A DNA stretch of 64,000 bases from Anadara kagoshimensis (lineage: Eukaryota > Mollusca > Bivalvia > Arcoida > Arcidae), in contig JACFYK010000022.1 of assembly GCA_021292105.1 (NCBI GenBank), positions 357,501 to 421,500 of the forward strand, read 5' to 3'. The notes below the pieces were generated by a model. It searched no databases and had not been told where the DNA came from. It saw only the letters and a program-made list of their open reading frames with translations. This document shows positions 1-64,000 of this stretch, in pieces. Each line of letters begins with the position of its first letter. The first letter of the stretch is position 1. A program made the position numbers and the translations under genes.

Positions 1-97
1 TATCAAAAATTTTCTTTTTCACTGATAATTCTGCAGTAATGGAAATTATCAAGAACACAATAGATCGCGTAATTATGCGACTTTTCAGGCGCTAGTT

Positions 98-1035
98 TTG
101 GCATCTTTGCGTTATAATACTTTTTTCGCGCAAAACATATCCCAGGCAATCATAATGTTGTTTGTTATCTCCTGTCTCAATTCTCTTTTCAGAAAGTTCA
201 TCATATTTTTACAATTGTTTAATGCATCTTTATCTGATGCTACTCACAAATCTTACACTAGAATGATTAATTGTTACATACAATTTTGTCATATTTATTA
301 CCTGAATTGTAGTCCATTTCCATCTACTCATGTTCTCTTCTCTTATTTTATCGCTCGTTTGTTTTTACAAAAGTTAAGTCCATCAACTATTGCGTCACTT
401 ATTTCAGCCTTAAGTTTTATTCTCATATCTCATAATATGATTGACCCTACCGATACGTTTGTCATCAAAGAGATAGTAAAATGTATTCAAAATGTAACTA
501 AAAAGAGTGTTAGACTCCCTATTGCTAAAGATATTTTGACCACATTGCTTGATTCTGTTGCTTACGTTATCGTTAATAGTGACAACCAGGTACTTCTGCA
601 AGCTATGCATGCCTTGTCCTTTTATGCTTTTTACAAGTAGGACAACGAGCTCTTCTAACCCCGCTAAGGTACTCCAAACACGTGACATATCATTCGATTT
701 CGTTACTTGTTTTTAAAAGGTATGTCTTTGGTGATTACTATCTACAATCTCAGTGATCTCCACCCAAACTATCTATATTTCGCATAGTACCAGTAATACT
801 ACTTGTCCAGTTGCTGTTATGTTTACTTATTTGTCAGTTTGGTCATAGAACTGGACCTTTGTTTCAATTTAAATCTGGCATCCTAGTTTCTTGTTCTTAT
901 TTCACTATGTCACTTATTTTTGGTTTAGACTCACAGCATTACTAGACACATAGTTTTTTCGAATTGGGGCAGCCTCTTCTGCTGCCGGTAGGAGAGTTCC
1001 TCTCAGTTATTTAGAACATGGGCAGAGATTTCTCC
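98..1035 (+). pseudogene. Degenerate tyrosine recombinase (integrase) fragment of a retroelement or Crypton-like transposon
   Basis: An open stretch from 98 to 640 reads as the helical N-terminal SAM-like and early catalytic region of a tyrosine recombinase. Recognisable pieces are 'ATHKSYTRMINCYIQFC' and 'LSPSTIASLISAL'. The frame stops at 640, just after 'ALSFYAF', where relatives continue with 'LRVGE' and the first catalytic arginine. Homology resumes in other frames: 'SSNPAKVLQTRDISFDF' near 650, 'CPVAVMFTYLSV' near 808, 'GPLFQFKSG' near 855, and the box II signature H-S-F-R-I-G-A-A near 950-985. That signature is broken by two extra T bases inside 'HSF/RIGAA'. The H..R pair is diagnostic for this enzyme family, which cuts and rejoins DNA through a tyrosine nucleophile. 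At least three frame changes and a missing C-terminal tyrosine region make it a fossil. DIRS/Ngaro-like and Crypton origins cannot be separated here. Confidence 0.8.
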
Positions 1036-1820
1036 CCACCTTTGCTAATATTTTTATATTTATCCTATTGTTATTTTTTATATTATGTAATGTCATACAA
1101 TTATTCTTTAATTGTTATATAATTTTGTCATTTATTCAATTGCTATATAGTTTGTTATAATAATTACGATATGTTATGTAATATTGTGAATTTTTGATTT
1201 TCAATTAAGCTTTGAATAAATGACCTTTTCCATCAAGATGTTGTTTACTTGTATCTTAATTTGCAAACATAGCTCGGATTCTGGCTTGAATTTGTATGTC
1301 ACTTAGTTTTCGGTATTATGTATATCTGCCTGTCTTAAAGCATTTTCTATAGAAAAGAGAGATAACTGTGTATTATGATCCTAAATTTTTCAGAGAAATT
1401 TTTACAAACTCTGCTACTATTACAAGAACAGGCTAGAAATCAGATTGGAATTTATTTTTAAAAAATCAAATAAATCATTTAAGACAAATGAGAATGTTAA
1501 ATGTAAATGGAATGTAAAAAATAAATTAGTTTGTTAAATGACTTTATGCAAAACGCTAAATAAGACCATGTTGAAGAGATAATGTACTTTCAAACTAAGT
1601 CTCTTCAGAATTGTCCTCATGTATGGCAAAATCTATATAATGAAAGAAAATCACTGATCCATCGAACCTAGGTCACAATGATCTTTTCTGTGTAGCAACA
1701 TGTAAAGCATAAACAGTCGTAGATATGAACCAAGTTTGATCAAAATCAGTAATATCATTACATTCTATGAAATTTTTTCTAATTTTTTTATGATAGTTTA
1801 TTCAATTATTCAACTGTGCA
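1036..1820. other. AT-rich non-coding stretch
   Basis: I see no gene, RNA or clear repeat structure. The piece around 1650-1760 ('agcaacatgtaaagca') loosely resembles 5810-5900 and may be an old shared repeat. The last bases before 1821 ('caactgtgca') match the interior of the reverse-transcriptase fossil that continues at 5117, so they are probably the left flank of the foldback insertion. Confidence 0.5.
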
Positions 1821-2275
1821 CTGTTACAACCGCTATTGAAATAACGACCACTATTGAAATAATATTTCAATAGCGGTTGAGAATGCACTGAAATAACGAC
1901 CACTATTGAAATGATTTCAATAGCGGTTGAGAATGCACTGAAATGACGACCACTATTGAAATTGGAATAATTATTTCAATAGCGGTTGAATCTGCACTGA
2001 AATAACGACCTCTATTGAAATAATTATTTCAATAGCGGTTGAGAATGCACTGAAATAACGACCACTATTGAAATAATTATTTCAATAGCGGTTGAGAATG
2101 CACTGAAATAACGACCTCTATTGAAATAATTATTTCAATAGCGGTTGAGAATGCACTGAAATAACGACCTCTATTATTTCAATAGCGGTTGAGAATGCAC
2201 TGAAATAACGACCACTATTGAAATTATTTTAATAGCGGTTGAGAACTGAAATAACAACCACTATTGAAATAATAA
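1821..2275. repeat. Left arm of foldback element, ~8 tandem subunits
   Basis: Repeats of 'agcggttgagaatgcactga' alternate with 'aataacgaccactattgaaa' at spacings of about 43-60 bp. Copies differ by small deletions and by the a/t choice in 'gacc(a/t)ctattg'. Each copy can form its own hairpin, and the whole array can pair with 4450-5116. Confidence 0.9.
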
Positions 2276-3483
2276 TGTCTTAAGAACTTTTTTCTACACG
2301 AATAACCTAACCGCCTATTGAATATATTTGCGATGACGATTATGATTATCACTGCACAACCAGTGAATATGATCTTATTCGTTAATTAATAGTAATATAT
2401 TTTACCATTCCAAAAACAAAAGTTATAAGAGGTATTTGTTGAGGAACAGTCGTAATTTACCGTATAGTATATACTGGTAAGTTTATACATTAGCTTGTTT
2501 CCTATAAACAGTATATACTGGTCAAAATCATTACGAAAACCTTGCATGTACAGCTGCATTTTTCGAATTTAGGGTGCTTTGATTTTATCATTAAGATATC
2601 CGTTTAAATATTTTTAAGAAGGGTTTTTTCTATAACATTCAGTTTATAAACATAATGAGCTATAATCCATACATATTAACCGCAATTTTTTTCAGAGAAG
2701 AAAATGATAAGATGTTTCAGATCTGATATATAAGACCAAGTTAAAAATAACATTGAGCTAAATTATACAATGCATAAGTACAGGACTTAAAATCTTCTTC
2801 AATGATACATCAAAATTGCACAGCAATATGTATTTCCCATTATTTTAAAAAAGAGATGGGAGGCAATAAAACAATACATTAAAATATTACAGTATGTGAC
2901 AAGTTCATCTGCAAAGGCATTGAGACAGAAAAGGAAGAAAAAACTAGTTTTTTTCAGTGCCACTACTTATCATTTGTTATTGCTAACCAATCGAAATAGA
3001 CTCGGAGTCACGGGGTGCTTTCAAGAGAAGAAGTCACTTTGTACTGATCAACAGAGGTAAGTGTTTTTTAAAAATAAAAAATAAATAAAATTTATAAATT
3101 ACTCTGTTCAGCTTGTCCAGTGTGGTTGGAGATAACTTATTCAATTTTGTTAGCTTTCTTAAATATAAAATATCGCACTTTGCTTAAAGTATTTAGATTA
3201 CCTGCAAAATAATCTAAATATGGTTGATCTTTTATTTTCTATGGCACGTCTGTACTGTCTAACGGTCAGAAGTTATCAGCTATATTTGAACGCAGCGCGC
3301 CTTTTAGTTATTTGTAATGATTTTCAATGATTTGAAGTATTTTTATGATGTAAAGTTATAAAGGACAATAATCTTATTGATGATTATTGTACTTAATTTT
3401 GTGTATTCAATTTTTAAAATAAAGAAAAGTATTTGAGGGTTCCTTTTTAGTATCTTATTTACTGGATCGCAAACAAACCGATG
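2276..3483. other. Interior of the foldback element, no gene seen
   Basis: No open frame longer than about 60 codons and no recognisable protein. A short local repeat, 'agtatatactggt', occurs twice between 2465 and 2525. Confidence 0.5.
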
Positions 3484-3484
3484 C

Positions 3485-3541
<57 letters not shown>
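3484..3541. repeat. (GA)n microsatellite
   Basis: Almost pure GA dinucleotide run. A second run follows the nearby SINE at 3986-4030. Confidence 0.97.
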
Positions 3542-3545
<4 letters not shown>

Positions 3546-3599
3546 CTAGATCAAAAACACACTGATGTACAGAGAAAGAGGGAAAAAGAGAGAGAAAGA

Positions 3600-3936
3600 G
3601 ATTGATTGAATGGGGTTTTACGTCCCAGTCGAGAATATTCTACTTATATCGAGACGTCACCAGCTATAGGTGAAGTGGCAGAAATTTTGACCTTTGCAGT
3701 GCGCTCAGGGAAATGTGCATGGAGGGTTCTTTTGCGTGCCATGCCTACCTTGTAACTGGGCTTCGGTTTTTAAAGTCTCATCCGAATGACCCCGTGACTT
3801 TCATTTCTAATTACCGAGTGCTTGGCGAAAGAACAATCTCTACTTTTTTTTAAATCTTGGTCAGACCCGGCCAACCCATGGTTTGAACCCATGACCTCCC
3901 ACATACGGAGCGAGCACTCTACCGAGAGAGAAAGAG
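3600..3936 (-). mobile_element. tRNA-derived SINE, minus orientation
   Basis: Read on the minus strand it begins 'ggtagagtgctcgctccgta', a degenerate tRNA head. A B-box-like 'gggttcaaacca' follows, then the body shared with the SINEs at 25,270 and 31,717 ('ctcggtaattagaaatgaaa', 'gacgtctcgatataagt') and the tail 'aaaaccccattcaatcaa'. A second short head fragment ('acggagcgagcactctacca') lies at 3964-3983, before the next GA run. Confidence 0.85.
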
Positions 3937-3982
3937 AGATTAACTGGATCGTAAATACCGGATACGGAGCGAGCACTCTACC

Positions 3983-3985
<3 letters not shown>

Positions 3986-4030
<45 letters not shown>
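3986..4030. repeat. (GA)n microsatellite
   Basis: GA dinucleotide run next to a duplicated SINE head fragment. Confidence 0.97.
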
Positions 4031-4033
<3 letters not shown>

Positions 4034-4123
4034 AAACAGCATCAACATTTTTTCATTTGTTTTGTTGATTTTCACATTTCCTCAAGCTTTTAATCTTTCT
4101 TTTTATATAAACAAATATACAAT

Positions 4124-4352
4124 GGGGGGGGGGAGTGGTCTAAAGCGCGCGCTTACGGATCAAAGGGCCTCTTACAGCCTAGGTTCGAATCCCAATCGGT
4201 AAGAAAGTTGGTGGTTTTCTCCGGTTACTCCGGTTTCCTCAACCATCCCAGAACTGATCGCCCCGATATAAGTGAAAGTAAACTCCATTCTAATATACAA
4301 TGGAGCCACATTAATCAGGGCAGTACTTGTTTGAAAATCAATAAAATAAATA
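4124..4352 (+). mobile_element. tRNA-derived SINE, plus orientation (second family)
   Basis: A poly-G tract precedes a tRNA-like head with a perfect B-box 'ggttcgaatccc' at 4182-4193. The body includes 'ctccggtttcctcaaccatc' and 'cgatataagtgaaa', and the 3' tail is A-rich and TAAA-like ('ataaaataaataaaa'). A decayed relative of the body lies at 12,800-12,870. Pol III promoter boxes are characteristic of SINEs. Confidence 0.85.
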
Positions 4353-4449
4353 AAAAACTTTTGATCGTCCTGATAAATGAATTTAAGCGTCCGGAGTACT
4401 GAAATGATAATAGGTAAATATGACTTTTATTCCTCACATTATCACGAAA

Positions 4450-5116
4450 AGATAATTATTTCAATAGTGGTCGTCATTTCAGTGCATTCCCAACCGCTAT
4501 TGAAATAATAGAGGTCGTTATTTCAGTGCATTCTCAACCGCTATTGAAATAATTATTTCAATAGAGGTCGTTATTTCAGTGCATTCACAACCGCTATTGA
4601 AATAATTATTTCAATAGTGGTCGTCATTTCAGTGCATCCTCAACCGCTATTGAAATAATTATTTCAATAGAGGTCGTTATTTCAGTGCAGATACAACCGC
4701 TATTGAAATAATTATTTCAATAGTGGTCGTCATTTCAGTGCATCCTCAACCGCTATTGAAATAATTATTTCAATAGAGGTCGTTATTTCAGTGCATTCAC
4801 AACCGCTATTGAAATAATTATTTCAATAGTGGTCGTCATTTCAGTGCATCCTCAACCGCTATTGAAATAATTATTTCAATAGAGGTCGTTATTTCAGTGC
4901 AGATACAACCGCTATTGAAATAATTATTCCAATTTCAATAGTGGTCGTCATTTCAGTGCATTCTCAACCGCTATTGAAATAATAGAGGTCGTTATTTCAG
5001 TGCATTCCCAACCGCTATTGAAATTATTTCAATAGTGGTCGTTATTTCAGTGCATTCTCAACCGCTATTGAAATAATTTTCAATAATGGTCGTTATTTCA
5101 ATAGCGGTTGCAACAG
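4450..5116. repeat. Right arm of foldback element, ~12 tandem subunits
   Basis: Reverse complement of the left arm: 'cattctcaaccgctattgaa' alternates with 'atttcaatagaggtcgttat'. It is longer than the left arm, so subunit number has changed independently on the two sides. Confidence 0.9.
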
Positions 5117-5590
5117 TGCACCATTGCTTGCTGATTTGTTTCTTTATCCTTACGATGCAGATTTATGCAGAACCTTGTTAAATCTGAAGAGAAAACTGTC
5201 GCCAAATCATTCAACTCAACATACAGATATATAGATGACGTTCTATCTCTTAACAATCCTAAATTTGGAGACTATGTAAATGACATCTAAAATGAAAGGC
5301 TACATTTGAAACTTTATGACAAACGTGATGACTTCAATTTTTCTATTGTCCTTTTCTATGCAGCAATATACCTGCTTCTCCTGCTTATGGTGTATTTGTT
5401 TCCCAATTAATACGCTATGGTAGAGCTTGTTCCCACTACGGGGACTTTGTTCAACGAAGTAGGTTGCTTGCAAATAAATTGTTGACTCAGGGATATTATA
5501 CGCCTAGGCTTATCAAGGCCCTCAAAAAGTTTAATGGCCGTCATCACTGTATTGTTGATAAGTTTGATGTCTGCCTTGGGTATATTTGAC
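5117..5590 (+). pseudogene. Reverse-transcriptase fossil (palm and C-terminal part, YIDD motif)
   Basis: Starting in the TGCA target site, 'APLLADLFLY' is readable. After one frame change comes 'FMQNLVKSEEKTVAKSFNS', then 'TYRYIDDVLSLNNPKFGDY' at about 5216-5272, whose Y-I-D-D is the catalytic palm motif of reverse transcriptases. After a stop at 5290 later pieces appear: 'LYDKRDDFNF' (about 5312-5342), 'LIRYGRACSHYGDFVQRS' (about 5407-5460) and 'LIKALKKFNGRHHCIVDK' (about 5510-5560). A typical full element would be far longer, so this is 3' only. The protein type recurs in lophotrochozoan and other invertebrate retroelements. A Penelope-like origin is my guess, not shown. The foldback element split it at the N-C-A-P-L-L codons. 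Confidence 0.8.
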
Positions 5591-5790
5591 GTCTCATAGT
5601 TCAATGTTCCTTTCACACAATTTTGATTACAAACGTGGTGGGTGTAGCTAGCTAAATAGGGGGTGCTTACCCTTCCGGAGCACCCGGCCTCACTTCCCTG
5701 GTGAAAGTTCACGTGTCTAACCTTACTTGACGGTTCCAAAGTTTTTACTTTGCTTCTGGATTGTGATTTGGAAATGGATAGTATGTTTGT
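5575..5790 (+). repeat. 3' tail of the reverse-transcriptase element (tail family copy 1)
   Basis: After the last readable RT codons comes a conserved non-coding tail: 'atatttgacgtctcatagtt', 'ttgattacaaacgtg', 'gggtgtagctagctaaatag', 'gagcacccggcctcacttcc', 'gaaagttcacgtgtctaacc' and 'ctggattgtgatttggaaat'. Related tails occur near 8.3, 21.4, 24.1, 41.0, 57.8, 60.4 and 63.3 kb. Confidence 0.8.
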
Positions 5791-6284
5791 TTTTGATCAT
5801 AAAATATCGAAGAAAATTACTGGACCATGCAAATTAGGTCAAAATGACTGACGTTTTGGTGCAACATGTAAAGCAACTAAAATTCTCCATATAAACAAAG
5901 TTTCATCGATATCGATCGATTAGTTTCTAGAGTGTAAAATCAGTAGAGTGTGACATCGTTATTTTCTCCCTTTCTATTTCAACCAATGAGATATGGCCCC
6001 CAAAAGGCACAATACGTGTCATAGGGAGCAAGCTATGCTATTTACAAAATTGTTGCGGAAAAAATTGGAATAATAATAATAATAATAAAGAGTAAATCAA
6101 TAAGACACTTAATAATTTGTAGTGATGGTCACAATGGAACCGTTTCTCTGATGTCATAAGTCGATGGTTTTTGCATCTTTGCCATACATGAGGTCATCAA
6201 ATGCAATTAGATTCCACACTTAGACCTGTAATGTAATCTATATCAAAATATAACCTCAAGTATTTACAATTGGAATCGACCTTT
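5791..6284. other. Non-coding stretch
   Basis: No gene is seen. There is a short (TAA)n run at 6070-6087. Confidence 0.5.
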
Positions 6285-6717
6285 TTTAGATAAACCTATT
6301 TGTTTTTACTGGCATTCAATTGTTCTTGAATACAGTGTGGGTTCATGACCTTTGATTACATAATGTTTAATTATTAGATAACGTCACAGAATGTCATTCT
6401 ATAACGTCATGCATTGTTTTATTGGTCAGCATTCAAGTTTAGTCCCGACGTAACTATCCTTATTTGGAGCAAGGCTGCTCCATCAATCCCGTATATTTAT
6501 CGGAATCTTGTATGAAACAAATTATTGTAAATTTAATTTTACATTTCGGACATGCTATCAATATAAAAATAACGTTCTTTTTGATTAAAATTCATTCGGT
6601 ATTATGAATGAGAGTCAGGAATACATATTTAACTTCGCAGTTCATTGAATATACTATTCCTGGCTCTGATTCATAATACCGAATGAATACACTCAAACAG
6701 AATGTTATTCTTATATA
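6285..6717. mobile_element. MITE-like repeat ending in a ~60-nt-arm hairpin
   Basis: Positions 6563-6623 and 6655-6717 are imperfect reverse complements around a 31-nt loop. The core 34-nt arms ('attcattcggtattatgaat' and its complement) differ at two positions. The sequence from 6285 to about 6600 recurs in reverse complement at 39,730-40,070 ('gactagacttggatgctgac', 'gaatgccagtaaaaacaaat'), so it is a dispersed element. No coding capacity. Confidence 0.7.
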
Positions 6718-8284
6718 ATGACTAAACGTCTGTAAGTCATTTGATCGTTTGTGGGGAACACTAATTTAGGTTTCATTTTCTGAAATAATGTTTTGAGGAG
6801 GAAGGCTTTGAAAAAGACGTGGAACCGTAACATGTATTCGTAAATTGTTAGAGAAATCTTAACAAGAGGCACAATATGGCATCTGATGCTCAACTCGCAG
6901 TTATTTACACATTTGAAACATAGCATGCAAATTTTGTTAAATGACATTCCACCTCCTTTCTTCAGTTCTAACTAGAATCAAATATGCCAGACACAACTTT
7001 CGGGTCACTTTATATTTAGTGAAATTATTTCAGCGAAGAAAATTTTCAATAAGTTGTCTAAAACAATTATCTTATTTGCACAACGCGTAAAAATCCGGTC
7101 AGCATAAAATTTCATCAGGAAAAAACCAAAACATATTAAATCGATCTAGATTTCTATCTTCACTATTTAAAAAGATGATAAAAGTATCTGACCACATACC
7201 CAGTGCATTTTTTAACATTTGTATTACCTTAGTAAAGGGGCTCAAGCTGATGCCAAATATGAAGAAACATACAGATTCACAGAAAGCTTATAGTGTGAAT
7301 TTCCTTTATAAGACCCCATGCAGAAGTGTGGATATTGGTAAAGAGACTCCAGCTGATATTAAATGCTAAATATTAAAGCTTTAGCCCTTACAATTCAGAA
7401 TAGAACATTTTCAAAATTTATCTCCCAGTAAAGTCTATGCAGATGTAAGGCCCCCCCCCTGGGGTGGGACCAAATTTGAAAACTGGTCGGCGGCACCCAA
7501 TCGTACAAACTTTGGTGAATGAGCTCCAACTGATATTAACTGAAAAAACATTTAAATCTTTACAGGCTTGAAATTAACTGTAAAAAGTAGGCTATGACCT
7601 TGACATTTGAACGTCATCTCAAAACAACACCTAATCCGAAAACCCCATGCCAATACATTTATTAACAATCAAGATATAGCAATTTAAATCGTTTTGTTTT
7701 CAAATTCACATAATTGACTGCAATAACACAACCTGTTTTCAACCAAAATTCACAAAACACTTAGGTTAAAACTTGTATAATCCACATATCATATCAGTTT
7801 TTGCCTCTTTTAGGGACTTTCCAAACTTTTTTATTTGAATCGGCCTAGTAGTTTCAAAGTACCGGGCTTATGTTTGCACGCATGCATCATGACAATAGCT
7901 CATCTGCCTTTAACCAGTTAAGCTAACTACTGGAACTCTCCTTGTTAATTAATTGGCGATGGAAAAACCTGCTGTTGTTGCCACGGCAGTGAAAATGATA
8001 GTTTTGATGGTGTTGACAGCGGAGATTGGTCTGCTTGATTTATTTTGAAGGTGATGGATAAGCATGGTTTGTCCTATTTTTTTCTCTAGAGTCTTAGGAT
8101 CATGTTTGGATACATTTCATATCTAAAGTGATGTTTGGCAGCTGATTATATACTCTGAAATACGCAAGTAACTATAGACATAGCTGCTGATACCGTCTTC
8201 CAAACGACATCACGCAACGTCATTGGGTCATAACTCTAGTTTGTTCATCCAAATAGTGTATAACTCATGTCCATCACCTTTTAC
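6718..8284. other. Non-coding stretch
   Basis: No supported gene. A poly-C tract ('gccccccccctgggg') lies near 7450. The phrase 'gctgatattaaatgc/ccaactgatattaactg' at about 7351 and 7527 hints at an old local duplication. Confidence 0.4.
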
Positions 8285-8480
8285 ACGTGACGGGTGTAGC
8301 TAGCTTAACATGAAATGACATGACATGCTATTCCATGTCCAAATCACAATCCCAAAGCAAAGTAAACACTTTGAAACTGACAAAATAGGTTAAACACGTA
8401 AAACAACATCAGGGAAGTGAGGCCGGGTGCTAAAGAAGGGTTAGTGCTTCCTGTTATGTTTACTCTACCCGTCACGTGTG
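8285..8480 (-). repeat. Reverse-transcriptase tail family, minus-strand copy
   Basis: On the minus strand it contains 'acacgtgacgggtagagtaa', 'agcacccggcctcacttccc' and 'gggattgtgatttggacatg', in tail-family order. No RT coding remains. Confidence 0.75.
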
Positions 8481-11400
8481 TAATCGCAAGAGTGAAAAGT
8501 AAATTGATCGCAAAAGTGAGCTTATCCGCGTTAAGTATTATTGTGTATATATGTAAAGTTTGAACAAACGTTATTCATGCAGATTTTTCTACATATTGCT
8601 AAACTCCCCTAAATAGTACACGGTATATACATTTGTACCGTCACATACATTGTTCATGAGAATTATCTACTCCTTAAATCTAAAAAATCTGAGATATGTT
8701 TAATTGTTCAAAGTATTGCCTCCGGTGAATTTACTAAAATACATTTTCACCGTTTATTTATCATTTCAACATGTATAAAATATTTGGATTGAGTACTGAT
8801 GAGTAAACTTATACCGAAAATGCCGTATACAGATGAAAAACGGGTTAAGTAATTATGTTTACCAACTTTGATTGAAATCGATCTATAACTGAAAAAAGAG
8901 ACCGCACACTAAAACAATATCACCGCTAAGATTAAATTTCGTGAACTTAAAACACATATACACTCGCGTAAAAAACGGTTTTATGCAAACATTTATGTCC
9001 AAAATCCGTTTATCCATTTGAAACCTTTTGCGTGATAGATGGGTCAATCAACACAATGTTTGATTTCTAAATTTTACGATGGAATAAATATATTTTCAAT
9101 TAAACCTAGTAATGACTGATGCATACCAATATATAAGGTAGAAAATCTCAGTGAAGCTGAAAACATTTACTTGACGCCAGTCAATACAAAAACAAAATAA
9201 AAGAACAACAAGTATAAATAGTATTTATCAATAAACTGCTAATGTTAATCAAGCATTAAAATTAATAACAACAAGCATATTCATTTGGATGACCCTTAAC
9301 ATTGAATCTAATTCATGATATATTTTAAACAATGACCAAATTTTAGTAACATTTCAATCAGATGAAATGGTGAAAAATAAGTATGAACTGACAAAGTTGG
9401 CAGGCAATATATAATTCCCAATCGTTAATGACTGGTAAGCAGCATTGCTTAAAACGTGGCCAGGAAAACAATCAGTAATACCTTCAATAATATGAAAAAA
9501 CCTTAACACGCTCACCTTTTGTATTTAATGTCTGTTTATACAAAATAATATTGATATTGCAAAAAAGATGTAGGAGGAGTTGCCCATTCAACACATGCAC
9601 CGTTAAAATGTGGAGGGTGGACGTTAGGGTGGAGAACAAACATGTAGTTTCCTCCTGTTAGGAAGCAGTGGGGAACTAATGATGCACAACAAAGACGTCT
9701 TTCTCTTTAAAGAATACAGAAAGAAAGGTCTAGGATTTCAATAATGTAATAAAATTGTACTTACACTTTTTTGAACGATATACTTTTTCTACTCCTGTTC
9801 CGGGTACTGAAAATAAAGTACATGTACGTTATGTCTACTTTTATATTATAAACAAAAATAATCGCCATTATCATGTTGATTATATTTTGTATAATTTTAC
9901 ATTTACAAGTGTTATTAAAATGTAAAACATGCCCCAAAATATTATATAATATTCTTGTTTTCTTTGTCCTTTTTGATCTTGACAGAAAGATATCATATCA
10001 ATACGATGTAATGTTACAATGTAGAGTGGGTAATTGTCGGAGTCTAGCGGTCGGACGTTATGCGGAGTGTAATATCTTAGGGGTCAAAATCACATTTATA
10101 TTCTGATTTGTTCATCATAGTGATGCTTGAAACAAGAAACTATGTTAGAAACCAATAACTCTGAACTTAAGATTTATTTACAATACTTGAAGTGTGTCAC
10201 ATTATTTCAATAATATTGATATTCCTATCTATTTAAATGTCATCGGGAGAATAGACGCCAGTTTTGAATCTGTTACATTTCAAAGACATTTTTGGGATTT
10301 GTCATTGTGAATCGAATCTGCACATCCAGGTAAGAAAACACTGTTTACGTAATCGTCCGTTTAAGTGGTGTGGCAGCTAAAATGAAGGAATGCTAATGCA
10401 CAAAATGGTAATTAACCATGATTTAGAGTCACATGTATCTCTCTTTGACCATTCCACAATGTAATTGAAACCGATGCAAGTTCCAGGATATATTAGATTG
10501 TTAGACAGAACTGTCATATTCAGCTCTTATAAGGTTTTGAATTCCTATAGATTTGCAGATATTTTTACAATAATATCAGTGTATTTTTATATCCAGATCA
10601 TGAAACATTAATTAATAATGTAAAAATATATTGTGTTTTGTGTATTTTCATATGCCGTTAAATGGCCATTTTTGTTTTTTCCTGAATAACAAAAAATGTA
10701 AGCCAGACAAGACATGTTCTAATTGATCATGTTTATGTGTCCCAATTAATTTTGTCCATCTTCTTACATCAAAAATTTTACATCTTTAAACATAAAAAAC
10801 ATACAATCATAAGTCTATGCTATGCAGTTGCAAAATGTATATAAACAGATAAACTAAGTAGAATGATTTATGTTCCTCTACTTGTATAGTTAGTTATAGT
10901 TCATGTAGTCATTTACACCTCTAGGTTAACATGGATGTTTTTATTAAACCGATGTCCAAATTTATTTTAAAAACTACAATTATTCTGAAAGTATTGTATA
11001 TGTATTATTTAGTCGTCTCCCGGCAGATACAAAGAACTTTACTCTAACCTTTACAAAAATGTGTACAATGATACACTATATGAGGTTTTAATTTGCAAAA
11101 AACGTTTTCTCCTGTTCATTTACATAATACATTCTGTAAGAAAGCAAAATAATGTACCCAAACACAAATAAGCCATAGAACAGAACAAAACCAGAACTTG
11201 ATCTAATGATGGTAGGTTCACATTCCAATTTGTTTTTCAATATGTGCAAGTATTAAAACAAAGCAAAACATTGTGTCTTTGAAGAAGTTTTAAAATCCAA
11301 GGACTTTAATATCATCAACACCAAATTTAAACTGTAACACATAGTTGAAGAGTAGCTTACCAAATATTAGTTAAATATCTGCAAGCATTTAGGAAAAATG

Positions 11401-12204
11401 CAAAAAACGTGTGTGACAGTGGAAGAAACAGCATCAACACTTATAGTTATAAAGAGCGATGGTGGTAGGATACTTAGATATTGAAGTACAATTGAATTTA
11501 TTTAATCTCTATAAATCCTAAAGTAAATTCGATTGATATTCGCGTGTTCTTGATATATTCAGCGGTACAACATATCAATACTACATGCTGCAATACAAGT
11601 GTAAATGTAATTATTGTCGTGTTTACAAATTAAGGGGAGCAATCTGCAAAAAATACTTCGAAGAGATGACGACGGACTCCAAGAAGACCTAAAACTCAAC
11701 ATTAAGTGAGTGAATTGCCATCAACTATTTCAATTAAAAAATTTAAAAAATATTAAATAATTAAATTTAATGATTAAAAAACCGTGGTTACATAATTTGG
11801 TGGCTAAATGCCATTGAAAAGACCCATTCATAAACACATAATTAACATTATGACTTTTAAGACAAAACCCTAACCCTAACCCTATTTACCAGAATGAAAT
11901 TCTTGCTATTCGATGACAACATGAGCAAGATTACAATTAACCGAGATACATTTAATCGTAAAGGATAGGGTTAAATTGTTATAAACTTTGATCAAATTTT
12001 AATTTTTATGAATGTAATACAGTTTCTAAGTCAAATATACGGATGAAAAAAAAGTTTAAGTGATGCTAAAATTCAAACTGAACGGTGTGGCTTTTTTCAT
12101 ATTTTCCCATTTATCAAGACCAGTCAGATTTTCTAAAAAATCCAAAGTTGGGAAGTTTTTTTTTTTTGTTTGTGTTTGTTATCAAGATTGTTAACTAACC
12201 ACAG
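8481..12204. other. Long AT-rich non-coding stretch
   Basis: No gene, RNA gene or element recognised. A three-copy telomere-like 'ccctaaccctaaccct' sits at 11,868-11,883, too short to be an interstitial telomere array. Confidence 0.5.
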
Positions 12205-12660
12205 CCAAATTCACCGTGTATTGCATCGCGTTAGGGGGACATGATTATTCATATCGGGGACATGATTTGAAGCGAGAATTCCGACAGGTGGGTTTAAAAG
12301 CTTTTGTTTTGTATCAAAATAACATATTTTAGTCATATTGTTGCCTCACGGAACATACGATATGTCTTGAGGCAATGCATCCACGATTTGATCTAAAATA
12401 GCAATAAATACCACTTTACCCCTGTAAAATATTGCTGGTGCGGACTACGAAGCATTTTGCAATACAAAACGTAGTATTGTGTACAAATGAAGCTTTATCG
12501 GTATATAAAATATCATTTATACTTTCATCTGTACCAAACTTATACATCAAAACCCTATATTTCTTCCACAATTAGTGTTTTAAATATGCATCAAACGGAT
12601 GATTAACATCACAATCAAGAATATTCCACTTGTGTCCAGGCATCATTAGTTATTATAGTT
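12205..12660. repeat. Left long inverted repeat arm
   Basis: Shares with 18,953-19,780 (inverted) blocks such as 'gcaatgcatccacgat', 'aataccactttacccctg', 'attgctggtgcggactac', 'ctttcatctgtaccaaactt' and 'aatattccacttgtgtccag'. Confidence 0.85.
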
Positions 12661-12715
12661 ATTATATGATTATTATTATTATTATTATTATTTATTATTA
12701 TTATCATTATTGCTC
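12661..12715. repeat. (TTA)n microsatellite
   Basis: ATT/TTA trinucleotide run just inside the left arm. Confidence 0.9.
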
Positions 12716-12739
12716 TCAATTCGGGAGCGAATATAGTGT

Positions 12740-12880
12740 CTTTATAAGAATCCACTCGAGGCATTTCCAAATTAATAAAGTGACATTTCGCTTGCCAGGA
12801 TATGTGGTGTTATCTGAGAGTACTGCGGTTTTCCCTAAAATGCTAATCGCCCCTATATAAGTGATAAGATGTTTAATAGC
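12740..12880 (+). repeat. Decayed SINE body fragment
   Basis: 'gcggttttccctaaaa', 'gctaatcgcccctatataag' and similar phrases parallel the SINE at 4124-4352 ('ctccggtttcctcaacc', 'gatcgccccgatataag'). No tRNA head survives. Confidence 0.5.
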
Positions 12881-14007
12881 CCCAGTTTGACAATCTTTCC
12901 TTAACTTAAATTAGCAAGATTTTTTGGAACTACGAATAAATATTTTTGTTATAACTAATGCAGATGTCTTAAGCTTGAAATAATCTTTAACATGACACCT
13001 TAAATTCCCTTATATCTTAACAGTAACAAAATTATAAAAGTTTTAATTTGAAAAATTTAAATTAAGGAAAATCTTATGTAAGAAATGATTGTGAAACGCG
13101 GCCAAGCTCTAGGCCAACCAAATATCTTTTAAACCGTTTTTAATTTTTTTCTAATATTAGGTATATGACCGTATATTGGTTTATATACCAAATGTAGACA
13201 CATAAAGTACAGACCTATCGAAAGTTTAAAAATAAGTAACAAAAAGAATTAAAGTTAGCCTGTCGACTGACCGAGTAACACATAGGCCTTGGTCGAAAAG
13301 CAGCCGAAATATGGATGTCAGCTGTTGAATTATATAGCTAATGATTGACTGGATGATCTTTTATTTTCGCACTAATTCGTTAGCTTTGTGTTAAACTGTA
13401 GGCAGGTGTGTACAGTAGGTCAAGGTTCGTGTCGTGACCCGATCTCAAAGCCTGTAAGAAGGCAGTCACGTTCCTGTGGTCAAACACGGGATATCAACTA
13501 AGTATTTTCATATTTTTGTCATAAAGACCTAATAGTTAATCACGAGGAAACAATTGATACTAAAAGTGTTTGTCACATATGTGCAAAGACGTTTTTCAAC
13601 AATTTCAACCTAAGAAGAAGAATTTAAGTGCAATATCTGCAACAAAACATTCCGAACTAAGTCAATCACGTTGCCACACGGACGGATTTTTTTATGTTCA
13701 GTCTGTGGCAAGGGGTATACGAAAAAGGCAAGTCTCGATAACCATATGCGATTCTTCTTCTATCTTGGAAAAAAAGAAAACTTGCGAAGTTTGTAACAAA
13801 CAACTAAAAGACGCATAAGCTCTAAAACAGCATTTAATAACACACACATATAAATGAGATGTTTGTTGTGGTTTGTTCAAGGACATCAAAACACATTTGC
13901 TTTCGTGTGATGACAGCAGTCAAAGACAAAGAGTGTATGGATGTTCTCAGTGTCAAAGAATGTTCGTCTCACCAAAGTATTTGTCGTTGCACATAAAGCG
14001 AGTACAT

Positions 14008-14515
14008 ACTTACTTACTTGTTTATTTAATTTAAACCCCTGAGCCGATATCTCTGCTGGTGGCTGGTGCCCCGAGGATATCAAAAACTCAGTAGGCAATA
14101 ATTTCGTATTATTGTCAAAATATACAATAGTTGTCTAAATTTCCTGACAGTTAAAATGTGAAATTTAAAAAACTAAGGTATACCCCCTCATTCAAAGTAT
14201 TTCCTTAGCCTAATTTGGTAAAATATATTTTGGTCCTTGGGTAGCTTTTCAACATCTTCAAAATAATTTGGTTTCATAATTTTGGTCCAAGCACTACTGA
14301 TGAGGAATGTATTCCGAAACGACCGTCTAGTGCTGTAAAATTAAAACTGGTATAATATGAAACTAGTCCTCTTCGTACGTGTGTGCATATAAGGCAACCA
14401 CCAGCTCTCTGCACAACTGTCTGTCCTTAGCCCTTTTCCGCTTCTTTCCACCCCATCCCCATCTCTTTCAGCTCTTTCTCTACTGTCCGCCTCCATGTTT
14501 CCTAAGCGAGTACAT
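14008..14515 (+). mobile_element. Retroposed insertion with 12-bp target-site duplication (Penelope-like/retrozyme-like)
   Basis: 'aagcgagtacat' occurs at 13,996-14,007 and again at 14,504-14,515, flanking a 496-bp insert. Removing the insert plus one repeat rejoins two zinc-finger coding blocks in frame, so the insertion edges are well supported. The insert carries a hammerhead ribozyme at 14,290-14,334 and has no open reading frame of note. Hammerheads of this kind are known from Penelope-like retroelements and from non-autonomous retrozymes. The insert ends in a pyrimidine-rich stretch (14,440-14,500). Confidence 0.8.
14290..14334 (+). ncRNA. Type I hammerhead self-cleaving ribozyme
   Basis: All conserved parts are in order. 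Stem I 5' strand 'agcacta' (14,290-14,296) pairs perfectly with 'tagtgct' (14,328-14,334). The core CTGATGA is at 14,297-14,303. Stem II is 'ggaat' (14,304-14,308) with 'attcc' (14,311-14,315) around a GT loop. The second core GAAA is at 14,316-14,319. Stem III is a 2-bp 'cg/cg' with an AC loop (14,320-14,325), followed by T-C, so the predicted cleavage is after C14,327 (GUC site). The very short stem III is typical of Penelope-like and retrozyme hammerheads, which usually cleave as dimers. All core bases I can check are intact. Confidence 0.9.
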
Positions 14516-14649
14516 AGACAAGCAAATAAACACTCCTGTATCTGTAGGAAAAGTTATGCCTACGCCATGTCCCTTAGACGTCACAAAATGTCTTGTGAAA
14601 GTGCAGTGGACAATAGGGTTTTGAACACTGACAGAATAGCACATATTCC

Positions 14650-15132
14650 GCCAAACATGCTGTAATATTTTGATTATTTTTATTGGGACAGCAAAACAAT
14701 TTAAGTGAATATATATAATATTATATGGTTTTATAGACTTGCCTAATTAAAGCCTGTAGTCTTTTTATGAGCTTATCTTTATTTTTTACTTTAAAGAAAA
14801 ACAGATAAACGAGTATAATATGCCACAATACGATTATATTTACAAATAAAAACGATATAAAATCACAACACAGAGAAAGCTTGCGATTATAAAAACTTAG
14901 ACATTATCATAAAACACATTAGCTAGAAACTACTCTGTTCAACAGCTTAAATTGAAACTGTCTTTCAATATAAATTAACTTCCAAGAGTGCTGTATCATT
15001 AAAAGAAACAAAACCTATTTCCATACGACTGTAAAATTTACAATAACATATAGGCATCATATTTTTTCTAAAAGTAGAAGAGTAGATAAAAAGAATAATT
15101 GAAAATTAATAAACTTAAAGTTTAACATTTAC

Positions 15133-15180
<48 letters not shown>

Positions 15181-15275
15181 TGTGTGTGTTTAAAACGTCT
15201 AAATTTGCAAATCGGGGATTTGATCTTTACACTTCATAATACTGTTGCGGTGAATAACTAAGCCCGTAAAAGAAA
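14650..15275. other. Non-coding stretch with (CT)n run
   Basis: A CT dinucleotide run lies at 15,133-15,175. A minus-strand AATAAA at about 14,780-14,790 could serve a transcript ending from the exon at 15,276-15,451; this is speculative. Confidence 0.5.
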
Positions 15276-15451
15276 CTACTCTAATTCAAAAGCTATGCCT
15301 AGTCCCTTTGTCGTCGAAATCTTTGATTCATCTCTTCGATGCCATTGCCTAACAGGGAAGGCACCTCTCGATGGTTCATGTGGCTTTGAAATGGTGCCAA
15401 ATTTAATTTTTCTAGCTATTTTTTCTTTTTGTTTGGTCAAAGTAATTGTGT
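15276..15451 (-). CDS. Possible terminal coding exon, basic C-terminal tail
   Basis: On the minus strand a good acceptor (pyrimidine-rich, 'tttctcag' ending at 15,452) is followed by 57 codons and a TAG stop. The peptide is charged and hydrophilic, with 'KQKEKIARKIKFGTISK' and ending 'STTKGLGIAFELE'. The acceptor is phase 1, matching the phase 1 donor of the EGF exon at 21,570, so it could be the 3' end of the host surface-protein gene. However, it lies inside the inverted-repeat element and could instead be an exon of that element's minus-strand gene. No membrane-spanning exon was found between the two. No domain recognised. Confidence 0.35.
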
Positions 15452-16049
15452 CTGAGAAATAAAGAAAGAGAATCATTTATCTAGAACAGATGCTTTGTCG
15501 AATGTTACCTTTCACAGATTTCATACGTCAGCCTTTTAATACTTAATGCTATGTTGTGGACTGCCATTACGTGAATTATTCATGTGTACTATTTTATCCC
15601 CATAACTTGCTAGGAATTATATCCATCAGATGCGTCCAGTTGTTCAAAGTTTTGGTTGTTTTTTTTTTTAAATATTTTTTGTTATCCATTTAATTCAAAT
15701 AATTGATGTTGTAAAATGTAAAATATGTGGTATCGCAAAAGGTAATAAACGCCAAAACATAGATTATATTATTATTATTTATCATAATATTTTATTAGTT
15801 ATATTATCTTAATGATTGTGTCTTTTATTACAACATAAATTACATGACTTGGTATGATATTACTGTCTAAGCGCGTCAGAGGTTGTGCGTTATCTTCGAA
15901 TGTGGAGTCGTTTAAGGTCACAGTATGAACAGCCTACACACCACTTGTCCTCGATGTTCGCATGAAAAACCCCTGTAATATATACTAATGAGCACGATGT
16001 TTTATGAAGCATAATACCCTCTGCGGCAGCTAACATTAAAATGTTTAAA
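15452..16049. other. Non-coding stretch
   Basis: AT-rich, with a short ATT run near 15,765. No gene recognised. Confidence 0.4.
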
Positions 16050-16290
16050 CCCCAAGTTAAAGCTGAGTGTTCGCTTTGTATGTGGAAGACCGGGGTTCGA
16101 TTCCGACCAGACTTTAGAAATTGCACGCCAGCTTGGCAACACTGTAGGCCTCTACTCCGACTCTCGCTAAGCGCACCACTAAGGTATGAATTTCTACCCC
16201 TTTTTAGTATGATAGCAAGTGAATCTCGATATAAGTGAATAATCTTGAGTATGTCAGTCGGATAATACTCAGTAAAACATCAAATAAAAA
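16050..16290 (+). mobile_element. tRNA-derived SINE, plus orientation
   Basis: A B-box 'ggttcgattcc' (16,094-16,104) follows a weak A-box region. The 3' part contains 'ctcgatataagtgaataatc' and an A-rich tail, the tail type shared by the other SINEs here. Confidence 0.75.
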
Positions 16291-16733
16291 TAATTTCTAC
16301 ATTTTCATTAATAAAAAGCACATTTTGGTATTAATATACATACATTGAAAGTTCTTATCTAACTGTACTTAGTTTACAAGTCATAACTTCTGCGTCTCTT
16401 AATATTAAAGACGGTACATCCCTGGCTTTTTTTGACACTTGACTATTTGGACTTAAGGTCTGAAGAACCCTACTGTTGTTTCTGCCGCCAGTGAACCAAT
16501 ACTACAAATGTTGTAAGAGTCTGTCATTCCAAATAACTGTAGTTTTGAATCTATATCAATGCACATACCCTCCAATGTTACAATTGGTATCTGCTTTATA
16601 TATCTACCTGGAGGAAGAACAAACCGAAATCAACACCATCGAGTAGAACTTTTCTCATTTCAATCAACTTTTTAATCCTATCAATAGCTGTTAAACTTGG
16701 CAGTTATTAGTTTCATACCAAATTCTTATTACA

Positions 16734-18930
16734 TTAAGTAATGCCTGTGCTTTCATTGTAACCATTTTCCATTATCCATTGTTCTACTTCAAAACTAAAA
16801 TTAGTTCTTGTGTTAGGCACACTTTGCTTGTCTATAAGGTATTCAACTATTGGGATTGTTAATGGTGTCTTGTTTGCTTTTGCGCATTCTTTCCAAGCCT
16901 TTTTAGTGACATTAGCTACACCAGTGGTGGAACACATTATCCTGAGGTGTGTCATTGTGTGAACAGTCTACACTTTTTGTGAGTAATTCACCAATATACG
17001 GGTTTTGTTCAGGATAGAAATACTAGAAATTCACACAATTCTCGAATCACTCAATAACAACGTTTTGGTTAATTGCTGATCCACCTCGCCACACTTGTTA
17101 TCTAGTAGGAAATATATAAGACGCATAAGCAGCGTTTAAACTAGCTTAAGGATACTTTTTTATTTCAATACTTTCAGGCACAGTTGTGAAAGAGAAACAG
17201 CATGTTTATGAGCTCTAAAAGTGTTGTGTTTAATGTTCAGTTTGTAGGTTCCTGAGCAAAGCATTGCACATAAAACATTTACTTTTTTATGTTTGTTCCA
17301 AGAATTTGTTGGAAGCAACCGTCTAAGGCATTCACTTAAACTGTTATTTCGTGATTAGTCAAAGATCTTATTGTGACATGAATCAGAAGCTTAGAGATTT
17401 TTCCATTTTGACGTTTTGTTATTAGCTGGCAGGCTTACCAACGAATTATTTATTACAAAGTTATCTTCAATGAGTTTGATCGCGAAACTGTTGTCATATT
17501 CCTGCATTGTATTCTGTTTGCTATCGAGATTAACCAGCCAGTTTCTGCTTGACTAGTTCTACTTTTCTCCTTGATGTTCATAACAAAAAGGTTGGTCTTC
17601 ATTAAGTATTTGAAGCAAATAATCTTCTTGAGAATTTGAAAACATATCTGGCGTTTGGTTTTGAACTACATTTTATGATACATTAATTGAAGACACTATG
17701 TTCTCTATGTCTTTATCTGGGGTGGCCTGAACAGATTGTATAATATTTTCTGGAAGCCAATCTATGTTGACATGAGTGTCTGCGTTTTCTTCTTCTTCAC
17801 TTCTTGAGGACGGTCGATTTATTTTGCGTCAGAAGTCTTTATTGTCAGTTGTTTTGATTTTTTCAAAAGCTGTGTCTTTACTTGTTATGACAATGGACAC
17901 ATACTTTCTATTTCCATGTTTGCTTCATAATCACCATTCAGGACTGTGTTGAGTTTACTGATAGTACTAATAAGATAGGGCTTAGACAATTTTTGAACAT
18001 CCGCCCATACGGCCAGTTGTAACTGATAAATGGTCAATGGTTTGTCGTTAGAATCTCTTGTCATTAGTTTAATCCACTATCCATCAGTTGTTTGAAAGCA
18101 TTCGAAACCCGCGTTCCTTACATTCTTTTAAAACTTCGTTTGTTGCATTTTGGAATTGAGCAGAAGTCAATTTGTAGTGTTTTAGACCGTATGTAATTGG
18201 GAAAGAACATGGGGTTTCTAATTTGGAATTTCTATCTTTGTTTGTCAATACCCAGACCATACAAACCTCCGTTTTTTCGTAGCAGCAAGTAACCGTCCTT
18301 TATAACCCGACATGATGTTTCTAGTGCAATTACCACATTTTCTAGGTTCCATTTGGTGTCGTGTATAAAAGCACATAGATACGGAATTACACTGCATTGT
18401 TGTCCAACGTTACTATTTATCATTGAAAGTGACGGAAATTCTCCCAGAAAAATAACATTTGCATTTACAAATTTCTTTATCATTTGTCGAATGTGTTTCG
18501 TCTCTTGCCTTGACTTATTTGGAACAGTAAGATTTTCCTTATCGTAAAGATCTTCAACTTCCTTCCAGATATCATCCTATAGCTGTTTGTTAAATATTAC
18601 CTTAAAATCGTGGTACTTTTCAGCAATATGAAACATAAATTAGCATATTAGTATCTAAAACAACCATTTCTGACAAACACTGGCAAACACTATTCTCTGA
18701 AATTGTGTAATGAACTGCTAGCTTATTATCGGCCGGAAAATGGACTTTATTTATATATTGATATATTTTGGTTTGCGTTTAGGAGGATGAAGCCACAGAC
18801 TTGACCTTTTCTTTGGCATATTGTCTGAAACAAAAACACTTCCTTTTGAAGCATTTAGATGATATACCTGATCAAAAATAACAACATCATCATAATCATC
18901 ATCATCATCTAGTTAATCTCCGTAGGTTTC
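16734..18930 (-). pseudogene. Unrecognised decayed gene, probably encoded by the inverted-repeat element
   Basis: Long readable blocks follow one another on the minus strand with occasional stops and frame changes: 'DQVYHLNASKGSVFVSDNMP' (about 18,880-18,820), 'FHYTI..CQCLSEMVVLDTN' near 18,700-18,645, an 83-codon open block at 18,483-18,232 containing 'IPYLCAFIHDTKWNLENVVI', then 'TPCSFPITYGLKHYKLTSAQ' (from about 18,214), 'RDSNDKPLTIYQLQLAVWAD' (about 18,060-18,000), an acidic serine-rich block near 17,800 and a 73-codon block at 16,955-16,734 ending 'ENGYNESTGIT'. Sustained codon-like sequence over 2 kb in this AT-rich region argues for a real former protein. I do not recognise a family or catalytic motif. 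Its start lies just inside the right inverted-repeat arm, which suggests it belongs to the element. Confidence 0.5.
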
Positions 18931-18952
18931 TAATCTGAAAACTGGAACTATA

Positions 18953-19780
18953 ATAACTAATGATGCCTGGACACAAGTGGAATATTCTTGATTGTGATGT
19001 AATCATTTTTTTTTTAATTTAATTTTATTTATTTTTTTAAAAACAATTTATTACACTCCCAATTTTGTATTGGGTGCATATATGTATTAAAAACATTAAG
19101 CACTTTATTGGTATGTTCAAACGCATATAACAGATATGACTAACATTTAAAGCAATATAAATGCGTTTTATATAGACATTGGTGTACAGTGCCCAAACAG
19201 TTAATGTGGCCAGCGACATTAAGATTAATTCCGTATTAAATATCGCTGATGTGACCAATTCTTTGTGGCATTTTATGGTGCTTTTCTGAAATTATTTGTA
19301 AAAATCATCAGGATGGTCTGTAAATTACATCTGATCATGTCCATCGGGTGATTAAAATTATGTCCCCCGATTGATGTATATTTAAAACACTATTGTGGAA
19401 GAAATAAAGTGTTTGAGGTATAAGTTTGGTACAGATGAAAGTATAGATGATATTTTATATACCGAATGCAAACCTTGCATTGTATAGAGCTTCATTCGTA
19501 CACAAGACCACGTTTTGTTTTGAAAAATGCTTTGTAGTCCGCACCAGCAATATATTGCAGGGGTAAAGTGGTATTTATGTCCTTATTTTAGATCGTGGAT
19601 GCATTGCCTCACAGACATATCGTCATGTTTCGTGAGGCATAAGTTATGACCAAAATATGTTATTTTGATCCAAAACGAAAGCATTTTGAACCCACCTGTC
19701 GGAATTTCCCGCTTCAAATCATATCCTCCGAGATGACATAACAATGTCCCTCTAACGCGAAGCCGTACACGGTGAGTTGG
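18953..19780. repeat. Right long inverted repeat arm
   Basis: Inverted counterpart of 12,205-12,660. It is longer by about 370 bp, mostly an AT-rich segment at about 19,005-19,370 with no counterpart on the left. Confidence 0.85.
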
Positions 19781-21389
19781 TTTGAGATGTTTAAAATACA
19801 TTGGTTTTACCATGCAGTTAGCTGTCTCACGATATAAGAAGATACTTACATGATCTGTACGATCTGTAAATTGTTTCATCAGACATAAAAAAAAACACTC
19901 GTTTATCTACAGGATCTACAACCAATGAGCGAATTATGCAGGCAGGTATATCCAAGGGTATGTTCTCAAGAGTTTCATTAGGATAACGGACTTCAGTGTA
20001 TATCCGTTTAATCTTATCTCCAGAAAAGTAATACAGTATATCGCCTGCATCTGTAAGTAATATATTACATTCAATTGTGGACGTCTTTATTGACCGTCGA
20101 ACATATAAGATTTATAGTGAATTACTCATTTCTATGATATTTTATCTTAGATGTATTTTAAGGTTTTTGTTTGAAAGTCTTTTTACTTAATCATTAAAGC
20201 AATATTTACACAAATTGTTATGTTACAGTCGTCAGTTTCAGTGTATTCAGATAACGTCTATCCTACATCTGGAATCAACTGAATTAATTGTAATTCTAAA
20301 AAAAACATTTGACCATTTTGACCCCGTGCATGACATAAGCAAATGTGTTATTACCACATAATTTTATGCCTTTATTTTATAACATACATGTACATTGGCT
20401 TTATAACTCTATGACTGGCTATTAATACATCAGTTTAAAGATAATTAAAGTATAAACAAAAGAAAAATGTCATATGTGGGTCATATATAATAGATTATTT
20501 TGATCAAAAACGTAAATACGTATTAGTTCCGCAATTTTGTTATCGCCATACTGTTTGATCGTTATTGCTGTTCACCACGAATCAAGATCGATCATCCATC
20601 AATTTGTTTGAAGAATATCATGAAATTTTGATTTAATTCTAAATTGGACTATTTAACCATATTCATTCGATGCCCGAAGTTGCATGCGTACGGTTATACT
20701 GGTATATATTCCTCTGATTTTTTTAAAAAAAAAAACCTTAAAGTTAATGTTTGGCAATGCAATTTTCCGATCCATAATCGGTGATCAAAGGAAAACAAAC
20801 TGTCCGCAAAGGCTATGTGATTGGTTTTATTTCTTGTCATGAAGTAGATTTTATGAAAAGCAGTATTACAAATATATAGATTAAAACTCCTGAGTTGGGT
20901 TAATTTTATCCATTTTAATGAACGTTTGAAATACAAACAGTTTTTTAACTTCTGTCTGATATACGGGTACATTTATAACACTTAGGAATGTAAACTTTTG
21001 AAGCTATGTGACAATGTAGTTACAACCTGTAGATGAAATTGTTTATTCAGGAATATTAATCAAGCTAAGATTTGTTAAGTCCCTCAAAACTTATGTTGCT
21101 AAAATACGATGTTTATTAGATGCATACGTTTTACTAAATTTTCTAGTGTTACATATTTTTGCTTGGACTTTGGAATTCTTCATATCATCCTATTCCTGTG
21201 GGACACCACGGCACCTTATAGGCAAAGACAAAAACTATTAAATTAAATGTGGATAATAGACATTTATGCTTTTATCAATTATTCCGTCGACACCAATATA
21301 CATTTGCGTATTTGTTAATCAAAAACATACAAACTATTTCATGTCCAAAAAACAACAAAAACTGCCTATTTAAGTTGAATATTTCAACT
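19781..21389. other. Intronic or intergenic non-coding stretch
   Basis: No exon or recognisable element; open frames here are short and low-complexity. Confidence 0.4.
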
Positions 21390-21470
21390 TTTATAAGGGA
21401 AGTGAGACCGGGTTCTCGGGAAGGTTTAGTACCTTCTGTTTAGCTTGCTACACCCGTCACGTGTGAAATA
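21390..21470 (-). repeat. Reverse-transcriptase tail family fragment
   Basis: 'agggaagtgagaccgggttc' and 'gctacacccgtcacgtgtga' are reverse complements of tail-family blocks. About 80 bp survive. Confidence 0.7.
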
Positions 21471-21569
21471 GAGTACTAAATCTTTATCAATCTGATGGTG
21501 ACAAACTGCTCTCAGACTTATATATTTATACTTAATTAAACGTGATGAAAGCGATGATTAATGTATTAC

Positions 21570-21689
21570 CTCCAGTACAAGTTTTGTTGTCATTATCAAG
21601 TTGGTAACCCTCATAACATCTACAGTGATAATAAGGAGGTTCTTGTATTCTTGTACATCCCTGCTCACATCTAAACATACATGGATCCT
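21570..21689 (-). CDS. EGF-like domain exon of the multidomain surface protein
   Basis: A 120-nt exon bounded by 'ttttacag' (acceptor) and 'gtaata' (donor), phase 1 at both ends. It encodes about 40 residues with six cysteines in EGF order: C-x3-C-x3-C-x10-C-x-C-x12-C, including 'DPCMFRCEQGC' and 'YHCRCYEGYQLDNDNKTC'. EGF modules of this type commonly follow YWTD propellers in LDL-receptor-like proteins and are extracellular, disulfide-bonded spacers or ligand sites. It is the most 3' exon I can assign securely; the next upstream exon is the EGF at 35,827, so the intervening intron would be about 14 kb and is full of mobile elements. Whether further exons follow is unclear. Confidence 0.85.
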
Positions 21690-22599
21690 CTGTAAAACCA
21701 AATTGTAGTACAAAGTATCGATACATCTAATTATGCACTTAAAACATCAATATTGGTCTATCATCACCTTAAAGCTCTATGTTGGGTAGAAGTTCCTGAT
21801 TACTACCCAATCTGAGTATCTTTCTTGTTAAGCTTTTCATTATTGATTGTGTTGGTTGTTGTCAAGTACATTTTTCAGTTCCAAAGTTTCTGTCTATAGA
21901 ATGGATTGGAAGAACATATACAATGTAAAGTTATGCTTTATAAATATGAAATTATTTAATATTAAGGTATTCCTGAAGCTACAAATTTCCTCGATAATTA
22001 GATATATTTTAAATTTTGCGTGTTCCTAACTATGTTCTCTATTTGTTAAAAAGAAAAAAGCAGATGCTTTGGTTTTCGTGGCTTTTTAAGAAGACCGTGT
22101 TAAACCTATCTGTCTTTAAGTATGTTATGCCCATTACACACATTTCTGAGAGGTTTTATTGTTTGTAATTGATTAAAGCCTAACATGACATAATGAAAAC
22201 ATTTAAAAAGTTCTAATTCATATGACGTGATCTGGATTTCTTTGAAAACCTACACTTAGAAAGTTTGTTTGTTATATTCTATAACAATTTTCTAAAAATC
22301 ATATACCCGAGTTCGTGTTTTCGAGATATGGAAAGGATTATCTCCCCTACCTCTTACTTTTATTATTGATTGTTTCAAATTTAAACAGTCAAAGTTATAT
22401 GCTAAAGATGTGTTTCGAGTACATGTTTCAGAAATCATAGTGCGAAATGGAATTTTAAAATATGATGATTAACCCTTTCCCGTTCTGGATAAAATGCCAG
22501 GTTTTCATGGAATTTCAGGTGCGGTTTAATAAATGTAAATTACAAGATCATTGAAAAGGTCAGTGATTTGGTGTGTGGTACCACTGTAGAGCATATATG
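21690..22599. other. Intronic non-coding stretch
   Basis: No exon or repeat recognised. Confidence 0.4.
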
Positions 22600-23430
22600 T
22601 CGGGCAAGATTTTAAAATGATTGCCGATTCTAAAAATAGAAAATAGGTCATGTGACCTGGGGTCAAAGGTCAATATGAATCACGATTTTTAGCCGAAAAT
22701 TAGCGTTTATGTAACAAATATCTCAATTCTGTCAACCCTTAGTACAAATAGGGTGAAGTGACTCTGGATTCCTAAAGAATATTTAGTTTTTATGAAATTT
22801 TGAAAATGAGACATTGCCCATACAACAAGAAGGTCAAAGGTCACGTGTACTTTTTACCAAATTTCATGCTTTAAAGGTGTTATAATCAACGTAAAGTTAC
22901 CTGTTAACTAAAATCAACATTAATTGTAATAATCGTATGTAGAGACCGAAGGTTGAGTTTTAGGAGAAATTTCACGCCGAAGTCTTTCTTAAAATAGATT
23001 AAAAGGTCACCTGACATTGGGTCAAAGGTCAAACTTAATCAAAACTTTAAGAGAAAATCACACTCTTGTGCTTATTTGTTATTTGTTACATCAAAGAGTA
23101 AAGACAAGACCAGATCATTTGTAGATAATCAACACGAATTAGTATTGAAGAATTTCGGATGTCATTTTCATAATAACACGGTTCCCATGGCAACAAGAAG
23201 GTCAAAGGTCAAAAGTCTCTGTTGTTGAGAAACTGCTGATCTTGAATGTGAAATCGGGTGGGTAATTTGAATAATCAATGGACAATTTGAATAATCAATT
23301 AATTACATTGTTATACCTGTATCAAGCGTACGGTATATATTTTAAGGTAAGGCAGATAAAATAGTAATTGTTGTTTCTGAAAATAGCATGAGAGGACACG
23401 TGATTAAGGGTCAAAGGTCACATGAATAAT
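22600..23430. repeat. Degenerate tandem repeat carrying five DR1 hexamer pairs
   Basis: The 13-mer RGGTCAAAGGTCA occurs at 22,660, 22,831, 23,019, 23,199 and 23,408, all on the plus strand, with spacings of 171, 188, 180 and 209 bp. Two copies (22,831 and 23,199) are perfect AGGTCA-A-AGGTCA direct repeats; the other three read GGGTCA-A-AGGTCA and alternate with them, suggesting a dimeric unit of about 360-390 bp. Phrases such as 'tgacctggggtcaaag' and 'cctgacattgggtcaaag' recur. DR1 is the classical site for RXR/HNF4-type nuclear receptors, but here it may simply be a transposon sequence. Confidence 0.7.
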
Positions 23431-24084
23431 CTGAAATCAACTATATCATGCGTTTGTATAAAGATACATTGTATTTTATGCATCTGGCTCTTTACAAATG
23501 CAAAGTTATTTCATTACACAGCAATGCACCTCTAATGGATAGCTAATATACAGACATTTGTTTCAGCATATGGCCTCTTATACTAAGTATTTATATAATT
23601 TGGTATATGGAAGGTCCTATACTAAAACAATAATCTGCTGTGGTGAATCTAGGGACATACATACACTCCTACATGATTTGAAATTAGAACTTAATTTTCT
23701 AAATTCTGTAGACCATATTTATTACTTTTTCCCTGTATCTTTTAGTAACATAAGTCGATAGTTAAAATCTCTAGCCGCACGAGGTTGGTACTAAAATATA
23801 AAACGTTCGTTCAAAGTTGGAAGTAAAACTTTGCCAACCAGTAGTTTGATTGAAATTTATTATTAACAAGAAACCTTCTGCGATTTTAATTTCATGCTTT
23901 CTATACAGAGCAATCTATAGTAAAATTCAACGAAATAAATACATAAATTAAATATTTTATGTTGAAACGTTAAAAGTTGAAATCGTTTATGTTCAAGTCT
24001 GTACTTCAGATGGTTTATGTGTCGAAAAAAATCGTCACACCGGGTTCGTATTTCAGATGGTTTCTGTATCGAAAAAAATCCTCA
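23431..24084. other. Non-coding stretch
   Basis: 'tttcagatggttt(a/c)tgt(g/a)tcgaaaaaaatc' occurs twice (about 24,006-24,033 and 24,051-24,079), and a piece near 23,860-23,910 recurs near 24,365-24,430 ('accttctgcgattttaa', 'attcatgctttctatac'), so the tail copy at 24,085 lies between direct repeats of about 500 bp. Confidence 0.5.
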
Positions 24085-24325
24085 TATTGCCTTGGATATA
24101 TTTAACGTCTCATTGTTCCATGTTCCTTTCACACAATTTTGATTACACACGTGACGGGTGTAGCTAGCTAAACAGGAGGTGCTTAACCTTTCTGAGCACC
24201 CGGCCTCGCTTCCCAGGTGGAAGTTCACGTGTCTAACCAAACTTGTCAGTTCCAAAGTTTTTACTTTGCTTCTGGATTGTGATTCGGAAATGGATAAGTA
24301 TGTTTGTTTTTGATCATATAGGGTT
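24085..24325 (+). repeat. Reverse-transcriptase tail family copy
   Basis: Nearly complete tail: 'atatttaacgtctcattgtt', 'cacgtgacgggtgtagctag', 'agcacccggcctcgcttccc' and 'ctggattgtgattcggaaat'. The antisense 115-codon open frame across it is a shadow. Confidence 0.85.
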
Positions 24326-24870
24326 CGTACTTCAAATGGTTTATGAATAAAAAAATCGTGACTCGTCAGAGAACTATTTATTATCAACATGAAACCTTCT
24401 GCGATTTTAAATTCATGCTTTCTATACATATTATTCTATATTAAAATTGAACGAAACAAATACATAAATTGAATATATTATTTGAACGTTAAAAGTTGAA
24501 AAGATCAACTATTCATAGGGTATCTTAACAGTTTTCGATCGAAAAGTGATACTGTCAAAATGACTGTAAGTTCTCCCGATATGTTTGTATCCGTATCTTC
24601 TAGAGTTACGTTTTACCATTTCATGGAATTTCGTCGGATTGTATTAGAAACTGTTGAAATTAAACTTCGCCTTAATTACTTAATAAGACTGTGATTGTAT
24701 TTTAAATTTTTTTAATACAAAATATGCACAACAAGGCGTTGAAATGTGTGTATATGTAACACGCGTTGACTTGTAAAACTTATAGTACATGCCTGTCGAA
24801 AGTATAACCGTAAGCTAACGAATTTGTGCCGAATCGACCGTTAAAATCGACCCCTCGTTAGCGAATGCTG

Positions 24871-25174
24871 GACAACTCGTGCCCAAGACAACTCGCACGC
24901 AGGACAACTCGAACCCATAATAAGACAACAAGAACCCAAGACACCCTGTACTCAAGCCCAGACAAGTAAACAATTTAGGAAAACTTACATTTGTTGCTGT
25001 TATTGTCTTCCTATCAATTAGAGTTTATAAGATTTATTTAGAAAAACAAACAATTTTCTAGCAATATCTAATTAATTTGAACTAATTACATAAAATTGAT
25101 TTAAAGGTATCAAAATCTAAGTTTAAGATTTAAAAAAATGTGTTAATTTCCTTGCTTCTTGGGTACGAGTTGTC
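24871..25174. mobile_element. MITE-like element with 17-bp terminal inverted repeats
   Basis: 'gacaactcgtgcccaag' (24,871-24,887) and 'cttgggtacgagttgtc' (25,158-25,174) are reverse complements with one mismatch. The left end has two more 'gacaactcg' copies within 50 bp. No coding capacity. No clear target duplication is visible. Confidence 0.6.
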
Positions 25175-25269
25175 TAAGGTTGGGTGGGGGCTGACATGAT
25201 GTGGAAACACATGGTACGAGTTGTATTGATACCCTCGATAGCTATGTACATCTCTGCAGCTTTGCGCAA

Positions 25270-25600
25270 CCACTGTCGTAGATCAGTTGGTAGAGTGCTC
25301 GCTCCGTAACTGGGGGTCGTTGGTTTGATCCTAAGCCGGGTCTGACACAAGATTTGAAAGTGGGTAGTGACTGTTCTTTCGCCAAACACTCAGCATTACG
25401 AAATGAAAGTCACGTCGCGGGTTCTTTCGGATGGGAACTTAAAATAAACGAGGTGTCATGTCACGGTGGGTTTGGCACACTAAGGAATCCTGCTGTATAA
25501 TGCCATCAGCGCAACGCACAGGCAAAATATCTTCACCTTCGTCTACAGCTGGCTATGTCTCGATATTTTAAGTGAAATATTCTTGACTAGGACGTTAATC
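25270..25600 (+). mobile_element. tRNA-derived SINE, plus orientation
   Basis: A-box 'tagatcagttgg' (25,279-25,290) and B-box-like 'ggtttgatcct' (25,322-25,332) lie in a tRNA-like head. The body has 'tcagcattacgaaatgaaag' and 'ataatgccatcagcgcaacg', and the tail 'tcgatattttaagtgaaata'. Same family as 31,717-32,045 and the minus-strand copy at 3600-3936. Confidence 0.85.
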
Positions 25601-26039
25601 AGCATGACTCAACTCGACAGCTTTTCGACACGGCTATTATCTAGCTATCTTCTAGTATTACTCGGTAGCCGAGCGTCGACCTTTTTCATTATCTCAGTGT
25701 TAAACTTTAGACAGGCCTGTACTGCATTTTTATACATTAATTACATTTACATAATTCTTGTTAGTTGTTACCGTGAACACTTGTTAACATGGTGTCTCTC
25801 GGTTCATCATACACTTGAGATATACGACAATATTTATGGTTCTGATGAGGTATCTTATGAGACTTTAACTGTAACAGAGTCCGTGAAATATGCACCGAAT
25901 TTTGGATGACTTGTGACTGTAACAGGCAGGACAAATGTCTCAAAATAAAGGGAAATAATCGAGGAAAGTGAATACAGATAACGAATCGTTATAATGCCAT
26001 AGCTGTTTGTATATTGCTATCGCAAATGCATTTCATTTT

Positions 26040-26760
26040 TAAGCATATTTAGATAGTACGAAAGGTATCTGCCAGATGCATCCTGCATATATTGAAAGAT
26101 GACCAAAACGAGTAAAAGTATTGCTAAGCAATAGTCCAAAACATTTTCCAAATTGAATCAGACGATTTGCAAACATTTTTACTGGTGACAAAACATGGGT
26201 TAACTATTTTGAACCAGTAAGAATAATTGGAAACATAAATTGTACAACTAAATACAGTAGAAGACCTGTAGTTGTCAAAAAGATTCATGAACACAAAGAG
26301 GATTCTTTAAAACATATTGTTTTTATGTCATGCTATACTTGTACAAATTCATGTGCCGAAGGGCAAAAATTTTATAGGTCAGTAGTACCAAAATTTTATA
26401 ATATAAACTTCTTTACGATAATGCTCCATTAAACACATCTTAGCTTGAGAAGCAATTTTTGAAATCGGAGAAGGTTGCCGTCTTGTCTTATCCTTAAAAT
26501 TCTCCAGAGAAAGCCCCATTCGACTTTTCTTTTTTTTAATTTAAAAGTTATTATCAGGTCGATGTAACAAGTCCCGACAAGACTTTGGCTCAGCCATCAG
26601 ACAGCATCTCAGAAGTCTACCAAAATAAAGGCAACGTCATCCGTTGCAAAAATGAAATCAGGGATTGAAACGATGTATTTAAAACATCGGAGAAGAATGT
26701 GAAGGGATGTAATTTTCATTTCATTATTTGGGTCGAATGCTTTTGAGATATCTTACAAAA
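26040..26760 (+). pseudogene. Mariner-family transposase fossil
   Basis: The first catalytic aspartate motif is readable as 'TGDKTWVNYFEP' (about 26,181-26,215; relatives have TGDETWVHYFEP). It is followed by 'TKYSRRPVVVKKIHEHKEDS', then 'DNAPLNTS' (second aspartate, about 26,419), 'LEKQFLKSEKVAVLSYP' and 'NSPEKAPFDFSFF' (third aspartate, corresponding to the mariner D34D spacing). In-frame stops and frame changes break the gene. Mariner transposases cut and paste DNA at TA sites. Terminal repeats were not found. Confidence 0.85.
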
Positions 26761-27279
26761 CACATTACAAATCAACCCTCGTATTACCCCCGTATATTCA
26801 AGGGTCGATAATCTGAAAGGTGTTTAGGGGATTTTGTAGTACCACAATTTGAAGTATCCTTCAGATTTATGTGTATGGACAAAATATTCTAGCGCGTCCG
26901 TAGAGTATTTATTTTCAACATGAAGCATTTTTTAATTTCAATTCAGTATTCGCCAAAACAATGTGTAAAAGGAAATTTATGTATCGCATAAAATTGAATC
27001 CAGGACCCATGTTGGACTGGATCATTTTTGTACCCAACCAATTTCTCCTACATTATCAAAATACATACCAATAATAGATTCTTGATCACTATATTATATC
27101 AATCTCGTATATCAGATTAAAATGGACCCCGGACCTAATTTGATCTGGAGAATTCCTTGGGCCAAATCAATTTCTACGATATGGTTCACATAAACACCCG
27201 TAAGCCATATATATTATTGATCAGCATGCAATATGTAATCGATATATGGCAAATTAAGCACTTGCTGTTATAGACAGTC
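26761..27279. other. Non-coding stretch leading into the satellite
   Basis: Two near-duplicate phrases ('tgaatccaggacccatgttg' and 'aatggaccccggacctaatt') suggest an internal repeat of about 130 bp at 26,990-27,190. Confidence 0.4.
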
Positions 27280-28679
27280 AAACGATAACTCTGAGACTAA
27301 AATATAGTGATCACAAACCACATTAGACAGGTGACCCTATAAACAATAACTCTGAGACTAAAATATAGTGATCACAAACACATTAGACAGGTGACCCTAT
27401 AAACGATAACTCTGAGACTAAAATAGTGATCACAAACCACATTAGACAGGTGACCCTATAAACGATAACTCTGAGACTAAAATATAGTGATCACAAACCA
27501 CATTAGACAGGTGACCCTATAAACGATAACTCTGAGACTAAAATATAGTGATCACAAACCACATTAGACAGGTGACCCTATAAACGATAACTCTGAGACT
27601 AAAATATAGTGATCACAAACCAAATTAGACAGGTGACCCTATAAACGATAACTCTGAGACTAAAATATAGTGATCACAAACCAAATTAGACAGGTGACCC
27701 TATAAACGATAACTCTGAGACTAAAATATAGTGATCACAAACCACATTAGACAGGTGAGCCTATAAACGATAACTCTGAGACTAAAATATAGTGATCACA
27801 AACCACATTAGACAGGTGACCCTATAAACGATAACTCTGAGACTAAAATATAGTGATCACAAACCACATTAGACAGGTGACCCTATAAACGATAACTCTG
27901 AGACTAAAATATAGTGATCACAAACCACATTAGACAGGTGACCCTATAAACGATAACTCTGAGACTAAAATATAGTGATCACAAACCACATTAGACAGGT
28001 GACCCTATAAACGATAACTCTGAGACTAAAATATAGTGATCACAAACCACATTAGACAGGTGACCCTATAAACGATAACTCTGAGACTAAAATATAGTGA
28101 TCACAAACCACATTAGACAGGTGACCCTATAAACGATAACTCTGGGACTAAAATATAGTGATCACAAACCACATTAGACAGGTGAGCCTATAAACGATAA
28201 CTCTGAGACTAAAATATAGTGATCACAAACCACATTAGACAGGTGACCCTATAAACGATAACTCTGAGACTAAAATATAGTGATCACAAACCACATTAGA
28301 CAGGTGACCCTATAAACGATAACTCTGAGACTAAAATATAGTGATCACAAACCACATTAGACAGGTGACCCTATAAACGATAACTCTGAGACTAAAATAT
28401 AGTGATCACAAACCACATTAGACAGGTGACCCTATAAACGATAACTCTGAGACTAAAATATAGTGATCACAAACCACATTAGACAGGTGACCCTATAAAC
28501 GATAACTCTGAGACTAAAATATAGTGATCACAAACCACATTAGACAGGTGACCCTATAAACGATAACTCTGAGACTAAAATATAGTGATCACAAACCACA
28601 TTAGACAGGTGACCCTATAAACGATAACTCTGAGACTAAAATATAGTGATCATAAACCACATTAGACAGGTGACCCTAT
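27280..28679. repeat. 61-bp satellite, 23 tandem copies
   Basis: The unit runs from 'aaacgataactctgagacta' through 'gtgatcac' to 'acaggtgaccctat'. Twenty-three copies fill 1400 bp: 23 x 61 minus a 1-bp deletion in copy 2 and a 2-bp deletion in copy 3. Copies are almost identical; variants such as 'ccaaatt', 'gtgagcc', 'ctgggac' and 'cataaac' are single-base changes, some shared by several copies. Since 61 is not a multiple of three, it is not a coding repeat. The unit contains the 8-bp palindrome GTGATCAC. Confidence 0.98.
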
Positions 28680-30144
28680 AGAGAGGTGAAATGTAAAACA
28701 AAAGTAATCGAAGCCCGAGAAATAAAGGCATTTACTAAAAGTTAGGAGTGAGTTAAACTTATTTTCGAAGCTGCTTGCTTTTTTCTTTTTCTTCTTAAGA
28801 CACGCGACTAAGATCTATTTCTAAGACGAATCCCACGGTGTTTTTTACTAAAAATAAACCGCTTTGATTTCAACGAACTATTGCTCTAAAGAAATCCAAA
28901 CTCGACATTTCTTTACATAGAATAAAAATATAAATGGTTATGTTCATTTTCGTTTTAAAGATTATTTAATTAAATGTGAATATCAAAAAGTCGTTGACAC
29001 GATAAGCAGCATATACAAGAAAGATACGTAACAAGATTGACCATCTAACACCATATTTTCTGAAAATATTACGTTAAGGTAGCAACCTGTCATGGTATGT
29101 GAGATGTAATGAAAATGGTAAACCTATTCAAAATCGAGAAGCATGATTATCGGCCCAAATGTTTTAGTAAAATAACTCAAAACAAATCAACTGTTCTTCG
29201 CATGTTTTTATTCTTTGTGAATCGGGTGTTCAATACCAGATTAAATTTTAAATTCTACTATAGCAATATTATTGTAAATTGAAGGAAAATGTTGGGTAAA
29301 TTCCTGAAAATCGGCAATTTTGCCCAACTTTTGTACCAACTTTTATAAAACATCCCTAAACCAAAACCATTTGTATTTTAAATTAAAGATATTACTATTT
29401 TTTAACACTATATGCTGGTTTTTTTTGTGGTTGAGGACTGTGGCCAATGTCAAAAATTGGATTTTACCTGAAAAAACTAGTTGTTCCCGGCTACGATGCG
29501 TACATTTTTATCAGAAATCCCTACATTCAAGGGGAGCACCATGAAAAGTAAAGAAAGCATTTAGCACCACGATGTTTCAGGCGAGCGAAAAACTTTAAAA
29601 ATGGGCTGTGGCTGAAAATAATAAGATGTGAAAGGCTAATGGTGAATGTTTAACAACGGATTCATGTGCGTATTTGAAATGCATGTATATATTCGTAAAT
29701 CTCACGGTAAAGTCTACTTTCTACTACAGTTGTTTATAAATGATAATAGGAGACGATGAACGGCAATGTCAACGGCCGTGCTAGTGGTTATTAAGATACT
29801 TTGATCTAGATTATAAATTCGATTAAAGATTAATTTTTACTGACTCGATTTCAGTTTGAAACTTGTCTTTGTAATATTCTGAATTGAAAACTTTACTTTT
29901 TGTAAAAACCTTTTTTCTTGTAAAAAAAAAACAAAAAAACAATGAATTATAAACTAATGGAGCCGGGTTATCTTGCAATTTCATACGGGCGTTGAGTATG
30001 TACAATGTTATAGTCGAGTGGTAAATTTACGTGACACTTGCACCTAGATGCCAATTAACTTTACCATATCAGATAAATATTGTACATACCATATCCATTG
30101 TGTAGGTGGGTAGACCCACATTTCTTTTTGTGATTCATAATAAT
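28680..30144. other. Non-coding stretch
   Basis: No gene or element recognised. Confidence 0.4.
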
Positions 30145-30260
30145 GGAATCAATTCGGGGTTTAACGTACTAGTCAGTTGAAATATTTAACCTTTCCAGTG
30201 TGATCGTGGCAATGTGCAGGGAGGGCTCTCGAGTGTGCCATGGTAGTGTCATGTGGTGAT
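30145..30260 (-). repeat. Decayed SINE fragment
   Basis: 'gggtttaacgtactagtcag', 'gtgatcgtggcaatgtgcag' and 'ctctcgagtgtgccatggta' match in order the 3' half of the minus-oriented SINE at 3600-3936. Confidence 0.6.
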
Positions 30261-31353
30261 TTTGATTTTTTTTTATTAAAATAATGCATTCCAAATTTAG
30301 CATATGACAACTAGTTGATTTTGAATGCATTATTGTGATTAAAATTTAAAATCAGCACATAACAGTAGCATCGGTTTTTGAGGTTTCTCCTAAAAGACAG
30401 AGGCAAGAGTTAAGGCATTCTTGATAAACGAGATAATTATCCTATCTGGATCTCGATGTTGTCCTGGTCACTTCGCAGATGGTAATTTTACTGTTGGAAC
30501 TATGGATAGTGAAAACTACAAATAATTTAGTTTTACTTAGCCGCTTTTCTATTCTAGATTTTTTAAAGAAATTGAGAGCGTTGGTTATACATTATGAACA
30601 GCAAAGGAATGATTTTTATTGTAATCAGGCTCTATCTTCAACTGATTTTTTCAACATGACTGGTATTACAAGGGAAAAATTTTGACGAACTTTGTACATA
30701 TGTCAGTGAATATGTAAGAAATACACTGTCAAGAAGTACCCGTACATCTTTAGGAATTTTTTTGTTTAAATTGAGAGCTGGTATTTCTAATAAAGTGCTT
30801 TCGACAATTTTTAACATATCAAACTTAAGAAGAGGTATATGTACTGTTAGAAAAGCACTTATGCAGACCTTTGTACCAAGGCATTTAGGATTATCACGTG
30901 TAGAAAAGAAAGTCAGAAAGTCATAAGCAACCATACAAGAACATTGGCACAAACATTATTTGGAGAACAAATTCACAGGTCACCCTTGTACTCGATGGTA
31001 CATATATTTACATCCAAAAGAGTGGCAATTTTCAGTTCCAGCGACGGACCTTTTCATTACCAAAAGGCCGCCCTTTAGTTAAACCTATGATAGTAACCAG
31101 TACAACGGGTTATTTAATCTCAGTTGTTGGTCCATACCTTTCAGATTAAAAAACAACGATACAAACATTTTGAAACACATGATGCTACGGAACATAAAAA
31201 ACTGGATAGATGAGGGTGATATATTTATTGTTGATCGTGAAATCAGGGATTCAGTAGAGATGCTTTATGATATGGGTGAGATGCCTTCTTTTCTTCCAAG
31301 GGACAAAAGCAGATGGAAAATAATGAAGACAATACAAGCAGACTTGTAACTAA

Positions 31354-31354
<1 letters not shown>

Positions 31355-31401
<47 letters not shown>
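31355..31401. repeat. (TAA)n microsatellite in the first intron of the transposase pseudogene
   Basis: ATA/TAA trinucleotide run that begins at the donor site itself. Confidence 0.95.
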
Positions 31402-31404
<3 letters not shown>

Positions 31405-31544
31405 TTATAACCAAGCCAGGTAATCCAAAATAGTAAATTTCAGCAAAAGAATACATAGTCTAATTAAAAACGTAGTGTGTAGAAATATTAGAATGAGGGG
31501 ACCCAGTTAGTATGTTCATAAAACTAATGAATAGGTAAACGTTT

Positions 31545-31551
<7 letters not shown>

Positions 31552-31579
<28 letters not shown>
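31552..31579. repeat. (CT)n microsatellite
   Basis: CT run inside the same intron. Confidence 0.95.
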
Positions 31580-31583
<4 letters not shown>

Positions 31584-31716
31584 ACATTGTTTTCACAGAT
31601 TACATTAATTTATTTTAGTATCACACATTCTTTTAATCGTTGCAAATACCTTTAGGAAGCTTACAGGTTTTGCCATAATGAGTTTTGTTTATTATTTGCA
31701 TGATCTTAACATAAAC

Positions 31717-32045
31717 TGGCCACTGCGGTAGGTCTGTTCAAAGAGTGCTTACTCCATAAGTGGGAGGTTGTAGGTTCAAACCCCGACCGGGTCTGACCCA
31801 GTACTTGAAAGCGGGAAGTGAATGTTATTTTGCCAAGCACTCGGCATTACAAAATGAAAGTCACGGTTTTTTTTTCGGACGGGGACTCAAAATAAACGAG
31901 GTCCTGTGTTGCAGTACGCGTGGCAGGATAAAGAACCCTGCTGTATAATGCCATCATCGCAACACAGGCAAAATTTCTGTACCTACGCCTTTAGCTGGCA
32001 ACGTCTCAATATAAGTTAAATAGTATTGACTATAAAACAGCATTA
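31717..32045 (+). mobile_element. tRNA-derived SINE inside the transposase pseudogene intron
   Basis: B-box 'ggttcaaacccc' (31,773-31,784), body 'ctcggcattacaaaatgaaa' and 'ataatgccatcatcgcaaca', tail 'gtctcaatataagttaaata'. Same family as 25,270-25,600. Confidence 0.85.
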
Positions 32046-33310
32046 CTCAACACATAAACTAAACTAACACTTAACTAAATCTAAAAATTTACTTTAAAGA
32101 AAGAATACTTTCTTCAGCTATCCAAACCTTCTTCGGTTTTATTGAAAATGTTCCTCTTGTTAGTCATGACAACAATATGACAGATGAAAGTTAGCTTTAA
32201 TATAACCGTTACTTTGCTCGAGATTATTTAGTATATATAAAGGAGTATATAACATTATGTTATGATCCACATGCAGAATAGAAATGCATTGTTATTGCTT
32301 TATCTTTTCAGGTACGAAGGGTTGTTATATCTGCTAATGCAAAAAGCAAGAGGTGGACATATTTGAATCATGTTTTGCCAATAAGTCAAGTCACATATAT
32401 TGGAGATGATGTGCGCATTGTTTGTTCCATCTGTAACAAGTTTTTACCACCACTATCAACAGGTATGATTATTTTTTGTTTTTTTTTTTGAAAGAATAAG
32501 GAAAACTGAATGGTAAAAAATACTACTAAAATGTTGTTCTTAATACTGTATATATTTATAATTACTTTAAATTTGTTGTGTGATTTTATGTTAAAATATT
32601 TTAAACAGACAAAAAAGTGAACATGCGTACTCAAGATGAGAATAATTCAGTTGAGGCCGGCTTCTTCCTTAAAGAATGATTGTCTCCTTACCAATTGTGA
32701 CTCTTCTGTCATAATGATTTTAAATATTGCAAAGCTACAAAGCTAGTTGTGCTTTATCGATAATTTTAATTAAAAATATTTATCGTTATCAAAGGTACAC
32801 AATGTTGACAGAATTTCGTTTTTGCTTGTTTTCAGATGGCGAAGATGATCTAGCTTTGGGTGCAAGGCTGTTATACCTTTTAAAACAGATTTATGCGCTT
32901 AAAGAAAGAGTTGAATCCGAAAACCTAGAAAGGAAACGGGCTTTATGGAAAGAACTGGATTCTAATACATTAAATTTTCCATTAATTGATGAAACGGAAC
33001 TTAGAAACATCACTGTGGTTCTTATCAAATTAAAATGTGTCCAACATACGTACAAGAACACACAGAAAATTGGAATTTCAAACTGTTTGTTTATACTGAA
33101 GACGAAAATCTTCTAATGATAAAGATACAAATTCGACACGTTTCATCTAAACAATATTTGATATGGATTGAGTATACCAAAGTCCCTGAAACTATGTGAT
33201 ATTGTAAATGTAAAGCAGGTGCTCGGGTAGTTGGAGTCTGTGTCCATAACGCTTCTGTGTTATGGTACTTAGGCTATGCGAGGCGCAATTCAAACTTAAA
33301 ATATGGTGTT

Positions 33311-33640
33311 AGGAATCGGAGCGAATTTGTTTTAGATGCAAAAGATATTCAAGAAACTATATATTCATCATCAGCTAGGAATCGGAGCGAATTTGTTTAA
33401 GATGCAAAAGATATTCAAGAAACTATATATTCATCATCAGCTAGGAATCGGAGCGAATTTGTTTAAGATGCGAAAGATATTCAAGAAACTATATATTCAT
33501 CATCAGCTAGGAATCGGAGCGAATTTGTTTTAGATGCAAAAGATATTCAAGAAACTATATATTCATCATCAGCTAGGAATCGGAGCGAATTTGTTTTAGA
33601 TGCAAAAGATATTTAAGAAACTATATATTCATCATCAGCT
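33311..33640 (+). repeat. 66-bp in-frame tandem repeat, 5 copies, in the transposase C-terminus
   Basis: Copies start at 33,311, 33,377, 33,443, 33,509 and 33,575. In the frame continuing from the SWIM-like motif each encodes 22 residues including 'NRSEFVLDAKDIQETIYSSS'. Copies 2 and 3 share a TTA-to-TAA stop and copy 5 has a different stop, so the expansion partly postdates decay of the gene. Confidence 0.95.
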
Positions 33641-33660
33641 AGTGTAGATAACTTTGTTGA

Positions 33661-34249
33661 AGAATGATATTGATAAACATTTCAACCATAAGACTGTGAT
33701 CGAGATGATGATACTGTAGTTTCTGGAACTTGTTTTTCATGATTAACACAAAGTACGCGTCCAATTCCTATGTCAAATCTTTACTCACATTAAAAAGGGA
33801 GAAATAGTTTTCATTAATATAATAAACTGTTCAAGTTCCATATTACTATAATTCCAATATAAAACTACAGTGTATATAAAATTATATTGGTTAGTTCAGT
33901 AAGCATGCTCTGGAATAAATAGGCTCTATCTTGCATGCCAAATAATTTTAATTGTCCATAATAGATTAATTTAAATGTCAAAAATGGCTGAGGTCAAGTA
34001 TGGTAAACAATTTCCAAAAAATCAACCAATGAATTGAAGTTTCCATGGGAATTTTATTTTGATGGTTTCTATGGCAACCAGTAGTTATGATTATTATTTT
34101 ATAAATAATTAGCAATAGTTAAAAATTAAAACAATTTCAGAATATGAAAATCATTTCTTCCATAAATATTGAGTAGAATATAGATAATCTAAAATGATGT
34201 GAATGTGAACCACCAAGCAAACCTATATATGCTGAAATGACAATTGTGG
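33661..34249. other. Non-coding stretch
   Basis: No gene recognised. Confidence 0.4.
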
Positions 34250-35150
34250 TATATTTTATTTCGAATGTTTATTGTTACATCATGTTTGAGTTTCCAAGGC
34301 AACTATACCATAACCACATGGTTTATTTTTCATATCAATGTGATTGATAGTTTGACATTTTTTAAATGTTGGAACAATAATGTAGTACAAATGTTTAATT
34401 TGACAACCACATCAATCAGAGATGAATTTCAGAAATAACTAAAACGAACAAGTGTTATTACTGCAGTAAGGCATTTGTAAATAGTTCATGTCATAGCAAT
34501 AGTTTTCAGTGAATTTAATGGACCACAATCTAAAAAGGGAACTACTAAATACATGTTGGGTTTCCATTACCGATTATGACAATTTAATATAACATTTGTT
34601 ATAATAATAAGATTTTTTAAATCTCAAAAACAGGAGAATTCATGTATTTTCTTCAATATTTGTCAATTTCACATGCCTAACTTTGAACCGTTGCTATGAA
34701 AACAAGAGTGATTAAAAAAGAATAATTGATTTTTTAATTATGCTATATGGGTATATTTCACATGTTAATATGATTGATAATTTTAAATGTTGAAGCAATA
34801 AATTAGTACATGTATTTAATTTGTCAACTACATTAATTGGAGAAGATTCTAAGAAATTAAAAAAGTACAAGTTAGTTATAACTACAGTTAGCTATTTGTT
34901 AATATTTCATGCCAGAGCAACAGTTTTCAGTGAATCTAATCAACAAAAAAATTAAGGAGAAACAATTTAAAACATGATGGGATTTCATAACTGTTGACAA
35001 AAAAAAATAAATAAATAAAAAAAAATGAAAAATAAAAACAACTCAAGATCAGGAGAATTCATGTATTTCAACAATATTTGTCAATTTCACACGGCTTACT
35101 TTGAACCATTGCTATAGCAGCACGACTAAATAAAAAGAACAATTTATTTA
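34250..35150. repeat. Diverged tandem duplication, unit ~419 bp, about two copies
   Basis: 'aggagaattcatgtattt' at 34,632 and 35,051, 'agttttcagtgaat' at about 34,502 and 34,922, and 'tttgaacc(g/a)ttgctat' at about 34,683 and 35,101 keep a constant offset. No coding content. Confidence 0.75.
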
Positions 35151-35826
35151 TTTTATTATACTAAATAAGTAAAGGTATAAGCAAAAAAGTATGGATGATT
35201 TCTGAGATTGGGCCATTTTTGGTGGTTTCGTGGCTCAATCCCTTTCAGCGTTATAAATAATGGCCGTTCTCTAATTTCGGTTGTATTGACCTGACTATTG
35301 AATCTTTTAAAATATAAAAATTATTTTGTTAAAAACCGTAAAAACTTGTGAATATAGTGATATACAGGTTTTTGATATATGTCCTTTATTCTAGGTATAA
35401 TGACGAAGTAAATAATCTTTTTTATAAATTTATGTAAGATTACGCCACTTTTTATGGAAAGCGAAGATAATATATCATTTCTGTTAATTATGCCGTTTCA
35501 TATGAAATATCCCGCGTGAAAAATCGCTAAAACATATCCATGTTATGGCAGTTTTTTCATGATGCATAGATTACAATATGCTTACTAGCACAATTGTACC
35601 GACAGGTTACTACAGCATGAATTTTGGACGTCATGTGTTAAAATTCTTGATATGTCACATCGCCAAATTGGGTTCTATTCGATATACCAGTTTCATATGA
35701 GAGCATTCAAGTTTATGTGTTCGATATGCCTTCGGATCAGCTTTCTGTAGCGACTTGAAATAAAATCATTAAATGAATAGAATTTGGTCGGAACATCAAA
35801 CTGAATTTTTATTAAAATATACGTAC
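35151..35826. other. Intronic non-coding stretch
   Basis: No exon or repeat recognised. Confidence 0.4.
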
Positions 35827-35961
35827 CAATACATGTTCTTTTATCTTCGTCTAAGAACAGAAATTCAGGACATGCACATTTAAAATACGGTTTCACTGGT
35901 GATAAAAGGCATATATCCGAACACATCGAGGGTTCTGTCTTACAAATGTGAACGCTTCCAT
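35827..35961 (-). CDS. EGF-like domain exon directly 3' of the YWTD propeller
   Basis: A 135-nt exon between 'atttcag' and 'gtacgt', phase 1 on both sides. It encodes about 45 residues with six cysteines: 'HICKTEPSMCSDICLLS', then 'YFKCACPEFLFLDEDKRTCI'. The C-x-C and the 'CPEFLFLDEDKRTC' end are typical of the EGF that caps a YWTD propeller in LDL-receptor-type proteins, where it packs against the propeller. The donor of the upstream propeller exon (40,108) is also phase 1, so the join is in frame. The longer open frame to 35,693 runs into the intron and is not coding. Confidence 0.88.
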
Positions 35962-36109
35962 CTGAAATTTTAAATCAATGAAAAAAATTGATAATAATTC
36001 TTGCCGTTAGAATAAGCTAATATTAACAAAAATGTCATTTCATTTTCTGGCCCTCCTATTTCTGGATTAAAACTAAATGATATATAAACTTAGCATCCCA
36101 CTACTATTC

Positions 36110-36805
36110 ATTGAACCTATTGTTCGTATTTTACACTTAAAGACAATTCTTAACTAAAATTGCTAAGTTGTCATTTGGTTTCTCATAAAATAACCAAAAC
36201 AAATGTACTTAAAAGTAGTACTTACAAGGAGATGTGCAAGAACATTTTAAATCGTTGCATTAATTTCTTTAAAATAGAGAAAAAATCCGCAAATTCGCAA
36301 ATATTGCTAATTGTCTAAGACCTAAACACTCGTTTTGAATCCCATGTTCTTAAACATTGTTATAAACGCATGGATCAGGCCTGTATCATAAACTTAATAA
36401 TTTGTCCATTTTAAAATAAGGTAGCCCTATTTCTAAATTGAAATACTTCCAATTTTTCAAAACTACACACTCACTTTATGTAATCATAAATAGATATTTT
36501 ATCTCCATGATTTGTCAAAACCAATTTAGTTTAAACAATATTTATTCATCATTAGATACAAATAATATAATCATAACAAACTTTAAACTGGATTCAGGAA
36601 CAACCCGTCTCCAATTTCAACAACAAGGGTGATTAAAGTGATTTGCATTTAAATTGTTTAATATATACATGTTGGATCACCAAGAGAACATAATACAGTA
36701 GATTTTTAGTAAAACAAAGTATTAATTTATTTCGTAGGGGAATAACGGAAAAAGTAAAACTTAAATTTTTAAAACTTAACATTCATTTTTGTTTCGAAAA
36801 TAAAA
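36110..36805. repeat. Intronic duplicated segment, copy A (pair with 43,400-43,985)
   Basis: 'cctattgttcgtattttaca', 'ctcataaaataaccaaaaca', 'ctccatgatttgtcaaaacc' and several further blocks recur in the same order and orientation at 43,400-43,985 with substantial divergence. The two copies flank the propeller exons. Confidence 0.7.
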
Positions 36806-36910
36806 AATGCTTAAAAAGTGCTAAAATGAATAAAAAGTTCTTAAAAATTGCTGAAATATATATATATATATTCGAGATATCCGTGTAAATTTATCGTAAC
36901 GCATACTTAA

Positions 36911-38939
36911 AGGTCACCGGTCACCAAATTTATGAATTTTGTAATTTGCATTCCTATGGGTAGAGTTGTCACTATTGATGTGTCTGGTGGGTTTTCACAC
37001 ATTACAGTTACCTGTAATATACTAAAAACTTACCTGAACGAAGTTCTAATACTCGGTAATTTCCGACACCGCTCGTAACTTTCCGGCGACCTAATTGATG
37101 ACGTACATGGTGTTAAGCTGCTGAGGAAAGACACATTACCTATATATGTATCCATATTGTAACATGTGGTTTTGTGTGCCATTTTGAAGGGTTTTAAAGT
37201 TTGATTTCAAGTCAAAATTATATATTTTGTGAAATTTTGATATAATAATACCACAATGAACGATCAAAAAAAATTTTCACAAATTTAAGAACAAATTAAA
37301 GCCAGATTTACACAAGTCTCTTATGCAACTTCTACAAATTGAGTGCACATGGAAAACGCAAGAATAAAGTCGTATTTTCCAACAAACTCGCAAAATATTG
37401 TCAAAACTTAATACAAAATATACTGACCTAATAGGAAAAATATTTTTCATTTATCCATAAGTGAATTTAATTCTGTACATAGAGCAATTTTTGAAGTTTT
37501 TAACAAAACAACTAATATAACCATGTCAAAATTATCCCTTCTGTATCTTCTTACTCGGAACAACTATAAATATTATAATTATGTCATTTAAAAATATAAT
37601 TTGGTTAGGTCAGTGCATTTAATATGCAATTTATTGAAAGTTTAATGGAAACATTTTCAATTGAAAGAAATAAATGATGAAAACCATGTGCACTCAATTT
37701 ATGGAAATACAGTAATTGCTTTGAATGTATTGGGACTATTTTTTATATACGAGAAAAGTCAGGGAAATAAGAGTGGTATAATCATTGCAGACAATATAAA
37801 TTATTATGAATGGATTCAGTCAAATAAAAAAAAATTCATAGATTTTAACAATTTTAATATTCAAAATTAATTTAATTCCGTAAGTCAGTCAGTTCACCAG
37901 TTCATATGTTCACACAAATCGAGACTTGTATGTCTCAAATCAGCTAATCTAATTTAACATTTATTTTTTCAAACACATCTTTTCAGAATCCATCAAAAAC
38001 GACAAAAAAACATTTACCGGGTATATCATAAAGATTTATACACACGTGTCAATTAATGTTGCAAATTGTAAGGTAAACCCTGTTGATTACAGGTGATAGA
38101 TGTATACTTCTAAACAGGATGTTGCTTGCCAATGTAGCATATTGATAATCTCTTAATTACTGGTATGTGAGGGGATGTAAATCACGCTTTAACCGATATT
38201 AATTTATTGTGAAAAAAAATTAAAGAAAGTTTCCCTCGAGTTTGATTCAGCCGTTAGTTAGTCGGGTATAATCCCACTGGTATCACGTTTTGCTATGAGT
38301 TCTTTTCAGCTCATTAAAATTAGGCGTAATAAAATAATTATTATTAGTAAATGAAAATTTTAAATATTGTTTTTTAAATTTATCATGGAAACACTGAAAT
38401 TAAATCAAAATTGAAGATTTAACAAAATGGGGATTGGAAATCTGACCAGTACTTTATCGAAAAAAAATTAAACAATATTTGATAAAAAAATATTACGCAC
38501 CGACATAAACTCCAATTTCCATTATTATTATTAAATAAAACTTACTGCGAATAGGGAAGCTATTGATTTTAATTAGAATTCGGAAATTGTTTACAAACGT
38601 TTTCATATTCAAGTAATACTAGGGTGAAATATTTGATTTCAGAGACAATAAGAAGTTATTTTTTAGACCTGTATTTTGATATTTTCGTTATACAAAAATT
38701 CTACTTGAAAACGTGTTCTAATAATATATTGATTTTAACCTAAAAATAAAATAAAAATGGGATAATTTCTGAAACAAATATGAATTAAAATCAATTTAAG
38801 GTAAATTAATAATATAGCTGTACTCGAGAGAAGAAAAAAAGCGACAGACTACATAATCCGATCAAAAGTGCTCGAAAATTATGTATGTTTTTTAATATAC
38901 ACATTAATATTGATATCTAATATTAATTCACCGAAATAA

Positions 38940-38974
<35 letters not shown>

Positions 38975-39607
38975 ATTCAACAGAGAAGTTAAGATATTTA
39001 GAATGATATTAAATATTAATGAAAATAAATATGAATAATATTTTAAATAAAAACACGAAAATGTGTATTCTTTTTATCAATTCGTTTTGATAGATAAAAA
39101 TAAAAAGATAAATAAATAAATTAGTTAATAAACAAATAAATAATGTAAAATTATGTTTTGTAATATTATAAGTAATAGTATATCATACTTAGAGCAAACA
39201 AGAATATAGTTCTTATTTATTTATTTAATTATTTATTTATTTATTATGTTCATTTTTATTTATTTTTTATGCTGAAGGAAATTGAAATATCCAATATTAA
39301 AAATAAATAAATAAATAAAACATGAGGAGTTACTACTGATAAATCTGGGAAATAAATACAGATCACTCTACAATCTTTAGTTACTAGATAACTTGGATAA
39401 CACCTTCTGCGTCACTTCCGGTTTTGGACCTTTTTACTACCAAAGGGAGATAACACCGTTTTTCAACAGTTTTAGGACTTTATTTTACGCTGTAACAAAA
39501 GACAGAAATGATTAAAAAATGTTATTTGTGGCTAAATCGACTTTTTATTATGTATTCTTTCGGAAAATAGTACTAAAAAAATTTCGGTTTTTGGTGACCG
39601 GTGACCT
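36911..39607. mobile_element. 2.7-kb non-autonomous element with 18-bp TIRs and TTAA flanks
   Basis: 'aggtcaccggtcaccaaa' at 36,911-36,928 is perfectly inverted at 39,590-39,607, and both ends are followed outward by TTAA (36,907-36,910 and 39,608-39,611). TTAA duplication is the hallmark of piggyBac-like insertion. The interior is AT-rich with no transposase; the only open frame (37,661-37,870) is unremarkable. A tandem AAAT run lies at 38,936-38,977. The element sits in the intron between the propeller and the first EGF exon. Confidence 0.8.
38936..38977. repeat. (AAAT)n microsatellite
   Basis: About ten AAAT units. Many shorter AAAT/ATTT runs follow to 39,320. Confidence 0.95.
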
Positions 39608-39729
39608 TTAAGTTATACGTAAAACATGCTTTTAAAAGTAATGGACTTATATAATTCATTATGGCTGACATAATTCGTCAGTAAAACTTATCAGTATATT
39701 TAAGCCCGATTAATCGGGAAATAATATTA

Positions 39730-40070
39730 AAGCAGTTCATTCAATATGCTATTCCCAACTCTCATTCATAATACCGAATGAATACACTCAAATAACATGT
39801 CTAAAATGTAAAATTGTCGCTACAATAATTTATTTCATTCAAGATTCTGACAATGTATATAAGATTGATGGAACAGCCTTCCTCTTAATAAGAATAGTTG
39901 CGTCGGGACTAGACTTGGATGCTGACCAATCAAACAATGGACGTAAAAGGATGTCATTCTGTGACGTAATCGGATAGTTGAATGTTACATAATCAGAGGT
40001 CATGACTTCACACTGTATTCAAGAGCAATTGAATGCCAGTAAAAACAAATAGGTTCATATAAAAAAGGTC
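39730..40070. repeat. Inverted copy of the MITE-like repeat at 6285-6600
   Basis: 'ctctcattcataataccgaa', 'ggactagacttggatgctga', 'cacactgtattcaagagcaa' and 'ccagtaaaaacaaataggtt' are reverse complements of blocks at 6290-6620, in reverse order. It ends just before the donor site of the propeller exon at 40,108. Confidence 0.8.
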
Positions 40071-40107
40071 AATTTTAATTGTAAATATTTCAAAATTAAT
40101 ATATTAC

Positions 40108-40505
40108 CTTTAGGTGGTTGTATTTCAGGGTCATACACTGCCAAAGTTTTTATAAAGTCCCGAGTAGCAACAAAGTTGTTTTCTTTGGTAAAAGTCTTAA
40201 TGTTAATTGTTTCTACTGATCCATAAATGCCAAAAACATAAAGAACATGGCGATGCACTGTCATTCCGATGACGAATGATCTGGTTACTGTAACTTTTGT
40301 GACATTACTGCCGTCGTAGTTACAAGAAATTATCAAAGTTAAACCAGTATATCCTTGCTTTATTGTGCCGTATAACTTCAAGCTGTTAAAATCAATTGTC
40401 CACGGCCCGTATGCTTCGCTTGTTGTAGTGGAAAGAATTTGTTTAAATCCATTACCATCCATGTACATAGAGTATAAACTCCGACCGCCAACGATAAACA
40501 TAATT
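40108..40505 (-). CDS. YWTD/LDLR-B-like propeller exon 2 (second half of the six-bladed propeller)
   Basis: A 398-nt exon from acceptor 'cactgtag' (phase 2, joining the exon at 41,539) to donor 'gtaata' (phase 1). Across the junction the protein reads 'VLDPRYA' + 'IMFIVGGRSLYSMYMDG', the pattern of an LDL-receptor class B blade (V-L-D-P-x..MFW-x-D..I-x-R-A-x-M-D-G) with the YWTD core degenerated to F-I-V-G. Further blade-like pieces are 'GPWTIDFNSLKLYGTIKQG', 'ISCNYDGSNVTKV' and 'HVLYVFGIYGSVETIN'. With its partner it gives about 250 residues, the normal size of one propeller. It ends 'AVYDPEIQPPK' before the EGF exon. Role inferred: extracellular ligand-binding platform. Confidence 0.82.
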
Positions 40506-40974
40506 CTACAGTGTAAAACTAGTCATAATTAGAACAATAAATAAATAAATCGTTAAAATAATACATTTAAAAAGAACACTTAATTCATATACCGATAAAT
40601 GATACTTGAATCTGAAAGAAAGAATAGTTGTCTATAGGAGGCAGTTTTTATTTCATTATCTCAAATCTTAATATGATATAACTCTTTATGAAGAAATATA
40701 ACAGGTAGTTTATTTCGAATTGTAGACTTTTTCAAACTTCGAAAAAGTAAAAAAAAATATAATAATATATATTATAGTTGTGTTATATTTCCCATATAAC
40801 AACGTCATGTGTACGTCGTTCACGATTTAAAGGCAGAGTTTACAATGAATCTATGTTAATGTTTAGTTCGTTGAATAAAGCGTTTGAAGGCGTGAATGTA
40901 TGTTTACGGGCAATCGATGTTATAAACTGTTCACAATGTTTACAATACGTATGATGTGTCTGTATTCAAAATTA

Positions 40975-41165
40975 ACCTGTATAAATTTGACATCACCTAG
41001 TGCCATGTTCCTTTTATGCTCAATTTTGATTATAGATGTCGTGGGTGTGGATGTCTTGGCTGGGGGGGGGGGGGGGGGGCTACCACGCTACCGGAATAAC
41101 TGGTATACCTCACTTCCCTGTTTGAAGTTCACATGTTCAATTTTTTCACTTTGCTTTAGAATTTT
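40975..41165 (+). repeat. Reverse-transcriptase tail family copy with an 18-G tract
   Basis: 'gtgccatgttccttttatgc', 'ctcaattttgattatagatg', 'ctcacttccctgtttgaagt' and 'ttcactttgctttagaattt' follow tail order. The middle has been replaced or expanded by a run of 18 G at 41,062-41,079. It lies in the intron between the two propeller exons, in the opposite orientation to the gene. Confidence 0.75.
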
Positions 41166-41538
41166 TTTTTTGAACATGACCTGACCTATTTGGTTTTCGT
41201 TAGATTTAATTGATAATCGCTCTGCAATTAGATAGTGTATGATCTTTAAGGAAACATATTTTGAAATATATATAATCAATATGTCTAACACTTTTTTTAA
41301 ATGCCCAGAAACATAAACATGTAAGCATATAAAGCATTCAATTAAAACCATTAGTGGCATATATTGTACAAATAGGTATTGTAATTTTGCAAGACTAAAT
41401 CCAAATGGTCCCTGTTATATAAATGTAAATATGAATGTTGGAATATGTTAACGTTTACTCTAGACAGAGGTCTTCAAATGAAAAAGAAAAGCTGTCACAC
41501 TAATTGATGACTCAAATACAAGGATTTATTATACTTAC

Positions 41539-41893
41539 GCATATCTGGGATCAAGAACTATCTGTTGCACGCGATTCATCGATCTCAACAATGTTGATTT
41601 TGTTCCATCTATTTTACTTACATGGAGATTAAAATCAAAGTCAATGAAATATAAGTTAGTACCAATCCAGTCTACAGCCATTAGAAATGCCATTTTAGCC
41701 ATTTCACTCTCTGGTGTTCCACGTAATTGCAATGACTTTTTTATTACATTGCACTTCCAATATTCGCTCCAAAACATTGAACCATCCTCTACCAGAAGAC
41801 TGAGCGAGTAGATGGAGTATGTGTTGATTTGTAAAACTGGAGATCCTAATTTATAAACGTTATGTTTATTACCAACTAACGTCGTTGGCATAC
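41539..41893 (-). CDS. YWTD/LDLR-B-like propeller exon 1
   Basis: A 355-nt exon from acceptor 'tgtctttag' (phase 1) to donor 'gtaagt' (phase 2). It encodes about 118 residues with 'LVEDGSMFWSEYWKCNVIKK' (compare MFWTDW...I), 'AVDWIGTNLYFIDFDFNLHV' (compare AVDWIGxNLYWTD) and 'SKIDGTKSTLLRSMNRVQQI'. These are successive blades of a YWTD propeller. The phase 1 start means it could be joined directly to the vWA exon, whose donor is phase 1. No stop or frameshift is seen. Confidence 0.85.
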
Positions 41894-43399
41894 CTAAAGA
41901 CAAACAACAAGTAAAATTTGATGTTCTGTACTACTAGCTTTACTTACTCGCTATAACCAATAACAAGGATACGCAAGTATATATACAAGTATTTTTATAA
42001 ACATAGTGAGAAAATACTTCATTAATCCCTAGTACAATCAAAATATAGATTGTACCTGCAAGTGCTCATGGTGTTTTTGGTATTTCATTTTTCGTCTCGT
42101 TGTTACTAAATTATGTAGTGGTGCATTGCGATTGAATAATCCCTTTTACCAATACTCCTTAAAAGGATAGTTGGATATGTATAGACCGAATATCGCATTT
42201 TATTCATATACCCAGCATTCTGTTATAGATCAGTGACACTTGGTATATTTGATCTACGTGCATCACAATAGAGGGCAATTATAGAGTACGTGTAACTATT
42301 TTTACATATGTTATTCTCCATACTAAAACATAAATTAATGCGAAAATTTTATGAAAAAACAAGCCAAAATAAAGGAGATAGCGGCGAAGTTTTAATGCAC
42401 CTTCAATTAAATAAGAAGCCCCCACATAATACTATTTATAAACATTACTTATGTACTTGACTAGCTCAAAAATCAAATTTATATTTCACGATAAATTCAT
42501 TTGATGAAGCTTATTTTACATCCGAATGAAACCTCTCAATAATAAAGCCATTATTATTAGTCCACCTGGATAAAACGTTTGTTTATTAGACATATCTTAG
42601 ATTAAGACCCATGCCTGTTTTTTCTACAATTAACAAAATTGATTGGCAGGTGGTTGTAAAGGGTGATTTGATGAACGCTGGAAATATACTACCTAAATCG
42701 TTTGATGACTTGAATTTGGAATATCACTTACGTAAACTAATTGTGAAAAGATAATTATGTATAAAAAAACCAGAGTAACGAGAGTATGTATAGACTGACA
42801 ACGCATGATGAAATGCATATCATTTTGTAAAGGACATTTAAAATAAAATTTTACCACCTGTCATTTAATTCTAGTCTTAACCTTTTTTATTCTATTTCTC
42901 CTATGATTTTCATGTCAAATACAAATTAATAAATAATAGTTTCAATTGGTTCAGTGGTGTCAAAGAAGGTTTTAAGGAATTGGCTAATAATAGCGTCTTA
43001 TTATTTGCATTAGCCATTAAGATCCTGTCAATCAAAATTTCGCAAGAATATTTTATATATAATCAACAACAAGATTTCTACTTTCTATATTTTTAATTCA
43101 TAATCTGTATAAAACTAAACCAATAATGTAAGCTTATTGGTTTTTAGAAATTAATAGTAACGACAACAATCTTTGACTTTAGATCACAAATTTTAATGTA
43201 CTCCATTGGAGACCTTCAACATCAAATTTTTGACAAAGTGGTTTCCGAGAAGAAGCTTTTAAGAAAATTGGCTGTGTTTGCATTTTTCAGATTAAACTTT
43301 ATTTCCGACATGGTCTTACATTCTTAAATGATGTCTAATTTTAATTTTGTCTAGTATGAATGTCTGAAAATTAAATAAAAAAAGTGTCATTTGAACGAT
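41894..43399. other. Intronic non-coding stretch
   Basis: No exon or element recognised. Confidence 0.4.
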
Positions 43400-43985
43400 A
43401 CAGACCTATTGTTCGTCATTTATACTTCAAGACAAACCAAAACTAAAATTGCTATATTATCGTTTGGTTTTTCATAAAATAACCAAAACATGTGCGTTGA
43501 AAATAAAAAATACTAACAAGTAAAAGTACATGAAAAATCTTAATCTGTATAAAGAGAAACAATCAGCGAAATTACATTGATCCATATAAAACTTAAAATT
43601 AAAACACCCGTTTTGGACTTAATGCTCTAAAACATTAATATTCACGCCCGAATCACGCCTGTGTCATAGCCTTAATCAGTTTATCTCCTTTTAAATAATG
43701 TCATCCTAATGTATTTTACAAATCAAAATACTAAAAAACTACATACTTTACGTCATCTGAAAAGGATATTTCTTCTCATGATTTTGTCACAACCGATGTC
43801 AATAACAAGTGTTGTAGTTGTTGACCTTAATTGAACCTTTAGTATATGCATATAGCGTCACCAAGGGGACATACTTTAGCATGATTTTTAGCAAAAATGT
43901 AAAATTGTCTCTAAGTAGGAGAATATGGAAAAAAATAAAACAAAAAATGTTTCAGATGCGATTTTTGTTTTCAAAACAAAATATA
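43400..43985. repeat. Intronic duplicated segment, copy B (pair with 36,110-36,805)
   Basis: 'cctattgttcgtcatttata', 'tcataaaataaccaaaacat', 'ctcatgattttgtcacaacc' and others match copy A in order. No coding content. Confidence 0.7.
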
Positions 43986-44427
43986 AATGTTAGATTTCAA
44001 AAATGCGAAAATCACAAAAATCCAACTGCATGATTTCAGTACGTCTTGTCAATGAAAACAAATATGACCGCGACCTTGATTAACATGGTTGCAACGCAAT
44101 GATGTAAACAACGTTTCCCGTGTTAAATATATATTGTATACACATATATGCACACAGTTTACAGTAAAGACCTGTCGAAAGTTAAACACTAAGCTTACCA
44201 AAAGAAGTCAAAGCTCAACTTCCGAGTGGCTAAAGTATGGAAAGGTAGCAAACAAAGAGCTGCCTAGAGATAGATGGCAACTGCTGTCGATATACGTGTA
44301 TATATATATATACCAAACGAGGGACCGATATGAGCTGTCGATTGTCAAACGGATGGTTAGTAGGATATGTGTTTGTATCGATGGAGATAAAAAAAATCAA
44401 GTTTGGACCCCAGCAGCAATAAATAAG

Positions 44428-44614
44428 TATAGCCTACATTAAATAAATAAATAAATAAATCAGAAGATGTACAGCCAATTAGGGTAGAGATGGGATACAA
44501 TATGTTTAGCAGGTTAGAGGCGATAATAAATAACTAAATAAATAAAAATAAAGTCAGAAACGATACAGAAAATCAAAGTAGAGCTGGAACACAAAATGTC
44601 AGTAGGTTAAATAA

Positions 44615-44659
<45 letters not shown>

Positions 44660-44740
44660 AATCTCAAATTGTACAGAGAATGAAGTTAGAGCTTGGGACA
44701 CAATATGTTAAGCAGGTTAGTGATGATAAATAAATAAACA
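44428..44740. repeat. Three ~105-bp repeats separated by AAAT microsatellites
   Basis: Each unit reads like 'gtacag', then 'agagctggaacacaa' or 'agagatgggatacaa', then 'atgttaagcaggttag', then 'gataataaataaataaa'. The AAAT run at 44,607-44,657 is the longest, suggesting the microsatellite is part of the repeated unit. Confidence 0.75.
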
Positions 44741-45609
44741 GGGATCAAAATAAGTTGTATTTAGTCTTTGCTTAAGGTCCTAACATGAAATGTTTCGTTG
44801 TCTGTGTATACCTCAAATTTGTTGTAAAATAAATTTTAGAAACATATTGATATGTTCAGAATTAACATTTATAATATAAAAAATCTTGAATAACTAAAAC
44901 GTTAAAAACTTTTATGAACAGGAAAATAGTTAGAAATTTTGTCTACTGTTGTTTGTTAAATGAATGACAAGTGGGCCATAGCAGCATTTAAAAAAACTAA
45001 ATAATGAAATTCAATTTAGAAACTAAACAGACAGGTGATTTTTATGGGGTACAGGTACTTTATAGTACTTTTGGCTGCGATAAATAGATAAATTATTTAC
45101 AAACAAATAAAAAGTACATGTATATCTTATATAAATATGGGATTATATGTCAGTGTTCATTCTACAAGGGGACTATTGATCCTTTATTTTGCCAAATGAC
45201 CCAATTGTAAATGGCCCTAGTAAGCAATATTTAACATTAGGCTTCAAGTTCAAAATGTTTATAACATTGTCATATATAAAACTACAAATATGTATACGAT
45301 TCTATTATATATTTCATGAATAAAAGTTTTACATCCAGCCTATGTGCTTAAAAGTCAAATCAAACATTAGATTTATGAATTAAAACATGCATATTCAGTT
45401 TTGTAAAAGATTACTTCAATGTAGAAAGTATACTCTTATTTTTATGGTGTATGAAGAATTAGGCAGGTTTCCGTTATATATACAAAACATTGGTGAAATC
45501 TATATTACAAGATATGTTAATCCAGGAGTAGTTTAGTAACCAGGCTTCTTCTAAAGGTAGTATTTATTTTTCGTTTAAAAATTCATTTTAATTAGATGAT
45601 TATCTGTTA
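44741..45609. other. Non-coding stretch
   Basis: No gene recognised. Confidence 0.4.
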
Positions 45610-45790
45610 AAATTAAATTATAGACATACAATTACAATATGCAAACTACGCACTTCTAATAATAAATTTCCGATAGAAACTGATCGCTGGTGTGATGTAA
45701 CAAGAGAAGAAAGATTATGTCCTTTATGTATGGAAGCTGTTGGTGATGAATTTCATTATTTATTTATCCTCGTGTGTCCTAAGTCCGTGG
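45610..45790 (+). pseudogene. LINE reverse-transcriptase C-terminal fragment (zinc-binding-like end)
   Basis: An open stretch reads 'LRTSNNKFPIETDRWCDV', then 'TREERLCPLCMEAV' and 'GDEFHYLFILVCP'. The C-x2-C...D-E-x-H-x3-6-C arrangement is the zinc-knuckle-like end of many non-LTR retrotransposon ORF2 proteins. Only about 60 residues survive. Confidence 0.7.
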
Positions 45791-48737
45791 TACTAACAGT
45801 TTGTGTCCAAAAATTAATGGGTAATCGTCAGCAAACAATGAACATTTGATTCTTACTTCAAATTTTTTGTCACTTCACTTTCAAAATCGGAAATAACCTC
45901 GACTATTTTCGTTATATACCGGTAAACATCGTTTGTAAACAACATTCTCGAGTTAGATGCTATTTTGAAGAATTGTGTGGAAAGTTCGTGGGAGGTCTCC
46001 CGGATCACGTGATTTCACATGGTCAATTTCTAAAAATCTGGTTTTATCTAAAAGCAATATTTTAAGTAGTCTAGTTTAGATTAACAACAGAATTTGTTAA
46101 AAAATAACATCTGTATTAAGAAAAAACGAACATACACTTCCGGTATGACATGAGCAATTGACCTCTTTTTACACTCGTTTTTACATCATATTATATAGTG
46201 AAAAATGCATATATTTTACTGAAAATGGCGTAAGTGTCACACGTTTTGATTTCATTAAAAACTATATTTACATGGTACTAAATGTTTCAAACCAGGATCG
46301 GATAAATAAGTCAGAGACTCCATTTGCAGACGACATAGTTTACATCTTGATTTATTTTACATGTGACGAAAAAAATAAGATAGTTTAAGAATAATTTGGG
46401 AATAGTAAAATCTGTCTAAAAATTAAATTTCCGATATGTTTACATATTTTCGTAATTTTCAAACATATTTTAATTTTTTTTAACAAAAGTGGAAAGTTGA
46501 ACACTTATGCGCCTTTTTGACTTTGAACATGTGCGGTGATGTGCTTCCTATGATTGATATCCGTATAAACAAAATGCCACGAACTTGACGCTACCACGAA
46601 GTTAGAGCACATGAGGATATATGTAAACATTTTGACACGGAAAGATATATATGAGTATATTCCAATCTCTTTCCTTCAAAAGCTAAGTGTCCATGAAATG
46701 TGTACAATCCTTTGGCAATGTAATATTAAATTACTTTCAAATGTTAGTATATTTCTGTCTCACATTCACAAAATATTTTCTTAAATCTTTTATACATTCA
46801 TCATGAAGGTAACAAACATTTTATTTTTTAAATCTCGGTTGTTTGCTTGCTTTATAGTTATTATTATTATTATTATTTGATGTAGTACATTTTGTAAACA
46901 CTATAGTCATAACTGTAATTAGATTTATTATAAAGTTATAACAAGTTCTAACTTGTGTTAATCATAATGTCATTACATGTATTGTTATACTTTGTATGTA
47001 GATAATGTCAATTAGGGGATAACTGTCCGCTGACGCGTCGCCAATAAAACTAATTTGCCACAGTATAACCATCGATATACGTCTGCAAATCGAAAATTAC
47101 AAGACGGTTATCCCTATTCTAATTCAAAAAATACTTTAAAGGATCTGGTAAGCATTTTCTGAAAACGATACTATAAATAACTCGGGGATTTTCCAAATTC
47201 ATTTGAACTGGTTGAGACAGATCACACGAACCATTTCCCGCATTAATTGATTTCTCTGACTTTTAAATCTGATTCTACGAAAAAGTAAGTGCCTTCCGGA
47301 TGAGACACGATCACTTACAGACACTATTGATGACGTCATAATCATTTTACGCAAGAACGTCAACAAAATTTGATGACGTTATTTTCCGAAGACACGGATG
47401 GTGGCATGATCTGATGCAAATATTTGTTTACAAATCGAGTTTTGGCGTCTGAGTAAAAGAATCCTACACCACTAACAGTGAATATTTTCAGTGACAGGAA
47501 AATATTCATCCTCGATTAATATATCTCTGTCATACCTGTGTAAGTTTCCATTAATCCATCAAGATGTTCGTACCGCATTCGCACGTGCAAGTACCCGAAA
47601 ATTTGAAGCAGTATATTGTGGTTTTACTGTCGGAATTTTCGACAGTATATCGGTGGTATACTGTCGCAAATTGTTGACGTCAGCCAATGAAAACGGCGTT
47701 ACATACAGATGAATTAGAATAAGTATTTTAGTATGCTCTCATGTACCACTCAATGTGAGTGACTGAGATGTTTTGATGAATAAATTAAAATTAAATTGAA
47801 AATTAAGTTTTTAAATTAGTGATGTTATTGTGATTTAAATAGAGGAATTGTATAAGACATAGAGAGACCAGCTGAAAAAAATCCAAGAATGAACACTGAT
47901 GGTTATTACTGTTTAATTATAATGGAACAATTTTCATAGAAAATGAATTATGTGTGACTTAACCGATGTTGTAAATTGTAATAATGTTGAACATTTTTTA
48001 AAATAATCATTAAAAATAAAACATAACAATATCTATAACACTCTAGGAATTAGATATCATCAGGCATTTAAAATGTTTCATTTAATATAGAATTGAAAAA
48101 TCAACACATATCAATATCCTTAACATACTGGAAATTACTTATAAATGCTTCTCTTGAACTGAATACCTCTTATCTTTACCGCGTGCAATGTTTTTCTTGC
48201 ACCCTTGTCTGAAGTGAAGCATACTGTATACAAGTAACAGTATAGGTTAAAATCTTACTATGTCAGAAAGTTTACCAATTCTCTTTCTTCTTTCATCTAA
48301 TTTACCTGATTATAAGTGAAAAAACCTTGAATAGAGTGTGTTTACCAACCAATCAATTCCTAATTTAAAGTAGAATAATAAACAGAAACTAATAAACCAA
48401 TAAAAATGGAATAATGTGCTACAACTGTTTTTTATTTCTTTCAAACTAATAATGGCTATTTGGATACATTGTGTCATTGATTTCACTTATTTCTTAATGT
48501 TACATGCATTATTAATTTCAATTATATTTCCAGAAAGAAAATGATGTGTTTTCATTAGATTTTTTACAGATTTTACTAAATTTTCTAAACATTATCAAAT
48601 CTGTATGGAATTATTATAATATGGACTTAATTTTTAACCAAGTCAAATACAACCAACTTAATTGGTATTCACTGTTTCTATTCTCTGCTTCCACATAGCC
48701 TATGTTATTTTTGCTATGCCAGGTTGATTTGAAATTT
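45791..48737. other. Long intronic non-coding stretch
   Basis: No exon found. It contains an ATT run near 46,860, a TGACGTCA palindrome at 47,331-47,338 and small inverted repeats around 47,620-47,670 ('ttactgtcggaattttcgac'). Their meaning is unknown. Confidence 0.4.
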
Positions 48738-49160
48738 TTAATGAAGCAAAATAATCATTTTTGCATGTCTAAATTGTACTAAAATAATAATGCCGGGGCT
48801 ATTGACACCAGAACAGACACTAAAATTTAAATAATAAAGACCAATAGTTGTTGACTTAGGCTGAACTAATATAGGAGATGTTTTCTCATATTTTGAAATA
48901 TTCGATAAAGATAACTCCAGTACAACACCATGTTTAATAATGTTAGCTGATTTATCCAATGATATGTACTGATATGACTGACAGGTTCTGTCCATATTTT
49001 TGCCAGCAAAGCAAAATGACTTGACAATTTTTAGTACGTCTCTTACTAGCCCTACATTAGCAAGTGGTACTGTACAGTGGTGGAGATCCTGAGCCCATAT
49101 GGATAAAATTGGAACATATGCGTATCTAATGTATTCGTCAGCCATGCAAAAGGCAAACAA
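48738..49160 (-). CDS. Unrecognised 140-codon open frame
   Basis: This is one of the longest uninterrupted frames in the window outside identified elements. The peptide includes 'DLHHCTVPLANVGLVRDVLK', 'SFCFAGKNMDRTCQSYQYIS' and 'GLYYLNFSVCSGVNSPGIII'. It has five or six cysteines and ordinary composition, which favours real (or formerly real) coding sequence. I recognise no domain or splice sites that tie it to the neighbouring vWA and propeller exons. It could be a TE remnant or chance. Confidence 0.3.
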   Translation of the reverse strand: MFAFCMADEYIRYAYVPILSIWAQDLHHCTVPLANVGLVRDVLKIVKSFCFAGKNMDRTCQSYQYISLDKSANIIKHGVVLELSLSNISKYEKTSPILVQPKSTTIGLYYLNFSVCSGVNSPGIIILVQFRHAKMIILLH

Positions 49161-49384
49161 GCATGATTATTGTGTCCAAAGTACACGATGACATTTTCTG
49201 CATGCCAAATTGTAATCGAAGCGTGAACGAATGCTAATCAAATATGTCCGACTGGAAGTGAATAAAAAATTAGCAGACTAGACGAGAAATGGAGTGAATA
49301 CAATGTTTTGAAAGAAAAACTTTATTTCACCAAAGATATCTCCACAGCGTCTATCGATTATCAAATTTATACATTGCATACTAT

Positions 49385-50235
49385 AAACAAGAGGCACATG
49401 GGCCTTAACGCTCACCTGGGACCTTGACCTTTGAACCCATTAGGTTCATTCATGTATCAAAATGATCATAAGGCCAATATTCTAATATACATGCCTAAAC
49501 AAAAAGTTTAAAGTTTTTGAGATAAATAATCATTTCAGTAATTGTTTGTATCTGTGACCTTGACCTTTAAACCCATGGCTTTCATTCACACATCAAATCA
49601 CCATTGTGCTATTACCTACAATATTCTTATATGCATGCCTACAAAAAATTAATAGTTTTGCAGATAATCAACTATTTCAGTATTCATTTGTATCTGTGAC
49701 CTTGACTTTTAAACCATTAACCTTCATTCATATATCAAAATGGCTGTAAAGCTAATTCTTACAATATCTTTATATACATGCATATACAAAAATTTAATAG
49801 TTTCCAAGATAATTAACAATTTAGGAATTCATTCGCATCTGTGACCTTGACCTTTGAACCAATAATTTTACGCAAAAAACGCGTAACCTATTTTTTGTCC
49901 AATTTTCATGAAAAACACAATGTTAATGTTCCTAGGTATCCTGAATCCAAATATCTAATCAAAATTTGCCTGAACCTTTTGGTTTCAGAGAAGATTTTTT
50001 TGTCTTTTGGCTATTTATAGTAACGGCAGCCATATTGTTGGGTGTGGTCAACACCCGAACACAATTTTGAAAGCCTGTTACCCAGGCATGATAGTCACTA
50101 AGTTTCATCAAATTTGGCTTGGTAGTTTTGGAGGAGAAGATTAAAATGTAAAGTTTACGGACGACGGACAACGCACGACGGACGGTGATAGATTGCAATA
50201 GCTCATTTAAGCCTTTCGGCTCAGGAGAGCTAAAA
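49385..50235 (-). repeat. Dispersed repeat with four TGACCTTGACCTTTGAACC blocks
   Basis: Four copies of the 'gtgaccttgacctttgaacc' type lie near 49,421, 49,554, 49,696 and 49,842, about 130-146 bp apart, each followed by 'cattcatatatcaaa'-like and 'aatagttttgcagataat'-like phrases. The element starts near 'aagaggcacatgggccttaa' (49,389) and ends with 'gacggacaacgcacgacgga' and 'aagcctttcggctcaggaga' (50,208-50,227). Such sequences look like a common molluscan repeat. On the minus strand each block gives TCAAGGTCA, the extended half-site of NR5A/ERR-type receptors. Confidence 0.65.
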
Positions 50236-50971
50236 AGCTGTCTTAGCAATTTTTCTGTGTCAAATTAGCCGGAAAGGGGCGGCCCATGATCAAGAATCCG
50301 GCAAAGTCATCGATTTTTTCGAAATTAAAAACTAGTACGTTTTTTGTATAAAGAAAATTATTTGCCAAATTATACATCAAAATAACCGTGACCATTCATT
50401 TAAAAACATCTTTGGTGCATGAGCAACTGTATGCACAGAATCATATTTTTTAAAATTTCAATTTTCAATTTTTGGTTGGTGCCTAACATTCAATCACGAT
50501 TTAAATTGTTAAATTGTCACCGACTTTGAAAAAATCGTCTTTAATGACTTTTGTCATAAAAAGCGATAAAAACCTACATATAGTATATAAAAACTCGCAG
50601 TAAAATAAACTTTATGTCATTTTACCGTCTCGAGTGAATTGATTTTTTTCTCACTTTTTACAACTTTGTCTTAGTTGAAATTTTGTTTGATAAATCAATG
50701 CACTGACTATCCTACTGTACTACAGAACATATGACATAACATAGTTCAGTTTATTCTGTCGTAAATATAATTTTTCACTTAAAGTGTTGTTTGTTTTATT
50801 ATTTTAAATTACCAAGTTGGAAATGTTAGATAAAATATCATATATACAGTGTGTATGTACAACCCTTCGTATCCTTTTTCAGTAGCAGTATCACTACTCG
50901 TCGAGCAAGCGCGACTCGTAGTTACACGATAACTCTTTATTTCCTTCGAGTCGGTAACCAACTTGAACACC
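50236..50971. other. Intronic non-coding stretch
   Basis: No exon or element recognised. Confidence 0.4.
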
Positions 50972-51074
50972 CGATTGTCTATTGTTTACTAGCACCTGTC
51001 CAGGTGTTTCAAGTTGAACCACCTGTTGTTCAACTTGAAACACCTGGTACGTGCTAGTAAACAATAGACAATCG
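50972..51074. repeat. Large near-perfect hairpin (46-47-nt arms, 10-nt loop)
   Basis: Left arm 50,972-51,018 begins 'cgattgtctattgtttacta'; right arm 51,029-51,074 ends with its complement. Arms differ only in a few bases around 'cacctgtcc/cacgtacc'. The loop is 'ccacctgttg'. The inner part ('caacttgaaacacctg') recurs in the hairpin at 52,099-52,190. Confidence 0.9.
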
Positions 51075-51314
51075 AGATCTCAAAAATGGAACACCAAATA
51101 CCAAAATCATGACATTAAAAATTTATTGAGTCCAATTCTCATAACATACGTTTTGCTTTTGGAATTGTAATTTGAACACAGATTGGTATGTTCGTGACCA
51201 TGTTTAAGCATAACAATGTTGATTGGGATCTTTTTAGCCAAGTATAATGCTAGCCTACAACGTAAAATTGCAGACATATATTAAACTCTTTTACAAATTC
51301 AAACTTATACGTAC

Positions 51315-51520
51315 CTTTTTCATTTCCATAAGTGAAAACACCCATTTGAGATGGACCGCCGTCATTAAGCATTGAACGTAATCTACGGCTCTTTGTAAAA
51401 TTTTAAAAATGTCCTGTTCTTCTATGGTTTTATGTGTATTTTGGGTAATAAAAACATGTCCATTTTGAAATTCTTTAGCCAAATCTAATGCTTGACTCAA
51501 TATTTCATCTCAATCGTAGA
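51315..51520 (-). pseudogene. Possible vWA-like exon fragment with a frameshift
   Basis: Minus-strand open sequence 'LSQALDLAKEFQNGHVFITQ', then 'EEQDIFKILQRAVDYVQ'. One frame over it continues 'SMLNDGGPSQMGVFTYGNEK' up to a good donor 'gtacgt' (exon end 51,315). 'AVDYVQ.ML..G.SQMGVFTYG' resembles the first helix and second strand of a von Willebrand A domain. The frame change near 51,390 and lack of a visible acceptor or DxSxS motif leave it uncertain. If real, it would be a second vWA domain between 54.2 kb and the propeller. Confidence 0.35.
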
Positions 51521-51650
51521 CAGACGTGTTAAACAGTGTGCATGGAAATAAAAACTGCGTGCGTTTGTTTTTCAACTTGAACACTTTCGCTCGTGCGTGA
51601 AATAACATTGCATTATTTCTAAAATTTAAAAAGAGGAAAAGAGGACTTAA

Positions 51651-51725
51651 GTCGGGATTCAAACTCACAACCTCTTCATTGTCAAGCAGGCTTGCTATCC
51701 ATTGGGCCAGAGTAGGACTTCCGAC
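51651..51725 (-). repeat. tRNA-like SINE head or tRNA pseudogene
   Basis: On the minus strand, 'tggcccaatggatagcaa' (A-box-like, 51,692-51,709) precedes 'agtttgaatcccgac' (B-box-like, 51,651-51,665). I could not fold a proper cloverleaf, so it is not called a functional tRNA. Confidence 0.55.
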
Positions 51726-52089
51726 TGGTATGTATTAAAAGGCTTAGGAGACATATAATTGGTATTTCTTGATAATTTTTCTGCCGTCATGATTCTCTTT
51801 TTCGAAAATGATACTAGATTTTGATAATGTATTTTTAATAAAATAAGTCTAGTATTTTTAAACTGCAATATGAATGGTTACTGGCTATAGTATTAATATT
51901 TGTAAATGTACTTTCTTCAATTTACTTGGCAAAGTCTTAATTTATTCATTTATTTATTTTTTATACAATGACATTATTTTTTGTTATACTCTAGTATAAT
52001 TCAAACATTTTATTTTAAAAAAATTAATATGTACACATTTGAACACTATATTATTATCATCGTGCAAGTCAGTTACGAACTTCGTCGTC

Positions 52090-52200
52090 GGGGGTCCTTC
52101 AATTTGAAACACCTGCGCACGTGCTCGTAATCCCTCACCGCTTCGCGGTTCGGGATCACTAAACGCACGTGCCCAGGTGTTTCAAATTGATGAACCCCTC
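52090..52200. repeat. Second large hairpin, related to 50,972-51,074
   Basis: Arms 52,099-52,124 ('tcaatttgaaacacctg' then 'cgcacgtgc') and 52,165-52,190 differ at one of 26 positions. The pairing continues inward through 'atccc' and 'accgc ttcg cggt', giving a long cruciform-capable structure with GCACGTGC in each arm. Confidence 0.88.
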
Positions 52201-52238
52201 TGATTCGGTTAGTAACTATTACTGATACGATTGCTTAA

Positions 52239-53213
52239 GGGTCATCTAAGTAGGAAAATTCAAGTGAAAACCATTTGGTTGAAAAGCGTAAAAGAGGGGT
52301 ATAATTATGAAATTACCTACACAAGCGTGAAGATTTACAAATAAAAATACAACAGGAATTGATAATTTAAGAAATTTTAAAATATTTGTTGCATGTTTTT
52401 ATGAAAATAGTGCAAAAATACACGTGTTGGGGAAAATAGTTTACACCTTGTATAACGAATTAATTTTAAAAAATGAAAACAATTAAGATAGTTAACATCA
52501 TAGAGCAGTGCAAAGGGGCCAGAGTTTGTTAAAGAAATACGAAATCTCGACAATTTACGGTTGAGGTTATCTACGATTTATTTTCCTTTTAAAAATGCGT
52601 GTACCAGGCGTGATAGTTCATATTCTAAGGCCACTAATAATCCGAAATACAACAAGTCACTAAAAGTGCACGGTCACACAATACTGTTCTATTTCAATTG
52701 AGGTGAGTTTTGTTTGGTTTCAACAATGTTGAACTATATAAAGCCGAATATGCCTCAGCAATAACCAAGTAATTTACAAACTTAGCTTTTATAATCTTCC
52801 CTTGGATCGTTGGTAGCCTTAGAATATGAACTATCACGCCTGGCACACGCAGTTTTAAAAGGAAAACAATCATAGAAAACATCAACCGTAAATTGTCGAG
52901 TTTTCAAAAACCTCGTATTTCTTTAACACAATCTGCCCCCTTTGCACCGCTCTATGACGTTGACTATCATAATATCGTTTCATTTTTTAAAATTAATTGG
53001 TTATACAAGGTGTAAGCTTTTTTCCCCAACACGTGTATTTTTGCACAATTTTCTTTAAAAAATGCAGCAAATATTTTATATTAAAGTTATCAATTCCTAC
53101 TTTATTTTTATTTATAAATCTTCACACTTGCGTAGATAATTAAAAAATTATACCCCTCTTTCACGCTTTTCAATTAAATGGTTTTCACTTGATTTTTCCT
53201 ACTTAAATGACCC
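52239..53213. mobile_element. 975-bp foldback MITE with ~410-bp arms and TTAA flanks
   Basis: The sequence from 52,239 ('gggtcatctaagtaggaaaa') is mirrored to 53,213 ('cctacttaaatgaccc'). The arms extend to about 52,650 and 52,810 with many matched blocks ('gaaaaccatttggttgaaaa', 'aaatacacgtgttgggg', 'gcgtgatagttcatattcta'). A spacer of about 160 bp remains. TTAA lies outside both ends (52,235-52,238 and 53,214-53,217), as for piggyBac-type insertion. Arms have diverged by scattered substitutions and small indels, so it is not new. No coding capacity. Confidence 0.85.
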
Positions 53214-53217
53214 TTAA

Positions 53218-53906
53218 CAAAGGACTCAACCTGATACAGAGGGTTTTATATGCACACTATGTATATCATATGTATATATTTCAAGGTCAGTGAACAGTGT
53301 AAGTTTTACAAATTGAAACATGAAATATACAGAAGAAAGTGTACATTTTCCGGAGTAAAGTCACTGTGAGGTGATTTTTTTTACGAATAAACAAAAGTTT
53401 ACATATTAGAGTAAAATATTTAAACTTAAAGTGCATTGTTTCCCTGGTAAGGTGTAAATTCTACAAATAAAAGTGCAAATGTTTCCGATTTTAGTATAAA
53501 ATTGAAAATAACCACTTACAATGCCATGGGCGTATTAAGGTGACTTTTTACAAACATCTTTTATCTATTTATTTTCCAAACTTACATCTGTAACTTGAAC
53601 AAATTAAGTTTTATATTTTACATATTAAAGTGTGTAGGATTTCAGTCAAATGGTCATAAATCTTAGGAAACTTAACAAACTCGAGTTTACTATATGCACA
53701 TACTAAAATATTCTAAAATTCTGAAAACTAAATTTTGAAAGATATTGCTTCATAGTTTAGGGGGATTACTCCGGATAAAAAAGTGTAAAGACGGACGTAT
53801 CATATACCCTTTTAAAAAATTAAAACATGAAATACATTCAACAAAAGATATATGACAATATAAGTCATATACCATTTTTTGAATGTATTTTATCATTAAA
53901 AAATGG
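53218..53906. other. Intronic non-coding stretch
   Basis: A weak inverted pair ('aaatacattcaacaaaagat' near 53,829 and 'ttttttgaatgtatttta' near 53,876) is visible; otherwise nothing. Confidence 0.4.
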
Positions 53907-53908
53907 TA

Positions 53909-54095
53909 CAGTAAAGCCTCATTATAATGTCCCTCGATAACTTTGCCATCTCGTTTATCGCCACACTATTTTGAAGTCCCAAAATCCATTTTGTTTATAT
54001 TTTTCTTTATCTGCCTCCCCCAATTCATTGCCAAACCTCTTTATAACGCCAAACTTTGACTGAACAAATGGTGGCGATGAATTGAGGTTTTACTG
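53909..54095. mobile_element. 187-bp pogo/Tigger-like MITE with TA flanks
   Basis: Left end 'cagtaaagcctcattataat' and right end, inverted, 'cagtaaaacctcaattcatc' share 'cagtaaa(g/a)cctca', and TA lies on both sides. CAGT-starting TIRs and TA target sites suit the pogo branch of Tc1/mariner. No open frame. Confidence 0.7.
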
Positions 54096-54206
54096 TATAT
54101 TACAGACGCAAAGACGAAAGAAGGGTACTTCGACTTTAATACCCCTTTATTCAAATGATCAGGAATATAATAATACAGTGGCATATTAAACATTTGAAAT
54201 TCTTAC

Positions 54207-54778
54207 CTGTGCACTCTGTATCCAGTTTATTCAATATAAATTCTTTAAATGAACTAAATTGGTCTGTTCCATTAATATCAAACATGTTCTCCGAGGCCGG
54301 ATAAGTAGCAATAACCTCCACCGCGGTTTTATTTGTCAAATTCACACCGGCAGCATAAACATAGATACCTTTTCTTTTAACTTTTTCTGCTTCATGTTTG
54401 ATCCCAGAGTGGTCACTGGATCGATCATCAGTAATAAAAATAGCAATATTTGGAGCTTCTTCGCGGTCGCCATTTTTGCTGTGAACATTTCATTGTGAAT
54501 TGTAAGCAGCGCATTCGTAGTATTTTTACTTCCATTTGTATATTGTATATTATCAATCGGCCAATCGTAATCTACACGTCTAACAAAATCGATCAGATGA
54601 AATGCAATATCAGTGGTAGAACTAAACGTCATAAATCCAATACGAACGTTTCCGTTTTGTGTATTCAACATCCATACCATAGACTTTATGCTTTTAAGTA
54701 TATCTCGGAAGTTATCCTCTCCAACGCTTGCTGACGCGTCGACGACAAATACGAGGTCTATTTGAGAGAAAAGACACT
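54207..54778 (-). CDS. von Willebrand factor A domain exon, with a 1-nt frameshift
   Basis: The exon runs from acceptor 'tgtattgtag' to donor 'gtaaga', phase 1 at both ends. It encodes a full vWA domain: 'DLVFVVDASASVGEDNFRDI' with the MIDAS D-x-S-x-S, 'GNVRIGFMTFSSTTDIAFHL', the threonine-containing 'NTTNALLTIHNEMFTAK', then 'APNIAIFITDDRSSD', 'KRKGIYVYAAGVN', 'ENMFDINGTDQFSSFKEFIL' and a closing 'DTEC'. Between 'MFTAK' and 'NGDREEAPN' the frame shifts at a run of five A (54,473-54,477). Exon length is 572 nt where a phase 1-1 exon needs a multiple of three, so one base is missing. vWA domains bind proteins or matrix through the MIDAS metal. It lies between the mucin-like/W block and the propeller. 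Confidence 0.88.
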
Positions 54779-54837
54779 CTACAATACAATAAAAATAAAT
54801 ATAAAACTAGAGATTGTAACTGGGATACCAGTTACGT

Positions 54838-56324
54838 ATAATACCCCACCGTCCATAAATAATATATAGCATATATCCGGTTAAAAGTCCTTAGTGTCTT
54901 ACTTCTTTTTCAGGGTTTTCAACCGTCCCAGAATACAAAAAGTATCTCTTTCCTACAGATAGGTTCTTTTAACCAGGCTGTATATATAGCGCTAATCTAT
55001 TTCAACACACATTATAAAGTCCGGTTAAAAGAACCTCTACACAATAAAATGCCCGTTTTTCCCATACTTGGAACTTTTAAGCGGACTATATATATAGCGC
55101 CGATATATTTTATTTCTAATGTTTTCAATGATTTTTATTGCGTTGATTTTAAGTTTATTCGGTTGTTTTAAAGGGTTTCTTATGGGAGAGGCATAATATC
55201 AAACGGAGCATGTTTATTTGTTTGGTATTTTAAAACGCAAAGAAATGCGCATTTATAAATGTCTGGACTAAAAAGACCCTCTGAATGTTTAAAATATGTT
55301 TTGCCCATAAATAGGGTCTTTAAACCGGACTATATATATAGCACCGATCTATTTCAAAACATGGTATGATGCGTTTTGTCCTGCGGCCGTACAGATCTAT
55401 TACTCAATTAAATTGTTCAGTTATAAGATTTCGTGCTCGAGTAGACTTTTTGGCGGTCACTAATCGGATTAAGTCATAGGTGAAGTCATTGGCTGTGTAT
55501 TATTAAAGTGTCGTAACCAGCTTATGTAAATTCAGAATGGGTTTCCCCGGGTCCTCAACGACGTATTTTATTTCGTAATTTACACCAATCGATCTTCCAA
55601 ATAACGAGAAAATGAACATGTCTGGCATAACTACACAGATAACAGATTATTGGTACCAAATGTCATCTAAATCCATCAAGCCGTTTTCAAGATATCATAC
55701 AGCATATACTAAGACGTAGGTCTTGAGAAAAGCAGATTAATAGGAATAACGTATGATTCCCCACCATCCATAAATAATATATGGCATATATTCGGTTAAT
55801 AGACCCTAGGATCTTATTTTTTTTCAGGGTTTTCCACCGTCCTAGAATATAAGAGATTGTTGATCTTGATCACTCAGACGCTTTACTCTGTCCATCCTAT
55901 AAATTCTATACACGATATTTATTCCGTATAATACACCTGAAGTAGTGAGACCGTAGTGTTTTCCCGTAGATATGGTCTTTAAACCAAACCATATATATAG
56001 CGATGATCTATTTCAACACACTTTATATAGTCCGGTTAAAAGACCTTCTACACATAAAAATGCCGTTTACCCAGAGATGGGTCTTTTAACCGTGCTATAT
56101 ATATAGCGCCGATATATTTTATTTTTATGTTTTCAATGATTTTTATTCCGTTGATTTCAAGTTTATTTGAGTGTCTCTTATGAGAGAGGCATAATATCAA
56201 AAGGGGCATATTAATTGTTTTTTTTGGGGGGGGGGATATTTTAAAACGTAAAGAAATGCGCATTTATTAATTTCTGAACTAAAAAGACCCTGTGTGTGTT
56301 AAAAAGTATGTTTTTCCCATACCG

Positions 56325-56345
<21 letters not shown>
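54838..56345. repeat. Diverged ~920-bp direct duplication with 'ctatatatatag' sub-repeats
   Basis: Copy 1 (54,838-55,370) and copy 2 (55,750-56,345) share 'ccataaataatatat', 'tttttcagggttttc', 'gatatattttatttttatgt', 'gagaggcataatatcaaa' and 'aagaaatgcgcatttat'. Within each, 'ggtcttttaaccggac' + 'tatatatatagcgccgat' recurs about three times at 100-240-bp spacing. At the end of copy 2 the TATATATATA core has expanded into the AT run at 56,328-56,370. Confidence 0.8.

Positions 56346-56370
<25 letters not shown>
56328..56370. repeat. (AT)n microsatellite
   Basis: About 20 AT units, apparently grown from the 'ctatatatatag' core of the flanking repeat. Confidence 0.97.
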
Positions 56371-56372
<2 letters not shown>

Positions 56373-57260
56373 ATTCCAGTCTGAACTGTTTGATGCCTCT
56401 TTATATTACCGTATTTTCTCGCCTAAAATCCACAACTATTAGCTAAAAAAATAAATTTTGAGAAGAGGATGCCAGGTCAAAAGAAAATAATAAAAATAAC
56501 TATGTAATTATGTTTTAATTTGTTTGACTTTTACTGAAAGAAAATCTCCGTAACTGACCCAGGAAGTCACTAGACAGACAGATGTCTGCAGGAAGCTTTC
56601 ATCATAATTTGGCCCTCTCGTCGATTAGACATTTTACTGAATAAATATTTATATTTTGTTTTTATTTATTTAAATACCAATTGTTTTTTTTAACATACAA
56701 ATGTTTCGACACACTGTCGATGTATCCCCAAAAAAGCCGCTTAGATCATTATAGAGGTCAATAATTAGGATTTATATTATGTTGCCGACATCACAGAAAT
56801 AATAAACAATTTTCGCATAACGGGTTTAATTTGTTGATATAATTGTTAATACTTTAATGTTTGAAACCAACTACTGGTAAATTAAAATTAATTACCTGAA
56901 CAGGAGACTTGTCAGATTGTAGGTATCACATAAAATGGGCAGTAATTAACAGCTATGCCAGTGTTACCTAATTTATCCGTTTGTCGGTGGTCAGTCTACC
57001 GGGTCTGAGTAATTAATCCCTAATTACTTATCATATGTGGGTATATTGATGGAAGCCATACCAGTGTCATTCAGAACTATTATTAGTTTAACACTGAGTA
57101 TATAACCATTTAACATGCGTCCATACCCATTCATAGTCACATCAGCGATGTACAGTGACTTTTTGTTGTTGTAATTTTAGCGGCAGTTTTATTTTAGCGC
57201 TGACACTCTTATCGCCAATTGCGCTAAAATAAAACTGCCGCTAAAAAAACACGGTATACA

Positions 57261-57261
<1 letters not shown>
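56371..57261. other. Intronic stretch with one strong small hairpin
   Basis: 'tttagcggcagttttattttagcgc' around 57,177-57,201 is mirrored at about 57,220-57,246 ('gcgctaaaataaaactgccgctaaa'), a stem of roughly 25 bp. This may be a MITE end or a small palindromic element. No exon seen. Confidence 0.55.

Positions 57262-57336
<75 letters not shown>
57262..57336. repeat. (TA)n microsatellite
   Basis: Pure TA run of about 37 units. Confidence 0.98.
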
Positions 57337-57340
<4 letters not shown>

Positions 57341-57995
57341 GACTGTCACCAAATAGTTCAACTCAACATACAGACATAGTAAATATATTAATATGTTCAT
57401 TCTAATAATCCTACATTCGGGGACTATATGAATCCCATCTATCGTATTAAGCTCGAAATAAATTTCCTGCTTCTCATAAAGACTTGTGTATGAATTATGG
57501 CAGCAATTAAAGACTACATTTGAAACTGTTTAACCAAGGTGACGACTTATTTTTCTATTTTTGTCAACTTTTTTATACAGCAATATACCTAATACTCGGG
57601 CTAATAGTTTATTTGTTAAACTACAGTTACTATGGTAGAACATTTTCAACTACGAGGACTATATACAGCAAAGAAAGATTCTTACGCATGGATATTGCAA
57701 GCCTAGGTTAGTCAAAAGAGTTTTATGGCAATCAACATAATACTGTTGATAAATAATATATATGTATATCAAAATTAGTCGGGATATATTTGACGTTCTA
57801 TTTCTTCATGTTCCTTACATTTTTCAATTTTGTTTACACACGTGACGTGTTTAGCTACTTTCATATGAGCTTTACTCTTCTGTAGCACGTATGTTTTTAA
57901 TCTAATCGTCCACCTTTTTCTTTCCCTTGGGATTGTAACTTGGATATGGATGAGTATATTTTTGTGATTACTATTCCTAGTCTTTTGAAATATCT
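57337..57995 (+). repeat. RT fossil plus tail, unit 1 of the tandem array
   Basis: Degenerate DNA matching the RT fossil at 5117-5590 ('gtcaccaaatagttcaactc', 'cctacattcggggactatat', 'gaaactgtttaaccaaggtg', 'agttactatggtagaacatt'), followed at 57,780 by the tail ('atatttgacgttctatttct', 'cacacgtgacgtgtttagct'). It is opposite in orientation to the host gene and lies in its intron. Confidence 0.75.
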
Positions 57996-58204
57996 ACCAA
58001 CCCCAAATTATATTAACATAAAATTGTTTAACGATTAACAGAAAACGAATAAAATTCCTTTTAAGCATGTTGTTTTCTTTTATTGTTAACTTCCTTTAGC
58101 AACATTCGTTAACTTATAAAACTATTTCCATTGAAAAATAGAAAGGAAAGGGTATTGAGTGATTAAATCTCAAACAAAATTGGACAAATGAATTTTAATA
58201 TAAC

Positions 58205-58531
58205 CTGTTGTTGTGCCTGGTGGGCCAGCGGTTGTACCTGGTGGACCAACGCTTGTACCTGGTGGACCAGCGGTTGTGCCTGTTGGAACTGCTGTTGAAC
58301 CTTGCGGAACGGCTGTAGTACCTGGTGGACCTACAGTTGTACCTGGCGGGCCAGCGGTTTTACCTGATGGACCAACGGTTGTACCTGGTGGACCAGCGGT
58401 TGTGCCTGGTGGACCTGCTGTTGTACCTTGCAGAGCGGCTGTAGTAACTGGTGGACCTACAGTTGTACCTGGTGGACCTGCTTTTGTACCTGGCAGACCA
58501 GCGGTAGTACCTGTTGGAGCGGCTGTTGTTC
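58205..58531 (-). CDS. Mucin-like PTS exon, unit 1
   Basis: A 327-nt exon between 'tttgttag' (acceptor) and 'gttata' (donor), phase 1-1. It encodes about 109 residues built from a 7-residue repeat of the type G-P-P-G-T-T-A/V, with variants such as 'AVPQGST' and 'GPPVTTA'. The DNA is a 21-bp minisatellite, which is why the opposite strand is also open. Threonine- and proline-rich repeats are typical of heavily O-glycosylated mucin regions; the 7-residue period excludes a collagen G-x-y helix. It is the last PTS segment before the vWA exon. Confidence 0.85.
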
Positions 58532-58599
58532 CTAACAAATAAAAATACTCGCTTTTTGAAAATTTAAAATTGATCAAGCAGTTGGGACATCGATGCCAT

Positions 58600-58690
58600 T
58601 TCACTAGTGAGGGTTCACGTATTGGACTTTCAAAAGTTTCAAAATTTTAAATTGGCTTTTTGGATTGTGATTTGTATTCTGGCTAATAAT
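58600..58690 (+). repeat. Rear fragment of the reverse-transcriptase tail family beside PTS exon 1
   Basis: 'gtgagggttcacgtattgga', 'tttcaaaagtttcaaaattt' and 'ttttggattgtgatttgtat' match the last third of the tail, repeated at 61,414-61,500 in unit 2. PTS exon 1 is thus flanked by two tail pieces. Confidence 0.6.
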
Positions 58691-59140
58691 TGTTATTAGA
58701 ATATATAAGAAATTTAACTGGATTTCTAAGCAATCCAAAACTGTAAGGGTGCCACATGAATCATGCAAGCTATTCCAAATGAAATATACATTTTATTCAG
58801 TAAATATTGAATTTTTTATTGTATCAATCATGATGGAGTGGTCATTGAAAAACTGCAAATTTCTTTTAACGTGATGCTTGAAAAAAGAACAAATCTTTCA
58901 ATAATATCTGTTATTTTCTCTGGTGTCTAGCTGTTTATACGACCAAAATATGATTTTCTACACAATACACAATTTATCTTTACTAAAAAGCGAAAGATCA
59001 CGTCTAAAATTATTATTCTCTAAACTTGTCATTCATTTAAAAAGATTCAAAAGCACAGAGCTGATCAGCGATTTTGGTTATTTGTCAACCAAACAACAGA
59101 TACTGAATATAGAATCAACAATAAGTTATTTTACATTTAC

Positions 59141-59279
59141 CTTGGTGGTAGCAAGCCTCAATTTTCAAATCAGAAACCCGTGGGACCTTTCCGTTTATTG
59201 GTGTAATAAGTACTTTGACACTTGTTGCGCTTTCATCAACAGGAACAGAAACTGTTTGTGGAGATTCTGTCACATCAAC
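59141..59279 (-). CDS. W domain second exon, unit 1
   Basis: A 139-nt exon from 'ctgtaacag' (phase 0) to 'gtaaat' (phase 1). It encodes about 46 residues: 'VDVTESPQTVSVPVDE', 'SVKVLITPINGKVPRVSDLK' and a final 'IEACYH' whose cysteine can pair with the one opening the previous exon. The strand-rich pattern suggests the second half of a beta-sandwich domain. Open throughout, unlike its copy in unit 2. Confidence 0.8.
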
Positions 59280-59542
59280 CTGTTACAGAAATAATATAAA
59301 ACTATTTAGAAAATTTGATGAACATTTACTAACACACCGCGGTCTTTCTATTTTACTATTTGTATAAAAACAATTTAATATCTCTATTTTAAAACTAAAG
59401 TTTGCCTGTTAAATGTTCAATTTCAAAGTCTAATTAGAATCGGCATTTAATGATTGGTATAGCTCTTATACATATGTTCATATAAAATTTTCTTGTTACA
59501 ATAACACCCCATGGGCAGGGCGTCATTTCATTAAATACTTAC

Positions 59543-59817
59543 AGGTTCAATTTCCTCAGTGTTTTCGCCGGGTGTTATATATGAAATTACCACTTTAACT
59601 ACATTGGAAACGGTTAATTCCACCGAGTTGATTGTTGTAGCTTCTCCCGTAAAGGTTGGTGTGATTTCCAAATAGGGACTACCATCGTTGTCCTTTGGTT
59701 CCCAGTAAGTGTCTCCAGGTCCATCTAATGCTTGTTCAGGCTTTACACCTTCAATATTAGAGGAACTCGTCACATCCACATTAGTTGTTGTAGAATCAAT
59801 CATCGTTATCTTGCAGC
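59543..59817 (-). CDS. W domain first exon, unit 1
   Basis: A 275-nt exon from 'tttatttcag' (phase 1) to 'gtaagt' (phase 0). It encodes about 91 residues: 'GCKITMIDSTTTNVDV', 'SSSNIEGVKPEQALDGPGDT', 'YWEPKDNDGSPYLEITPTF' and 'INSVELTVSNVVKVVISYIT'. The A-L-D-G..T-Y-W-x-P core and following strands recall discoidin-like or carbohydrate-binding-like modules next to mucin repeats in invertebrates; I cannot name the family. With 59,141-59,279 it forms a domain of about 138 residues with one Cys near each end. The upstream open codons in the ORF are intronic. Confidence 0.8.
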
Positions 59818-59939
59818 CTGAAATAAATATACTTTTGTCATAGCAAGCAGCATTCCTCCTTTTTTTATAAGAAACATACGTGTTGTGTGTTGTGTTCGAT
59901 ACTATATTCCAATAAGAAATCGATAAACAAATTGACACA

Positions 59940-60640
59940 CACTGTGCACCATTCCTTGCTGGTTTGTCTCTATATGTTTTATGGAAAGGAATTTATGCAG
60001 AAAATTGTTATATTTCCATATATATATTGATAATTCCATCCTAATAATCCTACATTCGGAGACTATATGATTCCCATCTATGGTATTGAGCTCAAATAAA
60101 TTTCCTGCTTCTCATAAAGACTTATGTATGAATTATGGCAGCAATTAAAGACTACATTTGAAACTGTTTCACCAAGGTGACGACTTATTTTTCTATTTTT
60201 GTCAACTTTTATTTTTTATACAGCAATATATCTAATACTTGCGCTAACAGTTTATTTTTTAAACAACAGTTACTATGGTAGAACATTTTCAACTACGAGG
60301 ATTATATACAGCGAGGAAAGCTTCTTACGCATGGATATTGCAAGCCTAGGTTAGTCAAAAGAGTTTTATGGCAATCAACATAATACTGTTGATAAATAAT
60401 ATATATGTATATCAAAATTAGTCGGGATATATTTGACGTTCTATTTCTTCATGTTCGTTACATTTTTCAATTTTGTTTACACACGTGACGTGTTTAGCTT
60501 CTTTCATATGAGACTTACTCTGCTGTAGCACGTATTTTTTAATCTAATCGTCTACATTTTTCTTTCCCTCGGGATGGTAACTTGGACATAGATGAGTATA
60601 TTTTTGTGATTTCTATTCTTAGTCTTTTGAAATATCTACC
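59940..60640 (+). repeat. RT fossil plus tail, unit 2 of the tandem array
   Basis: Begins 'tgtgcaccattccttgctgg', equivalent to the N-C-A-P-L-L codons at 5117, and continues in the order seen in unit 1 ('cctacattcggagactatat', 'gaaactgtttcaccaaggtg'). The tail is at 60,420-60,640. It is nearly identical to units 1 and 3, so the fossil was duplicated together with the exons. Confidence 0.75.
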
Positions 60641-60851
60641 AACCCCAAATTATATTAACATAGAATTGTTTAACGATTAACAGAAAACGAATAAAATTCC
60701 TTTTAAGCATGTTGTTTTCTTTTATCGTTTACTTCCTTTAGCAACATTCGTTAACTTATAAAACTATTTCCATTGAAAAATAGAAAGAAAAGGGTATTGA
60801 GTGATTAAATCTCAAACAAAACAAAACTGGACCGATGAATTTTAATATAAC

Positions 60852-61346
60852 CAGATGTTGTGCCTGATGGGCCAGCGGTTGTACCTGATGGACCAACGCC
60901 TGTACCTGGTGGACCAGCGGTTGTGCCTGGTGGACCTGCAGTTGTACCTTGCGGAGCGGCTGTAGTACCTGGTGGACCTACAGTTGTACCTAGTGGGCCA
61001 GCGGTTGTACCTGATGGACCAACGGTTGTACCTGATGGACCAGCGGTTGTGCCTGGTGGACCTGCTGTTGAACCTTGCGAAGCGTCTGTAGTACCTGGTG
61101 GACCTATAGTTGTACCTGGTGGGCCAGCGGTTGTACCTGATGGACCAACGGTTGTACCTGGTGGACCAGCGGTTGTACCTGGTGGACCTGCTGTTGTACC
61201 TTGCAGAGTGGCTGTAGTAACTGGTGAACCTACAGTTGTACCTGGTGGACCTGCTTTTGTACCTGGCGGAGCGGCTGCTGTACCTTGTGGACCTGCTGTT
61301 GTACCTGGAGGACCAGCGGTAGTACCTGTTGGAGCGGCTGTTGTTC
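60852..61346 (-). CDS. Mucin-like PTS exon, unit 2
   Basis: A 495-nt phase 1-1 exon with the same splice signals as unit 1, encoding about 165 residues of the G-P-P-G-T-T-A/V heptad repeat. It is 168 nt (eight 21-bp repeats) longer than unit 1, so length differs between units by whole repeats without changing frame. Open throughout. Predicted extracellular and O-glycosylated by composition. Confidence 0.85.
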
Positions 61347-61413
61347 CTAACAAATAAAAGTACTTGCTTTTTGAAATTCGAAATTGATCAAGCAGTTGGG
61401 ACATCGATGCCAT

Positions 61414-61500
61414 TTTACTGGTGAAAGTTCACGTATTGGACTTTCAAAAGTTTCAAAATTTTAAATTGGCTTTTTGGATTGTGATTTGTATTCTGGCTAA
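61414..61500 (+). repeat. Rear fragment of the tail family beside PTS exon 2
   Basis: 'gtgaaagttcacgtattgga' and 'ttttggattgtgatttgtat', as at 58,600-58,690. Confidence 0.6.
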
Positions 61501-61954
61501 TAATTGTTATTAGAATATAATAGAAATTTAACTGGATTTCTAAGCAATCCAAATCTGTAAGGGTGGCACATGAATCATGCAAGCTAATCCAAATGAAATA
61601 TACATATTATTCAGTCAATATTGAATTTTCTATTGTATCAATCATGATGGAGTGGTCATTGAAAAACTGCAAATTTCTTTTAACGTGATGCTTGAAAAAA
61701 GAACAAATCTTTCAATAATATCTGTTATTTTCTCTGGTGTCTAGCTGTTTATACGACCAAAATATGATTTTCTACACAATACACAATTTTCCTTTACTAA
61801 AAAGCGAAAGATCACGTCTAAAATTATTATTCTCTAAACTTGTCATTCATTTAAAAAGATTCAAAAGCACAGAGCTGATCAGCGATTTTGGTTATTTGTC
61901 AACCACACAACAGATACTGAATATAGAATCAACAATATGTTAGTTTACATTTAC

Positions 61955-62091
61955 CTTGGTGGTAGCAAGCTTCAATTTTCAAATCAGAAACCCGTGGGAC
62001 CTTTCCGTTTATTGGTGTAATAAGTACTTTGACACTTGTTGCGCTTTCATCAACAGGAACATAAACTTTTTGGAGATTCTGTCACATCAAC
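61955..62091 (-). pseudogene. W domain second exon, unit 2, frameshifted
   Basis: Same splice sites as unit 1, but 137 nt instead of 139. After 'VDVTESP' the unit 1 string 'cacaaacagtttctg' is replaced by 'caaaaagtttatg', a net loss of 2 nt with substitutions. The frame then reads K-S-L-C-S-C followed by TGA. If included, this exon would end translation before the PTS exon of unit 2. Skipping both W exons (412 nt in this unit) would not restore a multiple of three exactly, though splicing PTS3 to PTS2 directly (phase 1 to phase 1) would stay in frame. Confidence 0.8.
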
Positions 62092-62374
62092 CTGTTACAG
62101 AAATAATATAAAACTATTTAGAAAATTTGATGACCATTTACTAACACACCGCGGTCTTTGTATTTTACTATTGGTATAAAAGCAATTTAATATCTCTATT
62201 TTTAAACTAACGTTTGCCTGCATATCTATGTACGCGGCATTTAAATGTTCAATTTCAAAGTCTAAATAGAATTGGCATTTAATGATTGGTTTAGCTCTTA
62301 TTCATATGTTCATATAAAATTTTCTTGCTACAATAACACCCCATGGGCAGGGCGTCATTTCATTAAATACTTAC

Positions 62375-62649
62375 AGGTTCGATTTCCTCAGTGTTTTCGC
62401 CGGGTGTCACATATGAAATTACCACTTTAACTACATTTGAAACGGTTAATTCCACCGAGTTGATTGTTGTAGCTTCTCCCGTAAAGGTTGGTGTGATTTC
62501 CAAATAGGGACTATCATCGTTGCCCTTTGGTTCCCAGTAAGTGTCTCCAGGTCCATCTAATGCTTGTTCAGGCTTTACACCTTCAATATTAGAGGAACTC
62601 GTCACATCCACATTAGTTGTTGTAGCATCAATCATCGTTATCTGGCAGC
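62375..62649 (-). CDS. W domain first exon, unit 2
   Basis: A 275-nt exon, nearly identical to unit 1: 'GCQITMIDATTTNVDV', then 'YWEPKGNDDSPYLEITPTF' and 'VSYVTP'-type changes. Differences are few and mostly single-base, indicating recent duplication or gene conversion. Same phases (1 to 0). Open throughout. Confidence 0.8.
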
Positions 62650-62779
62650 CTGAAATAAAAATACTTTTGTCATAGCAAGCAGCATCCCTCATCTTTTTAT
62701 AAGAAACATAAGTGTTGTGTGTTGTGTTCGATACTATATTCCAATAAGAAATCAATCGATAAACAAATTGACACACACT

Positions 62780-62853
62780 GTGCACCATTCCTTGCAGGTT
62801 TGTTTCTATATGTTTTATGGAAAGGAATTTATGCAGAAAATTGTTATATTTCC

Positions 62854-62884
<31 letters not shown>

Positions 62885-63490
62885 TGATAATTACATCCTA
62901 ATAATCCTACATTCGGAGACTATATGATTCCCATCTATGGTATTGAACTCAAAATAAATATCCTGCTTCTCATAAAGACTTATGTATGAATTATGTCAGC
63001 AATTAAAGGCTACATTTGAAACTGTTTCACCAAGGTGACGACTTATTTTTCTATTTTTGTCAACTTTTATTTTTTATACAGCAATATACCTAATACTTGC
63101 GCTAACAGTTTATTTTTTAAACTACAGTTACTATGGTAGAACATTTTCAACTACGAGGACTATATACAGTGAAGAAAGCTTCTTACGCATGGATATTGCA
63201 AGCCTAGGTTAGTCAAAAGAGTTTTATGGCATATAACATAATACTGTTGATAAATAATATATATGTTTATCAAAATTAGTCGGGATATATTTGACGTTCT
63301 ATTTCTTCATGTTCCTTACATTTTTTCAATTTTGTTTACACACGTGACGTGTTTAGCTACTTTCATATGAGCCTTACTCTTCTGTAGCACGTATTTTTTA
63401 ATCTAATCGTCCACCTTTCTCTTTTCCTCGGGATTGTAACTTGGACATAGATGAGTATATTTTTGTGATTACTATTCTTAGTCATATCTA
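62780..63490 (+). repeat. RT fossil plus tail, unit 3 of the tandem array
   Basis: Starts 'gtgcaccattccttgcaggt', exactly 2836 bp after the unit 2 equivalent. It contains an AT run at 62,860-62,885 and the tail from 63,285. Sequence order is as in units 1 and 2. Confidence 0.75.
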
Positions 63491-63703
63491 CCAACCCCAA
63501 ATTATATTAAAATAGAATTGTTTAACGATTAACAGAAAACGAATAAAATTCCTTTTAAGCATGTTGTTTGCTTTTATCGTTTACTTCCTTAAGCAACATT
63601 CGTTAACTTATAAAACTATTTCCATTGAAAAATAGAAAGGAAATGGTATTGAGAGATTAAATCTCAAACAAAACAAAACTGGACCAATGAATTTTAATAT
63701 AAC

Positions 63704-64000
63704 CAGTTGTTGTGCCTGGTGGGCCAGCGGTTGTACCTGGTGGACCAACGCTTGTACCTGGTGGATCAGCGGTTGTGCCTGTTGGACCTGCTGTTGAACC
63801 TTGCGGAGCGGCGGTTGTACCTGATAAACCAACGGTTGTACCTGGTGGACCAGCGGTTGTGCCTGGTGGACCTGCTGTTGTACCTTGCAGAGTGGCTGTA
63901 GTAACTGGTGGACCTACAGTTGTACCTGGTGGACCTGCTTTTGTACCTGGCGGAGCGGCTATTGTACCTTGTGGACCTGCTGTTGTACCTGGAGGACCAG
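63704..64000 (-). CDS. Mucin-like PTS exon, unit 3 (runs off the window)
   Basis: Minus-strand coding from the right edge to donor 'gttata' at 63,703, phase 1 end. The visible 99 codons are the heptad G-P-P-G-T-T-A/V repeat with variants ('AAPPGTK', 'GPPVTTA', 'VGLSGTT', 'ADPPGTS') and no stop. Its acceptor and any earlier units lie beyond 64,000. It has no internal ATG in this frame, so it is easily missed by ATG-based searches. Confidence 0.8.

Follow-up and report, generated by a model that had tools for sequence, protein, structure and literature searches.

An apparent LINE insertion with an antisense hammerhead motif in a zinc-finger pseudogene of the bivalve Anadara kagoshimensis

What kind of element carried a hammerhead ribozyme motif into a zinc-finger gene of Anadara kagoshimensis? 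The window analyzed here, 64 kb of contig JACFYK010000022.1, contains a short insert that a first-pass annotation described as retroposed and bearing a hammerhead, a description that the flanking duplication, the locally restored reading frame and the 3' tail all support. As to the identity of the insert, we arrived at a different reading: it is likely a 5'-truncated LINE with a hammerhead-bearing repeat lying antisense in its 3' untranslated region (UTR), where the repeat would have become nested in the LINE lineage earlier.

The insertion site and the anatomy of the insert

The insert and its flanks comprise the following features.

13,942–14,007, plus strand: C2H2 zinc-finger remnant that ends at the insertion site (frame reading)
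13,996–14,008, plus strand: left copy of the target-site duplication, 13 bp, AAGCGAGTACATA (repeat comparison, 100% identical)
14,009–14,503, minus strand: insert, which reads as a 5'-truncated LINE (putative C-terminal signature, tail and duplication)
14,009–14,119, minus strand: 3'-terminal part of the LINE-like insert, with an (AAGT)n-type tail abutting the duplication (sequence reading)
14,363–14,431, minus strand: coding piece 2, 22 aa, in a different frame, AKDRQLCRELVVALYAHTYEED, with the stop codon at 14,363–14,365 (translation)
14,430–14,501, minus strand: coding piece 1 of a LINE-like C-terminus, 24 aa, ETWRRTVEKELKEMGMGWKEAEKG, starting at the truncation point (translation)
14,504–14,516, plus strand: right copy of the target-site duplication, 13 bp, AAGCGAGTACATA, 100% identical to the left copy

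A perfect duplication of 12 bp around an insert of 496 bp had been reported; the duplication is indeed perfect, but it measures 13 bp, with 495 bp between its two copies. When the flanks are joined without the insert, a single C2H2 frame is restored locally, as originally proposed. The gene itself, however, is not intact: the finger remnants between positions 12,400 and 14,008 are spread over two frames and contain in-frame stops. Because of these upstream stops and of the finger fragments in two frames, the host zinc-finger gene is a pseudogene.

In the minus-strand direction, two frame-shifted coding pieces come first, closed by a stop codon; an AT-rich 3' UTR follows, and an (AAGT)n tail completes the insert. 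The stop is followed by approximately 240 bp of AT-rich sequence, then by 111 bp that are slightly less AT-rich, with a G+C content of 0.39, and, finally, by AAACAAGTAAGTAAG, which abuts the duplication. The earlier statement that this copy has no ORF was incomplete, in view of the two short coding pieces, which we take to be a C-terminal signature widespread among the reverse transcriptases of invertebrate LINEs. A truncated 5' end, a 3' tail and a target-site duplication are marks of LINE integration, and all three are present here. With its coding pieces adjoining one copy of the duplication and its tail the other, the outer element reads as a 5'-truncated LINE.

The reverse transcriptase domain itself would be expected 5' of the truncation, and the C-terminal pieces have no database match. 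Pfam returned one unrelated, sub-threshold match for piece 1 and none for piece 2; the phage records searched gave no match to either; a degenerate LINE C-terminus pattern run against viral contigs hit three stretches (one protein, unrelated by eye); and a literature search yielded no match in published text for peptide words of the pieces. As no database relative was found, the LINE identity is putative and rests on the C-terminal signature and on the anatomy of the insert.

The hammerhead motif

Within the insert, on the strand that is sense for the zinc-finger remnant and antisense to the LINE, lies the following feature.

14,290–14,334, plus strand: type I hammerhead motif (motif scan, stem search and an Rfam match below the cut-off)

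The core CTGATGAG begins at 14,297, GAAA occupies 14,316–14,319, and C17 corresponds to 14,327, with cleavage predicted between 14,327 and 14,328. Stem I consists of 7 bp (14,290–14,296 paired with 14,328–14,334), stem II of 4 bp closed by a UGUA loop, and stem III of 2 bp closed by a 4-nt loop. The position of the motif and the lengths of stems I and III agree with the first-pass annotation, whereas its stem II of 5 bp with a 2-nt loop has to be corrected. Thus, both core motifs, three stems, an open stem I and an NUH cleavage site, the hallmarks of a type I hammerhead, are all found. Stem I could extend past an internal loop by 7 A-U pairs, part of which is deleted in a second copy near 8 kb (see below). 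A motif scan detected this one full hammerhead in the 64-kb window, with no tandem partner.

In the covariance-model search that had been suggested for this motif, nothing in the whole window reached the gathering threshold of any Rfam family, and a search of 751 nt up to E = 5 produced four matches, none of them a hammerhead and all under their cut-offs. Among the five matches on a 91-nt stretch, the best was Hammerhead_1 (RF00163) at 14,291–14,333, with 26.2 bits against a gathering cut-off of 34 bits and an E-value of 6e-5 that refers to those 91 nt and, by our own scaling, becomes about 0.04 for 64 kb. RAGATH-1-hammerhead matched the same stretch as well, with 14.3 bits against a cut-off of 56.3. 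For comparison, a site resembling a hammerhead in the viral contig L001 (10,597–10,645, minus strand) scores 15.5 bits with Hammerhead_1 (E = 0.57, under the cut-off).

Could the motif be a chance match in AT-rich sequence, a possibility compatible with the LINE reading? The window is AT-rich, the Hammerhead_1 score falls under the Rfam cut-off, and the site was picked out of a whole scan. When 1,500 sequences of 64 kb were simulated with a first-order model fitted to the window and scanned on both strands, 4 contained a motif whose stems reached at least 7, 4 and 2 bp, and 53 contained one whose stems reached at least 5, 3 and 2 bp; the script permits very short closing loops and, accordingly, counts the real site as 7/5/3. 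An earlier set of 60 simulations gave one loose match and no strict one. The two core words by themselves are no rarer than expected (6 matches in the window, with 3.36 expected). The fold z-score is -1.17, with 24 of 200 shuffles equally stable. Against a chance origin, a diverged homologous copy retains all the core letters in the same place, and we consider such an origin very unlikely.

Whether the RNA would cleave is a separate matter. The minimum-energy fold is another structure, at -14.9 kcal/mol versus -8.8 kcal/mol for the hammerhead with the extended stem I. Because of this competing fold and the weak stem III, we put the chance of the predicted self-cleavage activity at about even or lower.

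The ribozyme-bearing module and its relative near 8 kb

The motif belongs to a longer module that is found twice in the window.

14,120–14,340, plus strand: hammerhead module in common with 8,625–8,840, 32% G+C (local alignment)
8,625–8,840, plus strand: second, diverged module copy; its hammerhead is degenerate, with the core letters kept and the stems broken (alignment)

The local alignment of the two copies scores 103, compared to 59 for the best of 300 shuffles, and a control alignment to the opposite strand scores 37, a value equalled in 93 of 300 shuffles. Blastn aligns the copies at 72% over 85 bp (E = 5.4e-5), and nhmmer with the module as the query recovers 8,682–8,836 (E = 2.8e-5) at 19.7 bits, with a composition bias, 21.3 bits, that is larger than the score; a window search with a profile built from both copies printed no matches. 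Given this diverged relative, the sequence comparison indicates that the genome has harbored some sort of hammerhead-bearing repeat. The 12 core letters are identical between the copies (12/12), compared to 94 of 154 positions upstream. In this alignment, two of the stem I pairs are kept in the 8-kb copy, one is compensated, two are broken and two are gapped, and Hammerhead_1 has no match to this copy up to E = 10. Because of these broken and gapped pairs and the missing Hammerhead_1 match, the 8-kb ribozyme is probably dead.

The copies cease to align at 14,340, immediately after the ribozyme and short of the LINE coding part; this coding part has a G+C content of 0.51, compared to 0.32 for the module. 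Aligned to the 8-kb region, the LINE coding part scores 16, which was equalled in 287 of 300 shuffles, and positions 14,009–14,190 taken alone align to the 8-kb side at chance level (38 of 300 shuffles as high). The 3'-terminal part, 14,009–14,119, was not detected beside the 8-kb copy either, nhmmer returning only the self-match up to E = 5. The second copy of the module is, then, free of detected LINE parts.

These boundaries bear on the possibility that the hammerhead is native to the 3' UTR of the LINE family, antisense in all members, and that the 8-kb copy is another 5'-truncated member. An end of the shared part just past the ribozyme is what truncation would produce, and the core letters are kept in both copies; on the other side, the 14,009–14,119 part is unrecognizable beside the 8-kb copy. 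On balance, this origin appears rather unlikely. We are comparably doubtful that a LINE family has fixed an antisense 3' UTR hammerhead that cuts antisense or read-through transcripts, or by which the LINE machinery spreads the module; if true, such a family would supply the hammerhead repeats of animals with an autonomous partner.

Under the nested reading, which we favor, a LINE lineage would have taken up the hammerhead-bearing repeat, in reverse orientation, within its 3' UTR: approximately 220 bp of a repeat presumably of the retrozyme kind would have entered the UTR as a nested insertion before this copy arose. A truncated copy of that LINE would then have integrated, on the minus strand, by target-primed reverse transcription into the zinc-finger gene, which could have been a pseudogene already or have become one afterwards. 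A plus-strand transcript of the locus could self-cleave after 14,327, which the sense transcript of the LINE could not.

The module has no recognizable duplication of its own: the best word shared by its flanks, AAAACT, was equalled in 553 of 1,000 shuffles. It contains a partial direct repeat (14,211–14,236 and 14,264–14,288, 52–53 nt apart); the 8-kb relative lacks most of the second unit. A candidate tandem unit near 8 kb (spacing 314) was dropped, its two sides aligning at chance level (71 of 300 shuffles); the two halves of the insert also align to each other at chance level (30 of 300 shuffles).

Relation to known ribozyme-bearing elements and other features of the window

Metazoan retrozymes, as described by Cervera and de la Pena (2020; PMC7229834), are short and usually tandem repeats that contain type I hammerheads, with units of 150–450 bp and a G+C content below 50%; the Mytilus repeats measure about 350–390 bp. 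With 221 bp in its shared part and 0.32 G+C, the module falls within these ranges, and it has in common with these metazoan non-LTR retrozymes the type I hammerhead, the low G+C, a unit size in the hundreds of bp and presumed mobilization by a reverse transcriptase. Unlike them, it carries a lone ribozyme, one full motif being found in the window, lies antisense within a LINE-like body and is enclosed by a duplication that belongs to that body.

The fit of module size, low G+C and hammerhead type to metazoan retrozymes (PMC7229834 and PMC7761336), together with the second copy at 8,625–8,840, speaks for the original proposal that the insert is a short non-autonomous hammerhead element, either a retrozyme or Penelope-derived, with coding pieces that are chance or captured. 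We hold this to be quite unlikely: the ribozyme has no tandem unit, and the LINE-like coding pieces and the tail abut the duplication at opposite ends.

Penelope-like elements have a reverse transcriptase with GIY-YIG. No Penelope protein was recognized in a by-eye reading, rather than a domain search, of the ORFs from 95 aa upwards in the entire window and from 62 aa upwards between 7,500 and 16,500; Pfam was run on nine chosen pieces. PMC7761336 describes minimal type I hammerheads within Penelope elements and also as dispersed motifs. The short stem III and type I class are common to the present motif and those of Penelope-like elements and Terminons; unlike in these, where the hammerheads are in tandem, within pseudo-LTRs in Penelope elements, no second hammerhead accompanies the one motif in the window.

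The same review cites HDV-like ribozymes in R2 and other LINEs and twister in RTE, with 5'-end processing of the sense RNA proposed as the role of LINE ribozymes (PMC7761336). Provided that the insert is indeed a LINE, the common feature is that a LINE copy contains a ribozyme; unlike those with proposed 5' sense processing, the ribozyme here is 3' and antisense. Hammerheads have also been reported in association with interspersed repeats of several animals (PMC3088659), and ribozymes are mentioned on the strand opposite to a human gene and in the LINE-1 5' UTR (PMC11620745). Our literature search found no title naming an antisense LINE hammerhead, which is no proof of absence from print. Among viral contigs, the hammerhead pattern hit one stretch (L001), the LINE C-terminus pattern three and the module pattern four, with L002–L008 unrelated by eye; a hammerhead pattern narrower than that used for viral contigs hit none of the genome contigs. 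A DNA search of phage records gave two records, matching over 22 and 28 bases.

Hammerheads in repeat debris are nothing out of the ordinary. The only unusual point would be that this one lies antisense within the 3' UTR of a LINE, as read from the sequence of one copy. According to PMC7761336, the metazoan retrozyme repeats contain no conserved motif revealing an autonomous mobilizing element, and Penelope elements and Terminons are the favored candidates for mobilizing them. A LINE copy that physically carries a hammerhead module is a lead to the mobilizer, for which one antisense copy is weak evidence. By way of LINE insertion, hosts could gain self-cutting transcripts.

Elsewhere in the window, two arrays of one and the same 53-bp unit in opposite orientation (1,837–2,273 and 4,507–5,100, approximately 2.2 kb apart; units compared by eye) could be transposon ends with repeat-array inverted termini. 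An ORF at 29–640 (plus strand) has a sub-threshold match to PF13495, a phage-integrase SAM-like N-terminal domain (E = 1.4e-5, 25.9 bits vs 27), and perhaps is part of a tyrosine-recombinase element. ORF fragments similar by eye (SISxSQSRSKVKTLE...) occur at 5,407–5,796 and 24,082–24,435 (minus strand), the former with no Pfam match up to E = 1. A tRNA scan of the window under bacterial settings found none. A VWA domain was matched by Pfam among the nine chosen pieces, and a tandem repeat of 61 bp extends over 27,280–28,680 (23 copies, 98% matches). One 21-bp coding repeat (TTAGPPG-type) forms three arrays (58,210–58,533, 60,850–61,348 and 63,702–64,000); near them lie two similar ORFs, of which the one scanned has a sub-threshold F5/8-type-C match in Pfam, and arrays and ORFs together perhaps represent a duplicated gene family.
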